64,000 nucleotides of DNA from Streptomyces sp. MZ04 (GTDB lineage: Bacteria > Actinomycetota > Actinomycetes > Streptomycetales > Streptomycetaceae): positions 1-64,000 of the forward strand of contig NZ_SRIC01000009.1 in NCBI RefSeq assembly GCF_004684775.1, read 5' to 3'. The notes under the pieces were generated by a model. The model made no database searches. It saw only the letters and a program-made list of their open reading frames with translations, and had not been told where the DNA came from. Shown here in pieces: positions 1-64,000 of the stretch (within the stretch, counting starts at the first letter, position 1; every line of letters starts with the position of its first letter). A program made the translations under genes and the position numbers.

Positions 1-683
1 CGCCCACCCCCGCCGACTGGCCCACCGACGAGGCGGCCGCCCGCGCCGTCCAGGACGGACTGCGCCCCCGGGTCGTCCTCGACGAAGCGGGCCCGCCGCC
101 CGGCACCGGGCACATCACGGGAGTCGACGTCGCCTACGACGACGAGCGGGACGTCGTGGCCGCCGCGCTCGTCGTCCTGGACGGGGCGACGCTCGACGTG
201 GTCGAGGAGGCGACCGCGGTCGGCCGCGTGGCCTTCCCGTACGTGCCGGGACTCCTCGCCTTCCGTGAGATCCCCACCGTCCTCGCGGCCCTCGGCGCCC
301 TCAAGACCGACCCCGGCCTCCTGGTCTGCGACGGCTACGGCATCGCGCACCCCCGCCGCTTCGGCCTCGCCAGCCACCTCGGCGTCCTCACGGGTCTGCC
401 CACCATCGGCGTCGCCAAGAACCCCTTCACGTTCTCGTACGAGGCTCCGGGCACGCCGCGGGGCAGCGCGGCGCCCCTGCTCGACGGGACGGACGAGATC
501 GGCCGCGCCCTGCGCACCCGCGAGGGCGTCAAGCCGGTCTTCGTCTCCGTCGGCCACCGGGTGAGCCTGGACAACGCCTGCGCGCACACCCTGCGGCTGA
601 CGCCCCGCTACCGGCTCCCGGAGTCGACCCGGCGGGCGGACGCGCTGTGCCGCGCGGCGCTGCGGGAGGCCACCGCGGGCTGA
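1..683 (+). CDS. nfi: Endonuclease V (deoxyinosine 3'-endonuclease), 5'-truncated by the window edge
   Basis: Endonuclease V nicks DNA one base 3' of deaminated bases such as hypoxanthine. The open frame enters from the left edge (first complete codon at base 3), so the start lies outside. Family hallmarks are in order: VDVAYDDE with the first metal-binding Asp (about bases 126-150), the YVPGLLAFRE wedge region (241-270), CDGYGIAHPRRFGLASHLGV with the second metal Asp (327-387), and TIGVAKN. The visible part lacks only the extreme N-terminus. The family usually has about 220-230 residues, which fits. It ends at TGA 681-683, followed at once by a 15-bp tandem repeat. Identification is firm. 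Confidence 0.93.
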   Translation, partial: PTPADWPTDEAAARAVQDGLRPRVVLDEAGPPPGTGHITGVDVAYDDERDVVAAALVVLDGATLDVVEEATAVGRVAFPYVPGLLAFREIPTVLAALGALKTDPGLLVCDGYGIAHPRRFGLASHLGVLTGLPTIGVAKNPFTFSYEAPGTPRGSAAPLLDGTDEIGRALRTREGVKPVFVSVGHRVSLDNACAHTLRLTPRYRLPESTRRADALCRAALREATAG

Positions 684-687
684 GCGT

Positions 688-732
688 GCGGCGCGCTACC
701 GGGCGGCGCGCTACAGGGCGGCGCGCTACAGG
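688..732. repeat. Three tandem copies of a 15-bp unit spanning a gene end
   Basis: Units at 688-702, 703-717 and 718-732 read GCGGCGCGCTACAGG; the first has one change (C for A). The third copy contains CTA at 726-728, the reverse-strand TAG stop of the saccharopine-dehydrogenase-like gene. The outer copies repeat that stop codon downstream. Replication slippage at the gene end is the simplest origin. Confidence 0.9.
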
Positions 733-1949
733 GCGGCGGCCACCCGGAACGTGAGGCCCGCCGCCGTGAGCCGCGCCGTCAGCGCGTCACCCATGGCGAC
801 CGCGGTGGTCACTTGCCCGGCCACCGCGGGCAGGCCGTCGTCGAGCGCCAGGCACAGCGCCCCCTCGCCCAGCATCTTCGCCGTCTCGTCGTACCCGGGA
901 TCACCGCCGGATACCTCGGTGAACACCCGCTTCCCGCCGCCCTCACCGACGAACCGCACGGAGAACCAGCTCTTCGCCCGCCGCTCGGCGCTCGGCCCCT
1001 CACCCGGCTTGATCCGGTCCGACAACCACCGCCGCGCGGGCGGCAGTTGCGCGGCCGCCGCCAGAGCGCCGACGGCCGCCACGCCGCCCACCGCGAACGG
1101 CAGCGTCTTCACGGCCGCGTAGTGGCGGTAGCGGAAGTCGGGCCCGTACCGCTCGAGGGCCCGCGCCGAGCGCTGCACCACCTGCGGGTCGATCGTCGGC
1201 AGCGGCAGGGCCCACGCGCCGACCTCGCCGGCGTACCGGGGAGCGCTCGGCGGGGCGTACGCCTTGCGGCCCACCAGGCGCGGCTCGTGGCGCCTGCGGT
1301 CCCGCGCGGCGGCCAGCATCTTCGGACCCCGCGCGAACTGGCCGAGCGCCGAGGCGAACGTGCCCCCGGAGAACATCGCGTTGCTGCGCACGAAGCCGTC
1401 GACGCGCAGTGGCACCCCCTCGGGCAGCTGGCGCACGGTGAAATAGGCGCCCAGGTCGTGCGGGACCGAGTCGAAGCCGCAGGCGTGCACCAGGCGGGCA
1501 CCGGTCTCCCGCGCGCGGGCGTCGTGGCGCACGTACATGAGGTCGACGAACTCCGGCTCCCCGGTGAGGTCCACATAGTCCGTGCCCGCGTCCGCGCACG
1601 CGGCGACGAGTTCCTGGCCGTACGTGATGTACGGGCCGACGGTCGTGGCCACCACGCGCGCGTGGGCGGCCAGTTCCCGCAGGGACGCGGGCTCGGCCGC
1701 GTCCGCGTGGAGGAGAGGGAGCTCGGCGCAGGCCGGGTGCGTGCCGGCCAGGCGCTCCCGCAGCCGCTCCAGCTTCCCCTTGTCGCGCCCCGCGATCGCC
1801 CAGCGCAGCCCCTCGGGCGCGTGCGCGGCGAGATACTCCGCGGTGAGCGCGCCCACGAAACCGGTCGCTCCGAAGAGCACGATGTCGTACGTGCGGTCCT
1901 TCGTACGTTCCTTGCCGTTCTGGCCGTTCTGGCCGTTCTGACTGGTCAT
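726..1949 (-). CDS. Saccharopine-dehydrogenase-like NAD(P)-binding oxidoreductase
   Basis: A 407-residue protein. The N-terminus is a low-complexity stretch with three NGQ-type repeats, then a Rossmann fold: YDIVLFGATGFVGALTAEYL gives the GxxGxxG dinucleotide site (about residues 20-40), followed by AGRDKGKLERL. Later segments such as VATTVGPY and YVDLTGE match the saccharopine dehydrogenase/trans-acting enoyl reductase superfamily. In mycobacteria, relatives act with polyketide synthases on lipid intermediates; nothing nearby identifies the substrate here. A hydrophobic stretch around residue 285 (AVGGVAAVGALAAAAQL) may be a membrane anchor. The start ATG at 1947-1949 is the only one ahead of the Rossmann motif. 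It is transcribed away from the acyl-CoA operon, sharing a 219-bp divergent region. Confidence 0.8.
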   Translation of the reverse strand: MTSQNGQNGQNGKERTKDRTYDIVLFGATGFVGALTAEYLAAHAPEGLRWAIAGRDKGKLERLRERLAGTHPACAELPLLHADAAEPASLRELAAHARVVATTVGPYITYGQELVAACADAGTDYVDLTGEPEFVDLMYVRHDARARETGARLVHACGFDSVPHDLGAYFTVRQLPEGVPLRVDGFVRSNAMFSGGTFASALGQFARGPKMLAAARDRRRHEPRLVGRKAYAPPSAPRYAGEVGAWALPLPTIDPQVVQRSARALERYGPDFRYRHYAAVKTLPFAVGGVAAVGALAAAAQLPPARRWLSDRIKPGEGPSAERRAKSWFSVRFVGEGGGKRVFTEVSGGDPGYDETAKMLGEGALCLALDDGLPAVAGQVTTAVAMGDALTARLTAAGLTFRVAAAL

Positions 1950-2077
1950 GGCACCTCTCCGCCGTGCACCCCGCGCCGTTGTCGGTGGCTGAGGCTAGCG
2001 TGAGTCCCGGGGCGGTGTACCAGCAGGTAACCGTGGCCCCGGTGCAGGCGCCGCACGGCTTGTCCCCGGAATTGCCT

Positions 2078-2094
2078 AAGCGCTTGCTTGCTAG
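2078..2094. promoter_or_regulatory. Candidate operator upstream of the acyl-CoA operon
   Basis: The stretch AAGCGCTTGCTTGCTAG has a perfect palindromic core AAGCGCTT (2078-2085) and a GCTTGCTAG extension. It lies just upstream of the predicted -35 box at 2099. TetR-family regulators of acyl-CoA genes in actinobacteria often bind similar CTTG-rich sites. No TetR gene lies in the window, so this is inference from sequence alone. Confidence 0.35.
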
Positions 2095-2098
2095 GGTC

Positions 2099-2127
2099 TT
2101 GTGCAGAGTGGAACACGTTCTTAGCAT
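2099..2127 (+). promoter_or_regulatory. Predicted sigma70/HrdB-type promoter of the acyl-CoA operon
   Basis: TTGTGC (2099-2104), a 17-bp spacer, and TAGCAT (2122-2127) match a vegetative Streptomyces promoter. Transcription would start near 2134, leaving a leader of about 35 nt with the ribosome site GAGGTGGGGG before ATG 2169. Confidence 0.45.
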
Positions 2128-2168
2128 CACTGGTGTTACATCAGTTGTGTCACAGAGGTGGGGGCTCA

Positions 2169-3326
2169 ATGACAGTGCAGGACAAGGGCGTTCACGGTCC
2201 GCTCGCCGGAGTGCGGGTGGTGGAGCTCGCGGGGATAGGGCCCGGCCCGTTCGCCGCCATGCTCCTGGCCGACCTCGGCGCCGATGTCGTACGCGTCGAC
2301 CGGCCGCGCGGCGGCGGGGGGCTCGTGATCACCTCCGAGTACGACATCACCAACCGCAACAAGCGGTCCGTGATCATCGACCTCAAGGCGGCGGACGGCG
2401 CGGACCGCCTCCTCGACCTGGTCGAACGCGCCGACGTCCTCATCGAGGGCTACCGTCCCGGCGTCGCCGAGCGCCTGGGTGTCGGGCCGGACGACTGCCA
2501 CGCCCGCAACCCGAAGCTCGTCTACGGACGGATGACCGGCTGGGGGCAGGAGGGCCCGCTCGCCCAGCGTGCCGGGCACGACATCGGATACATCGCGATC
2601 ACCGGCACCCTCGGCATGATCGGCTCCCCCGACGAGGCGCCCACCATCCCGGCGAACCTCATCGGCGACTTCGCGGGCGGCTCGCTCTACCTGGTCGTCG
2701 GCATCCTCGCCGCGCTCAACCACGCGCGCGTGCACGGCACCGGGCAGGTCGTGGACGCCGCGATCGTCGACGGCACCGCGCACCTCACCTCGCTGATCCA
2801 CGGCATGCTCGCGGCCGGCGGCTGGCAGGACCGGCGGGGCTCCAACCTCCTGGACGGCGGCTCCCCGTTCTACGGCAACTACGAGACCGCGGACGGCGAG
2901 TACATGGCCGTCGGCGCTCTGGAGCAGCAGTTCTACGACGAGTTCATCGCGCTGCTCGGACTGCCGGACGAGGCGCCGCCGCGCAAGGACGTCGCGCGCT
3001 GGGCCGAGCTGCGGGAGGCCGTCGCGGCCCGCTTCAAGGCGCGTACGCGCGACGAGTGGACGGCCGTCTTCGAAGACACCGACGCGTGTGTGGCGCCGGT
3101 GCTCTCGCTGCGCGAGGCCCCGGGACACCCGCACCTCGCCGCCCGCGGCACCTTCGTCGACCACGGCGGGATCACCCAGCCCGCCCCCGCGCCCCGCTTC
3201 TCAGCGACCCCGACGGAGATCCGCCGCGGCCCCGCCAAGCCCGGCGCCGACACCGCGGACGTGGCCCGCGACTGGGACGTACCGGCGCTCGCCCCGAGCG
3301 ACGTACCGACGAAGGAAGCCGACTGA
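2169..3326 (+). CDS. mcr: CoA-transferase family III protein, alpha-methylacyl-CoA racemase type
   Basis: A 385-residue CaiB/BaiF-fold protein. The N-terminus, PLAGVRVVELAGIGPGPFA then LLADLGADVVRVDRP, is characteristic of alpha-methylacyl-CoA racemases, which interconvert the 2R and 2S methyl-branched acyl-CoAs so that 2S can enter beta-oxidation. Residues matching the racemase catalytic set are visible: His in AQRAGHDIGY (about 136), Asp in GDFAGG (about 166), and an acidic residue in the YGNYETADGEY region. ATG 2169 is preceded by GAGGTGGGGG. The gene heads a same-strand run with an LLM oxidoreductase, acyl-CoA dehydrogenase, thiolase and FadB, which supports use on branched or isoprenoid acids. 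A formyl- or other CoA-transferase role is not excluded. Confidence 0.82.
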   Translation: MTVQDKGVHGPLAGVRVVELAGIGPGPFAAMLLADLGADVVRVDRPRGGGGLVITSEYDITNRNKRSVIIDLKAADGADRLLDLVERADVLIEGYRPGVAERLGVGPDDCHARNPKLVYGRMTGWGQEGPLAQRAGHDIGYIAITGTLGMIGSPDEAPTIPANLIGDFAGGSLYLVVGILAALNHARVHGTGQVVDAAIVDGTAHLTSLIHGMLAAGGWQDRRGSNLLDGGSPFYGNYETADGEYMAVGALEQQFYDEFIALLGLPDEAPPRKDVARWAELREAVAARFKARTRDEWTAVFEDTDACVAPVLSLREAPGHPHLAARGTFVDHGGITQPAPAPRFSATPTEIRRGPAKPGADTADVARDWDVPALAPSDVPTKEAD

Positions 3327-4351
3327 TGCAGCTCTCCACACCGCTCGCCTACGAGGGCGACGCGCGGCGGGCCGCCGACGACGTGGCCGCCCTGGAGTCC
3401 GCCGGTCTGGACGCCGTCTGGGTCGCCGAGGCGTACGGCTTCGACTCGCCCACCATCATGGGCTACCTGGCCGCACGCACCGAGCGCATGCGGATCGGCG
3501 CGGCCGTCCTCAACGTCTACTCGCGGACTCCGGCCCTCATCGCCCAGACGGCCGCGGGGCTCGACGCGATCTCCGGCGGCCGCGCGATCATCGGGCTCGG
3601 CGCCTCGGGCCCGCAGGTCGTCGAGGGCTGGCACGGCAAGCCCTACGACAAGCCGCTCGCCCGCACCCGCGAGGCGATCGAGCTGACCCGCCGCATCCTG
3701 CGCCGCGAGGTGATCGACCACCACGGCGTCACGGACATGCCACTGCCCCCGGAGAAGGGCGGCAAGCTGGGCAAACCGCTGAAGATCCTCACCAAGCCGG
3801 TCCGCTCCGAAGTGCCGCTGTACATCGCGTCCCTGGGCCCGGCCAACGTCCGGATGACCGCCGAGATCGCCGACGGCTGGCTGCCCACCCTGTTCATCCC
3901 GGAAAAGGCCCACCAGGTGTGGGGCGCCCCGCTCGCCGAAGGCAAGGAGAAGCGCGATCCGGCGCTCGGACCCCTGCAGACGGTCGCCGGCGGGCTGCTC
4001 GCCATCGGTGAGGATGCGGCCGCCACCCGCGATCTGGCGCGCCCCAGAATCGCCCTCTACGTAGGCGGCATGGGCGCCCCGGGGAAGAACTTCTACAACG
4101 ACGTCGCGGTCGCGTACGGCTACGAACAGGAGGCCGCGCGCATCCAGGAGCTGTACCTGTCGGGCCGCAAGAAGGAAGCCGAGGCGGCGGTCCCCGACGA
4201 GTTCTGCGAGCTCATGTCGCTGTGCGGGCCCGCCGGTTACGTACGCGAGCGCGTCGAGGCCTTCCGCGAGGCGGGCGTCACCATGCTCAACGTCATTCCC
4301 GTCGGCCCCGAGCCGGCCAAGTCGATCGAGACCGTCAAGGGCTGGCTCTAG
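3326..4351 (+). CDS. LLM-class (luciferase-like) oxidoreductase, probably F420-dependent
   Basis: A 341-residue TIM-barrel luciferase-like monooxygenase family protein. The N-terminal strand, GLDAVWVAEAYGFDSPTIMG (residues 30-50), and the cofactor region SGGRAIIGLGASGPQVVEGW (about 85-105) are typical of F420-dependent LLM enzymes. The ATG shares its A with the TGA stop of the racemase gene (TGATG), so the two are translationally coupled. An upstream continuation of the frame exists but overlaps the racemase gene and is not coding. In actinobacteria such enzymes often sit in acyl-CoA or steroid degradation clusters; here it probably oxidises or reduces a CoA intermediate of the same pathway. 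The exact substrate cannot be read from sequence. Confidence 0.83.
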   Translation: MQLSTPLAYEGDARRAADDVAALESAGLDAVWVAEAYGFDSPTIMGYLAARTERMRIGAAVLNVYSRTPALIAQTAAGLDAISGGRAIIGLGASGPQVVEGWHGKPYDKPLARTREAIELTRRILRREVIDHHGVTDMPLPPEKGGKLGKPLKILTKPVRSEVPLYIASLGPANVRMTAEIADGWLPTLFIPEKAHQVWGAPLAEGKEKRDPALGPLQTVAGGLLAIGEDAAATRDLARPRIALYVGGMGAPGKNFYNDVAVAYGYEQEAARIQELYLSGRKKEAEAAVPDEFCELMSLCGPAGYVRERVEAFREAGVTMLNVIPVGPEPAKSIETVKGWL

Positions 4352-4361
4352 GAGGCCGTAG

Positions 4362-5504
4362 GTGAAGCGTCAGATCTTCTCCGCCGAACACGAGGCGTTC
4401 CGCGAGACCGTCCGCACGTTCCTGGCCAAGGAAGTGCTGCCCCACTACGAGGAGTGGGAGAAGGACGGCATCGTCAGCCGTGACGCGTGGCGGGCGGCGG
4501 GCAAGCAGGGGCTCCTCGGGCCGGCCGTGCCGGAGGAGTACGGGGGCGGCGGGAACGCCGACTTCCGCTACAGCGCCGTCATAGCGGAGGAGTTCACGCG
4601 CGCGGGCGCGCCCGGACTCGCGATCGGCCTGCACAACGACATCATCGGCCCGTACCTGACCTCGCTCGCCACCGACGAGCAGAAGCGGCGCTGGCTGCCC
4701 GGTTTCTGCTCCGGCGAGATCATCACGGCCATCGCGATGACCGAGCCGGGCGCGGGATCCGACCTCCAGGGCATCCGCACCACCGCCACGGACGAGGGCG
4801 ACCACTGGCTGCTCAACGGCTCCAAGACGTTCATCTCGAACGGCATCATCGCCGACCTCGTGATCGTCGTCGCCAAGACGACCCCGGAGGGCGGCGCCAA
4901 GGGCCTGTCCCTCCTTGTCGTCGAGCGCGGCACGGAGGGCTTCGAGCGCGGCCGCAACCTCGACAAGATCGGCCAGAAGTCCCAGGACACCGCCGAGTTG
5001 TTCTTCAACGACGTACGCGTCCCCAAGGAGAACCTCCTCGGCGAGCTCGACGGCGCCTTCATCCACCTGATGACGAACCTCGCGCAGGAGCGCATGGGCA
5101 TCGCCGTCGCCGGGATCGCCGCCGCCGAGCACCTCCTGGAGATCACCACGACGTACGTCAAGGAGCGCGAGGCCTTCGGGCGGCCGCTCTCCAAGCTCCA
5201 GCACATCCGCTTCGAGATCGCCGAGATGGCGACCGAGTGCGCGGTCACCCGTACGTTCCTCGACCGCTGCATCGTCGATCACTCGAACGGGGAACTCGAC
5301 GCCGTGCACGCCTCGATGGCCAAGTGGTGGGCCACCGAACTGCAGAAGCGCGTCGCCGACCGCTGCCTCCAACTGCACGGCGGATACGGCTACATGACCG
5401 AGTACCGCGTCGCCAAAGCCTTCACCGACGGCCGCATCCAGACGATCTACGGAGGCACGACCGAGATCATGAAGGAGATCATCGGCCGCTCCCTGCTCGC
5501 CTGA
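4362..5504 (+). CDS. Acyl-CoA dehydrogenase
   Basis: A 380-residue FAD-dependent acyl-CoA dehydrogenase that introduces the alpha,beta double bond in the first step of beta-oxidation. Visible motifs are [16 protein letters not shown] (acyl-CoA/FAD site, about residues 125-140), the [13 protein letters not shown] strand, the [19 protein letters not shown] signature, and [12 protein letters not shown] with the catalytic Glu near residue 368. It starts at GTG 4362; AGGAGG overlaps the previous stop (4350-4356), and the 10-bp gap indicates one operon. Length and motif order are normal. Redundant homologues are common in Streptomyces, so substrate specificity is open. Confidence 0.93.
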
Positions 5505-5559
5505 GGTCGCCCTCCCGTCCGACCCCTCACCCTCACGTTCCTTGCGAAAGGCTGCAGTC

Positions 5560-6774
5560 TTGACCACCGAAGCGTACGTATACGACGCGATCCGCACCCC
5601 GCGCGGACGCGGCAAGGCCAACGGCGCCCTGCACGGCACCAAGCCGATCGATCTCGTCGTCGGCCTGATCCACGAGATCCGGGCGCGGTTCCCCGGCCTC
5701 GACCCGGCCGCCATCGACGACATCGTCCTCGGTGTGGTGGGCCCCGTCGGCGACCAGGGCTCCGACATCGCGCGCATCGCGGCCATCGCCGCCGGGCTGC
5801 CCGACTCCGTCGCGGGCGTCCAGGAGAACCGCTTCTGTGCCTCGGGCCTGGAGGCGGTCAACATGGCCGCGATGAAGGTGCGTTCGGGATGGGAGGACCT
5901 GGTCCTCGCGGGCGGCGTCGAGTCGATGTCGCGCGTCCCGATGGCCTCGGACGGCGGCGCCTGGTTCGCCGACCCGATGACCAACTACGAGACGGGCTTC
6001 GTGCCGCAGGGCATCGGCGCCGACCTGATCGCCACGATCGAGGGCTACACGCGGCGTGACGTCGACGAGTACGCGGCCCTCTCCCAGGAGCGCGCCGCGG
6101 CCGCCTGGAAGGACAACCGCTTCGAGCGGTCCGTCGTGCCGGTGAAGGACCGCAGCGGTCTGACCGTCCTCGACCACGACGAGCACATGCGCCCCGGCAC
6201 CACCGCCGACTCGCTCGGCAAGCTGAAGGCGTCCTTCAAGGACATCGGCGACCTCGGCGGCTTCGACGCCGTCGCGCTGCAGAAGTACCACTGGGTCGAG
6301 AAGATCGACCACGTCCACCACGCGGGCAACTCCTCCGGCATCGTGGACGGCGCCGCGCTCGTCGCCATCGGCTCGAAGGAGGTCGGCGAGCGCAACGGCC
6401 TCACCCCGCGCGCGCGGATCGTCTCCGCGGCCGTCTCCGGCTCCGAGCCGACCATCATGCTCACCGGTCCCGCACCGGCCGCGCGCAAGGCGCTGGCCAA
6501 GGCGGGTCTGACCATCGACGACATCGACCTCGTCGAGATCAACGAGGCCTTCGCGGCGGTGGTGCTCCGCTTCGTGAAGGACATGGGCCTGTCGCTGGAC
6601 AAGGTGAACGTCAACGGCGGCGCGATTGCGTTGGGCCATCCCCTGGGCGCGACCGGGGCGATGATCCTGGGGACGCTTGTCGATGAACTGGAGCGCAGGG
6701 ACCTCCGGTACGGGTTGGCCACGTTGTGCGTGGGCGGAGGCATGGGGATCGCCACGATCGTGGAACGGGTCTAG
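5560..6774 (+). CDS. fadA: Acetyl-CoA C-acyltransferase (thiolase)
   Basis: A 404-residue thiolase catalysing CoA-dependent cleavage of 3-ketoacyl-CoA. The nucleophile is in [15 protein letters not shown] (Cys near residue 92); the second-half signatures are [18 protein letters not shown] (catalytic His) and [13 protein letters not shown] (catalytic Cys replaced in form, GGGMG present). I chose TTG 5560 because GAAAGG lies 8 nt upstream and the protein then begins [13 protein letters not shown] as in relatives. A TTG at 5542 in the same frame has no ribosome site and adds six atypical residues. It forms the thiolase half of a trifunctional beta-oxidation pair with the FadB gene downstream, although a 245-bp structured spacer separates them. 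Confidence 0.9.
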
Positions 6775-6797
6775 CGCCGTGGGGCCTGGGGAGCGTC

Positions 6798-6953
6798 GCC
6801 GACCGCGGGCCGGTGGTCCGTCCTCGCGCAGTTCCCCGCGCCCCTGAAAGCTGCGGCTTCGCCGCGCTTTCCCCTGGGAGACGGCGCACGAAGTGCGCAT
6901 CTCCAAGGGGCGCGGGGAACTGCGCGACCGGCCACGACGCGCCCGCGGTCGGC
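6798..6953. repeat. Long inverted repeat with two internal hairpins (three-way junction)
   Basis: Outer arms pair at 6798-6809 with 6942-6953 (12 bp) and at 6825-6845 with 6906-6926 (21 bp). Inside are two further hairpins: 6846-6857/6861-6871 with a TTC loop and one bulge, and 6877-6889/6893-6904 with a GAA loop and one internal mismatch. The fadA-fadB spacer would therefore fold into a three-way junction as DNA cruciform or RNA. The right arm recurs at 15581-15604. It may be a dispersed intergenic repeat, a transcript-processing site or a partial terminator. Confidence 0.85.
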
Positions 6954-7019
6954 AACGGACATGACAGCCCACCCCATCAGCCGCTCACCCGCACCACCAG
7001 ACTTCACGGAGACCGCACC

Positions 7020-9191
7020 ATGACGCAGAGCACAACCATCCGCTGGGAACAGGACGACACCGGCGTCGTCACCCTCGTCCTCGACGACCCCAACCAATCC
7101 GCGAACACCATGAACCAGGCGTTCAAGGACTCCATCGCGGCGATCGCCGACCGCGCGGAGGCCGAGAAGGACTCCATCCGCGGCATCATCTACACCTCCG
7201 CCAAGAAGACCTTCTTCGCGGGCGGTGACCTGAAGGACATGATGCAGGCAGGACCCGAGAACGCCCAGGCGGCGTTCGAGACGGGCACCGCCATCAAGGG
7301 CTCCCTGCGCCGCATCGAGACCCTGGGCAAGCCCGTCGTCGCCGCCATCAACGGCGCGGCCCTGGGCGGCGGTTACGAAATCGCCCTCGCCAGCCACCAC
7401 CGCGTCGCCCTCGACGCGCCCGGCTCCAAGATCGGCCTGCCCGAGGTCACCCTCGGCCTGCTCCCGGCGGGCGGCGGCGTGACCCGCACCGTACGCCTGA
7501 TGGGCATCGCGGACGCGCTCCTGAAGGTGCTGCTCCAGGGCACCCAGTACAACCCGAAGCGCGCCCTGGAGAACGGCCTGGTCCACGAAGTGGCCGCCAC
7601 CCGCGAGGAGATGATCGAAAAGGCCCGCGCCTTCATCGACGCCAACCCCGAGTCGGCCCAGCCCTGGGACAAGCCCGGCTACCGCATCCCCGGCGGCACC
7701 CCGGCCAACCCGAAGTTCGCGGCGAACCTGCCCGCCTTCCCCGCCAACCTCAAGAAGCAGATCAACGGCGCCCCCTACCCGGCCCCGCGCAACATCCTCG
7801 CGGCCGCCGTCGAGGGCTCCCAGGTCGACTTCGAGACCGCGCTGACCATCGAGGCCCGGTACTTCACCGAGCTGGTCACCGGGCAGACCGCGAAGAACAT
7901 GATCCAGGCGTTCTTCTTCGACCTGCAGGCCGTCAACTCCGGCGCCAACCGGCCCAAGGGCATCGAGGCACGCCCGGTCCGCAAGGCCGCCGTCCTCGGC
8001 GCCGGGATGATGGGCGCGGGCATCGCCTACTCCTGCGCCCGCGCGGGCATCGAGGTCGTCCTGAAGGACGTCTCCGCCGAGGCCGCCGCCAAGGGCAAGG
8101 CGTACTCCGAGAAGCTGTGCGCCAAGGCGGTGCAGCGGGGACGTACGACCCAGGAGAAGGCCGACGCGCTGCTCGCCCGCATCACGCCGACCGCCGACCC
8201 GCAGGACCTCGCGGGCTGCGACGCCGTGATCGAGGCGGTCTTCGAGGACACCTCGCTCAAGCACAAGGTGTTCCAGGAGATCCAGGACATCATCGAGCCG
8301 GACGCGCTGCTGTGCTCCAACACCTCGACGCTGCCCATCACCCAGCTCGCCGAGGGCGTTACACGGCCCGTCGACTTCATCGGCCTGCACTTCTTCTCGC
8401 CTGTCGACAAGATGCCGCTCGTCGAGATCATCAAGGGCGAGCGGACCGGGGAGGAGGCCCTGGCGCGCGCCTTCGACCTCGTACGCCAGATCAACAAGAC
8501 GCCGATCGTCGTCAACGACTCGCGCGGCTTCTTCACCTCGCGCGTGATCGGGCAGTTCATCAATGAAGGCGTCGCGATGGTCGGCGAGGGCATCGAGCCC
8601 GCGTCCATCGAGCAGGCCGCCGCCCAGGCGGGCTACCCGGCGAAGGTCCTCTCCCTGATGGACGAGCTGACCCTCACGCTGCCGCGCAAGATCCGCAACG
8701 AGTCCAAGCGCGCCGTCGAGGAGGCCGGCGGCACCTGGGCCGGGCACCCCTCGGACGCCGTCATCGATCGCATGGTCGACGAGTTCGAGCGCCCCGGCCG
8801 CAGCGGGGGAGCGGGTTTCTACGAGTACGTGGACGGCAAGCGTGCGGGGCTGTGGCCGGGCCTGCGCGAGCACTTCGCCAAGCCGGGCGCCGAGATCCCG
8901 TTCGTCGACATGAAGGAGCGGATGCTCTTCTCCGAGGCGCTCGACACCGTGCGCCTCCTCGAGGAGGGCGTCCTGACGTCCGTCGCCGACGCCAACATCG
9001 GCTCCATCTTCGGCATCGGCTTCCCCGGCTGGACCGGTGGTGTGCTCCAGTACATCAACGGCTACGAAGGCGGCCTGCCCGGATTCGTGGCACGCGCGCG
9101 TGAGTTGGCCGACCGCTATGGTGAGCGGTTCACGCCGCCCGCGCTGCTGGTCGAGAAGGCTTCGAGTGGCGGGAAGTTCAGCGACGTCTGA
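7020..9191 (+). CDS. fadB: FadB-type multifunctional enoyl-CoA hydratase/3-hydroxyacyl-CoA dehydrogenase
   Basis: A 723-residue fusion. Residues about 10-190 are a crotonase fold that hydrates enoyl-CoA (FFAGGDLKDM oxyanion region, GAALGGGYEIALASHHRVAL, and the PEVTLGLLPAGGG catalytic Glu region). From about residue 320 is an NAD-binding 3-hydroxyacyl-CoA dehydrogenase domain (AAVLGAGMMGAGIAYSCA), with the HFFSPVDKMPLVEII signature near residue 455, then two C-terminal dehydrogenase domains (GFPGWTGG near 665). ATG 7020 has GGAG at 7008-7011; in-frame sequence upstream runs through the structured repeat and is not coding. With fadA it completes beta-oxidation steps 2-4. A strong hairpin terminator follows at 9203. 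Confidence 0.93.
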   Translation: MTQSTTIRWEQDDTGVVTLVLDDPNQSANTMNQAFKDSIAAIADRAEAEKDSIRGIIYTSAKKTFFAGGDLKDMMQAGPENAQAAFETGTAIKGSLRRIETLGKPVVAAINGAALGGGYEIALASHHRVALDAPGSKIGLPEVTLGLLPAGGGVTRTVRLMGIADALLKVLLQGTQYNPKRALENGLVHEVAATREEMIEKARAFIDANPESAQPWDKPGYRIPGGTPANPKFAANLPAFPANLKKQINGAPYPAPRNILAAAVEGSQVDFETALTIEARYFTELVTGQTAKNMIQAFFFDLQAVNSGANRPKGIEARPVRKAAVLGAGMMGAGIAYSCARAGIEVVLKDVSAEAAAKGKAYSEKLCAKAVQRGRTTQEKADALLARITPTADPQDLAGCDAVIEAVFEDTSLKHKVFQEIQDIIEPDALLCSNTSTLPITQLAEGVTRPVDFIGLHFFSPVDKMPLVEIIKGERTGEEALARAFDLVRQINKTPIVVNDSRGFFTSRVIGQFINEGVAMVGEGIEPASIEQAAAQAGYPAKVLSLMDELTLTLPRKIRNESKRAVEEAGGTWAGHPSDAVIDRMVDEFERPGRSGGAGFYEYVDGKRAGLWPGLREHFAKPGAEIPFVDMKERMLFSEALDTVRLLEEGVLTSVADANIGSIFGIGFPGWTGGVLQYINGYEGGLPGFVARARELADRYGERFTPPALLVEKASSGGKFSDV

Positions 9192-9202
9192 CCTCGGTCA
9201 CC

Positions 9203-9238
9203 GCTCGGGTTCCGCCCTTGAGGGGGCGGAACCCGAGC
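9203..9238 (+). terminator. Intrinsic-type terminator after fadB
   Basis: A perfect 15-bp stem (GCTCGGGTTCCGCCC at 9203-9217 with its complement at 9224-9238) and a 6-nt loop lie 12 nt after the fadB stop. There is no T-run, as is usual in Streptomyces. It likely ends the acyl-CoA operon before the lipoprotein gene. Confidence 0.8.
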
Positions 9239-9307
9239 CACCGCCCCGGCGTCGTATCCTCTCCTCCCGTAAGACATGATCACGACAAACGGAGGGTGAC
9301 ACTCGCT

Positions 9308-10036
9308 GTGCGGTTCACAACTGGGGGAACGACGCGCGTCATCGGCGTCGGAGTGCTGGTCCTCTCGCTGGCCCTGACGGGCTGCGGGGGCAAGAAGAAG
9401 AACAAGAAGCACAAGTCGGGTTCGGGTTCGTCGCACAGCCGCACCATCGGCGGCGCGACGGGCGGATCCAGCAGCAAGGGCAAGGGAGCCGGTTCGCTGA
9501 GTGGCGCCCAGGACGCGAAGGCGATCCTGCCGCCCCTCGACACCATGCCCACCGCCCTGCGCAACGTCTCGACGAAGCCCTACAGCCGTGCCAAGGCACC
9601 GTCCGTGTGCAAGGACCCGGGCGGCAAGTGCAAGGGAGCCGTCGCCAACGGGCAGGTCGGCTACCGCAGCAACAACAAGGGCGAGAGCGCCAGTTACGAC
9701 CTGATCGTGTACAAGAACGGGACGGCCGCCGAGCGCGCCTTCCACGCCTGGAAGAGCTACGCGGAGAACAACCACCGCGAGCTCAAGGTCCTCGACGGGC
9801 CGCCGCAGGGCAACGCGAGCATCACCTACGGGTACACGGACCCCGCGATGAAGACCTCACAGCGGATCGTGATCCTCCAGGGCAACTTCGTCGCCACCCT
9901 CGACGTCCGGGACAACTCCGGTCAGGCGAACGCGAGCAAGGACCTCCAGGTCCTCTCCGAGGTCTACGCCACGCGGATGCTGCAGGCCACGCAGGACGAG
10001 ACGCCGTCGGCCACCGCGGCCAACATCACCGTGTAG
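9308..10036 (+). CDS. Secreted lipoprotein of unknown function
   Basis: A 242-residue protein with a lipoprotein signal: hydrophobic VIGVGVLVLSLALTGC with lipobox LTGC, modified Cys at residue 26. A Lys-rich then Ser/Gly-rich linker follows (about residues 29-65). The remaining domain contains two cysteines (SVCKDPGGKCKG, about 100-107) that may form a disulfide. I do not recognise the fold. GTG 9308 was chosen because GGAGGG (9291-9296) lies 11 nt upstream; a GTG at 9296 overlaps that site. The gene stands alone after the fadB terminator, with a MerR regulator convergent 22 bp downstream. A surface or envelope location is secure; the function is not. Confidence 0.8.
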   Translation: MRFTTGGTTRVIGVGVLVLSLALTGCGGKKKNKKHKSGSGSSHSRTIGGATGGSSSKGKGAGSLSGAQDAKAILPPLDTMPTALRNVSTKPYSRAKAPSVCKDPGGKCKGAVANGQVGYRSNNKGESASYDLIVYKNGTAAERAFHAWKSYAENNHRELKVLDGPPQGNASITYGYTDPAMKTSQRIVILQGNFVATLDVRDNSGQANASKDLQVLSEVYATRMLQATQDETPSATAANITV

Positions 10037-10058
10037 CCAAGGAGTTCGAAGGAGTGGC

Positions 10059-10799
10059 TCAGCTCTCCTTGAGCCACTCCCGCAGCTCCTCCTTCAACGA
10101 CCGCTGGAACGCGGTCACCAGGGCCTGCACCACCATCGGCTGCATATGGGCCGAGAGGGACCGCATCGCGGCCACGTGCTCCGGGTCCGACTCCCGCTCC
10201 CGGTAGGGGCCCCACACCTCGTCGCGGAAGAGCCGGGACAGTTCGTGGGCGGCGGACCGGGTGTGCTCCATCAGGACCGTGCGCGCCGCGAGGATCGTCT
10301 CGTGCGCGATCGGGACGTCGAGCAGCCGCGCGCCCAGGCGCAGCAGACCCGGATCGACGCGGTACGTCCCCGGCGGCTCCGTCCGCGCGACGACGCCCAT
10401 CGCCGCGAGCCGCTCCAGGTCCTCGTCGTCCAACGACCGGCCCGCCCTGCGCTCCAGCTCGGCGCGGTCGACGTCCTCGGGCGAGTCGGGTGCCCAAGAG
10501 GCCACCACTGCGCGATGGATGGCGAGATCGTGGGCGCTCAGATCGGGCGGCAGCTGCTCCAGGTACCGCTCGATCGCGGCGAGGGTCATGCCCTGGTGCT
10601 GCAACTCCTCGATGAGCGCGAGCCGGGAGAGATGGTCCTGGCCGTAGTGGCCGACGCGGCGCGGGCCGATCACGGGCGGCGGCAGCAGGCCCTTGGTGCT
10701 GTAGAAGCGGATCGTGCGGACGGTGACGCCCGCGCGCGCGGCCAGTTCGTCGACCGTGAGCGTCGGCCCTTCGGTGTCCGACGTCGTCGTCATCGACAT
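10059..10799 (-). CDS. MerR-family transcriptional regulator
   Basis: A 246-residue regulator. Residues about 11-80 are a MerR winged-helix domain: LTVDELAARAGVTVRTIRFY then the wing YSTKGLLPPP and the dimerisation helix region HLSRLALIEELQHQGMTL. The C-terminal 150 residues are helical with no cysteine metal site, so it probably senses an organic ligand rather than metal or redox. ATG 10799 has GGGGAGG about 12 nt upstream on this strand; another ATG at 10793 is a weaker choice. It is divergent from an acyl-CoA synthetase gene, and an inverted repeat (10848-10875) lies between them, suggesting control by an acyl-CoA or fatty acid. That ligand is inference. Confidence 0.85.
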   Translation of the reverse strand: MSMTTTSDTEGPTLTVDELAARAGVTVRTIRFYSTKGLLPPPVIGPRRVGHYGQDHLSRLALIEELQHQGMTLAAIERYLEQLPPDLSAHDLAIHRAVVASWAPDSPEDVDRAELERRAGRSLDDEDLERLAAMGVVARTEPPGTYRVDPGLLRLGARLLDVPIAHETILAARTVLMEHTRSAAHELSRLFRDEVWGPYRERESDPEHVAAMRSLSAHMQPMVVQALVTAFQRSLKEELREWLKES

Positions 10800-10847
10800 G
10801 GCAGCGCATCGCCTCCCCGTTGTGCGGCCCCGTGCACCGATCCGGTG

Positions 10848-10875
10848 CAACAGTATTGCTGTCTCACCACTGTTG
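10848..10875. promoter_or_regulatory. Inverted repeat in the MerR/acyl-CoA synthetase divergent region
   Basis: CAACAGT (10848-10854) and its exact complement ACTGTTG (10869-10875) are separated by 14 bp, placing the arms two helical turns apart. The only regulator gene adjoining is the MerR protein, so this is its best candidate operator. Confidence 0.4.
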
Positions 10876-10927
10876 TGAAAGCGTCCCGGCCAGTCACTTG
10901 CTTCGTCGATGACGCCAGGAGGCGGTC

Positions 10928-12739
10928 ATGACCACGATCCTGCGACTTCCCGGGGACCCCGCCGACATCACCCTCCCCGCCCTGCTGCTCCGCAACGCCG
11001 AGGACCACGGCGACCTCCCCGCACTCTCCTGGCGCACCTCGACCGACGGCGAGTGGACGACGCTGACCTGGCGCGAGGCACGCCGCAAGGTAGCCGTCCT
11101 CGCCGCCGGATACGCGGCGTTCGGCGTCGGGCGCGGCGAGCACGTCCTGATGATGATGGGCAACCGCCCCGAACACTGGCTGAGCGACCTCGCCCTCGTG
11201 CACCTCGGCGCGGTCCCCGTCACCGTCTACGGGACATCGGCCCCCGAGCAGATCGCGCACATCGCCCGGCACAGCCGCGCCCGCTTCGCGATCGTCGAGG
11301 GCGCCCACGAGCTGGCCCGCTGGGAGCCCCTCCTGACGGACACCGAGACGCCACTGGAACGCCTGGTCGTCGTCGAGGCGGCCGATGCGGGCCCGCACCG
11401 CACCTACGGCTCCCTGCACGCCACAGGAGGCCGGCTCTTCAACCCGGACGCCTTCGAGAAGACCTGGCGCGAGTCCGGCCCCACCGACCCGCTCACCGTC
11501 GTCTACACCTCCGGCACGACCGGCGACCCCAAGGGCGTACGCATCACGCACCGCAACGTCCTCCTGGACAGCGTCGCCCTGGACGGCGTCGTCGAGCTGC
11601 CCGATCACGTGGAGCACATCTGCTACCTCCCCTTCGCCCACGTCGCGGAGCGGATGCTCGGCATCTACCTGGCGGTGTTCCGCGCCGCGCACGTCCACCT
11701 GTGCGCGGACCCCACCGCCGTCGCCGCGACGGCGCGCGAGCTGCACCCCGCGCAGTTCTTCGGTGTCCCGCGCGTGTGGGAGAAGCTCGCCGCGTCCGTA
11801 CGGGCCGCGCTCGCGGGCCTCCCCGAGCAGCAGCGGGCGGCCATCGAGGCGGCGAACGAGACGGCACGCGCGCGTGTGGAGTACGTCGAGCGGGGCGAGG
11901 AACCGCCGGCCGAGCTGGCGGCGGCGTACCGCGAGGCCAAGGAGACGATCCTGGACCCGCTGCTCTCGCTGGCCGGATTCGATCGCCTGGTGTGGACGGC
12001 GAGCGCGTCCGCGCCGATGCCGCTGGACGTCGTGCGGTTCTGGGCGGGCTTCGGCATCGTGATCATGGACGCGTGGGGCCTCACGGAGACCACGGGTGTC
12101 GTCACCATCAACAGCCCCTCCTCCTTCCGGCTCGGCTCGGTGGGCAAGCCCCTGGCGGGCCTCGAGGTCCGCATCGCCGATGACGGCGAGATCCTGGTGC
12201 GCGGCGGGACGGTCTTCGACGGCTATCTGCTGCCCGACGGCGGCGTCGAGCCGGCCTGCGACGCCGACGGCTGGTTCGCGACCGGCGACATCGGGCGGCT
12301 CGACGAGGACGGCTTCCTCTGGCTCACCGACCGCAAGAAGGAAATGATCGTGACCTCGACGGGCAAGAACGTCTCGCCCGCGCTCGTCGAGAACACCCTC
12401 AAGGAGCACCCCCTCATCGGCCAGGCCCTCGTCCACGGAGACGGCCGCTCCTACCTGGTGGCGCTGCTCGTCCTGGATGCCGAAATGGCCCCCGCGTGGG
12501 CGGCCGCACGCGGGATCACGGGGAATTTGACGGAGAGCGAGGCCGTGGCGGAGGAGATCGCACGCGCTGTGGAGGCGGCCAACGCCCGTCTCAACCGCAC
12601 CGAGCAGATCAAGCGCTACCGCCTCCTCGCGGGGGAGTGGGGCCCGGAGACAGGGGAGTTGACGCCGTCCCTGAAGCTGCGCCGCAGGGTGATCCGGCAG
12701 AAGTACGAGGACGTCATCGAGGGGCTGTACAGCCCGTGA
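10928..12739 (+). CDS. Long-chain acyl-CoA synthetase (AMP-dependent ligase)
   Basis: A 603-residue adenylate-forming enzyme that activates a fatty acid to acyl-CoA. Motifs are in order: VVYTSGTTGDPKGVRITH (P-loop, about residue 190), YLPFAHVAERM, WGLTETTGVVTIN (about 380), TGDIGRLDEDGFLWLTDRKK (about 455-475, adenylate-binding Asp and hinge), and the C-terminal catalytic Lys region around SLKLRRRVI. ATG 10928 follows AGGAGG with a 5-nt spacing. The LPFAHVAERM motif places it with FadD15/ACSL-type long-chain ligases. It is divergent from the MerR regulator and probably under its control. Its 3' end lies inside a 14-bp palindrome (12722-12735). Confidence 0.92.
   Translation: MTTILRLPGDPADITLPALLLRNAEDHGDLPALSWRTSTDGEWTTLTWREARRKVAVLAAGYAAFGVGRGEHVLMMMGNRPEHWLSDLALVHLGAVPVTVYGTSAPEQIAHIARHSRARFAIVEGAHELARWEPLLTDTETPLERLVVVEAADAGPHRTYGSLHATGGRLFNPDAFEKTWRESGPTDPLTVVYTSGTTGDPKGVRITHRNVLLDSVALDGVVELPDHVEHICYLPFAHVAERMLGIYLAVFRAAHVHLCADPTAVAATARELHPAQFFGVPRVWEKLAASVRAALAGLPEQQRAAIEAANETARARVEYVERGEEPPAELAAAYREAKETILDPLLSLAGFDRLVWTASASAPMPLDVVRFWAGFGIVIMDAWGLTETTGVVTINSPSSFRLGSVGKPLAGLEVRIADDGEILVRGGTVFDGYLLPDGGVEPACDADGWFATGDIGRLDEDGFLWLTDRKKEMIVTSTGKNVSPALVENTLKEHPLIGQALVHGDGRSYLVALLVLDAEMAPAWAAARGITGNLTESEAVAEEIARAVEAANARLNRTEQIKRYRLLAGEWGPETGELTPSLKLRRRVIRQKYEDVIEGLYSP
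12722..12735. repeat. 14-bp perfect palindrome at the 3' end of the acyl-CoA synthetase gene
   Basis: GGGCTGTACAGCCC is self-complementary and overlaps the last codons. It contains one of three TGTACA hexamers in the next 110 bp (12726, 12806, 12828), the last two within direct repeats CTGTACACCC (12804-12813 and 12826-12835), 22 bp apart. Confidence 0.7.
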
Positions 12740-12744
12740 CAGAC

Positions 12745-12777
12745 GAGTGACGGAAGAGTGATGGACGAGTGATGGAC
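12745..12777. repeat. Short 11-bp tandem repeat
   Basis: GAGTGATGGAC occurs exactly twice in tandem (12756-12766, 12767-12777), preceded by a two-mismatch copy at 12745-12755. It lies immediately after the acyl-CoA synthetase stop. The rest of the 260-bp spacer to the permease holds the TGTACA elements and no gene that I can support. Confidence 0.75.
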
Positions 12778-12999
12778 GAGTCGTACAGCCAGTGACCCAT
12801 GGCCTGTACACCCAGTTGTCATCGGCTGTACACCCCCTGCCCACCATGTGAGAAGTGCCGCTATGTGACGTGCGCCACCGCATGTCGGGGGATCTCTGGG
12901 GGAAGGTGTCGCGTCGGTCCGCGCACGTCAGGGGTGTCGCGGGCCGGAGCACATCCGGACACCGGAGTTCTTCCGGGCACCAGAGAGTAGAACCCCCAC

Positions 13000-14466
13000 G
13001 TGAGCAAGGAAGCCGTAGATTCGGCCGCCCTGGACGCATCCCGCACAGATGCGTCCCAGGCCCCCGCGGACGCCGGCGACGCCGGTTACAGCAAGGACCT
13101 CAAGGCCCGCCACGTCAACATGATCGCGATCGGTGGCGCGATCGGAACCGGACTCTTCCTCGGAGCGGGCGGCCGCCTGCACTCGGCGGGCCCCGCACTC
13201 GCCGTCGCGTACCTCGTCTGCGGCATTTTCGCCTTCTTCGTCGTACGCGCCCTCGGCGAGCTGGTCATCTACCGGCCGTCGTCCGGTTCGTTCGTCTCGT
13301 ACGCGCGTGAGTTCCTCGGCGAGAAGGGCGCCTACGTAGCCGGCTGGATGTACTTCCTCAACTGGTCGACCACCGGCATCGCCGACATCACCGCGATCGC
13401 GCTCTACACGCACTACTGGAGCTTCTTCACCGACATCCCGCAGTGGGTGCTCGCGCTGATCGCCCTCGCCGTCGTCCTCGTGATCAACCTGATCTCGGTG
13501 AAGATCTTCGGCGAGATGGAGTTCTGGTTCGCGATCGTCAAGGTCGCGGCCCTGGTCGCCTTCATGCTGATCGGCATCTTCCTGCTGGTCACCCAGCACG
13601 AGGTCGGCGGGCAGACGCCCGGCCTGAGCGTGATCACCGACAACGGCGGCTTCCTGCCGCACGGCATCATGCCGGTCGTGATCGTGATGCAGGGCGTCGT
13701 CTTCGCGTACGCCTCGCTCGAGCTGGTCGGCGTCGCGGCGGGCGAGACCGCCGAGCCGCAGAAGGTCGTCCCGCGCGCGGTGAACTCCATCATGTGGCGC
13801 GTCGGCCTCTTCTACGTCGGCTCGGTCATCCTCCTCGCGCTGCTGCTCCCCGGGTCGGTGTACTCGGCGGACCAGAGCCCGTTCGTGACGGTCCTTTCCA
13901 AGATCGGCGTCCCGGCGGCCGGTGACGTGATGAACCTGGTGGTCCTCACGGCCGCGATGTCGTCGCTGAACTCGGGCCTGTACTCCACGGGCCGCATCCT
14001 GCGCTCGATGGCGATGGCGGGTTCGGCACCGAAGTTCACCGCGAAGATGAACAAGAGCCAGGTCCCCTACGGCGGCATCCTGCTCACCTCCGCGGTGTGC
14101 GTGCTCGGCGTCGGCCTCAACTTCCTGATGCCGAGCCAGGCCTTCGAGATCGTCCTGAACGTGGCGTCCCTGGGCATCATCAGCACCTGGGTGATCATCA
14201 TGATCTGTCACCTGGCGTTCGTCCGCCGCGCCAAGGAGGGCCTGCTCACCCGGCCCGGCTTCCGGCTCCCGGGCAGCCCGGTCACGGAGATCGTCACGAT
14301 CGTCTTCCTGCTGGCCGTGCTCGGCCTGATGTGGAAGGACCCCGAGGTCGGCCGCAAGACGCTCTACCTCATCCCGATCATCGCCGCGGCGCTGGTCACG
14401 GGCTGGTACGCGATCCGCCGCAACGTGGACCGCGAGGCCGAGACCCTCATGAAGGCCGGCAAGTAA
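13000..14466 (+). CDS. Amino-acid permease (APC superfamily, AnsP/CycA-like)
   Basis: A 488-residue integral membrane transporter with about 12 hydrophobic segments. The first, after KDLKARHVNMIAIGGAIGTG (about residues 30-50), is the APC substrate-binding unwound helix. ALGELVIYRPSSGSFVSYA and the SVKIFGEMEFWFAIVKVAAL segment resemble L-asparagine/D-serine-type permeases. Such proteins import amino acids by proton symport. The start is GTG 13000; the ribosome site is poor, but the next in-frame start would remove part of the N-terminal cytosolic tail only. The long upstream spacer has TGTACA repeats that could be regulatory. The substrate cannot be fixed from sequence. Confidence 0.88.
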   Translation: MSKEAVDSAALDASRTDASQAPADAGDAGYSKDLKARHVNMIAIGGAIGTGLFLGAGGRLHSAGPALAVAYLVCGIFAFFVVRALGELVIYRPSSGSFVSYAREFLGEKGAYVAGWMYFLNWSTTGIADITAIALYTHYWSFFTDIPQWVLALIALAVVLVINLISVKIFGEMEFWFAIVKVAALVAFMLIGIFLLVTQHEVGGQTPGLSVITDNGGFLPHGIMPVVIVMQGVVFAYASLELVGVAAGETAEPQKVVPRAVNSIMWRVGLFYVGSVILLALLLPGSVYSADQSPFVTVLSKIGVPAAGDVMNLVVLTAAMSSLNSGLYSTGRILRSMAMAGSAPKFTAKMNKSQVPYGGILLTSAVCVLGVGLNFLMPSQAFEIVLNVASLGIISTWVIIMICHLAFVRRAKEGLLTRPGFRLPGSPVTEIVTIVFLLAVLGLMWKDPEVGRKTLYLIPIIAAALVTGWYAIRRNVDREAETLMKAGK

Positions 14467-14476
14467 CAACGCGCGG

Positions 14477-14491
14477 GCCACTGTCAGTGGC
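14477..14491. terminator. Small hairpin after the permease gene
   Basis: GCCACTG-T-CAGTGGC forms a 7-bp perfect inverted repeat 10 nt after the permease stop. The one-base centre makes it a cruciform or protein site as readily as an RNA hairpin; it might be a weak terminator. Confidence 0.35.
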
Positions 14492-14509
14492 AACGCCTAC
14501 GGTGGCGTC

Positions 14510-14989
14510 ATGTCGGAGATCACGTATGTCCGGGGTGACGCCACCGTTCCGTTCGGCAAGGGCACCAAACTGATCGCCCATGTCTGCAACGACCTGGGCG
14601 GCTGGGGCAAGGGCTTCGTCCTCGCGGTGTCGCGGCGCTGGCCGGAGCCGGAGAAGGCGTACCGCCGGTGGCACCGCGAGCGGGCCAAGAACGACTTCGG
14701 CCTGGGTGCCGCCCAGTTCGTCCAGGTCGGCCCCCGGCTGTGGTTGGCCAACATGATCGGCCAGCACGGCATGCGCACCGGCAGCAAGGGCGTACCCGTG
14801 CGCTACGAGGCGATCGACGCGGCCCTGTGCCGGCTCGCCGACAAGGCCGCCGAACTCGACGCCTCCGTGCACATGCCGCGCATCGGCTGCGGACTCGCGG
14901 GCGGCACATGGTCCCGCGTGGAACCGCTCATAGCCGAGCGCCTCTCGGGGCGCGGGATCGCCGTGACGGTGTACGACTTCGGGGACTGA
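14510..14989 (+). CDS. Macro-domain protein (ADP-ribose binding/processing)
   Basis: A 159-residue single macro domain. ITYVRGDATVPFGKGTKLIA opens the domain, AHVCNDLGGWGKGFVLAVSR (about residues 25-44) supplies the loop that cradles ADP-ribose, and MPRIGCGLAGGTW (about 122-134) is the second phosphate loop. The layout is closest to the ALC1/TARG1/Poa1 branch, which hydrolyses ADP-ribose esters or ADP-ribose-1''-phosphate. The Asp used catalytically in human TARG1 just after GCGL appears replaced by Ala-Gly-Gly here, so the reaction may be Poa1-like or binding only. It stands alone between a permease and an AtpF-like gene. The family is clear; the activity is inferred. Confidence 0.87.
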   Translation: MSEITYVRGDATVPFGKGTKLIAHVCNDLGGWGKGFVLAVSRRWPEPEKAYRRWHRERAKNDFGLGAAQFVQVGPRLWLANMIGQHGMRTGSKGVPVRYEAIDAALCRLADKAAELDASVHMPRIGCGLAGGTWSRVEPLIAERLSGRGIAVTVYDFGD

Positions 14990-15083
14990 GCCCCTGCGCG
15001 TCCTCGGGGCGACGTGATGAGCCTCACCCAACTCCCTTGCAGATGCGCGGTGTTGTGCACGGATGAGCGGGTAGGTCACCGGC

Positions 15084-15563
15084 ATGCAGCTGATCGCGAT
15101 GAACCTGGGGCCGCTCAAGCCGGATCCTCACCACCTCGTTGTCGCAGCCGTGCTCTTCGGCTCCGTCTTCCTCGTGGTCAGGCGGATTCTGCCGCGCCTC
15201 GACCGCGTACTCGAAGTGCGCGCCGGGATCCTCGAAGGAGTCACCGGCGGAGCGGCGGCCGAGCTGCGTCTGGAGGCCGAGCGGGTACGCGACAAGCGGG
15301 AGGCGATGCTCGCCGAAGCCCGCCACGAGGCGGCGCTGGTGCGCCAGCAGGCCCGCGAGGAGGGTGCCGCCCTGATCGCCGCCGCCCGCGAGGACGGCGT
15401 GCGCGAGCGGGCTGAACTCGTGGCGTCGGGCCAGGCCAGGATCGAGACCGAGCGTGCGTCGGCGGAGGCCGAACTGCGCGGACAGGTCTCCGAGTTGGCG
15501 TCGGAGCTGGCGAGCAGGATCGTGGGCGAGCCGCTCCCGGCGGCGACGGGTTCGGGCCGCTAG
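15084..15563 (+). CDS. Orphan F0 ATP-synthase b-subunit-like protein
   Basis: A 159-residue protein built like F0 subunit b: a short N-terminus, one transmembrane helix (VVAAVLFGSVFLVVRRILP, about residues 19-37), then an unbroken alanine/glutamate/arginine-rich helix to the end. The C-terminus SELASELASRIVGEPL closely resembles bacterial AtpF. In a normal atp operon the b subunit forms the stator; no other atp gene is in the window. It may be a paralogue modifying the stator or a membrane-anchored coiled coil with another role. The start ATG 15084 has only a weak GGTAGGT site; ATG 15099 is possible. A repeat element follows. Confidence 0.75.
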   Translation: MQLIAMNLGPLKPDPHHLVVAAVLFGSVFLVVRRILPRLDRVLEVRAGILEGVTGGAAAELRLEAERVRDKREAMLAEARHEAALVRQQAREEGAALIAAAREDGVRERAELVASGQARIETERASAEAELRGQVSELASELASRIVGEPLPAATGSGR

Positions 15564-15571
15564 GTGCGGGA

Positions 15572-15604
15572 GCGCCCCGAAGGGGCGCGGGGAACTGCGC
15601 GACC
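15572..15604. repeat. Hairpin and second copy of the dispersed repeat arm
   Basis: GCGCCCC-GAA-GGGGCGC (15572-15588) is a perfect 7-bp hairpin just after the AtpF-like stop. Bases 15581-15604 are identical over 24 nt to 6906-6929 of the fadA-fadB repeat, with weaker similarity for about 18 nt more. It may serve as the terminator of the AtpF-like gene. Confidence 0.8.
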
Positions 15605-15728
15605 AGCCAGAGCGCACCCGCGGACGCTATGGGCGCTCTCACCCCCACGGCGCCTGCGCGGCGCTGCATCCGCCGGAGAGGCCAAGTTTCGCCTGGCGCC
15701 GACCCCGCCGGCCCGGCAGGCTCACACC

Positions 15729-16508
15729 ATGGGACAAATGGTGTCGGTCAAGGGCGGCCAGGTCTGGGCGGAAGATTCGGGCGGCAACGGATTGCCGCTG
15801 GTCCTGCTGCACCCGGGGGTCGCCGACTCCCGCATCTGGGACGGGATCCTGCCGCGCCTCACGGAGCGGCACCGGGTCGTCCGCTATGACGCGCGCGGCT
15901 ACGGCAGGTCACCGGCCCCGACCGCCGCGTTCTCGCTGGCCGAGGATCTCGGCGCGGTGCTCGACCACTTCCGGATCGGCCGCGCCGTGCTCGCCGGGTC
16001 CAGCATGGGCGGGGCCACGGCCATCAGCCTCACGCTCGACGACCCCGCGCGGGTCGCGGGGCTCGCCCTGGTGGTGCCGGGCATCACCGGCCGTTCCGAC
16101 CTCTTCTCCGAGGAGTTCATGGCCGAGTTCGTCAGGCTCGCGGAGGCGGGCGACATGGAAGGCCTCGTGAGCCTGCTGATGCACAGCTCGGCGGCGGCCG
16201 GCACCGGCTACGACGACGAGGCCAGGGCGCACCTCCTCGCGGTCCTCCCGGCGTGGTTCGCCGCCCAGCCGCACAACGTGCCCGACCCCCCGGCCTTCGA
16301 CCGTCTCGGCGAGCTCGACGTGCCGTGCGTCCTCGCCCTGGGGGAGCTGGACCAGCCCTCGGTGGTCCGCTGCAACGAGGAGATGGCCGACCGCATCCCC
16401 GGCTGCCGCCTGGTGCGCCTGCGCGGCAGCGATCACTTCCCGACCCTGCGCGAGCCGGACGCGGTCACGGATCTCATTCTGGAGGCGCATGCGGCGGCCG
16501 CGGGCTGA
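15729..16508 (+). CDS. Alpha/beta-hydrolase
   Basis: A 259-residue alpha/beta-hydrolase fold. The nucleophile elbow is GSSMGG (Ser near residue 92), the acid is Asp in LGELDQPSVV (about 214), and the base is His in GSDHFPTL (about 240). The oxyanion segment is LLHPGVADSRIWD (about 26-38), and YDARGYGRS is typical of the 3-oxoadipate enol-lactonase/epoxide hydrolase group. ATG 15729 lacks a good ribosome site; ATG 15738 is an alternative. It lies between the repeat element and the MpaB-like oxygenase, with an 87-bp gap. The substrate is unknown. Confidence 0.88.
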   Translation: MGQMVSVKGGQVWAEDSGGNGLPLVLLHPGVADSRIWDGILPRLTERHRVVRYDARGYGRSPAPTAAFSLAEDLGAVLDHFRIGRAVLAGSSMGGATAISLTLDDPARVAGLALVVPGITGRSDLFSEEFMAEFVRLAEAGDMEGLVSLLMHSSAAAGTGYDDEARAHLLAVLPAWFAAQPHNVPDPPAFDRLGELDVPCVLALGELDQPSVVRCNEEMADRIPGCRLVRLRGSDHFPTLREPDAVTDLILEAHAAAAG

Positions 16509-16595
16509 CTCATACTGGAAGACGTACATACCGGACAACGGCCAACGGGTCAGATCAGGACAGGTCAGGTCCGGTCACCCTCCGGGAGTCATGTG

Positions 16596-17489
16596 ATGCC
16601 CCAGCGCCAGGCCGCCCCCGAGCCGCCGCCGCCCGGCGGGATCCTGTGGGACATCGCCGGTGACGTCCGCGCCCTGCTCGCCCTGCCCGCCGCGCTCACG
16701 ATGCAGGTCGCGCACCCCGCGGTGGGCGCGGGCGTCGACACCTACTCCGTCTTCCGCACCGACCCCTGGGGGCGTGGCGAGCGCTCGCTGCGGTCGCTGC
16801 AGACTTGGGTGTACGGCGGTGATGCCGCCGCCGAGGAGGGCCGCAGACTCCGTGAGCTGCACAAGACCATCCAGGGCACGGACGCCCACGGCCGCAGCTA
16901 CCACGCGCTGACGCCCGGCTACTACGCCTGGGTCCACGCCACCGGATTCCCCGTCTACCGGCACGCGCGGCAGTACTTCGGCCGCCCCTTCACCCCGGCG
17001 CAGGAGCGGCAGTTGTACGCGGAGTGGCTCCAGGTGGGCCGGATCCTCGGGATCCACGACCGGGACATGCCGCAGACCCTGGACGAGTTCTGGCCGTACT
17101 ACGACAAGGTCCTCGCCGACGAGCTGGAGCTGACGGCCGTCGCCGCGGAACTGGTCGCCGTGGACCGCCCGCTCCCGCCGCCGGACCGGGGCCCGCGTGC
17201 GGTGCGCCTGGTGCTCCGCGTCCTGTGGCCGCTCGTCCTGCCGCCCCTGGCCCGCTTCCGCCGCTTCCTCACGATCGGCCTGATGCCACCGGACGCGCGG
17301 CAGGCCATCGGCCTCCCCTGGACCACGACCCAGGAACGCCGCCTGCGCCGCTTCGGCCGCGCCGTCCGCACGGTGGTCCCGCTGCTGCCGGAACGCCTGC
17401 GCTACCTGCCGCTGGCCCGCGAGGCGAGAAGGCGGGAGCGTCGTCGATACGCGCCCCGCTCTTCTATCTCCAACCCGCGTTGTTCGTAG
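16596..17489 (+). CDS. MpaB/latex-clearing-protein-like oxygenase (DUF2236)
   Basis: A 297-residue helical protein of the DUF2236 family. ALTMQVAHPAVGAGVDTYSV and DPWGRGERSL (about residues 30-60) match the conserved core around the haem-ligand region in characterised members (rubber oxygenase Lcp, fungal MpaB), which cleave C=C bonds oxidatively. The hydrophobic helix LVLRVLWPLVLPPLARF (about 205-221) might contact a membrane. I chose ATG 16596 with GGGAG 7 nt upstream; GTG 16593 is also possible. A Cys-containing helix-turn-helix regulator begins 9 bp after its stop, so the two are probably cotranscribed. The substrate is unknown; bacterial members are poorly characterised. Confidence 0.8.
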   Translation: MPQRQAAPEPPPPGGILWDIAGDVRALLALPAALTMQVAHPAVGAGVDTYSVFRTDPWGRGERSLRSLQTWVYGGDAAAEEGRRLRELHKTIQGTDAHGRSYHALTPGYYAWVHATGFPVYRHARQYFGRPFTPAQERQLYAEWLQVGRILGIHDRDMPQTLDEFWPYYDKVLADELELTAVAAELVAVDRPLPPPDRGPRAVRLVLRVLWPLVLPPLARFRRFLTIGLMPPDARQAIGLPWTTTQERRLRRFGRAVRTVVPLLPERLRYLPLAREARRRERRRYAPRSSISNPRCS

Positions 17490-17498
17490 AATGGCCTG

Positions 17499-18155
17499 GT
17501 GGAGGACATCGATGCGATCGCGGCCCTGCAGGATCCGGTGCGGCGTCGCCTGTACGAGTATGTGGCGGCGCAGGGCCGCGAGGTCGGCCGCAACGAGGCA
17601 GCCGAGGCGGCCGGGGTGGCGCGCACGCTCGCCGCGCACCATCTCGACAAGCTGACCGACGCCGGGCTCCTCGAAAGCGGCAGCCGTCGCCTGACGGGCC
17701 GCTCGGGTCCGGGGGCGGGCCGTCCCGCCAAGGTGTACACGCGGTCGCGGGCCGAGCGTGCGGTGTCGCTGCCCGCCCGCGACTACCGCACCGCCGCCGA
17801 ACTGCTGGCCGAGGCCGCCGAGGAAGCCGGGCTCGACGCCGGTCTCTGCGCCGCCGCGCGCCGCCGGGGCGAGGCCCTGCGCGGCTCGGCGGCGCCCTGC
17901 GGCGACCTCGAAGAGGCCATGGAGATGCTGGCAGCCCGCGGCTACGAACCGCACCTGGAAGGCGCCGAGGTCCGCATGCGCAACTGCCCGTTCCACGCCG
18001 TCGCCGAACGCTTCCCGCCCCTCGTCTGCGGCATGAATCTCGCTCTCCTCGAGGGGCTGCTCGGTACGGACGGTCCCGTCCGCGCGCGCATGGACGCCCG
18101 GCCGGGGGAGTGCTGCGTGGCGGTCAATCAGGATTCTGAGAGCAATCCTGATTGA
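17499..18155 (+). CDS. ArsR/SufR-like helix-turn-helix regulator with C-terminal cysteines
   Basis: A 218-residue regulator. Residues 1-80 are a winged helix (LQDPVRRRLYEYVAAQG, then GVARTLAAHHLDKLTDAGLL). The C-terminal half carries cysteines: PCGD (about 132), NCPFH (about 167), VCGMN (about 181) and GECC (about 209-210). This resembles the SufR-type sensor domain, whose cysteines hold a 4Fe-4S cluster, although the spacing (C-x13-C-x27-CC) is not the classical SufR pattern. It starts at GTG 17499, 9 bp after the MpaB-like gene. The stop lies inside a long inverted repeat shared with the convergent peptidase gene. Sensing of Fe-S, zinc or redox state is inferred. Confidence 0.82.
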   Translation: MEDIDAIAALQDPVRRRLYEYVAAQGREVGRNEAAEAAGVARTLAAHHLDKLTDAGLLESGSRRLTGRSGPGAGRPAKVYTRSRAERAVSLPARDYRTAAELLAEAAEEAGLDAGLCAAARRRGEALRGSAAPCGDLEEAMEMLAARGYEPHLEGAEVRMRNCPFHAVAERFPPLVCGMNLALLEGLLGTDGPVRARMDARPGECCVAVNQDSESNPD

Positions 18156-18159
18156 CCGC
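18120..18159. terminator. Bidirectional terminator overlapping a coding end
   Basis: A perfect 16-bp stem (18120-18135 with 18144-18159; core CGGTCAATCAGGATT) and an 8-nt loop. It includes the last 11 codons and TGA of the regulator gene and ends 20 bp before the stop of the convergent M1 peptidase, so it can serve both genes. Confidence 0.85.
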
Positions 18160-18179
18160 CCCGAAACGGCGGTTCGGTC

Positions 18180-19682
18180 TCAGTGCCCGTGACGGTGAGC
18201 GTGCACGCCGTTCGTCGAGGCAATGGACTTCCAGGACTTCGGCGCGGCCGAGACCCCCGCGGTACGCGCGACCCCGGCATCCCGCGCGGCAGGAGCGTCC
18301 GGCCGCGACGGCTGGTACAGCCACGTGTCGAAGAGGGAAGCCAGCGGCTTGCCGGACACCTTCTCCGCGTACTCGACGAAGTCGCCCACCGTCGCGTTGC
18401 CGTACGCGTGCTCCGTGGGCCACCCCTTCAGGATCGCGGAGAAGTCCTTCTCGCCGACCTCGTTGCGCAGCGCCTGCACGGCCAGCGCCCCACGGTCGTA
18501 CACGGCGATGTCGAACTGGTTGTCAGGACCCGGGTCGCCCGGCTTGACCGTCCAGAACGGGTCGTCCGCGGGGTGCTGCGCGTACACGTAGTCCGCCAGC
18601 TCCTGCGCCGTCCCCTCGCCCTCCTTCTCCGACCACAGCCACTGGCTGTACCGGGCGAAGCCCTCGTTGATCCAGATGTCCTTCCAGCCGTCCACCGACA
18701 CGCTGTCGCCGTACCACTGGTGGGCCAGTTCATGCACCACGACGGACACGTTGGCCCCGTTGGCGAACTGCCGCGGGCTGTAGAACGGCCGCGTCTGCGT
18801 CTCCAGGGCGAAGCCGCTCTTCACGTTCGGGACGTACCCGCCAAGAGCGTTGAAGGGGTACTTGCCGAAGACCGTCTCCAGCCACTCCGCGACCTCGGTC
18901 GACCGCTCGATGCTCGCCCGCGCGGCCCCCGCGTTGTCGCCGAGGTCCTTGCTGTAGGCGTTCAGGACGGGCAGCCCTTCGGCCGTCTTGTCGGTCGTGA
19001 TGTCGAACTTGCCGACGGCGAGCGTCGTCAGATAGCTGGCCTGCGGCTTGTTCGAGCGCCAGTTGAAGCGGGTCCAGCCGAGCTTCGAACTCTGCGACTG
19101 CAGCGCGCCGTTGGAGATGGCCTGCGAGCCGTCGGGCACGGAGACCGAGACGTCGTACGTCGCCTTGTCGAGCGGGTGGTCGTTGGACGGGAACCACCAG
19201 GCCGCCGACTCCGGTTCCTGCGCGGCGACACCGCCGTCCGGCGTGCGGGCCCAGGCGGTGAAGCCGTTGATCTTCACCTCGGAGGGCTTGCCCGCGTAGC
19301 GGACGACGACGGTGATCGGGGTGCCCTTGGGCAGCCCCGCCGCCGGGGTGATCTCCAACTCCTGCTCTCCGGTGGCCTTGAACGCCGCCTTCTTGCCGTT
19401 GACCCGCACCTCGCTGACCTTCAGACCGAGGTCCAGGTTGAAGCGGGAGAGGTCCTGCGTCGTGGTGGCGTTGATGGTCGCCGTGCCTTCGAGCAGATCG
19501 GTCGCGGGCTGGTACTTCAGCCGCAGGTCGTAGTGCGATACGTCGTAGCCGCCGTTGCCGCTCGCCGGGTAATAGGGATCGCCGATACCCGGCGCCCCGG
19601 GGGTGAAGTCAGCGGCCGATGCCGGGATCGCCAGCAGCAGAGAGGCCGCGAGCGCGCCCGGGGCGATGAGTCTGCGGTGCAC
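18180..19682 (-). CDS. Secreted M1-family zinc aminopeptidase
   Basis: A 500-residue secreted metallopeptidase. The N-terminus VHRRLIAPGALAASLLLAI...ASA is a Sec signal peptide. The beta-rich domain (about 40-240) precedes the catalytic domain with VVHELAHQWYGDSVSVDG (HExxH near residue 315) and WINEGFARY (third zinc ligand Glu). The exopeptidase GxMEN motif of aminopeptidase N appears as a divergent GFALETQT, and the large C-terminal helical domain is absent, as in other short actinobacterial M1 proteins. The tail HAHRHGH is His-rich. The start is GTG 19682 with GGAG 5 nt upstream. It is divergent from the Xaa-Pro peptidase gene. Confidence 0.9.
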   Translation of the reverse strand: MHRRLIAPGALAASLLLAIPASAADFTPGAPGIGDPYYPASGNGGYDVSHYDLRLKYQPATDLLEGTATINATTTQDLSRFNLDLGLKVSEVRVNGKKAAFKATGEQELEITPAAGLPKGTPITVVVRYAGKPSEVKINGFTAWARTPDGGVAAQEPESAAWWFPSNDHPLDKATYDVSVSVPDGSQAISNGALQSQSSKLGWTRFNWRSNKPQASYLTTLAVGKFDITTDKTAEGLPVLNAYSKDLGDNAGAARASIERSTEVAEWLETVFGKYPFNALGGYVPNVKSGFALETQTRPFYSPRQFANGANVSVVVHELAHQWYGDSVSVDGWKDIWINEGFARYSQWLWSEKEGEGTAQELADYVYAQHPADDPFWTVKPGDPGPDNQFDIAVYDRGALAVQALRNEVGEKDFSAILKGWPTEHAYGNATVGDFVEYAEKVSGKPLASLFDTWLYQPSRPDAPAARDAGVARTAGVSAAPKSWKSIASTNGVHAHRHGH

Positions 19683-19877
19683 GAGAACTCCAAGTCGTAG
19701 GGACAGACCGGTAGATGGGTCCGACCTTATTGAGCTCCCCGGCCACGGGCCATGTCCATGGCCACAGCTGTCACACGATCGCCATTCGGCCGACATGTGC
19801 CAATACGCCCCACGAACCTGACACGGCCACGTACGGCCCTCTGTCGCGCGGGAGTTGACCGGTGTACCTTCCGCGCC

Positions 19878-21839
19878 ATGCCGATACGTGCGCGACGCAC
19901 ACGCTTGATCCGGAGATCACTCGTGACGGCGGCCCTGGCCGCCCTGATGGCCACCCTCATGTCCCCGGGCGCCGCACAAGGGGCGCCGGACACCCCGCGT
20001 GAGAGCAAGCCCGTCTACTCGTACGAGAGCGCGATCCGCGAAGCCGTCTGGGTCGACACGAAGATCGACGGTGATGGCGACGGCAAGACCGACCGCGTCG
20101 CCGTCGACATCGTCCGGCCCCGTGAACCGGCCCAGCAGGGCCGGAAGATACCCGTGATCATGGACGCAAGCCCGTACTACTCCTGCTGCGGGCGCGGCAA
20201 CGAGAGCCAGAAGAAGACGTACGACGCGAACGGCGACGTCGTCCAGATGCCGCTCTACTACGACAACTACTTCGTGCCCCGCGGCTATGGCTTCGTCGCC
20301 GTCGACTTCGCCGGAACGAACCGCTCCGACGGCTGTGTCGACGTCGGAGGCCGCTCCGACGTCCAGTCCGCCAAGGCCGTCGTCGACTGGCTGAACGGCC
20401 GGGCCCGCGGCTACACCACCCGGACCGGAACCGAAGCCGCCGAGGCGAACTGGACCAACGGCGCCACCGGCATGATCGGCAAGAGCTACGACGGCACCGT
20501 CGCGCAGGGCGTGGCCGCCACTGGAGTGCGAGGTCTCAAGACCATCGTGCCGATCGGCGCCATCTCCTCCTGGTACGACTACTACTTCGCCAAGGGCGCC
20601 CCGCTCTACGACAGCGGCCCCGAATGGCTGTCGGACTACGTGGAGAGCCCCGAGGCGCGGGCCCGCTGCGGCGCCGTGCAGCAGCGGCTCATCGACGAGG
20701 CGCCCCGCACCGGCGACTGGACCCGGCTCTGGAGCGAGCGCGACCACGTCCCGGACGCCGACAAGGTGAAGGCCAGCGTCTTCGCCGTACACGGCATGCA
20801 GGACCTGAACGTCCGCATGAAGCACTTCGGCCAGTGGTGGGACGCGCTCGGCGACGCGGGCGTCGAGCGCAAGGTGTGGCTCAGCCAGACCGGCCACGTC
20901 GATCCGTTCGACTTCCGGCGCGGCGACTGGGTGCGCACCCTGCACCGCTGGTTCGACCATGAACTGCTCGGCTACGACAACGGCATCGACCGCGAGCCGA
21001 TGGCCGACATCGAGCGCGCCCCCGACCGGTGGACCACCGACCGCGTCTGGCCCCCGCGCGCCACGGACACGGTGAAACTCCGCCCCGGCAAGGGCAGTTC
21101 ACCCGGCGTCGGCACCCTCGGCACCCGCCCCGGCACCGGCAGCGAGACCTTCACCGACGACCCGAAGCTGAGCGAGACCGACTGGGCCGCGCGGATCGAC
21201 ACCGCGACGCCCGCGAAGGCGGGGTTCATCAGCCGCCCGCTCGGCCGCGACCTGCGGCTCTCCGGCTCCTCCGAAGTGACCGTCACCGCGACCCCGACGA
21301 CCCGCACCGCGCACCTCTCCGCGGTCCTCGTCGACCTGGGCCCCGACACCATCCGCGACTACGCGAGCGCCGGCGAGGGCATCACCACGCTCACCGAACG
21401 CACCTGCTGGGGCGCGAGCACGGGCGGCGACAGCTCCTGCTTCAAGGAGACGAAGGCGAAGACCGCCGCCGTCGACTACACGGTCTTCAGCCGCGGCTGG
21501 GCCGACCTCGGCAACTGGGCCGACGACCACCAGGGCCGCCCCCTCACGCCGGGCAAGCCGCACACCATCACCCTCGACCTGGCCGCGAGCGACCACGTCG
21601 TACCGAAGGGGCACCGCCTCGCGCTGATCGTCGCGGGCACCGACAAGGATCTCATCGACCCTCCTGCCGACACCCCGACCCTCGCCATCGACCTCGCCCG
21701 TACGTCGGCGAAGGTGCCGCTCGTCGGCGGCGCCGATGCCTTCACCACCTCACCAGACGTCACCCCCCGCGAATCCCGTCTCGACGGCGTGGCCCCGCCG
21801 CGTCCGTTCCGCCCCGTCCCGGGAGGCAGCACTTCATGA
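19878..21839 (+). CDS. Secreted Xaa-Pro dipeptidyl-peptidase-like hydrolase (S15/CocE family)
   Basis: A 653-residue exported serine hydrolase. The n-region RARRTRLIRRS plus LVTAALAALMATLM form a signal peptide; the twin Arg pairs make Tat export possible. DGDGDGKTD (about residues 57-65) looks like a calcium loop. The catalytic Ser is in GKSYDGT (about 203), Asp in HGMQDLNV and His in TGHVDP. The C-terminal jelly-roll domain (about 430-640) is the X-Pro peptidase C-domain. It cleaves dipeptides after proline, or acts as an acylase/esterase. ATG 19878 has no clear ribosome site but gives the right signal peptide. Its stop overlaps the next gene's ATG (ATGA), so the two are coupled. Confidence 0.88.
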   Translation: MPIRARRTRLIRRSLVTAALAALMATLMSPGAAQGAPDTPRESKPVYSYESAIREAVWVDTKIDGDGDGKTDRVAVDIVRPREPAQQGRKIPVIMDASPYYSCCGRGNESQKKTYDANGDVVQMPLYYDNYFVPRGYGFVAVDFAGTNRSDGCVDVGGRSDVQSAKAVVDWLNGRARGYTTRTGTEAAEANWTNGATGMIGKSYDGTVAQGVAATGVRGLKTIVPIGAISSWYDYYFAKGAPLYDSGPEWLSDYVESPEARARCGAVQQRLIDEAPRTGDWTRLWSERDHVPDADKVKASVFAVHGMQDLNVRMKHFGQWWDALGDAGVERKVWLSQTGHVDPFDFRRGDWVRTLHRWFDHELLGYDNGIDREPMADIERAPDRWTTDRVWPPRATDTVKLRPGKGSSPGVGTLGTRPGTGSETFTDDPKLSETDWAARIDTATPAKAGFISRPLGRDLRLSGSSEVTVTATPTTRTAHLSAVLVDLGPDTIRDYASAGEGITTLTERTCWGASTGGDSSCFKETKAKTAAVDYTVFSRGWADLGNWADDHQGRPLTPGKPHTITLDLAASDHVVPKGHRLALIVAGTDKDLIDPPADTPTLAIDLARTSAKVPLVGGADAFTTSPDVTPRESRLDGVAPPRPFRPVPGGSTS

Positions 21840-23134
21840 GACCCCGCACCGGCCTCACACCCCGCATCCGCACCCTGGCCCTCGCCTGCGCCACCGCCGC
21901 GCTCGCCGCACCGCTCCTGTCCGTGCCCGCGCAGGCGTCGGGGACCCCGCCACGCACCGGATTCGAGGAGACGAACGGCGCGCGCTGGACCAGCCAGCCC
22001 GAGGAACAGGACTTCCTCGCCGCCGTCGACAAGTCGACCGACCGCGTCTCCGTCGCCCGCGTCGGCACCACCAAGCAGGACCGGCCGCTGCAACTGGTGC
22101 GCATCGGCGACCGACCCACGAAGAACACGGTGCTGCTGATCTGCAGCCAGCACGGCGACGAGCCCTCGGGCCGCGAGGCGTGTCTGACGACGATCCGCGA
22201 CCTGGCGTACGCGAAGGACAAGCAGACCCACGCGTTCCTCTCCCGCACCACGCTCCTCGTCGTCCCCACCGCCAACCCGGACGGCCGCGCCGCCGACACC
22301 CGCGGCAACTCCGACGGCGTCGACATCAACCGCGACCACATCGCCCTGCAGACGGCGGAGGGCCGCACGATGGCCGCCGTCATCCGCGACCGGAAGCCGG
22401 ACGCCATCTACGACCTGCACGAGTACGGCGCGACCCCCAAGTACTACGACAAGGACCTCTTCGACCTGTGGCCGCGCAACCTCAACACCGACGAGGCGGT
22501 GCACGGCGAGGCGAAGACCCTGTCCGAGCGCTACGTCAGGCCGGCCGCCGGCAAGTCGGGGTACACGACCGGGACGTACGGGATCTGGACCGACCCCGTG
22601 ACCGGTGAGCCCATCAAGCAGACCGCGGGCGACGGCCAGGAGCGCATCCTGCGCAATCTCTCCGGCATCAAGCACGCCGCCGGCCTGCTCATCGAGAGCC
22701 GCGTCGACCCGCTCACGGACGCCGAGAAGAAGGACGAGGCACTGAACAACCGGCGCCGCGTGAAGTCCCAACTGTCGGCCCTGGGCGGCCTGTTCGCCTA
22801 CGCCGGCGAGCGGCGCGGACAACTGGAGGCGGCCACCGGCGCGGCCAGGCTCGAGGGCTTCCGCGACAGCGGCCCCGTCTACATCGGCGGCGCCGACAAC
22901 GACCCCGCCGAGCCGTCCGATGTGATCCAGGACCCGCCCTGCGGATATCGTCTCGACGGGGCCCAGTACGGCGGGATCAAGGACGAACTCGCTCTGCACG
23001 GAGTCAAGGTCGAGCGGGACGGCAAGGGAGCGTACGTACCGCTGCGGCAGTCGGCTCGGGCCCTCGTGCCGCTGCTCCTGGACGAGCGCGCGCCCTATCA
23101 CCTGGTCACGGGTGAGCCCGACACCGCTTGTTGA
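21836..23134 (+). CDS. Secreted M14-family zinc carboxypeptidase
   Basis: A 432-residue exported carboxypeptidase. A signal peptide (about residues 1-37, ending PAQASG) is followed by the M14 domain: QHGDEPSGRE supplies the first zinc ligands (His near 104, Glu near 107), NPDGRAADTRGNSDGVDINR gives the substrate-binding Arg and Asn, YDLHEYG the third ligand His, and IESRVDP the catalytic Glu (about 285). The extra C-terminal 140 residues are not assigned. GGGAGG lies upstream and ATG overlaps the previous stop by 4 bp. With the aminopeptidase and dipeptidyl-peptidase next door, it suggests extracellular peptide breakdown. Confidence 0.9.
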   Translation: MRPRTGLTPRIRTLALACATAALAAPLLSVPAQASGTPPRTGFEETNGARWTSQPEEQDFLAAVDKSTDRVSVARVGTTKQDRPLQLVRIGDRPTKNTVLLICSQHGDEPSGREACLTTIRDLAYAKDKQTHAFLSRTTLLVVPTANPDGRAADTRGNSDGVDINRDHIALQTAEGRTMAAVIRDRKPDAIYDLHEYGATPKYYDKDLFDLWPRNLNTDEAVHGEAKTLSERYVRPAAGKSGYTTGTYGIWTDPVTGEPIKQTAGDGQERILRNLSGIKHAAGLLIESRVDPLTDAEKKDEALNNRRRVKSQLSALGGLFAYAGERRGQLEAATGAARLEGFRDSGPVYIGGADNDPAEPSDVIQDPPCGYRLDGAQYGGIKDELALHGVKVERDGKGAYVPLRQSARALVPLLLDERAPYHLVTGEPDTAC

Positions 23135-23217
23135 GTAGTTGATAGGTGCGTCACATGTGGTAGTGGGTAGCGGAGCACAGAGATTGTACGAATGCGAAAT
23201 CCGTGAGAGGTGCGCTT

Positions 23218-24942
23218 GTGACGCAGGACCAACAGAAAGCGGACGGCGGGGGAGGGGACCCGCACATCATGGCCGCCGCCCACGACGGCCGGTCTCCCCA
23301 GACCGACCGGGTCGTGTTCGGCGTGACCGCCGTGCTCACCCTGGCCTTCGTGGTGTGGGGCGCCGTCGCCACGGACTCGCTCGAGAGCGCCTCCACGAGG
23401 ATGCTCAACAGCCTGATCCACAACGGTGGTTGGGCCTTCATGCTGGCGGCGAGCGGGTTCGTGGTCTTCGCGCTCTGGCTCGCCGTCAGCCGGTACGGGA
23501 AGATCACCCTCGGCGAGGAGGGCGAGAAGCCGGAGTTCCGCACCGTCTCCTGGGTCGCGATGATGTTCAGCGCCGGTATGGGCATCGGCCTGATGTTCTA
23601 CGGCGTGAGCGAACCGCTCGCCCACTACGGCTCGCCCCCGCCGGGCACCGATCCCGCCGACTCGGCGGCGAAGATGGAAACGGCGATGGCCACCACCCTC
23701 TTCCACTGGACGCTCCACCCGTGGGCGATCTACGCGGTCGTGGGTCTCGCCATCGCGTACAGCACCTTCCGGCGCAAGCGCAGGCAGACCATCAGCGCCG
23801 TCTTCACCCCGCTCATCGGCGAGAAGCACGCGAACGGCGCCTGGGGCCGGGTCATCGACATCATCGCCATCTTCGCGACGCTCTTCGGCTCCGCCGCGTC
23901 GCTGGGCCTCGGCGCCCTGCAGATCGGCAGCGGTTTCGAGGTCCTCGACTGGATGGACAACGCGAGCACGGGCCTGCTCGTCGCCATCATCGCCGTCCTC
24001 ACGGTGGCCTTCGTGGCCTCCGCCATCTCCGGTGTGGAGAAGGGCGTGCAGTGGCTGTCGAACATCAACATGGTGCTCGCGCTGCTGCTCGTCGTGTTCG
24101 TCTTCATCGCGGGCCCGACCGTCATCGTCCTCGACCTGCTGCCGACCTCGCTCGGGGCCTACCTCGACGATCTGCCCCAGCTGATCGGCCGTACCGAAGC
24201 GGCGAGCGGCAAGGGCGTGGCGGGCTGGCTGGGCAGCTGGACGGTCTTCTACTGGGCCTGGTGGATCTCCTGGACGCCCTTCGTGGGCATGTTCATCGCC
24301 AGGATCAGCCGTGGGCGCACGATCCGGCAGTTCGTGGGCGGGGTCATCCTGGTGCCCAGCACCGTCAGCCTCGTCTGGTTCGCCGTCTTCGGCGGATCGG
24401 CGATGAAGGTGAAGGAGGCCGGTGGTCTCGGTGACCAGCCGACCTCCGAGGGCCAGCTCTTCGGCCTGCTGCACGAGTATCCGATCGCCACGGGCACGAG
24501 CCTGCTCGTGATGATCCTCGTGGGCATCTTCTTCGTCTCCGGTGCCGACGCCGCGTCGATCGTCATGGGCACGCTCTCCCAGAAGGGCGCACTCGAACCC
24601 GGCAGGCTCGTCGTCGTGTTCTGGGGCGTCGTGACGGGAGCCGTGGCGGCGATCATGCTGCTGATCGGCGACGGGAAGGACAACGCCCTCACGGGCCTGC
24701 AGAATCTGACGATCCTCGTCGCCGCGCCCTTCACCCTGGTCATGATCGGGATGTGCGTGGCGCTGATGCGGGACCTGCGCCACGACCCGCTGATCGTGCG
24801 GGGCGAGCACGGCACGGAAGCCGTCGAGAAGGCCGTGATCGCCGGTCACGAGCAGTACGACGGTGAGTTCGAGATCCAGATCGGCCCGGTCGAGGGCGGG
24901 GACGGTTCGGAGTCCGAGGGGAGCCCGGTCAAGTCCCGCTGA
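23218..24942 (+). CDS. BCCT-family betaine/choline/carnitine transporter
   Basis: A 574-residue, roughly 12-helix transporter for trimethylammonium compounds, used for osmoprotection or as nutrients. Diagnostic segments are FSAGMGIGLMFYGVSEP (about residue 118, the Gly-rich unwound helix), FHWTLHPWAIYAVVGL, and the signature YWAWWISWTPFVGMFIARIS (about 343-362), whose aromatic box binds the quaternary amine. GTG 23218 has GAGAGG 7 nt upstream; GTG 23203 in frame overlaps that site and is less likely. The acidic C-terminal tail may act in osmotic regulation. The gene is single, between the peptidase operon and a convergent D-amino-acid oxidase. Confidence 0.93.
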   Translation: MTQDQQKADGGGGDPHIMAAAHDGRSPQTDRVVFGVTAVLTLAFVVWGAVATDSLESASTRMLNSLIHNGGWAFMLAASGFVVFALWLAVSRYGKITLGEEGEKPEFRTVSWVAMMFSAGMGIGLMFYGVSEPLAHYGSPPPGTDPADSAAKMETAMATTLFHWTLHPWAIYAVVGLAIAYSTFRRKRRQTISAVFTPLIGEKHANGAWGRVIDIIAIFATLFGSAASLGLGALQIGSGFEVLDWMDNASTGLLVAIIAVLTVAFVASAISGVEKGVQWLSNINMVLALLLVVFVFIAGPTVIVLDLLPTSLGAYLDDLPQLIGRTEAASGKGVAGWLGSWTVFYWAWWISWTPFVGMFIARISRGRTIRQFVGGVILVPSTVSLVWFAVFGGSAMKVKEAGGLGDQPTSEGQLFGLLHEYPIATGTSLLVMILVGIFFVSGADAASIVMGTLSQKGALEPGRLVVVFWGVVTGAVAAIMLLIGDGKDNALTGLQNLTILVAAPFTLVMIGMCVALMRDLRHDPLIVRGEHGTEAVEKAVIAGHEQYDGEFEIQIGPVEGGDGSESEGSPVKSR

Positions 24943-24976
24943 TCCTTTCGCTTCAGGAGTCCACTTAGGAGTCCGT

Positions 24977-25948
24977 TCAGGAGGAGGCGGCCGTCCCGTC
25001 CGCGAGACGCGCCGCCTCCTGGGCACATCCCCACGCCACCGTGACCCCGGCGCCCCCATGGCCGTAGTTGTGCACCAACACCCGGCCGTCACCCCGGAGT
25101 TCACGCTCGATCCGCACCGCGGGGCGTGCGGGCCGCAGCCCCACCCGGTGGCCGAGCACCCGCGCCCCCGCGATCTCGGGCCGCACCGCGGCGCACCGCT
25201 TCACGATCGCCTCGGCCACTGCGGGATCCGGCTCAAGGGACCAGTCGTCCTCCTGCGCCGTGCCGCCGAGCACGAGCCGGCCCGGCTGCGGGAAGAAGTA
25301 CGTGGACGTGTGCGCGGTGGCGGCGGCTGAGGCGAACCACGTCCGCACCCCGGGGTTCTCCACGAGCACCAACTGCCCCCGCACCGGCCGCACCGAGGCG
25401 TCCGGCACCAGCGTCCGCGCCCCGATCCCCGAGCAGTTGACCACGCACGGCGCCTCGGCCAGCGGCTCGGCGAGGCTCTCCACTGTCCGCGCCTCCACGG
25501 TCCCGCCCGCCCGCTCGAGGCGTTCGCGCAGCCACCCCAGGTGCACCGGCATGTCGATCAGCGGCAGCCGCGCCCACAGGCCGGGGCCGTCGTACTCGGC
25601 ACGGGTCGCGGTCCGCAGCTCCGGCACCCTGGCCGCCCACGGCCCGAGCTCGTCCAGCCGTGTCTCGGCGTGTACGCCATCGACCATGCGTACGCCGGTC
25701 TCGTCGGCCCGCGTCGCCAACTCCTCGTACACGGACAGGGATGGGAGCGACCAGTCGCCGACGGACCGGGCGGGCTCGATGCGGTAGGGCCACCACAGTG
25801 CGCCCGCGACCGCCGAGGTCGTGCGCTCGGCGGGCTCCCGCGACCACACCCGCACCCGGCGCCCTTGTTCGGCGAGCAGGACGGCGGTCGTCAGACCGAT
25901 GACACCACTGCCCACCACGATCACATCGCTGTCATGCGTCCCGTCCAT
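24977..25948 (-). CDS. D-amino-acid oxidase (FAD)
   Basis: A 323-residue flavoenzyme of the DAO family, matching the length of the known S. coelicolor enzyme. It oxidises D-amino acids to 2-oxo acids, ammonia and hydrogen peroxide. The FAD dinucleotide site is DVIVVGSGVIGLTTAVLLAE (residues 8-27); WWPYRIEP, the RPVRGQLVLVENPG segment, VGLRPARPAVRIE (substrate-binding Arg, about 280) and VHNYGHGGAGVTVAWGCA (C-terminal FAD/substrate motif) complete the family pattern. It ends close to, and convergent with, the BCCT gene; the 34-bp spacer has short AGGAGTCC repeats but no strong hairpin. No D-amino-acid transporter is adjacent. Confidence 0.9.
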   Translation of the reverse strand: MDGTHDSDVIVVGSGVIGLTTAVLLAEQGRRVRVWSREPAERTTSAVAGALWWPYRIEPARSVGDWSLPSLSVYEELATRADETGVRMVDGVHAETRLDELGPWAARVPELRTATRAEYDGPGLWARLPLIDMPVHLGWLRERLERAGGTVEARTVESLAEPLAEAPCVVNCSGIGARTLVPDASVRPVRGQLVLVENPGVRTWFASAAATAHTSTYFFPQPGRLVLGGTAQEDDWSLEPDPAVAEAIVKRCAAVRPEIAGARVLGHRVGLRPARPAVRIERELRGDGRVLVHNYGHGGAGVTVAWGCAQEAARLADGTAASS

Positions 25949-26014
25949 CCCAGGAACTTAGCGGAATGCGTCATGCCGTGCTCACATCACGTCTCAGATG
26001 GGGATACTCACACC

Positions 26015-27046
26015 ATGTCTGCCGAGTACGCGACCTTCGGTCTGGCACCGGCCATGCGCGCCGGTGGAGTTCTCGCCAACGGTGACTACCAAGTCCACCG
26101 GGATTTCGTCGACTTCATCGTGAACGGACGACCGCTGCTGTTCCAGCTCTCCGACCTCGACGCCGTCTCCCCCCTCGCCGCCGACGTACCACCCGCGATC
26201 TTCACCCATCATGTGCGCGGACTGCTCCTGGAAACGGAGGCGCCTCTGCTCGACGGCCGCCACGTCATCTACGGATGCCCCGAATGCGAGGGCCTGGAGT
26301 GCGGTGCGGTCACCGCAGTCATCGAGCGGGCGCCGGACGGGGCCGACGCCTATGTGTGGCGTGACTTCGCCTGGCAGACCGCCGAGCGGGCCGATCTGGA
26401 GCTCAACGGCTACCACGGCATAGGGCCCTTCCGCTTCCGCGGTGCCGAATACCGCGAGGCCCTCGGTCAGTTGCTCACCGGCCGTGAACCGGCGGCGCGC
26501 CGCCGGGTGCTGTTGATCGGGGCGCGCGTCGCCGTCCTCGCCAAGCTCGCCGCCGCGCTGCGCACGATCGGTGTCGGCGCCGATATCGCCGCGGACGCGG
26601 CGGACGTGCCGCCGGACGAGCTGCGTACGTACGGGGCGGTGGCCTTCGGCCGCGCGGTCCCGGCCGCGACGCGCGACGGGGTGCGCGCGGCGTTCGACGG
26701 GGCGGGGATCCAGGTCGCGTACGTCGACGGCCTCGCCCCGATCATTCCGCTCCTGGTGGCGCAGATAGAGCACGCCCTGGACCGCAGTCCGTCGGAGCAG
26801 CGGCGCCTGACGCGGCTCGCGGCGATGGACGGCTCGGCGGACGTGGAGATCACCTCGACGTGCCGGGTCCAGCTCGTCGCGTACCGCCTCGACAGGCTCT
26901 GGCGCACCCAGGTCCACGAGGTCTTCGAGGACGTGCTCGAACCGGGGGCGCACCGCATCCCGCTGGACGGCAAGGTGACGAAGGGGGAGTCGTTCGTGGT
27001 GGCGCGGACGACGGACAGCGTCCTCGTGGCGCCGATAGGGAGGTAG
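26015..27046 (+). CDS. Unrecognised two-domain protein with a Cys-rich loop
   Basis: I do not recognise this 343-residue protein. The first 150 residues are beta-rich and contain YGCPECEGLECGAVTAVIE (about 87-105), three cysteines that could bind zinc or a disulfide, then WRDFAWQTAE. Residues about 165-250 look Rossmann-like (RRVLLIGARVAVLAKLAAAL, with no classical Gly-rich loop), and the C-terminal 80 residues are mixed with an RLWRTQVHEVFEDVL helix. No signal peptide or membrane segment is present. ATG 26015 is preceded by GGGGAT; upstream in-frame codons include other starts without support. It is monocistronic and divergent from the D-amino-acid oxidase. Coding bias is normal. Confidence 0.78.
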   Translation: MSAEYATFGLAPAMRAGGVLANGDYQVHRDFVDFIVNGRPLLFQLSDLDAVSPLAADVPPAIFTHHVRGLLLETEAPLLDGRHVIYGCPECEGLECGAVTAVIERAPDGADAYVWRDFAWQTAERADLELNGYHGIGPFRFRGAEYREALGQLLTGREPAARRRVLLIGARVAVLAKLAAALRTIGVGADIAADAADVPPDELRTYGAVAFGRAVPAATRDGVRAAFDGAGIQVAYVDGLAPIIPLLVAQIEHALDRSPSEQRRLTRLAAMDGSADVEITSTCRVQLVAYRLDRLWRTQVHEVFEDVLEPGAHRIPLDGKVTKGESFVVARTTDSVLVAPIGR

Positions 27047-27089
27047 CCCACACCTCATCACCGCCGTGACCTGGATCACATCAGCGTCC

Positions 27090-27112
27090 TGTCACGCGGG
27101 GCCGAGCTCGTC
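27090..27112 (+). promoter_or_regulatory. Possible ECF41-type promoter of the flavoprotein gene
   Basis: TGTCACG (27090-27096) and CGTC (27109-27112) resemble the two halves of the motif I recall for ECF41 sigma factors (TGTCACA and CGTC), but the 12-bp spacer is shorter than I recall. An ECF41-type sigma gene lies two genes downstream. Confidence 0.25.
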
Positions 27113-27174
27113 TGTCCCATGGGCGTCACCGAAACGACGCCCCCGAATGCGGGGCACGAGCACGGGAGTTTCGC

Positions 27175-28353
27175 ATGAGTACCGACCACCGGATCGTCCT
27201 TCTCGGCGGCGGCTATACCGGCCTGCTGTGCGCGATCCGTCTGGCCCGCCGCACCCGGCGGACCGGCGCCCGCGTCACGCTGGTCAATCCGTCGGCCCGG
27301 TTCACCGAACGGCTGCGGATGCATCAGATCGTCGCCGGACAGGAATTGGCGGACCATCAGATTCCCGCCCTCCTCGCGGGAACGGGCGTCGAGTTCGTGC
27401 GGGGCACGGCGACGGGCATCGACACCACGGGCCGCACGGTGGCGGTGCGGACACCGGAAGGGGCGGCCGAACTGCCCTACGACAGCCTGGTGTACGCCAT
27501 CGGCAGCTCCACCGACACCGCTGCGGTGCCCGGCGCCGATGAGCATGCCGAGACCCTGAACAGCCCAGGCGCGGCACGCCACTTCGCCACCCGGCTCGCC
27601 CGCCTGGCCGTCGACGGCGGCACGGTGGCCGTGTGCGGCGGCGGCCTCACCGGCATCGAAGCGGCCACCGAGATCGCCGAGAGCCACCCGGGCCTGCGCG
27701 TCACGCTGATCAGCCGCGGCGAACCCGGCAGCATGATGAGCCGCAAGGCGCGCGTCCACCTCCATGCCGCCTTCGAGCGCCTGGGCATCACCCTGCGCAC
27801 CGGCTCCGCGATCAGCAAAGTCCTGCCCGGCGGCGTCGAGTTGGCCGACGGGTCGTACATCGCGTCCGACGCGTGCCTGTGGACCACCGGTGTACGGGTC
27901 CCCGCGCTCGCGGCGGAGTCCGGAATCGCCGTCGACGGGCGCGGCCTCATCCTGGTCGACGCCACCCTGCGCTCGACCTCGCACCCGGAGATCTGCGCGA
28001 TCGGCGACGCCGCAGCCGTCCGCCAGGCGTGGGGGCAGGTCCACGGCACCTGCCAGAGCGGCCTTCCCGTCGCGGCGTACACCGCCGACGCGCTGGCCCG
28101 CCGACTGCGCGGCAAGGCCGTCAAGCCGTTCCGCTTCGGCTACTTCCACCAGCCCGTCAGTCTCGGCCGCCATGACGCGGTCATCCAGTTCACGCACGCC
28201 GACGACACCCCGCGCCGCTGGTTCCTGCACGGCAGGCCCGCCGTCGCCTACAAGGAGACGATCAGCGGCAGCCCGCTGAAGATGTACCGCCTCAGCAAGC
28301 GCATGACCGTGTCCGCCTCGCTCTCCAAGGGCGGCCGCGCCACCCGGCCCTAG
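27175..28353 (+). CDS. FAD-dependent pyridine-nucleotide oxidoreductase (NDH-2-like)
   Basis: A 392-residue two-dinucleotide-binding-domain flavoprotein. RIVLLGGGYTGLLCAIRLAR (residues 6-25) is the FAD site; GGTVAVCGGGLTGIEAATEI (about 143-162) is the NAD(P)H site; ICAIGDAAAV (about 273) is the second FAD motif. The family includes type II NADH dehydrogenases and ferredoxin/quinone reductases; the C-terminal membrane-binding helix typical of NDH-2 is not obvious. ATG 27175 follows CGGGAG with a 7-nt spacing. A membrane protein and an ECF41-type sigma gene follow on the same strand, and such sigmas commonly control neighbouring oxidoreductases, so this is a plausible target. Confidence 0.85.
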   Translation: MSTDHRIVLLGGGYTGLLCAIRLARRTRRTGARVTLVNPSARFTERLRMHQIVAGQELADHQIPALLAGTGVEFVRGTATGIDTTGRTVAVRTPEGAAELPYDSLVYAIGSSTDTAAVPGADEHAETLNSPGAARHFATRLARLAVDGGTVAVCGGGLTGIEAATEIAESHPGLRVTLISRGEPGSMMSRKARVHLHAAFERLGITLRTGSAISKVLPGGVELADGSYIASDACLWTTGVRVPALAAESGIAVDGRGLILVDATLRSTSHPEICAIGDAAAVRQAWGQVHGTCQSGLPVAAYTADALARRLRGKAVKPFRFGYFHQPVSLGRHDAVIQFTHADDTPRRWFLHGRPAVAYKETISGSPLKMYRLSKRMTVSASLSKGGRATRP

Positions 28354-28558
28354 AGGGGCGCGTGTCGAGTGAAGAGGTCGCGGCTGCCGCGTACGCCGTG
28401 GGGCGCAGGGCGTGGCCCGCGGATACGACGTAGGGAGCAGTCGGGGTCGTGCCCCTCGTACGACGCGGTACGCGCCGCGAGCAGCGATTCTCGTGATGTC
28501 ACCGCCGCACCGGGACGCACCACCACCAACACCCCATCCCCACCCAGGAGTTAGCCAC

Positions 28559-29215
28559 ATGTCTGCTGTCACCTCTTCCGCACCGGCCTCCACGGCCTCC
28601 ACGGCCGCCGCACCCGCGTCCAGCCGCCTCGCCCTCACCGGAGTCGGCTTCGCCGTCCTCTTCATCGCGGGCCTGGTCTTCTCCGGCCTCGCCGGCAGTG
28701 CCACCTATCCGTCGCCGTTCGACGCGGACAAGGTGACGGAGGCGTACTTCGCCGACAACGGCGGCGTCGTCCTCGGCATGGGCATCCTGCAACTGCTGTC
28801 GGTCGTGCCGCTTGCTGCCTTCGTCCTGGAGGTGACCAAGAGGGCGGGGCTCGCGAGGGCCGCCGGTCTCTGCGCCGCCGCGAGCCTGGCGGCCTGCGCG
28901 CTCATCGGCCTCGCCATCCCCGTGCTCGACGCGGGCGGCGGCACCCTGCACACGCTGCACGAGCTCACCTTCATGGCGGGCGGACCGGCCCATGTCCCGT
29001 TCCTGGGGATCCTCGTCGGCGTGAGCGCACTCGCCTTCCGTGGCTCGGCACCCCGGTGGACCACGGCCCTCGGCCTGACGTCGGCCGGGCTCGCGCTCCT
29101 CTCGGCCGCCACCTTCGTGAGCGAGTCGCTCACGCCGCTCCTCCCGCTCGGCCGCTTCACCGCGATCCTCTGGATCGTGGTCACCGCGGTACGGGCGGCC
29201 CGGCTCCGCAAGTGA
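28559..29215 (+). CDS. Small polytopic membrane protein, function unknown
   Basis: A 218-residue protein with an Ala/Ser/Thr-rich N-terminus (about 1-22) and about six hydrophobic helices (near 25-47, 70-92, 97-120, 139-157, 163-182 and 192-210). It resembles the broad DUF4386-type group of sigma-factor-linked membrane proteins, but I cannot assign a family with confidence. ATG 28559 has CAGGAG 8 nt upstream. It lies 206 bp after the flavoprotein gene and 64 bp before an ECF41-type sigma gene on the same strand, so it may be a partner or target of that sigma factor. It has no Cys/His pattern of a zinc anti-sigma protein. Confidence 0.75.
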   Translation: MSAVTSSAPASTASTAAAPASSRLALTGVGFAVLFIAGLVFSGLAGSATYPSPFDADKVTEAYFADNGGVVLGMGILQLLSVVPLAAFVLEVTKRAGLARAAGLCAAASLAACALIGLAIPVLDAGGGTLHTLHELTFMAGGPAHVPFLGILVGVSALAFRGSAPRWTTALGLTSAGLALLSAATFVSESLTPLLPLGRFTAILWIVVTAVRAARLRK

Positions 29216-29279
29216 AGAGGGGGGCGTCGTGGGACGCGTACACCTTGGCACCCCTTCGACACGCTGGGAGTATGCCCCG

Positions 29280-30179
29280 ATGAACGACGCCACGCCCGCA
29301 CTTGACCCGTTCCTCGAGCACCGGAGGCTGCTGCACGCCACCGCCTACCGGATGCTGGGCAGCGTCACCGATGCCGAGGACGTCCTGCAGGACGCCTGGC
29401 TGGCCTGGAACGCGGCGGACCGCGACGCCGTCCGCCACCCCAAGGCGTACCTGGTGCGCACGGTCACCAACCTGTCGCTCAACCGGCTCACTTCGGCGCG
29501 GGCCACCCGCGAGACCTACATCGGCCCGTGGCTTCCCGAACCCCTGCTCACGTCACCCGACATCGCGGAGGAGAGCGAGCTGGCCGACACCGTCTCGACG
29601 GCGATGCTCGTCGTCCTGGAATCCCTCAGCCCGGTGGAGCGCGCGGTCTTCCTGCTCCGCGAGGTCTTCGGCTACACGCACGCCGAGATCGCCGATGTCG
29701 TGGAACGCCCCGAGGCGACCGTCCGGCAGATCGCCCGCAGGGCCCGCGCGCACGTCCAGGCGCGGCGCCCCCGCTTCGACACCGACGCCGACGAGCGCCG
29801 CCAGGTCACCGCACGCTTCCTGGCGGCCTGCTCGGGCGGTGACCTCAACGCGGTCATGGAGATGCTGGCCCCCGACGTCACCGCCTGGTCCGACGGCGGC
29901 GGCAAGATCACCGCGGCCCGACGTCCGCTGCACGGCATGGACCATGTGGCGCGCTGGTTCGTCGGCGTCCTGGCGAAGCCCGCGCTGACGGGCGTGACGC
30001 TGGAGCCCGCCACGATCAACGGCGAGCTGGGCATCCTGTTCAGGGCGGGCGACCATATCGGCGGCTGTCTGACCTATGACCTGGCGGACGGCTTGATCCA
30101 CAACATGCGCTTCCAGTTCAACCCGGAGAAGCTGGGCGGGCTGAGAGAGGTGGGCGGCCGGGCGGGTGGAGCGGGCTGA
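29280..30179 (+). CDS. ECF sigma factor, ECF41/SigJ type with fused SnoaL-like domain
   Basis: A 299-residue extracytoplasmic-function sigma factor. Region 2 (HATAYRMLGSVTDAEDVLQD, about residues 20-40) and region 4 (LSPVERAVFLLREVFGYTHA, about 117-136) are clear. Three marks of ECF41 are present: WLPEPLL between the domains (about 83), DGGGK in the C-terminal domain (about 205) and a terminal NPEKL (about 282). In studied ECF41 proteins the SnoaL-like extension autoregulates activity in place of an anti-sigma factor. ATG 29280 has GGGAG 9 nt upstream. Candidate targets are the flavoprotein and membrane protein just upstream. Tandem 14-bp repeats follow its stop. Confidence 0.9.
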   Translation: MNDATPALDPFLEHRRLLHATAYRMLGSVTDAEDVLQDAWLAWNAADRDAVRHPKAYLVRTVTNLSLNRLTSARATRETYIGPWLPEPLLTSPDIAEESELADTVSTAMLVVLESLSPVERAVFLLREVFGYTHAEIADVVERPEATVRQIARRARAHVQARRPRFDTDADERRQVTARFLAACSGGDLNAVMEMLAPDVTAWSDGGGKITAARRPLHGMDHVARWFVGVLAKPALTGVTLEPATINGELGILFRAGDHIGGCLTYDLADGLIHNMRFQFNPEKLGGLREVGGRAGGAG

Positions 30180-30188
30180 GTGGGCCGA

Positions 30189-30258
30189 GCCGAGCAGTCC
30201 GAGCCGAGCAGCCCGAGCCGAGCAGTCCGAGCCGAGCAGTCCGAGCCGAGCAGCCCGA
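30189..30258. repeat. Five tandem copies of a 14-bp repeat
   Basis: Units begin at 30189, 30203, 30217, 30231 and 30245, each GCCGAGCAGTCCGA or the variant with C for T at position 10, in the order T-C-T-T-C. They lie between the sigma-factor stop (30179) and the ABC-F start (30319). The regular two-variant order suggests repeated slippage or block duplication. Confidence 0.92.
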
Positions 30259-30318
30259 GCACGTCCGCCCGGGCGCCGGACGATCCGGCCCCCGGCCTCG
30301 CTTAAACTCGACCCCCTG

Positions 30319-31962
30319 ATGACCGCAACCCTCGTCGCCAAGAACCTCGCCGCCGGCCACGGCGACCGCTCCCTGTTCTCCGCCCTGGAGCTGGTCGTCG
30401 CCCCCGGCGACGTCATCGGCCTGGTCGGCGCCAACGGCGCGGGAAAGTCCACGCTGCTGCGGCTCCTCGCGGGCCTGGACGCCCCGGAGACCGGTGAGCT
30501 CCGGCTCTCCCCGCCCAGCGCCTCCGTGGGCCACCTGCCCCAGGAGCCCGACCGCCGCCCCGGTGAGTCCATCCGCGCATTCCTGGCCCGCCGCACCGGC
30601 GTCGCCGAGGCCCAGCGGACGATGGACGAGGCCACCCAGGGCCTGGTCGACGGGACGCCGGGCGCGGACGACGCGTACGCGCAGAGCCTGGAGCGCTGGC
30701 TGGCGCTCGGCGGCGCCGACCTGGACGAGCGGGCCGACGAGGTCGCCGCGTCCCTTGGCCTGAGCGTCAGCCTCGAGCAGCCCATGACGTCCCTCTCCGG
30801 CGGACAGGCCGCCCGCGCGGGCCTCGCCTCGCTGCTCCTGTCCCGCTACGACGTGTTCCTCCTGGACGAGCCGACCAACGACCTCGACCTCGCGGGCCTC
30901 GACCGGCTTGAAGGCTTCGTACGCGGACTGCGGGCCGGCACGGTGGTCGTCAGCCACGACCGCGAGTTCCTCACCCGCACGGTCACCAAGGTCCTCGAAC
31001 TCGACCTCGCCCAGCAGCAGATCAACCTCTACGGAGGCGGCTACGAGGCGTATCTGGAGGAGCGGGACGTCGCGCGCCGCCACGCCCGCGACGAGTTCGA
31101 GGAGTACGCCGACAAAAAGTCCGCCCTTGAAGGCCGCGCCCAGATGCAGCGGAACTGGATGGACAAGGGCGTCAAGAACGCCCGTCGCAAGGCGGGTGAC
31201 AACGACAAGCTCGGCCGCAACTTCCGCAGCGACGCCAGCGAGAAGCAGGCGGCGAAGGCCCGCCAGACGCAGCGCATGATCGAACGCCTCGACGTCGTCG
31301 AGGAGCCCCGCAAGGAGTGGGAACTGCGCATGGAGATCGCGTCGGCGCCGCGCTCCGGCAGCGTCGTCGCCACGCTCCGCGACGCGGAGGTGCACCGCGG
31401 CGACTTCACCCTAGGCCCGGTCACCCTGCAGATCGACTGGGCGGACCGCGTCGCGATCACCGGCGCGAACGGCTCGGGCAAGTCGACACTGCTCGCCGCC
31501 CTGCTGAACCGCGTCCCCACGGACGCCGGGCACGCGGCCCTCGGCTCAGGGGTGCTCGTCGGTGAGGTCGACCAGGCCCGCGCGCTGTTCCACGGCTCGG
31601 AGTCGCTCCTGGACGCGTTCTGCGCCGCCGTACCGGACACCGAGCCGGCCGAAGTGCGCACGCTGCTCGCCAAGTTCGGCCTGAAGGCCGCGCACGTCCT
31701 GCGCTCCGCGGCCACGCTCTCGCCGGGCGAACGCACGCGCGCGGCGCTCGCGCTCCTGCAGGGACGAGGCGTCAACCTCCTCGTCCTGGACGAGCCGACG
31801 AACCACCTCGACCTCCCGGCGATCGAGCAGCTGGAGGCGGCCCTGGAGTCCTACGAGGGCACGCTGCTCCTGGTCACGCACGACCGCAGGATGCTGGACG
31901 CGGTGCGCGTGACGCGGCGCCTGGAGGTGACGGAGGGCAAGGTGACCGAGCTGTCTCCCTGA
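30319..31962 (+). CDS. ABC-F family ATPase (ribosome-associated)
   Basis: A 547-residue soluble protein with two ABC ATPase domains and no membrane segment, as in ABC-F proteins that act on the ribosome (translation factors or antibiotic-resistance proteins). Domain 1: Walker A GANGAGKST (about 38), signature LSGGQAARAG, Walker B FLLDEPTNDLD. The inter-domain linker (about 245-330) is charged and helical. Domain 2: GANGSGKST (about 382), LSPGERTRAA, VLDEPTNHLDL. The second signature has P for G. No ribosome site precedes ATG 30319; TAAACT sits 12-17 nt upstream, so a leaderless transcript is possible. It is convergent with tex, 21 bp apart. Confidence 0.9.
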   Translation: MTATLVAKNLAAGHGDRSLFSALELVVAPGDVIGLVGANGAGKSTLLRLLAGLDAPETGELRLSPPSASVGHLPQEPDRRPGESIRAFLARRTGVAEAQRTMDEATQGLVDGTPGADDAYAQSLERWLALGGADLDERADEVAASLGLSVSLEQPMTSLSGGQAARAGLASLLLSRYDVFLLDEPTNDLDLAGLDRLEGFVRGLRAGTVVVSHDREFLTRTVTKVLELDLAQQQINLYGGGYEAYLEERDVARRHARDEFEEYADKKSALEGRAQMQRNWMDKGVKNARRKAGDNDKLGRNFRSDASEKQAAKARQTQRMIERLDVVEEPRKEWELRMEIASAPRSGSVVATLRDAEVHRGDFTLGPVTLQIDWADRVAITGANGSGKSTLLAALLNRVPTDAGHAALGSGVLVGEVDQARALFHGSESLLDAFCAAVPDTEPAEVRTLLAKFGLKAAHVLRSAATLSPGERTRAALALLQGRGVNLLVLDEPTNHLDLPAIEQLEAALESYEGTLLLVTHDRRMLDAVRVTRRLEVTEGKVTELSP

Positions 31963-31983
31963 CCTCCGCCGACCTCCGTGGGC

Positions 31984-34362
31984 TCAGCGCTGCTTGGGGT
32001 CCAGGAGCCCGGCCCGCCGCAGCGCGTCCGCCATCGCGTCGTTGGCGGGCGGCGGCGCCTGCCGCTTCTGCTGCCGCTGCGGGCGCTGGCCCTGCTGCTG
32101 ACGCCCGCCCTGCTGGCGCTGCTGCGGGGGACGGCCGCCGCCCCGCTTGGGCTGCTCACCGCCGGCGGGGCTCGCCTCGTCGTCCAGGCGCAGCGTCAGC
32201 GAGATCCGCTTGCGCGGAATGTCGACGTCCATCACCTTCACCTTGACGATGTCGCCCGGCTTCACCACGTCCCGCGGGTCCTTGACGAACGTCTTGGACA
32301 TCGCCGAGACATGCACGAGCCCGTCCTGGTGGACGCCGATGTCCACGAAGGCACCGAACGCCGCCACGTTCGTGACGACACCCTCCAGGACCATGCCGGA
32401 CGCCAGGTCGGAGATCTTCTCGACGCCGTCCTTGAAGGTCGCCGTCTTGAAGGCCGGGCGCGGGTCGCGGCCGGGCTTCTCCAGCTCCTTGATGATGTCG
32501 GTGACGGTCGGCAGACCGAAGGACTCGTCCACGAACTCGTCCGCCCTGAGCGAGCGCAGCGTCCCCGTGTCGCCGATCAGCGAGGCGACCTCGCCGCCCG
32601 TCTTCTTCGCCATCTTGCGTACGACCGGATACGCCTCGGGGTGCACGCTGGACGCGTCCAGCGGGTCGTCGCCGCCCCGGATGCGCAGGAAGCCCGCGCA
32701 CTGTTCGTACGCCTTGGGGCCGAGGCGCGGCACGTCCTTGAGGCCCTTGCGGGACGAGAAGGGGCCGTTCGCGTCGCGGTGCGCCACGATGTTCTCGGCG
32801 AGACCCGAGCCGATCCCGGAGACGCGGGCGAGCAGCGGGGCGGACGCCGTGTTCACGTCCACTCCGACGCCGTTCACACAGTCCTCGACGACCGCGTCGA
32901 GCGAGCGGGACAGCTTCACCTCGGAGAGGTCGTGCTGGTACTGGCCGACGCCGATGGACTTCGGGTCGATCTTCACCAGCTCGGCGAGCGGGTCCTGCAG
33001 GCGGCGGGCGATGGACACGGCGCCGCGCAGCGAGACGTCCATGTCGGGCAGCTCCTGCGAGGCGAACGCGGAGGCCGAGTACACGGAGGCGCCCGCCTCG
33101 GAGACGATCACCTTGGTGAGGTTCAACTCCGGGTGCTTGGTGATGAGTTCACCGGCGAGCTTGTCCGTCTCGCGGGATGCCGTGCCGTTGCCGATCGCGA
33201 TCAGGTCGACCGCGTGCTCCTTGGCGAGCTTGGCAAGGGTGGCCAGGGACTGGTCCCACTTGTTCGCCGGGACGTGCGGGTTGATGACGTCCGTCGCGAC
33301 GACCTTGCCGGTCGCGTCGACGACGGCCACCTTCACACCCGTACGGAAACCGGGGTCGAGCCCCAGCGTCGCGCGCGTGCCCGCGGGCGCGGCGAGCAGC
33401 AGGTCGCGCAGGTTCGACGCGAAGACCCGCACCGCCTCGTCCTCGGCGGCGGTCCGCAGGCGAAGCCGCAGGTCGATCCCCAGGTGCACCAGGATGCGGG
33501 TGCGCCAGGACCAGCGCACCGTGTCCTGCAGCCACTTGTCCGCCGGGCGGCCGCGATCGGCGACGCCGAAGCGGTGGGCGACCATCCCTTCGTACGAAGA
33601 CGGGCCCTCGGTGGCCTCCTCGGGCTCCAGGACGAGGTCGAGGACGTCCTCCTTCTCGCCGCGCAGCATCGCGAGGACGCGGTGCGAGGGCAGCTCCTTG
33701 AAGGGCTCGGCGAAGTCGAAGTAGTCGGCGAACTTGGCGCCCGCCTCCTCCTTGCCGTCGCGGACCTTCGCGGCGAGCCGGCCGCGCACCCACATGCGCT
33801 CGCGCAGCTCGCCGATCAGGTCGGCGTCCTCGGAGAACCGCTCGGCGAGGATCGCGCGGGCGCCGTCCAGGGCGGCCTGCGGGTCGGCGACACCCTTGTC
33901 GGCGTCGACGAACGCGGCGGCCGCGGCGTGCGGGTCCACGGACGGGTCGCCGAGCAGGCCGTCGGCCAGCGGCTCCAGACCCGCCTCGCGCGCGATCTGC
34001 GCCTTCGTGCGCCGCTTCGGCTTGAACGGCAGGTAGATGTCCTCGAGCCGCGCCTTGGTGTCCGCCGCGCGGATCCGCGCTTCAAGATCGTCGGTGAGCT
34101 TGCCCTGCTCACGGACCGATTCGATGATCGCCGCGCGCCGGTCCTCGAGCTCCCGCAGATAACGCAGCCGCTCCTCGAGCGTGCGCAGCTGCGCGTCGTC
34201 GAGCATCTCGGTCGCTTCCTTGCGGTAGCGAGCGATGAAGGGCACCGTCGAACCGCCGTCGAGCAGGTCGACGGCGGCCTTCACCTGCCGCTCCCGTACA
34301 CCGAGTTCCTCGGCGATCCTGCTTTCGATGGACGCTGGAGTGGACGTCTGCAGAGGTGCCAC
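31984..34362 (-). CDS. tex: Tex family RNA-binding transcription accessory protein
   Basis: A protein of about 792 residues. The order is the N-terminal Tex helices ([20 protein letters not shown]), the YqgF RNase H-like domain ([17 protein letters not shown], about 334-350), helix-hairpin-helix motifs ([19 protein letters not shown], about 515), and an S1 RNA-binding domain (about 655-725). A Gln/Arg/Pro-rich tail follows (about 730-775). Tex proteins bind nucleic acid and affect transcription and stress tolerance. I place the start at GTG 34362, where GAAGGCGG lies upstream; ATG 34383 or TTG 34398 would add unconserved residues without a ribosome site. The gene is monocistronic. Confidence 0.92.
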
Positions 34363-34471
34363 GTTCCGGTACCGCCTTCTCATGGGGTTGCCGGGCAATT
34401 GTGGCAGGTGGCACCGACAGCGGGGGGATCAGACCCGGCGTGCCCGGCCGGGTCCCCGCCATGTGCCTCGC

Positions 34472-35362
34472 TCAGGCCTTGCCGAGCAGATCCGCCGGGA
34501 ACGCGCCCGCCGTCAGCGCGGCCCCGATGAACGCCGACCCCAGCTCCGTGAGGCGCTCGACGCCCGCCGCGCCCAGGTGCTCGTACGGCGCGCGGTCGAG
34601 GCGGTCCGTGGCCTCCTCGATGTCCCCGCGCAGCGCGACGCCCGCCTCCGTCAACTCGCCCGCGCCGTCGAGCAGTCCGCGGGCCCGCAGCCGCTCCACG
34701 GCGGCGTCCCAGTCCTCCTGGGTCCAGCCGCGCGTGGTGAAGATCCACTTCGGAGTCATGCCCTTGCCGGTCGCCGTGTGGCTCACCAGGGCCTCCACCG
34801 CGTCGAGTTCGGCGTTCAGGAGGACGGCCAGATGCCCGTCGCCCCGGTGCTCGCGCAGCAGCGTCGCGGCGTGGAAGTAGGCGAGGTGCGGCTGCTCGGG
34901 GACGGCCAGGTCCGCGTGGGCGGCGTACAGCGGGCGCCCGGAGCGTGAGCAGGCCTCGGCGGCGCGCAGCGCGAGCTCGGCCGCCTCCGCCATCTCCGGG
35001 GAGGCGATGGCCTCTTCGCCGAGGAGGCGCCGCAGGGTCGCGTCGACGGCACGCGCGCGTGCCGCAAGTACGTCCTCGGGGGATGCGACGCTCCAGATCG
35101 CGGGCACGTGCTCCGCGACGAGGTCGTACTTGTAGTTGTAGAACGCGGCCGTGACCGCCCCGGCGCCGACCGGGCCCATCGCCGCCGTGCGCACGGCGAA
35201 GTTGACGGCACGGGGGTTCGTGATCCCGATCCCGGCGAGCTCGCGGCCGACGTCGGGCGAGAAGTAGTGCGTCGAGTGCAGCGAGTTGAGCATGTTGTGA
35301 CATCGACGTCCCGCGCGCGGGTGCAGCGTGGCGGCCGGGGATGAGGGCGTGAGAGAAGTCAT
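34472..35362 (-). CDS. SCO6745-like protein (helical, winged-helix C-terminus)
   Basis: A 296-residue protein resembling the Streptomyces SCO6745 family, to my recollection; that gene lies at the equivalent locus. The first 23 residues are low complexity with a Cys, and conserved sequence starts at HSTHYFSPDVGRELAGIGI. The middle is helical and the last 110 residues (TTRGWTQEDWDAAVERLRAR onward) look like a winged helix, so DNA or ligand binding is possible but unproven. ATG 35362 may be leaderless; ATG 35293 is a second choice, starting nearer the conserved part. A TetR-like palindrome lies 10 bp upstream at 35373-35388. No enzyme motif is visible. Confidence 0.75.
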   Translation of the reverse strand: MTSLTPSSPAATLHPRAGRRCHNMLNSLHSTHYFSPDVGRELAGIGITNPRAVNFAVRTAAMGPVGAGAVTAAFYNYKYDLVAEHVPAIWSVASPEDVLAARARAVDATLRRLLGEEAIASPEMAEAAELALRAAEACSRSGRPLYAAHADLAVPEQPHLAYFHAATLLREHRGDGHLAVLLNAELDAVEALVSHTATGKGMTPKWIFTTRGWTQEDWDAAVERLRARGLLDGAGELTEAGVALRGDIEEATDRLDRAPYEHLGAAGVERLTELGSAFIGAALTAGAFPADLLGKA

Positions 35363-35372
35363 GGACGCACGT

Positions 35373-35388
35373 TACCGACTGGTTGGTA
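35373..35388. promoter_or_regulatory. Candidate TetR-family operator
   Basis: TACCGACTGGTTGGTA is symmetric at 12 of 16 positions, with perfect TACC/GGTA ends. This layout is common for TetR regulators. It sits 10 bp upstream of the SCO6745-like ATG, so it would overlap the promoter. No TetR gene lies in the window. Confidence 0.4.
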
Positions 35389-35508
35389 TGAGGTGAAGCC
35401 CCGGACACCGGCACGGCGTGGGAGCACGTGGGCAGCCCGCCCGCGATGGCAGTAAAGGTGGGGAACTCGTCATTGCGGACACCTCATGCCTGGCCAAGAA
35501 TCAAGGGC

Positions 35509-36000
35509 ATGCAGCAGCGAACGGTCCTGGTGGTCCTCTACGACGGCGTCCAGAGCCTCGACGTCACCGGCCCCGTCGAGGTCAGCGCCCAGCTCGCCGC
35601 GCAGACGGCCGTGCGCGAACCCCTGCGCGAGGTCCAGCAAGGGGTCTCCCCGCTTTGAGGCAGGGGAAGGATCACCGAGCACCCGGACGCCGATCTGTGC
35701 GTCGAGTCGCTCGCCGCCCGTGCCCGCCTCTCTCCCCGGCACTTCGCCCGCGCCTTCCAGACGGAGACCGGCATGACACCGGGCAAGTACGTCGAGCGCA
35801 TCCGCGTCGAGCACGCGCGCCGCGCCCTCGAGGACACCTCGGACGGCATCGCCGAGGTCTCCCGCGCCTGCGGCTACGGCACCCCGGAGGCGATGCGCCG
35901 GGCCTTCGTCAAGACCCTCGGCACGGCGCCCGCCGAGTACCGGCGCCGCTGCCACGCCACACCCGCGGCCCTGCCCGCGCCCATACCCGTACCCGCCCTC
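35509..36000 (+). pseudogene. Decayed GlxA-family (DJ-1/PfpI + AraC) transcriptional regulator
   Basis: The N-terminus MQQRTVLVVLYDGVQSLDVT is the start of the DJ-1-like domain of GlxA regulators. After about 25 residues it jumps to QLAAQTAVREPLREVQ, which in intact relatives lies just before the AraC domain near residue 200, so roughly 180-190 residues are missing in frame. A short foreign-looking stretch with a TGA stop (35656-35658) follows, then the same frame resumes with ITEHPDADLCVESLAARARL and a complete AraC DNA-binding domain to about 35960. The frame then has no stop before running over the next gene, so the normal end is lost too. Deletion, nonsense and readthrough all indicate a dead gene. 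The end is approximate. Confidence 0.85.
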
Positions 36001-36016
36001 CACGGACAGGAACTCC

Positions 36017-36652
36017 ATGCAGATCGCCATCGCCCTGTTCCCGAACTTCACCGCCCTGGACGCCGTCGGACCGTACGAGATCCTCAGCCGTGTCCCCGAC
36101 GCCGAGACCGTCTTCGTGGCGGAGCGGCCGGGAGCGCTGCACAGCGACACCGGCGCTCTCGCGCTTGTCGCCGAGAAGTCCTTCGCCGACGTGCCGAGCC
36201 CCGACGTCGTGATCGTCCCCGGCGGCCCCGGACAGAGCGGGCAGATGGGGAACGAGACGCTCCTTGGCTGGCTGCGCTCCGCCGACGCCACCACCACCTG
36301 GACTACATCCGTCTGCACCGGCTCCCTGCTGCTCGCCGCGGCGGGGCTCCTCACGGGCCGCCGTGCAGCCTCGCACTGGCTCGCGCTGGAGGCGCTGGAG
36401 AAGTTCGGCGTGACGGCGACGGGGGAGCGGGTGGTGTACGACGGCAAGTACGTCACGGCGGCCGGTGTCTCCTCCGGCATCGACATGGGGCTGAGCCTCC
36501 TCGGCCGGATCGCGGGCGACGAGTTCGCCCAGACCATCCAGCTCCTGACGGAGTACGACCCGCAGCCGCCCTACGACGCCGGGTCCCCCGAGAAGGCGCC
36601 CGCGCACCTGGTCGAGAAGCTCCGGGAGCAGACCCGCTTCAGCCGGCAGTAG
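36017..36652 (+). CDS. DJ-1/PfpI family protein (isonitrile-hydratase-like)
   Basis: A 211-residue class I glutamine-amidotransferase-like protein. The nucleophile elbow is TTSVCTGSLLLAAAGLL with Cys100, and the upstream acidic residue is in LDAVGPYEIL (about residue 18). VIVPGGPGQSGQM and RRAASHW match the isonitrile hydratase/InhA group within DJ-1. Such enzymes hydrate isonitriles or handle reactive carbonyls; the substrate here is unknown. It follows the degraded GlxA gene, whose intact form would combine a similar domain with AraC; the pair may once have formed a regulator-enzyme unit. Its 3' end overlaps the convergent enoyl-CoA hydratase gene by 14 bp. Confidence 0.85.
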   Translation: MQIAIALFPNFTALDAVGPYEILSRVPDAETVFVAERPGALHSDTGALALVAEKSFADVPSPDVVIVPGGPGQSGQMGNETLLGWLRSADATTTWTTSVCTGSLLLAAAGLLTGRRAASHWLALEALEKFGVTATGERVVYDGKYVTAAGVSSGIDMGLSLLGRIAGDEFAQTIQLLTEYDPQPPYDAGSPEKAPAHLVEKLREQTRFSRQ

Positions 36653-37388
36653 TCCATGTGAAGCGCGGCTCGCGGCGCTCCAGGAAGGCGGCGACTCCCT
36701 CGGCGGTGTCGCCGCCATCGCGTGCCTGCCCGGTCCAGTACGCGTCCCGGTCGGTGCGCCCCGCCACGAACTCCTTCGCCGCCGCCTGCGTCAGCTGGGA
36801 GCGCGCCGCGAGCACCTTGGTGAACTCCGCGACCCGCTTGTCCAGTTCGCCCGCGGGCAGCGCCTCGTCTACCAGGCCGCTGCGCAGCGCACGCCGGGCG
36901 TCGATCAACTCGCCCGAGAACAGCAGGTACTTGGCGGTCGCGGGCCCCACCAGGGACACCAGGCGCCGGGTGGACGACGACGCGTAGACGATCCCCAGCT
37001 TCGCCGGAGTGATCCCGAACAGGGCGTCCTCGTCCACGAACCGCAGATCGCAGGCCGCCGCCAGCTGAACGCCGCCGCCCACGCAGTGGCCGCGCACCGC
37101 GGCCAGCGTCGGCTTGGGGAAGGCGGCGAGCGCGTCCTCGGCCCGCAGCGTGAGCTCCTGCGCCTCGCCCGGCGACTGACGCAGCGAGGAGATGTCGGCG
37201 CCCGCGCAGAAGGTCGCCCCCTCGCCGGTCAGCACGACCGCGCGCACCGCGGGATCGCCGGCGAGCCCTTCGAGCAGCGTCGGCAGCCGCCGCCACATGT
37301 CCGTGGTCATGGCGTTTCGCTTGGCCGGATGATCGATGACGACGGTGGCGACGCCGTGCGTGACGGCCTGCCTCAGCTGCGGCTCCAT
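36639..37388 (-). CDS. Enoyl-CoA hydratase/isomerase family protein
   Basis: A 249-residue crotonase-fold protein. GEGATFCAGADISSL (about residues 55-69) and RGHCVGGGVQLAAACDLRF (about 98-116) form the oxyanion hole; ITPAKLGIVYASSSTRRL (about 124-141) replaces the usual catalytic Glu region, so the specific reaction (hydration, isomerisation or hydrolysis) is uncertain. ATG 37388 is the natural start; there is no clear ribosome site, but TAGCAT lies about 10 nt upstream and a leaderless mRNA is possible. It is convergent with the DJ-1 gene and divergent from the HdeD-like gene. No acyl-CoA partner gene is adjacent. Confidence 0.88.
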   Translation of the reverse strand: MEPQLRQAVTHGVATVVIDHPAKRNAMTTDMWRRLPTLLEGLAGDPAVRAVVLTGEGATFCAGADISSLRQSPGEAQELTLRAEDALAAFPKPTLAAVRGHCVGGGVQLAAACDLRFVDEDALFGITPAKLGIVYASSSTRRLVSLVGPATAKYLLFSGELIDARRALRSGLVDEALPAGELDKRVAEFTKVLAARSQLTQAAAKEFVAGRTDRDAYWTGQARDGGDTAEGVAAFLERREPRFTWTTAG

Positions 37389-37452
37389 GGGCCGGATGCT
37401 ATCCGCACCCCTCGAACGTACGATCAAGAAGGGGCGCGGAACGGAGACGCTG

Positions 37453-38124
37453 ATGGCCGCATCCAAGGGCGCCAAGGCCCCCGCATCCCTCACACACGAC
37501 GCGCGGCAACTCAGCCGCAGCCTCGGCCGTCTCGCCCTGCTCGGCGTGATCCTGACGGTGGCCGGGCTCGTCGGCCTCGTCTACACCGGTGTCGCCACGC
37601 TGACCTCGATGTTTCTGTTCGGCTGGCTGCTCCTGATCGGCGGCTGCGTCGGCCTGCTGCACGCGGTGCAGTCGCGCGGCACGGACTTCTTCTGGGTCGG
37701 TGTCGTCGTGGCCGCGCTGAACATCGCGGCCGGCGTCGTGATCATCGCCAGGCCCGACGTGGCGGCCGAGGCGCTGACCATGTTCGCGGCGCTGCTCTTC
37801 CTGACCGGCGGTGTGTTCCGTCTTGTCGGCAGCCTGGTGGTGCGCGGCCCGCAGTTCGGCTGGACCCTGGTACAGGGCGCCTTCGGTCTGCTGCTCGGCA
37901 TCCTGGTGCTCTCCGAGTGGCCCGCCAGCAGCCAGTACGTGATCGGCTGCTTCTTCTCGCTGGCCCTGCTCTTCGACGGCCTCGGTCTGCTCGCCGCGGG
38001 CGTCGGCGGGCGCCGGATCGTCGGCATGGTCGCCGAGCGACCGCCAGAAAAAACCGAACAACCCGTACAAACCGAAGAAAGCTTGAAAGGGAAACCAAGA
38101 GGGCAGGAACAGTCACACAACTGA
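37453..38124 (+). CDS. HdeD-like (DUF308) membrane protein
   Basis: A 223-residue protein with six hydrophobic helices arranged in three pairs between about residues 25 and 190 (for example LGRLALLGVILTVAGLVGLV, FLFGWLLLIGGCVGLLHAV, QGAFGLLLGILVLSEWP), the repeated two-helix unit of the HdeD family linked to acid or general stress. ATG 37453 has ACGGAG 6 nt upstream. The last 30 residues are a hydrophilic, Glu/Lys/Gln-rich tail encoded by strikingly A-rich DNA (about 38045-38110), unlike the rest of the gene, which suggests a late-acquired or weakly constrained end. It is transcribed alone. Confidence 0.85.
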   Translation: MAASKGAKAPASLTHDARQLSRSLGRLALLGVILTVAGLVGLVYTGVATLTSMFLFGWLLLIGGCVGLLHAVQSRGTDFFWVGVVVAALNIAAGVVIIARPDVAAEALTMFAALLFLTGGVFRLVGSLVVRGPQFGWTLVQGAFGLLLGILVLSEWPASSQYVIGCFFSLALLFDGLGLLAAGVGGRRIVGMVAERPPEKTEQPVQTEESLKGKPRGQEQSHN

Positions 38125-38217
38125 CGCGGTCATGCGTCACTGATCAAATGCCGTCGATAGTCGCTGACTTATGGTCAGTAGTGCGGTCCGGACCAGAGCG
38201 TTCCCAACACTCGACGT

Positions 38218-38733
38218 GTGGTGACAATCGAGCGCAAGGGCGGCGACCGGACGATGGACGACGACGGGAGGGGGCGCAGCCCACTCCCTCGGGGGAGCGG
38301 AAGGGTGCCGTACGAGGGCGTGTGGCGGTTCACCGCCGCGGCCGTCGACGCCTCCGTGCCCCAGGCACGGCACGCGGTACGTGATCTGCTCGCCCGCCAG
38401 GGTGTGCCCGCATCGGACGATCTGGCGCAGGGCCTGCTGCTCATCGTCTCCGAGCTGGTCACCAACGCGGTGCGGCATGCCGCCCTGCTCTCGCCGATGC
38501 TCGCGGTGGAGGTCGCGGTGGGCGCCGAGTGGGTGCGGGTCTCCGTCGAGGACGACCACCCCTACCGCCCGACCGCCCTGGTGGCCGACCACGGACAGAC
38601 GGGCGGGCGCGGTCTCCTGCTGGTCCGGGAGATCACCCAGGAGGCGGGCGGCGCCTGCGACGTCGAGCACACGGCGAGCGGGGGCAAGGTCATCTGGGCG
38701 GCCCTGCCCCTCAAGCCCAACGGCACCGTCTGA
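38218..38733 (+). CDS. Anti-sigma-factor-like ATP-binding protein (HATPase, RsbW/SpoIIAB type)
   Basis: About 171 residues. The HATPase_c fold shows the N box SELVTNAVRHA (about residues 80-90) and the G1 region VEDDHPYRPT followed by GGRGLLLVREIT (about 130-141). In Streptomyces this large family holds anti-sigma kinases and related switches; most are uncharacterised. The start is uncertain: GTG 38218 or 38221 lack a ribosome site, while ATG 38254 has AAGGGCGG upstream and would drop 12 residues. No sigma factor or anti-anti-sigma gene is adjacent, so the partner is unknown. It converges with idi, with a 10-bp gap. Confidence 0.82.
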   Translation: MVTIERKGGDRTMDDDGRGRSPLPRGSGRVPYEGVWRFTAAAVDASVPQARHAVRDLLARQGVPASDDLAQGLLLIVSELVTNAVRHAALLSPMLAVEVAVGAEWVRVSVEDDHPYRPTALVADHGQTGGRGLLLVREITQEAGGACDVEHTASGGKVIWAALPLKPNGTV

Positions 38734-38743
38734 CGCTACGCGT

Positions 38744-39337
38744 TCACCAGCCGGCCGAGGGCCCGGTCAGCTCGCGGATCGCGGGCCTGGCCGCGTCGAG
38801 GACGGTCATGAACCAGGCGGAGAACGGCCCCTGCGCGTGCCGGACCGTCAGTTCCTCGGCCGTCACGAACGCGGTCTCGCCGACCTCGGACGCGTCGGGC
38901 CGCAGCGGCGACTGCACCATCCCCACGAACAGGTGGTTGAACTCCTGCTCCACCAGGCCCGACTCGGGGTCCGGGTGGTTGTAGCGGACGGTGCCCGCCT
39001 CGGCGAGCAGCGAGGGCGAGACGCCCAGCTCCTCGTACGTACGCCGGGCGGCCGCCGCGAACGGCGCCTCGCCGGGGTACGGGTGCCCGCAGCAGGTGTT
39101 CGACCAGACGCCGGGGGAGTGGTACTTGCCCAGGGCGCGCTGCTGGAGGAGCAGTCTGCCCTGCTCGTCGAAGAGGAAGACGGAGAACGCCCGGTGCAGC
39201 CGCCCGGGTGCCTGATGCGCGGAGAGTTTCTCCGCTGTGCCGATCGTCCTGCCGTCCTCGTCGACGAGTTCGAGCAAGATCGCTTCTCCGGTGCCGTTCG
39301 ACGAGCTGTTCGCCGTGGTGGCAGGTGTGATCGGCAT
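38744..39337 (-). CDS. idi: Isopentenyl-diphosphate delta-isomerase, type I
   Basis: A 197-residue Nudix-fold isomerase converting IPP to DMAPP. The catalytic Cys is in WSNTCCGHPYPGE (about residue 80-81), HRAFSVFLFDEQGRLLLQQR contains the metal-binding His, and AARRTYEELGV is the Nudix helix with catalytic Glu further on (EQEFNHLF). I chose ATG 39337, which has GAAGG 6 nt upstream; ATG 39343 abuts that site directly. It lies on the same strand downstream of the zinc exporter gene, 88 bp apart. It supplies DMAPP for the isoprenoid work of the nearby hopanoid operon, although dxs and ispG are 20 kb away. Confidence 0.94.
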   Translation of the reverse strand: MPITPATTANSSSNGTGEAILLELVDEDGRTIGTAEKLSAHQAPGRLHRAFSVFLFDEQGRLLLQQRALGKYHSPGVWSNTCCGHPYPGEAPFAAAARRTYEELGVSPSLLAEAGTVRYNHPDPESGLVEQEFNHLFVGMVQSPLRPDASEVGETAFVTAEELTVRHAQGPFSAWFMTVLDAARPAIRELTGPSAGW

Positions 39338-39395
39338 ACCCATCCTTCGCTTCGGTCTACGAACCTCAAGTCTGCCGTACCGGAGGGCCTGACAC

Positions 39396-39436
39396 CCTCA
39401 GTGGCACAACCTCAGTGGCACAACCTCAGTGGCACA
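39396..39436. repeat. Three tandem copies of a 14-bp unit spanning the exporter stop codon
   Basis: CCTCAGTGGCACAA occurs at 39396-39409 and 39410-39423 exactly, and at 39424-39436 for 13 positions. The last copy holds the reverse-strand TGA of the CDF exporter gene (39426-39428) and its final codons. This is the same arrangement as at 688-732. Confidence 0.92.
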
Positions 39437-40364
39437 GCTTCGCCTCGTGCTCCGCGTGCCCGACCGGCTCCAGTTGGAACGTGCAGTGCTCGACGTCGAA
39501 GTGATCGCCCAGGCAGCCCTGCAGCTCGTGCAGCATCTTCTCGTGGCCGATCGCGTTCAGCGCCTCGGGGCTGACGACCACATGCGCGGAGAGAACGGGC
39601 ATCCCCGAAGTGATGGTCCACGCGTGCAGATCGTGGACGTCCTCGACGCCCGGCAGATTCAGTATGTGCGAGCGGACCTCGGCCATGTCGACGCCCTTGG
39701 GCGCCGACTCCAGGAGCACGTTCAGCGTCTCCCGCAGCAGCTTCACCGTACGCGGGACGATCATGAGGCCGATCACCAGCGAGGCGATCGGGTCCGCGGC
39801 CTGCCAGCCGGTGGTCAGGATGAGCACCGCCGCGACGATCACCGCAAGGGAGCCGAGGGCGTCCGCCATGACCTCGAGGAAGGCGCCGCGCACGTTCAGG
39901 CTGTCCTTCTGGCCGCGCATCAGGAGCGAGAGCGAGATCATGTTCGCGACGAGGCCGATGACACCGAAGACGATCGTCAGGCCGCCCTCGGTCTCGGCCG
40001 GCGTGATGAACCGCTGGATCGCCTCGTACAGCACATAGCCGCCGACGCCGAGCAGCAGCAGACAGTTGGCGAGCGCGGCGAGGATCTCGGCGCGTGCGTA
40101 GCCGAACGTGCGGGACTCGGTCGGCGGCCGGTTGGCGAAGTGGATCGCGAGCAGGGCCATGCCGAGCCCGAGCGCGTCCGTCGCCATGTGCGTCGCGTCC
40201 GCGATGAGCGCGAGCGAATCCGCCATGAGGCCGCCGACGATCTCGACCACCATGACGGTGATCGTGATGGAGAGCGCGATGCGCAGCCGTCCTTGATGGG
40301 CGGCCGCCGCGGTGCCCGTCGTGGGCCCCCCGTGCGTGTGTCCGTGATCGTGCCCAGCCCCCAT
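39426..40364 (-). CDS. zitB: Cation-diffusion-facilitator zinc exporter (ZitB/CzcD-like)
   Basis: A 312-residue CDF transporter exporting Zn2+ by proton antiport. The His-rich N-terminus HDHGHTHGG precedes six transmembrane helices; ADSLALIADATHMATDALGL (about 48-67) holds the first HxxxD zinc site and EVMADALGSLAVIVAA (about 165-180) the second. The cytoplasmic C-terminal domain (DVHDLHAWTITSG) is complete. ATG 40364. A probable Zur box sits at 40468-40482. In S. coelicolor, Zur activates zitB at high zinc, to my recollection at the equivalent locus, so the symbol is used by synteny. The stop codon falls in a 14-bp tandem repeat; idi follows on the same strand. Confidence 0.88.
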   Translation of the reverse strand: MGAGHDHGHTHGGPTTGTAAAAHQGRLRIALSITITVMVVEIVGGLMADSLALIADATHMATDALGLGMALLAIHFANRPPTESRTFGYARAEILAALANCLLLLGVGGYVLYEAIQRFITPAETEGGLTIVFGVIGLVANMISLSLLMRGQKDSLNVRGAFLEVMADALGSLAVIVAAVLILTTGWQAADPIASLVIGLMIVPRTVKLLRETLNVLLESAPKGVDMAEVRSHILNLPGVEDVHDLHAWTITSGMPVLSAHVVVSPEALNAIGHEKMLHELQGCLGDHFDVEHCTFQLEPVGHAEHEAKLCH

Positions 40365-40467
40365 GGAAGCCGCCTCCGTGTGCTCGGTATCGGTCTTCTG
40401 TTCCCCGGTCGTGTGCCTGCCGCGATCACAGTCAACTACGGGTGGGGGGTATCTGGCAACGCGGCAC

Positions 40468-40482
40468 TGAACACCGTTGTCA
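40468..40482 (-). promoter_or_regulatory. Probable Zur box upstream of the zinc exporter
   Basis: On the reverse strand this reads TGACAACGGTGTTCA, a 15-bp pseudo-palindrome with TGA/TCA ends and an inner AC-N-GT, close to the Streptomyces Zur consensus TGAAAATGATTTTCA. It is about 104-118 bp upstream of the exporter ATG. A GGGGGTAT stretch (40445-40452) nearby also resembles a CsoR half-site. Confidence 0.55.
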
Positions 40483-40486
40483 TATG

Positions 40487-40518
40487 CTCTGACCTGCGGA
40501 AATGACCGCAGGTCAGAG
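40487..40518 (-). terminator. Terminator of galE
   Basis: A perfect 13-bp stem (CTCTGACCTGCGG at 40487-40499 with 40506-40518) and a loop AAATGA. It lies 12 nt beyond the galE stop on the reverse strand and separates galE from the zinc exporter's regulatory region. Confidence 0.8.
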
Positions 40519-40529
40519 TGCTGGAGGGG

Positions 40530-41513
40530 TCAGGAGCGGCGTGCCTCGGGGTGATGGAGGCACCAGCCGGCCCAAGCGGATTCGACCATCTCGCGTACCC
40601 CGCGCCGGGCCGTCCAGCCCAGCTCCTTGGCGGCCAGGCCCGCGTCAGCGACGGCCCGTGGCGCGTCGCCCGCGCGGCCGGGCTCCAGCACGGCGGGGCG
40701 GGTGTCGCCGGCGACCTCGCCGATGAGCGTCACCAGTTCGCGTACGGAAACGCCCTCGCCGCGGCCGATGTTCACCGTCAGATCGCCCGCGGGCCGCTCC
40801 GTCACCCGGCGGGCCGCCGCGAGGTGCGCGTCGGCGAGGTCGGCGACATGGATGTAGTCACGGACGCAGGTGCCGTCCGGCGTCGGGTGCCCGTCCCCGA
40901 AGATCCGCGGCGCCTCGCCGCGGGTGAGCCGGTCGAAGACCATCGGTACGACGTTGAAGACCCCGGTGTCCGCGAGCTCGGGCGTCGCGGCCCCCGCCAC
41001 GTTGAAATAGCGCAGGCACACGGTCGCGATGCCGTGCGCCCGGCCCGCGGCCCGCACCAGCCACTCCCCGGCGAGCTTTGTCTCGCCGTACGGATTGATC
41101 GGTGAGCACGGAGTGTCCTCGCTCACGAGGTCCACGGCGGGCGGATTGCCGTACACCGCCGCCGACGACGAGAAGACGAACCGCTTGATGCCGGCGTCGG
41201 CCACCGCTTCGAGCAGCGTCACCAGGCCGCCCACGTTCTCCCGGTAGTAGCGCAGCGGCTGCTCCACGGACTCGCCGACCTGCTTGCGGGCCGCGAGATG
41301 CACCACACCCGTCACACCGTGCTCGGCGAAGACCCGCCGCAGCAGCTCACCGTCGAGCGATGAGCCCCGAATGAGAGGAATGTCCGCCGGCAGCCGCTCA
41401 GGCACCCCGGCCGATCCGTCGTCGAGAACGACGACCCGCTCCCCGGCACCGGCCATCGCCCGCACCACGTGTGCCCCGATATATCCCGCTCCACCTGTGA
41501 TCATCCACGTCAT
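40530..41513 (-). CDS. galE: UDP-glucose 4-epimerase
   Basis: A 327-residue extended short-chain dehydrogenase/reductase interconverting UDP-glucose and UDP-galactose. The NAD site is MITGGAGYIGAHVV (residues 4-17), the catalytic pair is YGETK (Tyr near residue 148) with SSSAAVYGNP supplying Ser, and LRYFNVAGA is the epimerase substrate motif. ATG 41513 has AGTGGA about 7 nt upstream; the frame extends further but without coding character. It is divergent from the phosphotransferase cluster at 41760, so it may supply UDP-galactose for that cluster's glycosyltransferase, although this is inferred from position only. Other NDP-sugar epimerases share these motifs. Confidence 0.9.
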   Translation of the reverse strand: MTWMITGGAGYIGAHVVRAMAGAGERVVVLDDGSAGVPERLPADIPLIRGSSLDGELLRRVFAEHGVTGVVHLAARKQVGESVEQPLRYYRENVGGLVTLLEAVADAGIKRFVFSSSAAVYGNPPAVDLVSEDTPCSPINPYGETKLAGEWLVRAAGRAHGIATVCLRYFNVAGAATPELADTGVFNVVPMVFDRLTRGEAPRIFGDGHPTPDGTCVRDYIHVADLADAHLAAARRVTERPAGDLTVNIGRGEGVSVRELVTLIGEVAGDTRPAVLEPGRAGDAPRAVADAGLAAKELGWTARRGVREMVESAWAGWCLHHPEARRS

Positions 41514-41759
41514 GGGCGTCCACTTTATGCCGGTCGATGAAGTGCGGTTTGTGGGGCCGGGCCCCCATCGACCATGATGATCGTGTCGACGGCGGCCCTC
41601 GCAGGCCGTGCTTATCGGGCCGTAAACGGGCGGTGAACGCCCGCTTCTATTCATCCGATAGCCTCTGCCGACGTGCCGCCCGGCCGCACCGGCCTGGGGC
41701 GCCCCTCATCACGCACGTGCGCTGCGCGAGCCGCGCCGTGAATCAAGGAGTGAGTTCGT

Positions 41760-43577
41760 CTGTCGACCGCCATCCTGACCGGTCAGCCGGTCCCCGGGTC
41801 GCCGCTCGAAGGCGATCTGCGGTCCCTGGGCTTTGACGTGCGGATCGCCTCCGACGCGGCGGAAACCGAGACGCTGCTCGCCGCCGTACCGGCAGGCCAG
41901 CGGGTCGCGGTCGTCGACGCGCGCTTCGTGGGCCACGCCCACGCACTGCGCCTAGGCCTCACCGACCCGCGCTTCGCCGCGTCCGCGGTGCCCGGCGCCG
42001 TCTCCGCGAAGCCCGAGGCGCGAGCGGGCCTGACCCGGGCCCTGCGCACGGCGACGGGCGGCAACGGCGGCGGCTCCACCACGGCGGTCGAGGCGCTCGC
42101 CGACCACATCGCCGAGGCGATCGAGGCCGAAGGGCAGGACGTCCACCGCCCCGACCTCGGGACCCTGGTCGCCACCGTGCCCAGCGATCCGCAGGCGCGG
42201 AACGAGGCACGGCAGGCCGTCGCCGCCGTGGACGAGGAGGCCGTACGCCTGCGCACCGCGGTCAAGTCGCGGGACGGCTTCTTCACGACGTACTGCATCT
42301 CCCCCTACTCGCGCCACATCGCCCGCTGGTGCGCCCGCCGGGGCCTCACCCCGAACCAGGTCACCACCGCGTCGCTGCTCACCGCCCTGATCGCGGCGGG
42401 CTGCGCGGCGACCGGAACGCGCGGCGGCTTCGTCGCGGCGGGCCTCCTGCTGCTCTTCTCCTTCGTCCTGGACTGCACGGACGGGCAGCTCGCCCGCTAC
42501 TCCCTGCAGTACTCGACGCTCGGCGCCTGGCTCGACGCGACCTTCGACCGGGCCAAGGAGTACGCCTACTACGCGGGCCTCGCGCTCGGCGCGGCCCGCG
42601 GCGGCGACGACGTATGGGCACTCGCGCTCGGCGCGATGGTCCTGCAGACCTGCCGCCATGTCGTGGACTTCTCCTTCAACGAGGCAAACGCAGACAGTAT
42701 CGCCGCGACGGCCAACACCAGCCCCACCGCGGCCCTTTCGGACAAGCTCGACAGCGTCGGGTGGACGGTCTGGGTGCGCCGGATGATCGTCCTGCCGATC
42801 GGCGAGCGCTGGGCGATGATCGCGGTCCTCACCGCGGTGACCACACCCCGCATCACCCTGACCGTGCTGATCATCGGCTGCGCGCTGGCCGCCTGCTACA
42901 CCACGGCAGGCCGCGTCCTGCGCTCGCTGACCCGCAAGGCGACCCGCACCGACCGCGCCGCCCAGGCCTTGGCCGACCTCGCCGACAACGGCCCGCTCGC
43001 CTCCGCCTTCGCGGCGCTCAAGCCGGCCGGCCTGTCGCTGCCCGCCCCGGTCATCGCCTTCGTCGGTGGCGCCGTGATCGTCTGTGTGGCGGCTTTCACT
43101 TCGTACGGCAGCCCGTGGGTGGTCGTCGCCGCGGTGATCTACGTCGTCACCTCCGGCCTCGCCCTCGCCCGGCCCCTCAAGGGCCCCCTGGACTGGCTGG
43201 TTCCGCCGTTCTTCCGGGTGGCCGAATACGGCACCGTGCTGGTGCTCGCGGTCAACGCCGACGTGAACGGAGCGCTTCCTGCGGCTTTCGGCCTGGTGGC
43301 CGCGGTCGCCTACCATCACTACGACACGGTGTACCGCATCAAGGGCGGCACCGGCGCGCCCCCGCACTGGCTGGTGCGGGCGATCGGCGGACAAGAAGGC
43401 CGGGTCCTGGTGGTCGCACTGGCCGCCGCCCTGCTGCACAACACAGATTTCACCGTCGCGCTCACGGCACTAGCCGTGGCCGTGGCACTCGTGGTGCTCG
43501 TCGAGAGCATCCGCTTCTGGGTGACCGCTCACAAGCGCGGAGCACCCGCCGTACACGATGAAGGAGAACCCGCATGA
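41760..43577 (+). CDS. Bidomain CDP-alcohol phosphotransferase, apparent CTG start
   Basis: About 605 residues. The N-terminal 160 residues resemble a degenerate nucleotidyltransferase-like domain. A link TAVKSRDGFFTTYCIS leads to a CDP-alcohol phosphatidyltransferase domain with the full motif: Asp238, Asp241-Gly242, Ala245-Arg246, Gly255, Asp259 and Asp263, within several membrane helices. This layout recalls the archaeal/thermophile inositol-phosphate cytidylyltransferase/DIPP synthase fusion. The C-terminal half has 6-8 further hydrophobic helices. The frame has a TGA at 41751-41753; the coding-like sequence begins with CTG at 41760, 9 nt after AAGGAG (41745-41750). GTG 41838 is the next ordinary start but has no ribosome site and cuts conserved-looking sequence. 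It overlaps the next gene by 4 bp. Confidence 0.82.
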   Translation: MSTAILTGQPVPGSPLEGDLRSLGFDVRIASDAAETETLLAAVPAGQRVAVVDARFVGHAHALRLGLTDPRFAASAVPGAVSAKPEARAGLTRALRTATGGNGGGSTTAVEALADHIAEAIEAEGQDVHRPDLGTLVATVPSDPQARNEARQAVAAVDEEAVRLRTAVKSRDGFFTTYCISPYSRHIARWCARRGLTPNQVTTASLLTALIAAGCAATGTRGGFVAAGLLLLFSFVLDCTDGQLARYSLQYSTLGAWLDATFDRAKEYAYYAGLALGAARGGDDVWALALGAMVLQTCRHVVDFSFNEANADSIAATANTSPTAALSDKLDSVGWTVWVRRMIVLPIGERWAMIAVLTAVTTPRITLTVLIIGCALAACYTTAGRVLRSLTRKATRTDRAAQALADLADNGPLASAFAALKPAGLSLPAPVIAFVGGAVIVCVAAFTSYGSPWVVVAAVIYVVTSGLALARPLKGPLDWLVPPFFRVAEYGTVLVLAVNADVNGALPAAFGLVAAVAYHHYDTVYRIKGGTGAPPHWLVRAIGGQEGRVLVVALAAALLHNTDFTVALTALAVAVALVVLVESIRFWVTAHKRGAPAVHDEGEPA

Positions 43578-44311
43578 TCGGCCTCGTGCTGGCGGCCGGC
43601 GCCGGACGGCGTCTTCGCCCTTACACGGACACCCTGCCCAAGGCCCTGGTGCCCGTCGATGGTGACACCACCATCCTGGACCTGACGCTCGGCAACTTCG
43701 CCGAGATCGGTCTGACCGAGGTCGCGATCATCGTCGGCTACAAGAAGGAAGCCGTCTACGACCGCAAGGCGGCGCTCGAGGCGAAGTACGGCCTCAAGCT
43801 GACCCTGATCGACAACGACAAGGCCGAGGAGTGGAACAACGCCTACTCCCTCTGGTGCGGTCGTGACGCGATCAAGCACACGGTGATCCTCGCCAACGGC
43901 GACACCGTGCACCCGGTCTCCGTCGAGAAGACGCTGCTCGCCGCCCGCGGCGACGGCAAGAAGATCATCCTCGCCCTCGACACGGTGAAGAACCTCGCCG
44001 ACGAGGAGATGAAGGTCATCGTGGACCCCGAGAAGGGCGTCCAGAAGATCACCAAGCTGATGGACCCCGCGTCCGCCACCGGTGAGTACATCGGCGTCAC
44101 GCTCATCGAGGGTGAGGCCGCCGACGAGCTGGCCGACGCCCTGAAGACCACCTTCGAGCGCGACCCCGACCTCTACTACGAGGACGGCTACCAGGAGCTC
44201 GTCAACCGCGGCTTCAAGGTCGACGTGGAGCCGATCGGCGACGTCAAGTGGGTCGAGATCGACAACCACGAGGACCTCGCCAAGGGCAGGGAGATCGCGT
44301 GCCAGTACTGA
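43574..44311 (+). CDS. Nucleotidyltransferase (phosphocholine/alditol-phosphate cytidylyltransferase-like)
   Basis: A 245-residue sugar-nucleotidyltransferase fold. The N-terminal AAGAGRRLRPYTDTLPKAL (residues 6-24) is the NTP-binding loop with its catalytic Arg and Lys; ILANGDTVHP (about 109) carries the metal Asp; VEIDNHEDLAKG (about 229-240) is the second metal site. The short length and EEWNNAYSLWCGRD resemble LicC-type cytidylyltransferases that activate phosphoalcohols as CDP derivatives. It is translationally coupled to the phosphotransferase before it and overlaps the dehydrogenase after it by 13 bp. It probably makes the CDP-alcohol used by one of the two CDP-alcohol phosphotransferases. 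The alcohol is unknown. Confidence 0.85.
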   Translation: MIGLVLAAGAGRRLRPYTDTLPKALVPVDGDTTILDLTLGNFAEIGLTEVAIIVGYKKEAVYDRKAALEAKYGLKLTLIDNDKAEEWNNAYSLWCGRDAIKHTVILANGDTVHPVSVEKTLLAARGDGKKIILALDTVKNLADEEMKVIVDPEKGVQKITKLMDPASATGEYIGVTLIEGEAADELADALKTTFERDPDLYYEDGYQELVNRGFKVDVEPIGDVKWVEIDNHEDLAKGREIACQY

Positions 44312-45363
44312 CGAGGCTCATCCCCTCGCCGGTCGTCGTCGACATCCGGCCGGGGGCGCTCAACGACCTGGCCGGTGTCCTCGCCGATCAGCGGATCTGC
44401 TCGTCTACCGGCAAACTCGCCATCGCGATCAGCGGTGGCTCCGGCGCGGTCCTGCGCGAGCGCCTCGAGCCCTCGCTGCCCAACGCCGAATGGTTCGAGG
44501 TGGGCGGCGGCACGCTCGATGACGCCATCAAGCTCGCCGACGCCATCAAGAAGGGCCGCTACGACGCGGTCGTCGGCCTCGGCGGCGGCAAGATCATCGA
44601 CTGCGCCAAGTTCGCCGCGGCGCGCGTCGGCCTGCCGCTGGTCGCCGTCGCGACGAACCTGTCGCACGACGGTCTGTGCTCGCCGGTCGCCACGCTCGAC
44701 AACGACGCGGGCCGCGGCTCGTACGGGGTGCCGAACCCCATAGCGGTCGTCATCGACCTCGATGTGATCCGCGAGGCTCCCGTACGTTTCGTGCGCTCCG
44801 GCATCGGCGACGCCCTGTCCAACATCTCCGCGATCGCGGACTGGGAGCTGGCCGCGCGCGAGCGCGGCGAGGACATCGACGGTCTCGCGGCCGCAATGGC
44901 GCGCCAGGCCGGCGAGGCGGTCCTGCGGCACCCCGGTGGCGTCGGCGACGACGGCTTCCTGCAGGTCCTGGCCGAGGGTCTGGTCCTGACCGGCATCGCG
45001 ATGTCCGTCTCGGGCGACTCCCGTCCGGCGTCCGGCGCCTGCCACGAGATCAACCACGCCTTCGACCTCCTCTTCCCCAAGCGCGCGGCGAGCCACGGCG
45101 AGCAGTGCGGCCTGGGCGCGGCCTTCGCGATGTTCCTGCGCGGAGCACGCGAGGAGTCGCTGTACATGGTCGAGGTGCTGCGCAGGCACGGCCTCCCCGT
45201 GACGCCGGAGGAGATCGGCTTCACCGTGGACGAGTTCGTCCAGGTCGTGGAGTACGCCCCGCAGACGCGCCCCGGGCGCTACACGATCCTCGAGCACCTC
45301 AATCTGAATTCCGACCAGATCAAGGACGCATACGCCGACTATGCCAAGGCCATCGGTAGCTGA
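44299..45363 (+). CDS. Iron-containing alcohol dehydrogenase family, glycerol-1-phosphate-dehydrogenase-like
   Basis: A 354-residue protein. VVGLGGGKIIDCAKFAA (about residues 95-111) is the NAD-binding GGG motif; VATNLSHDGLCSPVATL (about 119-135), RSGIGDALSNISAIADW (about 158-174) and HEINHAFDLL...SHGEQCG (about 252-275) provide the Asp/His/His metal ligands typical of glycerol-1-phosphate dehydrogenase (AraM/EgsA). That enzyme reduces dihydroxyacetone phosphate to sn-glycerol-1-phosphate. GTG 44299 has GGGAG 5 nt upstream and overlaps the preceding gene by 13 bp. It would supply the phospho-alcohol for CDP activation. Other polyol-phosphate dehydrogenases remain possible. Confidence 0.83.
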   Translation: MPVLTRLIPSPVVVDIRPGALNDLAGVLADQRICSSTGKLAIAISGGSGAVLRERLEPSLPNAEWFEVGGGTLDDAIKLADAIKKGRYDAVVGLGGGKIIDCAKFAAARVGLPLVAVATNLSHDGLCSPVATLDNDAGRGSYGVPNPIAVVIDLDVIREAPVRFVRSGIGDALSNISAIADWELAARERGEDIDGLAAAMARQAGEAVLRHPGGVGDDGFLQVLAEGLVLTGIAMSVSGDSRPASGACHEINHAFDLLFPKRAASHGEQCGLGAAFAMFLRGAREESLYMVEVLRRHGLPVTPEEIGFTVDEFVQVVEYAPQTRPGRYTILEHLNLNSDQIKDAYADYAKAIGS

Positions 45364-46120
45364 ACTCCGCCCCGTCGTTCACCCCGCAGGGGTGAAGGAC
45401 CGGCGCAGCGGTGAGCACTGGGCGGGACGCCTGTACATGCGAGAGATCTCGCTGCGCTGCGACCGCTACCTGGTGAACACCAGGATCACGCCCAACCAGC
45501 TCACGTATCTGATGACCGTGGCGGGCGCCCTCGCCGCCCCGGCACTTCTCGTGCCGGGGATCCCGGGCGCCGTGCTCGGTGTGGTCATGGTCCAGCTCTA
45601 TCTCCTCCTGGACTGCGTCGACGGCGAGATCGCCCGCTGGCGCAAGCAGTACTCGATGGCCGGGGTCTACCTGGACCGCGTCGCCGCCTATCTGTGCGAC
45701 GCCGCGGTCCTGGTCGGCTTCGGTCTGCGCGCGTCCGACCTGTGGGGCTCGGGCCGGATCGACTGGCTGTGGGCCTTCCTCGGGACGCTCGCCGCGCTCG
45801 GCGCCATCCTGATCAAGGCGGAGACCGACCTCGTCGGTGTCGCCCGGCACCAGCAGGGCCTCGCGCCGGTCAAGGAGTCGGCCTCCGAGCCGCGCTCCTC
45901 CGGCATGGCCCTGGCCCGCAAGGCCGCCGCGGCGCTCAAGTTCCACCGGCTCGTGCTCGGCATCGAGGCGTCCCTCCTCATCCTGGTCCTCGCGATCCTG
46001 GACACGGTCAGGGACGACCTGTTCTTCTCCCGGCTCGGTGTCGCGGTCCTCGCCGGCATCGCGCTGCTCCAGACCCTGCTGCACCTCGTGTCCATCCTCG
46101 CCTCGAGCAGGCTGAAGTGA
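45341..46120 (+). CDS. Second CDP-alcohol phosphotransferase, last catalytic Asp missing
   Basis: A 259-residue membrane protein with 5-6 hydrophobic helices and the CDP-alcohol motif Asp91, Asp94-Gly95, Ala98-Arg99, Gly108, Asp112. The fourth aspartate, expected at 116, is Ala (LDRVAAY). In studied members that Asp is the catalytic base, so this protein may be inactive alone, use another residue, or work with the intact homologue at 41760. VNTRITPNQLTYLMTVAGAL precedes the motif as usual. ATG 45341 overlaps the dehydrogenase gene by 23 bp, and the stop overlaps the glycosyltransferase GTG. The tight coupling suggests a complex or ordered pathway. Confidence 0.85.
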   Translation: MPRPSVAELRPVVHPAGVKDRRSGEHWAGRLYMREISLRCDRYLVNTRITPNQLTYLMTVAGALAAPALLVPGIPGAVLGVVMVQLYLLLDCVDGEIARWRKQYSMAGVYLDRVAAYLCDAAVLVGFGLRASDLWGSGRIDWLWAFLGTLAALGAILIKAETDLVGVARHQQGLAPVKESASEPRSSGMALARKAAAALKFHRLVLGIEASLLILVLAILDTVRDDLFFSRLGVAVLAGIALLQTLLHLVSILASSRLK

Positions 46121-47001
46121 GCAGGCCCATGAAGGTCGGCGCGGTCATCATCACGATGGGCAACCGCCCCCAGGAGCTGCGCGCCCTCCTGGACTCGGTC
46201 GCCAAGCAGGACGGCGACCAGGTCGAGGTGGTCGTGGTCGGCAACGGCGCCCCCGTGCCGGACGTCCCCGAAGGCGTACGCACCGTCGAGCTGCCCGAGA
46301 ACCTCGGCATCCCCGGCGGCCGCAACGTAGGCATCGAGGCCTTCGGTCCCGGCGGCACCGACGTCGACATCCTGCTCTTCCTGGACGACGACGGCCTGCT
46401 CGCCAACATGGACACGGCCCAGCTGTGCCGCGAGGCCTTCGAGGCCGACCCGAAGCTCGGCATCATCAGCTTCCGCATCGCGGACCCGGACACCGGCGAG
46501 ACCCAGCGCCGCCACGTGCCCCGGCTGCGCGCGGCCGACCCGATGCGCTCCTCGCGCGTGACGACCTTCCTGGGCGGCGCCAACGCCGTCCGTACGCAGG
46601 TCATCGCCGAGGTCGGCGGCCTGCCCGACGAGTTCTTCTACGCCCACGAGGAGACCGACCTCGCCTGGCGTGCCCTGAACGCGGGCTGGATGATCGACTA
46701 CCGCGCCGACATGGTGCTCTTCCACCCGACGACCGCCCCGTCGCGGCACGCGGTCTACCACCGGATGGTCGCCCGCAACCGCGTCTGGCTCGCCCGCCGG
46801 AACCTCCCCCTCCTCCTGGTCCCGGTCTACCTGGGCGTCTGGATGCTCCTGACCCTGGCCAGGCGCCCTTCGGGCCCCGCGCTCAAGGCCTGGTTCGGCG
46901 GTTTCAAGGAGGGCTGGACGACGCCCTGCGGACCTCGCAAGCCGATGAAGTGGCGTACGGTGTGGCGCCTGACCCGACTGGGCCGACCTCCTGTCATCTG
47001 A
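46117..47001 (+). CDS. Family 2 glycosyltransferase
   Basis: A 294-residue inverting GT-A glycosyltransferase. VGAVIITMGNRPQELRALLD (residues 6-25) begins the nucleotide-sugar fold; ENLGIPGGRNVGIE (about 60) and LLFLDDDG (about 87-94, the DxD metal site) follow; LGGANAVRT and HEETDLAWR (about 185, acidic base) complete the active site. The C-terminal segment LLLVPVYLGVWMLLTLA (about 229-245) is hydrophobic and probably membrane-associated. GTG 46117 overlaps the preceding stop (GTGA); ATG 46129 is an alternative. It probably adds a sugar to the phosphoalcohol lipid or polymer made by the upstream enzymes. A 95-bp gap separates it from the exporter genes. Confidence 0.87.
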   Translation: MSRPMKVGAVIITMGNRPQELRALLDSVAKQDGDQVEVVVVGNGAPVPDVPEGVRTVELPENLGIPGGRNVGIEAFGPGGTDVDILLFLDDDGLLANMDTAQLCREAFEADPKLGIISFRIADPDTGETQRRHVPRLRAADPMRSSRVTTFLGGANAVRTQVIAEVGGLPDEFFYAHEETDLAWRALNAGWMIDYRADMVLFHPTTAPSRHAVYHRMVARNRVWLARRNLPLLLVPVYLGVWMLLTLARRPSGPALKAWFGGFKEGWTTPCGPRKPMKWRTVWRLTRLGRPPVI

Positions 47002-47096
47002 CAAGCTCGGGTCTGAGAACATCTGGGCCATACCCCGGTCCCTGGCCCACGCCTACGCCCGACCGGCTGCGCATCTGAAGACGAAAGTTTCCACTC

Positions 47097-48026
47097 GTGA
47101 GTGAGACAACGCATGACGGCGGGGTCGCGGTGACCGCGACCCCGTCGCCCGATGACGGGCTCTCCCGGGCCGATCTCGCCGCCAAATACGGTCTGACCGT
47201 CAGCGGCGCGCGGCCCGGACTTTTCGAGTACGTCCACCAGCTCTGGGGACGGCGCCACTTCATCCTCGCCTTCTCACAGGCGAAGCTGACCGCCCAGTAC
47301 AGCCAGGCCAAGCTCGGCCAGCTGTGGCAGGTCGCGACGCCGCTCCTCAACGCGCTCGTCTACTTCCTGATCTTCGGCCTGATCCTGGAGGCCGACCGGG
47401 GCTTCGAACGTGAGGTCTACATTCCGTTCCTGGTCACGGGCGTCTTCGTCTTCACCTTCACGCAGAGCTCGGTGATGGCGGGCGTCCGGTCGATCTCGGG
47501 CAACCTGGGCCTGGTGCGGGCGCTGCACTTCCCGCGCGCCTCGCTGCCGATCTCCTTCTCGCTCCAGCAGCTCCAGCAGCTGCTCTTCTCGATGATCGTG
47601 CTGTTCGTCATCACGATCGGCTTCGGCAGCTACCCCAAGCTGTCGTGGCTGCTTATCATCCCGGCCCTGGCCCTGCAGTTCCTGTTCAACACGGGCCTCG
47701 CGATGATCATGGCGCGCCTCGGCAGCAAGACCCCCGACCTCGCGCAGCTGATGCCGTTCGTGATGCGTACGTGGATGTACGCGTCCGGCGTGATGTTCTC
47801 CATCCCGGTCATGCTCGAGGGCAAGCCGGAGTGGATCGCGGACATCCTGCAGTGGAACCCCGCGGCCATCTACATGGACCTGATGCGTTTCGCGCTGATC
47901 GACGGCTACGGCAGCGAGTACCTGCCGACGCACGTCTGGGCGGTCGCGGCGGGCTGGGCCGTGCTGCTTGCCGTCGGCGGTTTCGTGTACTTCTGGAAGG
48001 CTGAGGAGCGGTACGGCCGTGGCTGA
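47097..48026 (+). CDS. ABC transporter permease, polysaccharide/teichoic-acid export (TagG-like)
   Basis: A 309-residue membrane component with an N-terminal cytosolic segment of about 55 residues and six transmembrane helices (for example TPLLNALVYFLIFGLIL, VYIPFLVTGVFVFTFTQ, LLIIPALALQFLFNTGLAMI). ALHFPRASLPIS is the conserved cytosolic loop of ABC-2 exporters that move lipid-linked O-antigen or wall teichoic acid. GTG 47097. It overlaps the ATPase gene by 8 bp. Position directly after phosphotransferase and glycosyltransferase genes points to export of their product across the membrane. Confidence 0.9.
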   Translation: MSETTHDGGVAVTATPSPDDGLSRADLAAKYGLTVSGARPGLFEYVHQLWGRRHFILAFSQAKLTAQYSQAKLGQLWQVATPLLNALVYFLIFGLILEADRGFEREVYIPFLVTGVFVFTFTQSSVMAGVRSISGNLGLVRALHFPRASLPISFSLQQLQQLLFSMIVLFVITIGFGSYPKLSWLLIIPALALQFLFNTGLAMIMARLGSKTPDLAQLMPFVMRTWMYASGVMFSIPVMLEGKPEWIADILQWNPAAIYMDLMRFALIDGYGSEYLPTHVWAVAAGWAVLLAVGGFVYFWKAEERYGRG

Positions 48027-48822
48027 CGAAAAGAACGACTCGATCGACCGGAATGCCGGCATGGGGCACATCCCCACCGTCATCGCCGACGGGCTGCACA
48101 TCGTCTACCGCGTCAACGGCGCGAAGACGGGCAAGGGCAGCGCCACCTCCGCGCTGAGCCGGATCATCAAGCGTGGCGAGGAGCGCGGCGTACGCAAGGT
48201 GCACGCCGTGCGCGGCGTCAGCTTCACCGCCTACCGTGGCGAGGCCATCGGCCTGATCGGCTCGAACGGCTCCGGGAAGTCGACGCTGCTTCGCGCCATC
48301 GCGGGGCTGCTCCCCGCCGAGAAGGGCAAGGTCTACACCGACGGCCAGCCCTCGCTGCTCGGTGTGAACGCGGCCCTGATGAACGATCTGACGGGCGAGC
48401 GCAACGTCATACTCGGCGGGCTCGCGATGGGTATGACGCGCGAGCAGATCAGGGAGCGCTACCAGGAGATCGTCGACTTCTCGGGCATCAACGAGAAGGG
48501 TGACTTCATCACCCTGCCGATGCGCACCTACTCCTCCGGCATGGCCGCCCGCCTGCGGTTCTCCATCGCGGCCGCCAAGGACCACGACGTACTGATGATC
48601 GACGAGGCGCTCGCCACCGGCGACCGCAAGTTCCAGAAGCGCTCCGAGGCCCGCATCCGCGAGCTGCGCAAGGAGGCGGGAACGGTCTTCCTCGTCAGCC
48701 ACAACAACAAGTCCATCCGCGACACCTGTGACCGCGTGCTGTGGCTGGAACGCGGCGAGCTGCGCATGGACGGACCGACCGACGAGGTCATCAAGGAGTA
48801 CGAGAAGTTCACGGGCAAATAG
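48019..48822 (+). CDS. ABC transporter ATPase, polysaccharide/teichoic-acid export (TagH-like)
   Basis: A 267-residue ATPase. A 45-residue N-terminal extension (HIPTVIADGLHIVYRVNGAK) precedes Walker A GLIGSNGSGKST (about residues 84-92), signature YSSGMAARLRFS (about 174), Walker B VLMIDEALATGD (about 194) and the His switch LVSHNNKS. This is the TagH/KpsT/Wzt group; the carbohydrate-recognition C-terminal domain of Wzt is absent, so substrate choice lies elsewhere. GTG 48019 follows GAGGAG (48003-48008), inside the permease gene end. A terminator hairpin follows 24 nt after the stop, closing the cluster before the hopanoid operon. Confidence 0.92.
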   Translation: MADEKNDSIDRNAGMGHIPTVIADGLHIVYRVNGAKTGKGSATSALSRIIKRGEERGVRKVHAVRGVSFTAYRGEAIGLIGSNGSGKSTLLRAIAGLLPAEKGKVYTDGQPSLLGVNAALMNDLTGERNVILGGLAMGMTREQIRERYQEIVDFSGINEKGDFITLPMRTYSSGMAARLRFSIAAAKDHDVLMIDEALATGDRKFQKRSEARIRELRKEAGTVFLVSHNNKSIRDTCDRVLWLERGELRMDGPTDEVIKEYEKFTGK

Positions 48823-48846
48823 CCCGTCTCATACACCCGTATGCAG

Positions 48847-48881
48847 CAGGGCCCCGCCGGACTCAACCCGGTGGGGCTCTG
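48847..48881 (+). terminator. Terminator after the ABC export genes
   Basis: A 14-bp stem (48847-48860 with 48868-48881) containing two G-U pairs and loop ACTCAAC, 24 nt after the TagH-like stop. GC-rich, with no T-run. Confidence 0.75.
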
Positions 48882-48998
48882 CCGCGTCATGAGTCATCGA
48901 CCGCACCACTGGCCACCTCAAGTCACGGGCGCCCAGGGAAGATTGGGGCCAATCGGTGTGTTGTTGTGATGCGCCGAACACCCCGACGATGCACCCCG

Positions 48999-49010
48999 CG
49001 TTGTACAACG
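48999..49010. promoter_or_regulatory. Candidate operator upstream of the hopanoid operon
   Basis: CGTTGTACAACG is a perfect palindrome about 150 bp before hpnC, followed closely by a second TGTAC at 49016-49020. It is the best symmetric site in the region and could bind a regulator of hopanoid genes; which regulator is unknown. Confidence 0.4.
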
Positions 49011-49158
49011 TAAGCTGTACCGGTGCTGATTCGCGGCAAGTGGGGCGATATCGCGCGGCGCCCCGGCTCAGGTCACGGTCCACCTCGCGGATGGCCGGGC
49101 GGCGTGTCCGAAATGGGATGTATTGGGTCGGCAGTGTAGAACGGGAGATGTGACGGCA

Positions 49159-50064
49159 ATGGCTACGGATGATCTCCAGCTACGCGACGCATCCGCCGTC
49201 CTCGAGAAGGCTGCGGACGAGAACTTCCCGGTGGCGCCCTTCTTCCTGCCCCGCGCCTGGCGCGACGACCTCATGGCCGTGTACGGCTACGCCCGCCTCG
49301 TCGACGACATCGGCGACGGCGACCTGGCACCCGGCGGCGCCGACGCCCGCCACCTGGGCGTGGACCCCGAGGCCGCCGAGGACCGCCTTGTCCTCCTGGA
49401 CGCCTTCGAGGCCGACCTGCACCGCGTCTTCGGCGCGGCTTCCGGCCGGCCCCGCCACCCCCTGCTGCGGGCCCTCGAGCCCACCGTGCGCCGCTGCGGT
49501 CTCACCCCCGAACCCTTTCTCGGCCTGATCGCGGCCAACCGCCAGGACCAGCTCGTCGGGCGCTACGAGACGTATGACGACCTCCTGGCCTACTGCGAAC
49601 TGTCCGCGAACCCCGTGGGCCGTCTCGTCCTCGGCATCACCGGCACCGAGACCCCCGAGCGCCTGCGCCGCTCGGACGCGGTGTGCACCGCGCTCCAGAT
49701 CGTCGAGCACCTCCAGGACGTGGCCGAGGACCTCGGGCGCGACCGCATCTACCTGCCCGCCGAGGACATGAAGCGTTTTCATGTCCAGGAGCGGGATCTG
49801 GCCGCACCGACAGCAGGCGCGTCGGTGCGCGCGCTGGTTGCATATGAAGCAGAACGCGCCCGCTGCCTCCTGAATGAAGGCACCCCCCTGGTGGGTAGCG
49901 TCCACGGGCGGCTGAAGGTGCTGCTCGCCGGTTTCGTGGCAGGGGGGAGGACGGCGGTCTCCGCGATCGCCGCCGCCGGATATGACGTACTTCCTGGTCC
50001 GCCGAAGCCCGCCAAGCTCCGTTTGCTGCGTGAGGTGGGAGCGGTTCTGCGAGGAGAGGGGTGA
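49159..50064 (+). CDS. hpnC: Hydroxysqualene synthase HpnC
   Basis: A 301-residue trans-isoprenyl diphosphate synthase-fold enzyme. In the HpnCDE route, HpnC converts presqualene diphosphate to hydroxysqualene. The first Asp-rich motif is RLVDDIGDGD (about residues 45-54) and the second is LQDVAEDLGRDRIYLP (about 186-201). ENFPVAPFFLPRAWRDDLMA near the N-terminus is typical of HpnC. GGGAG lies 11 nt before ATG 49159; GTG 49150 in frame is too close to that site. It is the first gene of the hopanoid operon and overlaps hpnD by 4 bp (GTGA). Confidence 0.93.
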   Translation: MATDDLQLRDASAVLEKAADENFPVAPFFLPRAWRDDLMAVYGYARLVDDIGDGDLAPGGADARHLGVDPEAAEDRLVLLDAFEADLHRVFGAASGRPRHPLLRALEPTVRRCGLTPEPFLGLIAANRQDQLVGRYETYDDLLAYCELSANPVGRLVLGITGTETPERLRRSDAVCTALQIVEHLQDVAEDLGRDRIYLPAEDMKRFHVQERDLAAPTAGASVRALVAYEAERARCLLNEGTPLVGSVHGRLKVLLAGFVAGGRTAVSAIAAAGYDVLPGPPKPAKLRLLREVGAVLRGEG

Positions 50065-51011
50065 GCCGGACCGTGGAGTCAGGCTCGAACGTGTCTGCGC
50101 CGGTACTCGCCGCGTATACCTACTGCGAGGTCGTCACCGGGCAGGAAGCGCGCAATTTCGCCTACGGCATCAGGCTGCTCTCGCTGCCCAAGCGCCGCGC
50201 GATGTCGGCCCTCTACGCGCTGTCGCGGCGGGTGGACGACATCGGCGACGGCGCGCTCGCGCCGGACGTCAAGGCCGAGCGGCTCGACGAGACCCGGGCC
50301 CTGCTCGCCCGCATCCAGGCAGGTGCCGTGGACGAGGACGACACCGACCCGGTCGCCGTCGCGCTCGCGCACGCGGCGACGCACTTCCCGATCCCGCTCG
50401 GCGGTCTGGACGAGCTGATCGACGGCGTCCTGATGGACGTGCGCGGTGAGACGTACGAGACGTGGGAGGACCTGAAGGTCTACTGCCGCTGTGTGGCCGG
50501 GGCCATCGGACGGCTCTCGCTCGGCGTGTTCGGTACGGAGCGGGGGGCGCTCCATGCCGAGCGCGCGCCGGAGTACGCCGACACGCTCGGCCTCGCGCTC
50601 CAACTGACCAACATCCTCAGGGACGTTCGCGAGGACGCGGAGGGCGGGCGCACCTATCTGCCCGCCGACGACCTCGCCAAGTTCGGCTGCTCCGCCGGGT
50701 TCGCGGGCTCCGAGCCGCCCGCCGGTTCCGACTTCGCCGGGCTGGTGCACTTCGAGGTGCGCAGGGCGCGGGCGCTCTTCGCCGAGGGGTACCGGCTGCT
50801 TCCCATGCTCGACCGGCGCAGCGGGGCCTGCGTCGCCGCCATGGCGGGCATCTACCGGCGGCTTCTCGACCGCATCGAGCGGGAGCCGGAGGCGGTCCTG
50901 CGGGGCCGTGTCTCGCTGCCGGGCCGTGAGAAGGCGTACGTCGCTGTGCGCGGTCTCTCCGGTCTCGACGCACGCACCATCTCCCGACAGACCGTCAGGA
51001 GGCGTACATGA
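50061..51011 (+). CDS. hpnD: Presqualene diphosphate synthase HpnD
   Basis: A 316-residue squalene/phytoene-synthase-family enzyme that condenses two farnesyl diphosphates to presqualene diphosphate. Motifs: YCEVVTGQEARNFAYGIRLL (about residues 20-39), first Asp-rich ALSRRVDDIGDG (about 53-64) and second LRDVREDAEGGRTYLP (about 183-198). The GTG start overlaps the hpnC stop, with GAGGAG upstream (50051-50056). It acts with HpnC and HpnE in place of a single squalene synthase. Length and motif spacing are normal. Confidence 0.93.
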   Translation: MSRTVESGSNVSAPVLAAYTYCEVVTGQEARNFAYGIRLLSLPKRRAMSALYALSRRVDDIGDGALAPDVKAERLDETRALLARIQAGAVDEDDTDPVAVALAHAATHFPIPLGGLDELIDGVLMDVRGETYETWEDLKVYCRCVAGAIGRLSLGVFGTERGALHAERAPEYADTLGLALQLTNILRDVREDAEGGRTYLPADDLAKFGCSAGFAGSEPPAGSDFAGLVHFEVRRARALFAEGYRLLPMLDRRSGACVAAMAGIYRRLLDRIEREPEAVLRGRVSLPGREKAYVAVRGLSGLDARTISRQTVRRRT

Positions 51012-51129
51012 TGGGCATCCGCGGCGAATGCGATAGACGCAGGCAACTCGGCGCAACTCCGCGCAACCGGTGGGCAACCCTCCGCACCGCCCCGGCGTCC
51101 CAGACTTCAACGGTCGAGGGGGAAAGTGC

Positions 51130-52539
51130 ATGAACGACGACATGCGATCGCCCGCGGAGGCCGACGGCGAAGCGGGCCGGGGGGCCGCCGTGGTGATCGG
51201 CGGCGGTCTCGCCGGCATCACAGCGGCGCTGTCCCTCGCCGACGCGGGACTGCGGGTGACGCTGCTCGAAGGGCGGCCGCGCCTGGGCGGGCTCGCGTTC
51301 TCCTTCAAGCGCGGCGACCTGACCGTCGACAACGGCCAGCACGTCTATCTGCGCTGCTGCACCGCCTACCGCTGGTTCCTCGACCGCGTCGACGGCACGG
51401 CCCTCGCGCCCCTGCAGGAACGTCTCGACGTGCCCGTGCTCGACGCCGACCGGAACCGGCTCGGACGCCTTCGGCGCACCGCGCTGCCCGTGCCGCTGCA
51501 CCTGGCGGCGAGCCTCGCCACGTATCCGCATCTGTCGCTCGCCGAGCGCGCCAAAGTGGGGCGCGCGGCGCTCGCCCTCAAGGGGCTCGACCCCGCCGAT
51601 CCCCGCCTTGACGGCCAGGACTTCGGCAGCTGGCTCGCCAGACATGGTCAGTCGGCGCGCGCGATCGAGGCGCTGTGGGACCTCGTCGGTGTGGCCACGC
51701 TCAACGCCGTCGCGGGGGACTCCTCGCTGGGCCTTGCCGCGATGGTGTTCAAGACCGGGCTGCTCTCCGAACCCGGCGCCGCCGACATCGGCTGGGCACG
51801 CGTGCCCCTCGGTGATCTCCATGACGCGCTCGCCCGCAAGGCGCTCGACTCCGCGGGCGTGCGAACCGAACTGAGGACACGTGCCACCTCCATCTCCCTC
51901 AGGGACAACGGGGGTTGGCGGGTCGAAGTTCCCGGCGAGACGCTCGACGCCGACACCGTCGTGCTCGCCGTGCCGCAGGCCGAGACGCACGACCTGCTGC
52001 CGGACGGTGTGCTCGACGAACCCGACCGGCTGCTCGACATCGACACGGCGCCGATCCTCAACATCCATGTCGTGTACGACCGGAAGGTGCTCAAGCGGCC
52101 CTTCTTCGCGGCCATCGGCTCACCCGTGCAGTGGGTCTTCGACCGGACCGACGCCTCGGGACTGCGCGAGGGGCAGTATCTGGCGCTCTCCCAGTCGGCC
52201 GCCCAGGACGAGATCGACGCGCCCGTCGCCGCGCTGCGAGAGCGCTATCTTCCGGAGCTCGAGCGGCTGCTGCCCGCCGCGCACGGCGCGGAGGTAAGGG
52301 ACTTCTTCGTGACTCGGGAGCGTACGGCGACCTTCGCGCCGACTCCCGGCGTGGGCCGGCTGCGGCCCGGTGCTCGCACCAAGGCTCCCGGCCTGTACCT
52401 GGCCGGGGCGTGGACCGCCACAGGGTGGCCCGCGACCATGGAGAGCGCCGTCCGCAGTGGCATCAGCGCCGCCCGGGCAGCTCTCTCCACACTCGACCGC
52501 CCACGTGATCACCTCTTCGACGTCGAGGAGGCCGCGTGA
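51130..52539 (+). CDS. hpnE: Hydroxysqualene dehydroxylase HpnE
   Basis: A 469-residue FAD-dependent amine-oxidase-superfamily protein that reduces hydroxysqualene to squalene. The FAD motif is AVVIGGGLAGITAALSLADA (about residues 19-38), followed by LEGRPRLGGLAFSF; the C-terminal FAD site is PGLYLAGAWTATGWPATME (about 418-436). Related enzymes are annotated as phytoene desaturases. ATG 51130 follows GAGGGGGAAAG; GTG 51070 would extend into unconserved sequence. A 118-bp gap after hpnD has no strong terminator. Its end overlaps a possible start of the prenyl synthase frame. Confidence 0.92.
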   Translation: MNDDMRSPAEADGEAGRGAAVVIGGGLAGITAALSLADAGLRVTLLEGRPRLGGLAFSFKRGDLTVDNGQHVYLRCCTAYRWFLDRVDGTALAPLQERLDVPVLDADRNRLGRLRRTALPVPLHLAASLATYPHLSLAERAKVGRAALALKGLDPADPRLDGQDFGSWLARHGQSARAIEALWDLVGVATLNAVAGDSSLGLAAMVFKTGLLSEPGAADIGWARVPLGDLHDALARKALDSAGVRTELRTRATSISLRDNGGWRVEVPGETLDADTVVLAVPQAETHDLLPDGVLDEPDRLLDIDTAPILNIHVVYDRKVLKRPFFAAIGSPVQWVFDRTDASGLREGQYLALSQSAAQDEIDAPVAALRERYLPELERLLPAAHGAEVRDFFVTRERTATFAPTPGVGRLRPGARTKAPGLYLAGAWTATGWPATMESAVRSGISAARAALSTLDRPRDHLFDVEEAA

Positions 52540-52601
52540 TGAAGCTAGATCTTCCGGGGGCACGTCCCCGGGAATACAGCTCCGGAACAAGAGGAGAGAC
52601 T

Positions 52602-53669
52602 GTGCCGACTGTGCCCTCGGCCGAATCGGCTGCCGACACGGTGGACGTGACCTCACTGCTCGAGCGCGGAAGGACGTTGGCCACCCCGGTGCTGCGTTCT
52701 GCCGTGGACCGCCTCGCGCCGCCCATGAACACCGTCGCCGCCTACCACTTCGGCTGGATCGACATAGAGGGCAACCCGTCCGACGGCGACGGCGGAAAGG
52801 CCGTGCGCCCCGCACTCGCTCTTCTCTCCGCCGAGGTCGCGGGCGCCGCGCCCGAGGTCGGCGTCCCCGGAGCGGTCGCCGTCGAACTCGTACACAACTT
52901 CTCGTTGCTGCACGACGACCTGATGGACGGCGACGAGCAGCGCCGCCACCGCGACACGGTGTGGAAGGTGCACGGCGCCGCCCAGGCGATCCTCGTCGGC
53001 GACGCCCTCTTCGCGCTCGCCAACGAGATCCTCCTGGAGATCGGCACCGTCGAGGCGGGCCGCGCCACGCGCCGCCTGACCTCCGCCACGCGCGCGCTGA
53101 TCGACGGCCAGGCACAGGACATCTCCTACGAGCACCGCGAGCGGGTCACCGTCGAGGAGTGCCTGGAGATGGAGGGCAACAAGACCGGCGCCCTGCTCGC
53201 CTGCGCGGTCTCCATCGGCGCGGTCCTCGGCGGCGCCGACGACCACACCGCCGACACCCTGGAGAAGTACGGCTACCACCTCGGCCTCGCCTTCCAGGCC
53301 GTGGACGACGTGCTCGGCATCTGGGGCGACCCGGACGCCACCGGGAAGCAGACCTGGAGCGACCTTCGCCAGCGCAAGAAGTCGCTGCCGGTCGTCGCCG
53401 CGCTCGCCGCGGGCGGATCCGCGTCCGAGCAGCTCGGCGAACTGCTCGCCGCCGACGCCAAGAGCAGCGAGTTCGAGAGCTTCTCCGAGGAGGAGTTCGC
53501 CGCGCGCGCCGCCCTGATCGAGAAGGCGGGCGGCCGCGAGTGGACCGCCGAGGAGGCCCGGCGCCAGCACACCATCGCCATCGAGGCGCTGGACACCATC
53601 CAGATGCCGGACCGGGTGCGGGCGCAGCTCGTCGCGCTCGCCGACTTCGTCGTCGTACGAAAGAGATGA
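52602..53669 (+). CDS. Polyprenyl (farnesyl) diphosphate synthase
   Basis: A 355-residue trans-prenyl synthase. The first Asp-rich motif is LLHDDLMDGDEQRR (about residues 104-117) and the second FQAVDDVLGIWGD (about 230-242); GGKAVRPALALLSA (about 64) binds IPP. By context it makes farnesyl diphosphate for HpnD. GTG 52602 is chosen because GAGGAG lies 5 nt upstream; the frame is open to GTG 52536, which overlaps the hpnE stop and would add 22 residues over a GC hairpin (about 52552-52573). The product chain length is inferred from the pathway rather than from residues before the first motif. Confidence 0.88.
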   Translation: MPTVPSAESAADTVDVTSLLERGRTLATPVLRSAVDRLAPPMNTVAAYHFGWIDIEGNPSDGDGGKAVRPALALLSAEVAGAAPEVGVPGAVAVELVHNFSLLHDDLMDGDEQRRHRDTVWKVHGAAQAILVGDALFALANEILLEIGTVEAGRATRRLTSATRALIDGQAQDISYEHRERVTVEECLEMEGNKTGALLACAVSIGAVLGGADDHTADTLEKYGYHLGLAFQAVDDVLGIWGDPDATGKQTWSDLRQRKKSLPVVAALAAGGSASEQLGELLAADAKSSEFESFSEEEFAARAALIEKAGGREWTAEEARRQHTIAIEALDTIQMPDRVRAQLVALADFVVVRKR

Positions 53670-53678
53670 TCACTATCG

Positions 53679-53715
53679 CGCATATATGCGGGCCTTCTGG
53701 GGGGTGACCCCCAGA
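53679..53715. promoter_or_regulatory. Palindrome and hairpin upstream of shc
   Basis: CGCATATATGCG (53679-53690) is a perfect 12-bp palindrome with an AT-rich core, rare in this GC-rich DNA. Six bases later TCTGGGGG-GTGA-CCCCCAGA (53696-53715) forms a perfect 8-bp hairpin. Together they occupy the 131-bp gap before shc and could be an internal operator and attenuator, or a processing site. Confidence 0.5.
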
Positions 53716-53800
53716 CCTCCAGGCAGTCGCCGGCCGGCGCCCAGCGCGTCGGCCGACGGCGGACCCACAGCAGAGAAGACGACTGCACGAAGGGGAAGCC

Positions 53801-55819
53801 ATGACAGCGACGACCGACGGAAGCACCGGAGCGGTGACGCCCCGCGCGGCCTCGGCCAGCCAGCCCATCGACACGACCGCCGCGACGGCAGGAGCGCTCG
53901 ATGCCGCCGCGCGCGCCATACAACGCTCCACCGATTTCCTGCTCGCCCAACAGGACACCCAGGGTTGGTGGAAGGGCGACCTCGACACGAACGTGACGAT
54001 GGACGCCGAGGACCTGCTCCTCCGGCAGTTCCTGGGGATCCGGGACGAGCGGACCACCCGCGCGGCAGCGCTCTTCATCCGCGGCGAGCAGCGCGACGAC
54101 GGGACCTGGGCCACCTTCCACGGAGGACCCGCCGAACTCTCCACCACCGTCGAGGCGTACGTCGCGCTGCGGCTCGCCGGGGACGCCCCGGACGACCCGC
54201 ACATGGCGAAGGCCTCCGCGTGGATCCGGGACCAGGGCGGCATCGCCGCGAGCCGGGTCTTCACCCGTATCTGGCTCGCCCTCTTCGGCTGGTGGAAGTG
54301 GGACGACCTGCCCGAACTCCCGCCGGAGCTCATCTACTTCCCCAAGTGGTTCCCGCTCAACATCTACGACTTCGGGTGCTGGGCCCGGCAGACGATCGTG
54401 CCGCTCACCATCGTCTCCGCCAAGCGTCCGGTGCGGCCCGCGCCCTTCCCGCTGGACGAACTGCACAGCGACGCGCGCCGACCCAACCCGGGCAAGCCCC
54501 TTGCCCCCATGGCGAGTTGGGACGGCGTCTTCCAGCGCCTCGACAAGGCGCTGCACCTCTACCACAAGGTCGCCCCGCGCAGCGTGCGCAAGGCCGCGAT
54601 GAACAGCGCCGCTCGCTGGATCGTCGAACGGCAGGAGAACGACGGCTGCTGGGGCGGCATCCAGCCGCCCGCGGTCTACTCGGTCATCGCGCTGCACCTG
54701 CTCGGCTACGACCTGGAGCACCCGGTCCTCAAGGCCGGGCTCGCGTCCCTCGACCGGTTCGCCGTCTGGCGCGAGGACGGCGCCCGGATGATCGAGGCCT
54801 GCCAGTCGCCCGTCTGGGACACCTGCCTGGCGACCATCGCACTCGCCGACGCGGGCGTGCCCGCCGACCATCCGCAGCTGGTCAAGGCCGCCGACTGGAT
54901 GCTGGACGAGGAGATCCGGCGCCCCGGCGACTGGGCCGTGCGCAGGCCCCGACTGGCCCCCGGCGGCTGGGCGTTCGAGTTCCACAACGACAACTACCCG
55001 GACATCGACGACACCGCCGAGGTCATCCTGGCCCTGCGCCGCGTCGAGCACCCCGACCGCGCACGCCTCGAGAACGCGATCGGCCGCGGCATGCGCTGGA
55101 ACCTGGGCATGCAGTCCAAGAACGGTGCCTGGGGCGCCTTCGACGCCGACAACACCAGCCCGTTCCCCAACCGGCTGCCGTTCTGCGACTTCGGCGAGGT
55201 CATCGACCCGCCGTCCGCCGACGTCACCGGACACGTCGTCGAGATGCTCGCCGTCGAGGGCAAGGCGCACGATCCCCGCACCCGGCGCGGCATCGAGTGG
55301 CTGCTCGCCGAACAGGAGGCGGACGGCGCCTGGTTCGGCCGCTGGGGCGTCAACTACGTATACGGGACAGGCTCCGTGGTCCCGGCGCTCACCGCGGCGG
55401 GCCTGCCGGGCTCGCACCCGGCGATCCGCCGCGCCGTCGGCTGGCTGGAGTCGGTGCAGAACGACGACGGCGGCTGGGGCGAGGGCCTGCGCTCCTACCG
55501 CTACGAGGAGTGGCGGGGCCACGGCGCGTCCACCGCATCGCAGACCGCCTGGGCGCTGCTCGCGCTGCTCGCGGCCGACGAGCGCGACGGCAAGGCCGTG
55601 GAGCGGGGCATCGCCTTTCTCGCCGAGACTCAACTGCCCGACGGTTCCTGGGACGAGCCGTACTTCACCGGCACCGGGTTCCCCTGGGACTTCTCGATCA
55701 ACTACCACCTGTACCGGCAGGTCTTCCCGCTCACCGCGCTCGGCAGGTACGTCAACGGCGACCCGTTCGCGGCGCTGTCCGGCAAGTCGTCCGGCAAGTT
55801 GTCCGGCAAGGGGAGCTGA
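53801..55819 (+). CDS. shc: Squalene-hopene cyclase
   Basis: A 672-residue class II triterpene cyclase turning squalene into hopene/hopanol. The protonating motif is DIDDTA at residues 401-406. Several QW-type repeats are visible (QQDTQGWWKGDL near residue 47, QENDGCWGG near 278, QNDDGGWGEGL near 552, QLPDGSWDEPYF near 611). It is a monotopic membrane enzyme. ATG 53801 has GAAGGGGAAG upstream. The C-terminus ends with a small SGK repeat (SGKSSGKLSGKGS) not needed by the fold. The stop overlaps the hpnG ATG (TGATG). Confidence 0.96.
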   Translation: MTATTDGSTGAVTPRAASASQPIDTTAATAGALDAAARAIQRSTDFLLAQQDTQGWWKGDLDTNVTMDAEDLLLRQFLGIRDERTTRAAALFIRGEQRDDGTWATFHGGPAELSTTVEAYVALRLAGDAPDDPHMAKASAWIRDQGGIAASRVFTRIWLALFGWWKWDDLPELPPELIYFPKWFPLNIYDFGCWARQTIVPLTIVSAKRPVRPAPFPLDELHSDARRPNPGKPLAPMASWDGVFQRLDKALHLYHKVAPRSVRKAAMNSAARWIVERQENDGCWGGIQPPAVYSVIALHLLGYDLEHPVLKAGLASLDRFAVWREDGARMIEACQSPVWDTCLATIALADAGVPADHPQLVKAADWMLDEEIRRPGDWAVRRPRLAPGGWAFEFHNDNYPDIDDTAEVILALRRVEHPDRARLENAIGRGMRWNLGMQSKNGAWGAFDADNTSPFPNRLPFCDFGEVIDPPSADVTGHVVEMLAVEGKAHDPRTRRGIEWLLAEQEADGAWFGRWGVNYVYGTGSVVPALTAAGLPGSHPAIRRAVGWLESVQNDDGGWGEGLRSYRYEEWRGHGASTASQTAWALLALLAADERDGKAVERGIAFLAETQLPDGSWDEPYFTGTGFPWDFSINYHLYRQVFPLTALGRYVNGDPFAALSGKSSGKLSGKGS

Positions 55820-56469
55820 TGGCCAGAACCCCGGCCCGTCCGGACCCCGCACCGCTGCTGATCGCCTGCGCGCTCGGCATCGAGCACCTCGCCCTGCGCA
55901 CGGGCGAACGCGGCGGCGCCCCTGGACGGGTCACCGTGCTCCGTACGGGCATGGGCCCCAAGAACGCCGAGCGGGCCGTCACCGGCGCGCTCGGCAAGCA
56001 GTCACTGCACGACGCGGCCGTGGTGGCCACCGGCTTCTGCGCCGGGCTCGCCCCCGGTATGCACCCCGGTGACCTCGTCGTCGCCGAGGAGACCCGGTCC
56101 GCGCACGGCACCACCCCTTGCGTCGGAACCGATCTGCTCGTCAAGGAGCTCGTGCGGGTCGTGCCCGGCCGCACGGTGCACACCGGCCCGCTGATCGGCT
56201 CCGACCACGTGGTCCGGGGGAACGAACGCGCCGACCTGCTCGCCACGGGCGCGATCGCGGTGGACATGGAGTCCGCCGCGACGCTGCACAGCGCGGTGCG
56301 GGCCGGAGAGCGGCCCGTTGCCGCCGTCCGGGTGGTCGTTGACGCCCCACAGCACGAACTGGTCCGCATCGGCACGGTGCGCGGTGGAATATCAGCCTTC
56401 CGCGTTCTTCGCGCCGTGCTTCCCGCTTTTTTCGAATGGCACCGTTCTTCTTTGCTCCCCCGGAGGTGA
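55819..56469 (+). CDS. hpnG: Adenosylhopane nucleosidase HpnG
   Basis: A 216-residue purine-nucleoside-phosphorylase-fold protein. In hopanoid synthesis HpnG removes adenine from adenosylhopane to give ribosylhopane (possibly via phosphoribosylhopane). Visible are VLRTGMGPKNAERAV (about residues 40-54), ATGFCAGLAPGMHPGDLVVA (about 72-91) and AVDMESAA (about 150-157), the ribose-binding Met-Glu-Ser motif of the family. It is coupled to shc by TGATG and has AAGGGGAG upstream. Its stop codon lies within the ribosome site of hpnH. Confidence 0.9.
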   Translation: MARTPARPDPAPLLIACALGIEHLALRTGERGGAPGRVTVLRTGMGPKNAERAVTGALGKQSLHDAAVVATGFCAGLAPGMHPGDLVVAEETRSAHGTTPCVGTDLLVKELVRVVPGRTVHTGPLIGSDHVVRGNERADLLATGAIAVDMESAATLHSAVRAGERPVAAVRVVVDAPQHELVRIGTVRGGISAFRVLRAVLPAFFEWHRSSLLPRR

Positions 56470-56474
56470 GCCAG

Positions 56475-57497
56475 ATGGCCATGCCGCTGCGCCAGACCGT
56501 CAAGGTCGCGACATATCTCTTTGAACAGAAGCTGCGCAAGCGGGAGAAGTTCCCGCTGATCGTCGAGTTGGAGCCGCTCTTCGCGTGCAATCTCGCGTGC
56601 GAGGGATGCGGAAAGATCCAGCACCCGGCCGGAGTGCTCAAGCAGCGCATGCCGGTGGCCCAGGCCGTGGGCGCCGTGCTCGAGTCCGGTGCCCCGATGG
56701 TGTCCATCGCCGGCGGCGAGCCGCTGATGCACCCTCACATCGATGAGATCGTGCGGCAGTTGGTGGCGAAGAAGAAGTACGTCTTCCTCTGCACCAACGC
56801 CATGCTGCTGCGCAAGAAGCTGGAGAAGTTCACGCCTTCCCCGTACTTCGCGTTCGCCGTGCACATCGACGGAATGCGGGAGCGGCACGACGAATCCGTC
56901 GCGAAGGAGGGCGTGTTCGACGAGGCGGTGGCGGCCATCAAGGAAGCCAAGAAGCACGGCTTCCGGGTGACCACCAACTCCACTTTCTTCAGCAACGACA
57001 CACCGCAGAACATCATCGAGGTCCTCAACTTCCTCAATGACGAGCTGCAGGTCGACGAGATGATGCTGTCGCCCGCCTACGCCTACGAGAAGGCGCCGGA
57101 CCAGGAGCACTTCCTGGGTGTCGAGCAGACCCGCGAACTCTTCAAGAAGGCCTTCGCCGGCGGCAACCGGCGGCGCTGGCGGCTCAACCACTCACCGCTC
57201 TTCCTGGACTTCCTCGAGGGCAAGGCGGACTTCTCCTGCACCGCGTGGGCGATCCCGAACTACTCGCTCTTCGGCTGGCAGCGCCCCTGCTATCTGATGA
57301 GCGACGGGTACGTCCCGACGTACAAGGAGCTCATCGAGGAGACCGACTGGAGCAAGTACGGCCGCGGCAAGGACCCGCGCTGCGCCAACTGCATGGCGCA
57401 CTGCGGCTACGAACCGACCGCCGTACTCGCCACCATGGGCTCCCTCAAGGAGTCCCTCCGCGCCGCCCGTGAGACGGTCTCCGGAAACCGCGGGTGA
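56475..57497 (+). CDS. hpnH: Adenosylhopane synthase HpnH (radical SAM)
   Basis: A 340-residue radical SAM enzyme that joins a 5'-deoxyadenosyl radical to hopene (diploptene), giving adenosylhopane. The 4Fe-4S cluster site is CNLACEGC (Cys38, Cys42, Cys45), SAM-binding [11 protein letters not shown] follows, and the C-terminal part has [15 protein letters not shown] (about 299-313), the cysteine-bearing region typical of HpnH. GGAGGT lies 7 nt before ATG 56475; upstream in-frame sequence belongs to hpnG. A TGA-to-ATG gap of 4 bp links it to ispG. Confidence 0.95.
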
Positions 57498-57501
57498 CGT
57501 C

Positions 57502-58668
57502 ATGACCCTCGGAACGCCCGTCGCACTGGGTCTTCCTGAGCTGCCGGTCCGGCCGATCTCGGAGCGTCGCGTCTCGCGGCGCATCGAGGTCGGACCGGTG
57601 GCCGTGGGGGGCGGCGCGCCGGTGTCGGTGCAGTCGATGACGACGACGCGTACGTCCGACATCGGGTCGACGCTGCAGCAGATCGCCGAACTGACGGCGT
57701 CCGGCTGCCAGATCGTGCGGGTCGCCTGCCCGACGCAGGACGACGCGGACGCGCTGGCGACCATCGCGCGCAAGTCGCAGATCCCGGTGATCGCGGACAT
57801 CCACTTCCAGCCGAAGTACGTGTTCGCTGCGATCGACGCCGGGTGTGCGGCGGTCCGCGTGAATCCCGGCAACATCAAGCAGTTCGACGACAAGGTGCGC
57901 GAGATCGCACGCGCAGCCAAGGACGCGGGCACGCCCATCCGGATCGGCGTCAACGCGGGCTCGCTCGACAGGCGGCTGCTCGCCAAGTACGGGAAGGCCA
58001 CTCCGGAGGCGCTCGTCGAGTCGGCCCTCTGGGAGGCGTCCCTCTTCGAGGAGCACGGCTTCCGGGACATCAAGATCTCGGTCAAGCACAACGACCCGGT
58101 CGTGATGGTCAACGCCTACCGCCGGCTCGCCGCCGCCTGCGACTATCCGCTGCACCTCGGTGTGACGGAGGCCGGGCCCGCCTTCCAGGGCACGATCAAA
58201 TCGGCGGTGGCCTTCGGGGCCTTGCTCTCCGAGGGCATCGGCGACACGATCCGTGTCTCGCTGTCCGCGCCGCCGGCCGAGGAGGTCAAGGTCGGCATCC
58301 AGATCCTGGAGTCGCTGAACCTGCGCCAACGGCGCCTGGAGATCGTCTCCTGCCCGTCCTGCGGGCGGGCGCAGGTGGACGTGTACAAGCTGGCCGACGA
58401 GGTCACGGCGGGCCTCGACGGCATGGAGGTGCCGCTGCGCGTCGCCGTCATGGGATGTGTCGTCAACGGCCCGGGGGAGGCCCGCGAGGCGGATCTCGGA
58501 GTCGCGTCCGGCAACGGCAAGGGGCAGATCTTCGTCAAGGGCGAGGTCGTCAAGACCGTGCCCGAGTCGAAGATCGTATCGACCCTCATCGAAGAGGCGA
58601 TGAAGATCGCCGCACAGATGGAGGACGACGGCATCGCCTCAGGGGTGCCCGCCGTCACCGTGAGCTGA
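57502..58668 (+). CDS. ispG: 4-hydroxy-3-methylbut-2-enyl-diphosphate synthase IspG
   Basis: A 388-residue MEP-pathway iron-sulfur enzyme converting methylerythritol cyclodiphosphate to [17 protein letters not shown] opens the TIM barrel (about residues 37-48); the cluster ligands are in SCPSCGR (Cys near 283 and 286) and [10 protein letters not shown] (Cys near 318). ATG 57502; the longer frame start would lie inside hpnH. It is embedded in the hopanoid operon, so extra isoprenoid flux is tied to hopanoid synthesis. A housekeeping ispG probably exists elsewhere in such genomes, but that is outside the window. Confidence 0.94.
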
Positions 58669-58702
58669 GTGAGCTGAGAACAACCAGAGAGGGGGCCCGA
58701 GC

Positions 58703-60607
58703 ATGACCATTCTGGACACCATTCGGGGGCCGCGCGATCTGAAGGCGCTGACCGAGGCCGAGCTCGACGAACTGGCCGAGGAGATCCGGGAGTTCCTGGT
58801 GCACGCGGTCGCCAGAACCGGCGGCCATCTCGGGCCCAATCTGGGGGTGGTGGAACTCTCCATCGCCCTCCACCGGGTCTTCGAGTCGCCGGTCGACCGC
58901 ATCGTCTGGGACACCGGCCACCAGAGCTACGTACACAAACTGCTCACCGGCCGGCAGGACTTCTCCAAGCTGCGCGGCAAGGGCGGCCTCTCCGGCTATC
59001 CCTCGCGCGCGGAGTCCGAGCACGACATCGTCGAGAACAGCCACGCTTCCACCGCGCTCGGCTGGGCCGACGGCCTGGCCAAGGCGCGCCAAGTCCTGGG
59101 CGAGCGCGGGCACGTGGTCGCCGTCATCGGGGACGGCGCGCTCACCGGCGGCATGGCGTGGGAGGCGCTGAACAACATCGCGGCCGCGAAGGACCGGCCG
59201 CTGATCATCGTCGTGAACGACAACGAGCGCTCGTACGCCCCGACGATCGGCGGCCTCGCGAACCACCTCGCCACGCTGCGTACGACCGACAGCTATGAGC
59301 GGGTGCTCGCCTGGGGCAAGGACATACTCCAGCGCACACCCGTCATCGGTCACACCGTGTACGAGTCGTTGCACGGCGCCAAGAAGGGCTTCAAGGACGC
59401 CTTCGCGCCGCAGGGCATGTTCGAGGACCTGGGGCTCAAGTACGTCGGGCCGATCGACGGGCACGACGTCGGCGCCGTCGAGTCGGCGCTGCGACGCGCG
59501 AAACGCTTCCACGGCCCCGTCCTGATCCACTGCCTCACCGAGAAGGGGCGCGGCTATGAACCCGCGCTCGCGGACGAGGCCGACCGGTTCCACACGGTCG
59601 GTGTGATGGACCCCCTCACCTGCGAGCCGCTCGCGCCGTCCAACGGCCCTTCCTGGACTTCGGTGTTCGGCGACGAGATCGTCCGCATCGGGGCCGAGCG
59701 CCAGGACGTCGTGGCGATCACGGCGGCCATGCTCGGACCGGTCGGCCTGTCGAAGTTCGCCGAGGCCTACCCCGACCGGGTGTGGGACGTCGGGATCGCC
59801 GAGCAGCACGCCGCGGTGTCGGCGGCCGGGCTCGCGACCGGAGGACTGCACCCCGTCGTGGCGCTCTACGCCACCTTCCTCAACCGGGCCTTCGACCAGC
59901 TCCTGATGGACGTGGCACTGCACGAGTGCGGGGTCACCTTCGTCCTCGACCGGGCCGGGGTCACCGGCGTCGACGGTGCGTCCCACAACGGCATGTGGGA
60001 CATGTCGATCCTCCAGGTCGTGCCGGGGCTGCGGATCGCCGCGCCGCGCGACGCCGACCAACTGCGGGCGCAGCTGCGGGAGGCGGTCACCGTGGACGAC
60101 GCGCCGACGCTCCTGCGCTTCCCCAAGGAGTCGGTGGGGCCCGCGATCCCCGCCGTCGACCGGATCGGCGGCATGGACGTGCTGGCTCAAGACCCGGACC
60201 CGGACGTGCTGTTGGTGGCGATCGGCGTGATGGCGCCCGTCTGTCTGCGGGCCGCCGAGCTGCTGCGGGAGCGGGGGCTCGGCTGCACCGTGGTCGACCC
60301 GCGCTGGGTCAAGCCGGTCGACGCCGAGCTGCCGGGTCTCGCCGCCCGGCACCGGGTCGTGGGCGTCGTCGAGGACAACAGCCGGGCGGCGGGCGTCGGT
60401 GCCGCGGTGGCGCTGGCGCTCGGCGAGGCCGAAGTCGACGTACCCGTACGGCGGTTCGGCATCCCCGAGCAGTTCCTCGCCCACGCCAAGCGGGGCGAGG
60501 TGCTCGCGGACCTCGGCCTGACGCCGGTCGAGATCGCGGGGCGGATCAGCGCCACGCTGGCAGCCAAGGAGAGCGCCACACCGGCAGCCAAGGAGAAGGA
60601 CGTATGA
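58703..60607 (+). CDS. dxs: 1-deoxy-D-xylulose-5-phosphate synthase
   Basis: A 634-residue thiamine-diphosphate enzyme, first step of the MEP pathway (pyruvate + glyceraldehyde 3-phosphate). [18 protein letters not shown] (residues 38-55), [16 protein letters not shown] with the ThDP/Mg motif (about 148-163), and the transketolase central region [17 protein letters not shown] (about 362-378) are all present. The C-terminus has a short repeat ([15 protein letters not shown]). ATG 58703 follows GAGAGGGGG. The stop overlaps the aminotransferase ATG by 4 bp. With ispG it supplies precursor locally for hopanoids. Confidence 0.95.
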
Positions 60608-61989
60608 CCAAGGAGTTCGACCTCGGCAGACTCCTCGCCGAGCGGGGCGCCGAGCGCTACGACCTGCATGCGCGGCACCTGAACCACCAGCTGCCGCGGA
60701 TGCTGCACACCATCGGCTTCGACAAGGTCTACGAACGGGCCGAGGGCGCGTACTTCTGGGACGCGGACGGCGACGACTACCTCGACATGCTCGCGGGCTT
60801 CGGCGTGATGGGGCTCGGCCGGCACCACCCCGTCGTCCGCAAGGCGCTGCACGACGTCCTGGACGCCTCGCTCGCCGACCTGACGCGCTTCGACTGCCAG
60901 CCGCTGCCCGGCCTGCTCGCCGAGCAACTCCTCACGCACAGCCCGCACTTGGACCGGGTGTTCTTCGGCAACAGTGGTACGGAGGCCGTCGAGACGGCGC
61001 TGAAGTTCGCGCGGTACGCGACGGGGAAGCCGCGGGTGCTCTACTGCACGCACGCCTTCCACGGCCTGACCACCGGATCGCTCTCGGTCAACGGCGAGAG
61101 CGGATTCCGGGACGGCTTCGCGCCGCTGCTGCCCGACACGGCGATCCCGCTCGGCGATCTGGACGCCCTGGCGAAGGAGCTGAAGCAGGGCGACGTCGCC
61201 GGGCTCATCGTCGAGCCCATCCAAGGCAAGGGCGTGCACGAGACGCCGCCCGGATATCTGCGCGCCGCCCAGGAGTTGCTGCACCGGCACAAGGCGCTGC
61301 TCATCGCCGACGAGGTGCAGACCGGCCTCGGCAGGACCGGCGACTTCTACGCGTACCAGCACGAGGAGGGCGTCGAGCCGGACCTGCTGTGCGTCGCGAA
61401 GGCGCTGTCGGGCGGCTATGTGCCGGTCGGCGCGACGCTCGGCAAGGACTGGATCTTCAAGAAGGTCTTCTCGTCCATGGACCGGGTGCTCGTGCACTCG
61501 GCGAGCTTCGGCTCCAACGCGCAGGCGATGGCGGCCGGGCTCGCGGTCCTTTCCGTCATGGACGACGAGAAGGTCGTCGAGAACGCCCGGGTGACCGGGG
61601 AGCTGCTCAGGACCCGGCTCGCCGCGCTCGTCGACCGCTATGAGCTCCTGAGCGAGGTGCGCGGCCGCGGCCTCATGATCGGCATCGAGTTCGGGCGGCC
61701 CAAGTCCCTGAAGCTGCGCGGGCGTTGGACGATGCTGCAGGCGGCGCGCAAGGGTCTTTTCGCGCAGATGGTGGTCGTGCCGCTGCTGCAGAAGCACCGC
61801 ATCCTCACGCAGGTCTCCGGTGACCATCTGGAGGTCATCAAGCTGATCCCGCCGCTGATCATCGGGGAGCGCGAGGTGGACCGGTTCGTCGATGCCTTCA
61901 CCGCGGTGATGGACGAGGCGCACAGCGGCGGCGGTCTGATGTGGGACTTCGGCAGGACGCTGGTGAAGCAGGCGGTCGCGAACCGCTGA
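60604..61989 (+). CDS. PLP-dependent class III aminotransferase (probable hopanoid aminotransferase)
   Basis: A 461-residue class III (ornithine/acetylornithine type) aminotransferase. [18 protein letters not shown] (about residues 120-137) binds PLP phosphate, [14 protein letters not shown] (about 235-248) has the PLP Asp, and [14 protein letters not shown] holds the Schiff-base Lys266. It is translationally coupled to dxs at the end of the operon. In S. coelicolor the equivalent gene is thought to make aminobacteriohopanetriol, like HpnO of other bacteria; here that role is inferred from position. A 72-bp gap with two palindromes leads to the regulator gene. Confidence 0.88.
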
Positions 61990-62006
61990 GGCACCCATCG
62001 GGTGGT

Positions 62007-62041
62007 TTGCCTCTGAGGCAAGAAAGTTGCCTCGGAGGCAA
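62007..62041. promoter_or_regulatory. Twin palindromic operator for the XRE-cupin regulator
   Basis: Two 15-bp palindromes, TTGCCTCTGAGGCAA (62007-62021) and TTGCCTCGGAGGCAA (62027-62041), differ only at the central base. Their starts are 20 bp apart, about two helical turns, placing bound dimers on one face. The second ends 20 bp before ATG 62062, so they overlap the expected promoter. The obvious candidate ligand is the adjacent regulator. Confidence 0.7.
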
Positions 62042-62061
62042 GGGCCTGGCTCAATCGAGGT

Positions 62062-62703
62062 ATGAGCCCTGCCGAGCCGGAGCCGGTCGACCCCGAGGCC
62101 GCCGAACCGCTGCCCGCCGTCGCGCCGCAACTGCGTGACCTGCGACGACGTGCCGCCCTCACGCTGGAGGCCGCGGCCCGCAGCGCCGGGCTCTCGCCCG
62201 CCCATCTCTCCCGCCTGGAGACCGGGCGGCGCCAGCCGTCGCTGCCGATGCTGCTCGCGCTCGCCCGCACCTACGGTACGACGGTCTCGGAGCTCCTGGG
62301 TGAGACCCCCGCGGACCGGGACGCGATCGTCCGCGCCGCCGGCATGGAGCCGACGCGGGCGGGCGGCTGGACCTACTGGCAGGCCGGGGCCCCGGCGCGC
62401 GGCATGCAGGCGCTGCGGGTGCATGTGCCGCACGGCGCGCAGGGCGACATCGTGCGCGTCCATCCCGGCGAGGAGTGGCTGTACGTCCTGAAGGGGCGGC
62501 TTCGGCTGCGGCTCGGCGACGCCACGTACACCCTCGAACCCGGGGACAGCGCGCACTTCGACTCGCTCACCCCGCACCGGATCGCCGCGGCCGACCGGCT
62601 CGGTGCCGATCTTCTCTTCGTCCACACCCTGCTGCAGAGCCCCGCCACCGCACTGTGCCTCGGCGGGACCCCGCAGAGCCCCACTCTGAGAGACCCGCGA
62701 TGA
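62062..62703 (+). CDS. XRE-family regulator with C-terminal cupin domain
   Basis: A 213-residue regulator. Residues about 20-78 form an XRE helix-turn-helix (LRDLRRRAALTLEAAARSAG, LSPAHLSRLETGRRQPSLPM). Residues about 110-195 are a cupin barrel (VHPGEEWLYVLKGRLRLRLG and LEPGDSAHFDSLTPHRI, with His and Glu residues suited to metal or ligand binding). Such proteins usually sense a small molecule. ATG 62062 lacks a clear ribosome site and may be leaderless. Twin palindromes directly upstream suggest autoregulation. It lies just after the hopanoid aminotransferase and is coupled by ATGA to a small membrane protein gene. Confidence 0.9.
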   Translation: MSPAEPEPVDPEAAEPLPAVAPQLRDLRRRAALTLEAAARSAGLSPAHLSRLETGRRQPSLPMLLALARTYGTTVSELLGETPADRDAIVRAAGMEPTRAGGWTYWQAGAPARGMQALRVHVPHGAQGDIVRVHPGEEWLYVLKGRLRLRLGDATYTLEPGDSAHFDSLTPHRIAAADRLGADLLFVHTLLQSPATALCLGGTPQSPTLRDPR

Positions 62704-62906
62704 CGGAACCTGAAGCGCAGCAGCCGGACCAGGGCCAGGAACAGGGCCGAGAACAGGGCCGAGACCGCTCTGCTCGCAGGGTCAAGTCCATGGAGGAGAA
62801 GTTCCCGCGGGGACTCTGGGTGCGGCTGATCGTCTACGTCGCGGTCGGCCACCTCTTCGCGGCCTTCATCTACCTGCTCTTCTCGCTGGGCGCGCAGAAC
62901 CAGTAG
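62700..62906 (+). CDS. Small single-pass membrane protein (DUF6126-like)
   Basis: A 68-residue protein. The N-terminal 40 residues are hydrophilic with Gln/Gly/Arg repeats (QGQEQGREQGRDRS), followed by KFPRGLWVRLIVYVAVGHLF and a single transmembrane helix (about residues 44-63). It resembles small Streptomyces proteins found next to XRE-cupin regulators (DUF6126, to my recollection). ATG overlaps the regulator stop (ATGA), so both are made together. A role as target or anchor of the regulator is possible; nothing in the sequence shows function. Confidence 0.82.
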   Translation: MTEPEAQQPDQGQEQGREQGRDRSARRVKSMEEKFPRGLWVRLIVYVAVGHLFAAFIYLLFSLGAQNQ

Positions 62907-62921
62907 CGCTGGTCCGGAGTC

Positions 62922-63728
62922 CTAGTCCAGCAGGTGCGACCGCAGCCGCTCGCGGGTCTCGGGGGCGACCTTGAGGCCCTCGGTGAGGTAGGTCTCCGTG
63001 TCGCCCCAGGTCTGGTCGATGGTCTCGAAGGCGGCCGACAGATAGGTGGCGCGGGCCTCGAAGAGCGGGCTGAGCAGCGCCATGACCTCGGGGGACATCG
63101 CGTCGGGGGAGCTGTCGCTGCGGTGCACCTTGTAGCGGCGGTGGGTGGCGTTCGACTCCAGGTAGTCCGCCTCGATGGCGTCGCGCTCGACGCCGACGGC
63201 GAGCAGCGTGACGGCTATGGAGAGGCCCGCGCGGTCCTTGCCCGCGGCGCAGTGCATCAGGGCGGGCACGCTGTCGCCCGCGATGTCGTGCAGCACGCGG
63301 CTGTGCTCGCCGGTGCGCTCCTTGATGATCGTGCGGTACGACGACGCCATGCGGTTCGCGGCCTGGCCGTCGTCGAGCGCCGCGCGCAGCTGGTCCAGAT
63401 CGCCCTCGCGCACCATCTGCCAGAACTCGGCGCCGTCGGCCGGGTCGGTCAGCGGCAGATTCACATTGCGTACGCCGGGCAGCGTGACGTCCGGGCCTTC
63501 GAGCCGCTGGTCGGCCGCGTTGCGGAAGTCGAAGATCGTGTGCAGGCCCAGCGACGAGAGGAACGCGGAGTCGGCCTCCGTGGCGTGCGCGAGGTGACCG
63601 CTGCGGAAGAGCCGGCCCTGCCGGACCCGGCGGCCGTCCATCGTCGGAAGTCCGCCCACATCACGGAAGTTGCGGACTCCGGTCAGCTCGGGCTCCGACA
63701 GCTCGGTCGGCGGGACTTGCTGCGTCAC
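62922..63728 (-). CDS. MptpB-like tyrosine/lipid phosphatase
   Basis: A 268-residue Cys-dependent phosphatase. The P-loop is MHCAAGKDRAGL with nucleophile Cys160 and the Lys-Asp-Arg signature of MptpB-type enzymes, which act on phosphotyrosine, phosphoserine and phosphoinositides. The N-terminal GVRNFRDVGGLPTMDGRRV (about residues 16-34) and LFRSGHL are family hallmarks. GTG 63728 has GGAGGAG 6 nt upstream; an upstream ATG in the frame has none. No signal peptide is present. It converges on the small membrane protein gene with a 15-bp gap. Confidence 0.9.
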   Translation of the reverse strand: MTQQVPPTELSEPELTGVRNFRDVGGLPTMDGRRVRQGRLFRSGHLAHATEADSAFLSSLGLHTIFDFRNAADQRLEGPDVTLPGVRNVNLPLTDPADGAEFWQMVREGDLDQLRAALDDGQAANRMASSYRTIIKERTGEHSRVLHDIAGDSVPALMHCAAGKDRAGLSIAVTLLAVGVERDAIEADYLESNATHRRYKVHRSDSSPDAMSPEVMALLSPLFEARATYLSAAFETIDQTWGDTETYLTEGLKVAPETRERLRSHLLD

Positions 63729-63910
63729 GGGGGCTCCTCCAGTCCGGCCGCCGGCGTTGCTCGCCGGTGGGGTGCGACTTCGACGATACGACATGGGTTC
63801 CTGGGGCAATCACTGCCGGTGCATGAGCGTTGCCTCACAGGTGATGCCGCCCCGATGATGTGCGTACACGCGCGTGCCTGTCGGTATCAGGTCGAATCTG
63901 TGGGGGACTG

Positions 63911-64000
63911 ATGATCGAGGTCGGCGAGAACGGTCGTACGTGGCTGCTTTCCGGGCCCACCAGCAGCTATGCGCTGCGGCTCACGGCCCGGGACGAGCTG
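63911..64000 (+). CDS. Probable alpha-galactosidase N-terminus (cut by window edge)
   Basis: Only 30 codons are visible: MIEVGENGRTWLLSGPTSSY and ten more. This resembles the first residues of Streptomyces GH36 alpha-galactosidases, whose N-terminal beta-domain starts with a similar GRTWLLSGPTSSYA segment; that match is from memory. ATG 63911 follows GGGGGA. A single TTGCCTC half-site lies upstream at 63830-63836. The rest of the gene is outside the window, so the catalytic domain cannot be checked. Confidence 0.5.
   Translation, partial: MIEVGENGRTWLLSGPTSSYALRLTARDEL

Follow-up and report, generated by a model that had tools for sequence, protein, structure and literature searches.

Twin palindromes before a Streptomyces XRE-cupin regulator gene: a candidate tandem operator whose two copies may also pair as an RNA hairpin

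Why do two palindromes that differ only in their center base stand side by side before the gene of an XRE-cupin regulator, directly behind a hopanoid cluster? The question is raised by positions 62007-62041 of the window, i.e. the whole stretch of 64,000 nucleotides from Streptomyces sp. MZ04 that was analyzed. The answer favored here, by a slight inclination, is that these 35 bases form one element with two roles: a tandem autoregulatory operator of the regulator gene and an RNA hairpin in the transcript of the upstream gene hpnO. The operator role taken alone is quite probable, judging from the position and conservation of the palindromes. A plain autoregulatory operator would be ordinary; here two constraints appear to act on one short element, and they can be separated by comparison. 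The features of the locus are the following.

60604-61989, + strand: class-III aminotransferase gene, called hpnO (family match; 171 of 209 relatives have it upstream in the same direction)
62007-62021, + strand: copy 1 of the candidate operator, TTGCC-TCTGA-GGCAA, TTGCCTCTGAGGCAA, also the left arm of the hairpin (read from the sequence; half-sites conserved in orthologues)
62022-62026, + strand: gap GAAAG of 5 bases, the hairpin loop (read from the sequence)
62027-62041, + strand: copy 2 of the candidate operator, TTGCC-TCGGA-GGCAA, TTGCCTCGGAGGCAA, also the right arm of the hairpin (read from the sequence; half-sites conserved)
62007-62041, + strand: 35-base hairpin of 15 bp, one of them G-U and 14 Watson-Crick; its five central pairs show covariation between copies 1 and 2
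62027-62032, + strand: predicted -35 hexamer TTGCCT, inside copy 2
62050-62055, + strand: predicted weak -10 hexamer CTCAAT, 17 bp after the -35
62062-62703, + strand: XRE-cupin regulator of 213 aa (domain matches)
62700-62906, + strand: DUF6126 (PF19621) membrane protein of 68 aa (family match; 3' of the regulator in 197 of 209 relatives)

The aminotransferase gene ends 17 nt before copy 1 and closes a cluster that also contains squalene-hopene cyclase, HpnH, ispG and dxs; from its position, we take it to be hpnO. On the other side, the DUF6126 reading frame begins before the regulator gene has ended, so that the two are probably co-transcribed. DUF6126 occurs in two to four copies in some genomes, and part of this family thus lives elsewhere. 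In the open-access literature searched, DUF6126 occurs in no paper, and the searches turned up no description of the twin element. In the regulator, three domains scored above their cut-offs (PF13560 at residues 21-78, PF01381 at 24-78 and PF07883 at 119-186), and the combination of an XRE-type HTH and a cupin in one protein places it, on its domains, among the XRE-cupin factors. Seven residues (H134, E137, E138, H165, D167, H172 and H188) are kept in at least 97% of 141 orthologues, which makes a metal or small ligand plausible. The curated full-length families are distant. The best of them is PuuR (NCBIfam NF007408, residues 21-178), yet its 35.4 bits fall far below the 211-bit cut-off, and nothing points to putrescine. 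Relatives in the PDB cover mostly the HTH portion, with 1y9q alone spanning residues 20-178. Among the named proteins related to the regulator, all of the best 80 but one ("Actinobacteria bacterium OK074") are from Streptomyces.

The original prediction had described two palindromes, 20 bp apart and distinguished by their center base, over the expected promoter, with a symmetry far above chance. Both coordinates and sequences were confirmed: the palindromes start 20 bp apart, the gap measures 5 bp and the center base is the sole difference. Beyond what the original prediction noted, each is also the reverse complement of the other. The 64-kb window has no other match with at most two mismatches, and dinucleotide shuffles of the window gave two or more such matches in 3 of 100 cases (mean 0.20, largest 3). 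Throughout the 9.1-Mb genome, the exact TTGCCTC-N-GAGGCAA is found as copies 1 and 2 only (reversed control: 0). At two mismatches or fewer the motif yields 9 genomic matches versus 10 for the reversed control, so that only the exact pair stands out genome-wide. The proposal of an independent unit was supported, as a local unit, since the window holds no further site within two mismatches and the genome no other exact one.

Exact cores occur nine times in the genome besides the pair, versus once for the reversed control; all of these nine except one were inspected for reading frames only. The exception belongs to a paralogue, an XRE-cupin protein of 39% identity, where TTGCC-GAAGC-GGCAA (TTGCCGAAGCGGCAA, G000:C247:2226-2240, L311) lies just 5' of the in-frame ATG. 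This site fits a half-site common to both regulators. The only single-mismatch site in the genome (L003) was set aside; it lies within reading frames. Near the end of the window, TTGCCTCACAGGTGA at 63830-63844 has three mismatches to the motif and lies 5' of a phosphatase gene on the - strand; it may be due to chance.

Orthologues, defined as matches to the regulator at E 1e-45 or better, were found in 141 of the 150 congeneric genomes. Each of the 141 has the site on its 5' side at three mismatches or fewer (67 exact, 60 with one, 13 with two and 1 with three). The twin, i.e. both copies within three mismatches and 20 or 21 bp apart, is present in 128, while the second copy is degenerate in 13. 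In shuffled 150-bp regions, a single site was met in 23 of 2820 cases and a twin in 0 of 2820. The conservation 5' of orthologues that the original prediction had named as its check was thus borne out. Of the 141, 61 have all ten fixed bases intact in both copies, and 123 have them intact in copy 1. The commonest gap among the relatives is GAAAT, and the gap is 6 bases long in 13 of 141. Searched for across whole genomes, the exact 15-mer is present in 71 of 150 (reversed control: 1) and a looser twin pattern in 123 (reversed control: 0); among the matches listed, at least nine looser twins lie away from the orthologue.

An order-level set of 197 genomes, mostly of the same genus, contained the orthologue at E 1e-30 in 173, from two of six genera. 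In the single genome of the second genus, the regulator is 60% identical, copy 1 is exact and copy 2 degenerate, and the upstream neighbor is a different, divergent frame. Two genomes speak against the operator reading. In G097 (L170), the regulator between hpnO and DUF6126 has diverged and contains two stops; in G021 (L306), there is no regulator match between these two genes. The twin is intact in both genomes, and its centers are fully complementary. The regulator between hpnO and DUF6126 also appears broken in G085 (L279).

An exact single site away from the orthologue was observed in 5 of the 150 genomes (L168, L169, L171, L172 and L173). By eye, four of these loci (L169, L171, L172 and L173, near position 3001) display one exact palindrome beside a flavin-monooxygenase-like frame. 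These neighbors are candidates for a second target, or the palindrome may be the site of another regulator.

The placement of the palindromes points to the regulator's own promoter, in agreement with the original prediction, as copy 2 overlaps the predicted -35 box. The regulator ATG at 62062 lies 55 bases past the start of copy 1. The predicted -10 ends 6 nt 5' of this ATG, and transcription is predicted to start at its A, i.e. leaderless. For S. lividans, the passages on leaderless transcripts in PMC8079986 give a share of 17% of transcripts, -35 and -10 boxes 16.5 nt apart on average, and a -10 located about 6 nt before the start. There, 94.5% of the -10 boxes have an A at their second position. 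CTCAAT is unlike TAnnnT in that it is without this usual A, and the promoter therefore stays a prediction; a consensus promoter scan left CTCAAT uncalled and called no promoter at the locus. In one group of relatives the -10 position reads TATACC.

The distance to the gene is well kept. In 112 of 141 orthologues copy 1 starts 55-57 nt 5' of the first in-frame start codon; in 28 this codon is 34-48 nt from copy 1, and in 1 none was found. For 101 of 103 loci, the hpnO stop and the element are separated by 2-360 nt, the remaining two giving odd negative values. The twin-to-start-codon distance is hence kept, whereas the hpnO-stop distance varies.

The second role is suggested by the way in which the copies change. 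In copy 1, positions 1-5 and 11-15 hardly vary across the 141 orthologues, whereas positions 6-10 do; the center of copy 2 is more variable still. Inside one copy, complementarity is not raised at 6-10 and 7-9 (z -3.2 to 0.9). From one copy to the other (primes for copy 2), it is raised, with z values of 5.0 for 6-10', 4.4 for 7-9', 7.0 for 8-8', 3.0 for 9-7' and 2.2 for 10-6'. Outside the center, pair 4-12' reached a z of 6.8 from few variable taxa, so the covariation is not strictly central. Flanks and gap showed no cross-copy covariation.

For the analysis on a tree, 80 loci were added and 12 with identical 130-bp stretches dropped, leaving 209 of 221. Changes were counted by parsimony on the regulator gene tree, with copy positions 6 and 10 treated as equivalent. 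According to how ties are resolved, 34 or 36 double Watson-Crick replacements fall on the five cross-copy pairs. Simulations (200 runs) in which these columns evolved independently along that tree gave 12.5 doubles (sd 3.6, maximum 23) versus the 36, under a model without lineages where both copies evolve fast. At the tips, 660 of 1045 pairs are Watson-Crick, versus 564 simulated (sd 27, maximum 629). Control pairs underwent few double replacements: 3 in four within-copy pairs, 0 in four same-position pairs and 4 in 16 other pairs, the latter two sets being weak controls as they are mostly non-complementary by consensus.

Coincident change per se amounted to 50 versus 33.8 expected, a value reached in 2 of 200 runs. 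Non-pairing columns can coincide too (1.8-2.9, p 0.0006; 1.7-2.7, p 0.005), and for pairing columns the same test gave p 0.6 at 10-6' and p 0.02 at 8-8'. It is the complementary outcome that stands out; coincident change by itself is unspecific. All five center pairs are matched in 46 of 209 loci, versus 18.8 expected if the pairs were independent. Center pair 8-8' takes the states TA (92), AT (19), GC (7) and CG (6), and pair 10-6' is poorly kept (Watson-Crick 85 of 209, A-C 49, A-G 43). Overall, the tree holds compensatory changes beyond phylogeny, which is what is demanded of an RNA structure.

What distinguishes RNA from DNA here is the G-U pair. If the + strand RNA pairs, changes that leave G-U should be tolerated over those that leave A-C, and a DNA process predicts no such bias. 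Among single transitions from a Watson-Crick pair, copy 1 showed 11 changes to G-U per 37.9 opportunities versus 2 to A-C per 67.5 (p 0.0005), and copy 2 showed 60 per 67.5 versus 14 per 37.9 (p 0.002). The excess of G-U over A-C holds in each of the four strata (copy by base type). Elsewhere the matching strand bias stayed near 1: upstream flank 1.10, downstream 0.79, gap 1.27, third codon positions 1.07. When the loci were split by context, those with hpnO upstream gave p 0.0014 for copy 1 and p 0.0008 for copy 2, with 31 double changes on 19.4 tree units. In the small set without hpnO, the values were p 0.18 and 0.65, with 5 double changes on 7.6 tree units; 5 of 31 double-change branches lie wholly in such taxa. 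The pairing signature is thus strongest where the transcript of another gene runs through. Counted at the tips, G-U (96) and A-C (70) both fall below shuffles, a result that is unclear partly because many related taxa share the A-C mismatch at 10-6'. The reading that G-U is not preferred, taken from these counts, was overturned by the branch changes per opportunity, split by context.

The + strand fold of 61987-62062 (76 nt) has an energy of -40.1 kcal/mol and a z of -4.5. Its strong stem, 17 nt past a stop codon, resembles intrinsic terminators and mRNA 3' hairpins. The Streptomyces element differs from these in that its arms double as putative protein-binding palindromes and in the absence of a T run: the stem is followed by GGGCCTGGC, and no + strand terminator was called. 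A search of 61800-63000 against Rfam gave no match up to E 1.

From these comparisons, the following mechanism can be proposed. Each TTGCC-N5-GGCAA would be bound by one XRE-cupin dimer. As copy 2 covers the predicted -35 box, binding would shut off the regulator/DUF6126 operon, and a ligand in the cupin pocket, probably not a hopanoid, would release the repression. Where hpnO lies upstream, a + strand read-through transcript would fold both copies into a single 15-bp hairpin, which may mark the end of the hopanoid transcript or insulate it. The half-sites would then be held by protein recognition and the centers by RNA pairing. Nested in this way, one gene's operator would double as another gene's 3' boundary, and the bound regulator could affect hopanoid read-through or ending; we give this extension a little less than an even chance. 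For the uncharacterized XRE-cupin/DUF6126 pair, the element supplies a motif and a model.

Given an operator, pairing of the + strand RNA is probably the explanation of the center covariation, and copying of one arm from the other is rather unlikely to be. The latter process, template switching at replication, is known to homogenize the arms of inverted repeats and can make paired changes, according to PMC8604942 and PMC8794818. As a full account of the locus, an operator only, with centers mirrored by switching and no selection on pairing, is unlikely. Arms that turn reverse-complementary through paired changes are what such repeats and the Streptomyces element have in common. Copying also predicts all-or-none pairing, which the 46 of 209 perfect centers versus 18.8 fit. 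Double changes occur without hpnO too, two of them (L134 and L145) beside an opposite-strand frame, and three gaps are found in both orientations (AACTT/AAGTT 9+2, ATCTT/AAGAT 2+1 and ACTTT/AAAGT 1+1). However, the commonest gaps, GAAAT and others, were never found inverted, and the branches with two or more double changes (5 versus 2.15 expected) stay within the simulated range. Above all, switching explains neither the one-strand excess of G-U over A-C nor the dependence on hpnO, and these branch-level results shift the balance from arm-copying to an RNA hairpin. Arm-copying may still supply some of the double changes. As a warning, operator pairs can display RNA-like covariation.

Granting the operator again, a DNA dyad or some other cause of the covariation is quite unlikely. 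Selection on the dyad itself, with two dimers forming a tetramer or the arms extruded as a cruciform, would suit the mirrored geometry, the 20-bp spacing and the A-rich gap. It is improbable as an overall reading, as the occurrence of TA, AT, GC and CG at the center pair suits pairing better than letter recognition and the one-strand G-U bias is not predicted. That the palindromes are mere chance or shared ancestry without function deserves hardly any credence: the genomes are related, but the shuffles and the reversed controls contradict it, and the half-sites are kept while centers and flanks vary.

There remains the suggestion, made in the original prediction, that the unit responds to hopanoid or isoprenoid status. 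In its full form, with the regulator/DUF6126 unit sensing these compounds and controlling the hopanoid operon, it is very improbable. The position of hpnO, upstream in 171 of 209 relatives, speaks for it. SCO6770 is presumably the regulator orthologue of S. coelicolor. A copper study places SCO6770 among its hopene biosynthesis entries, with values of 1.6 and 3.1, apparently log2 and fold (PMC6414726). PMC2374992 assigns SCO6759-71 to the hopanoid cluster of S. coelicolor and links this cluster to ppGpp. Against such a role, 38 of 141 orthologues have no co-directional hpnO within the 225-546 nt of upstream sequence examined per locus, one of them having hpnO downstream on the opposite strand. 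HpnH was found above the family cut-off in 32 of these 38 genomes and not in 6, which are 98-100% complete. As regulator and sites are kept in the latter, the unit persists without the pathway, which weakens the hopanoid guess. Apart from the twin, the window has one core with a single mismatch, and it falls within the squalene-hopene cyclase gene; that the motif controls the hopanoid operon was rejected, there being no supporting site in the window.

The Pseudomonas factors ErfA, PsdR and PauR are XRE-cupin proteins that inhibit neighboring genes via palindromes, as described in PMC7901475. The Streptomyces system resembles these local repressors in the HTH and cupin, the palindrome beside the own gene and the local action, the last of these predicted here from sequence. 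It differs in the twin spaced 20 bp apart at its own promoter, the DUF6126 partner and the covarying centers; the word "tandem" is absent from the main text of that paper.

Two further groups of loci may be mentioned. L107, L111, L117, L128, L133 and others without hpnO have the gap AACTT, a clean TATACC -10 and mostly weaker cross-copy pairing, as if promoter strength and hairpin traded off in this group. A different twin, its TTGCCG-type cores spaced by 21 bp, was observed at L299, L300, L302, L303, L304 and L305. The surroundings of the L299-L305 twins gave no regulator match, and these twins were left out as a control. Their centers are not reverse complements, and those at L300 and L303 precede His-rich proteins.
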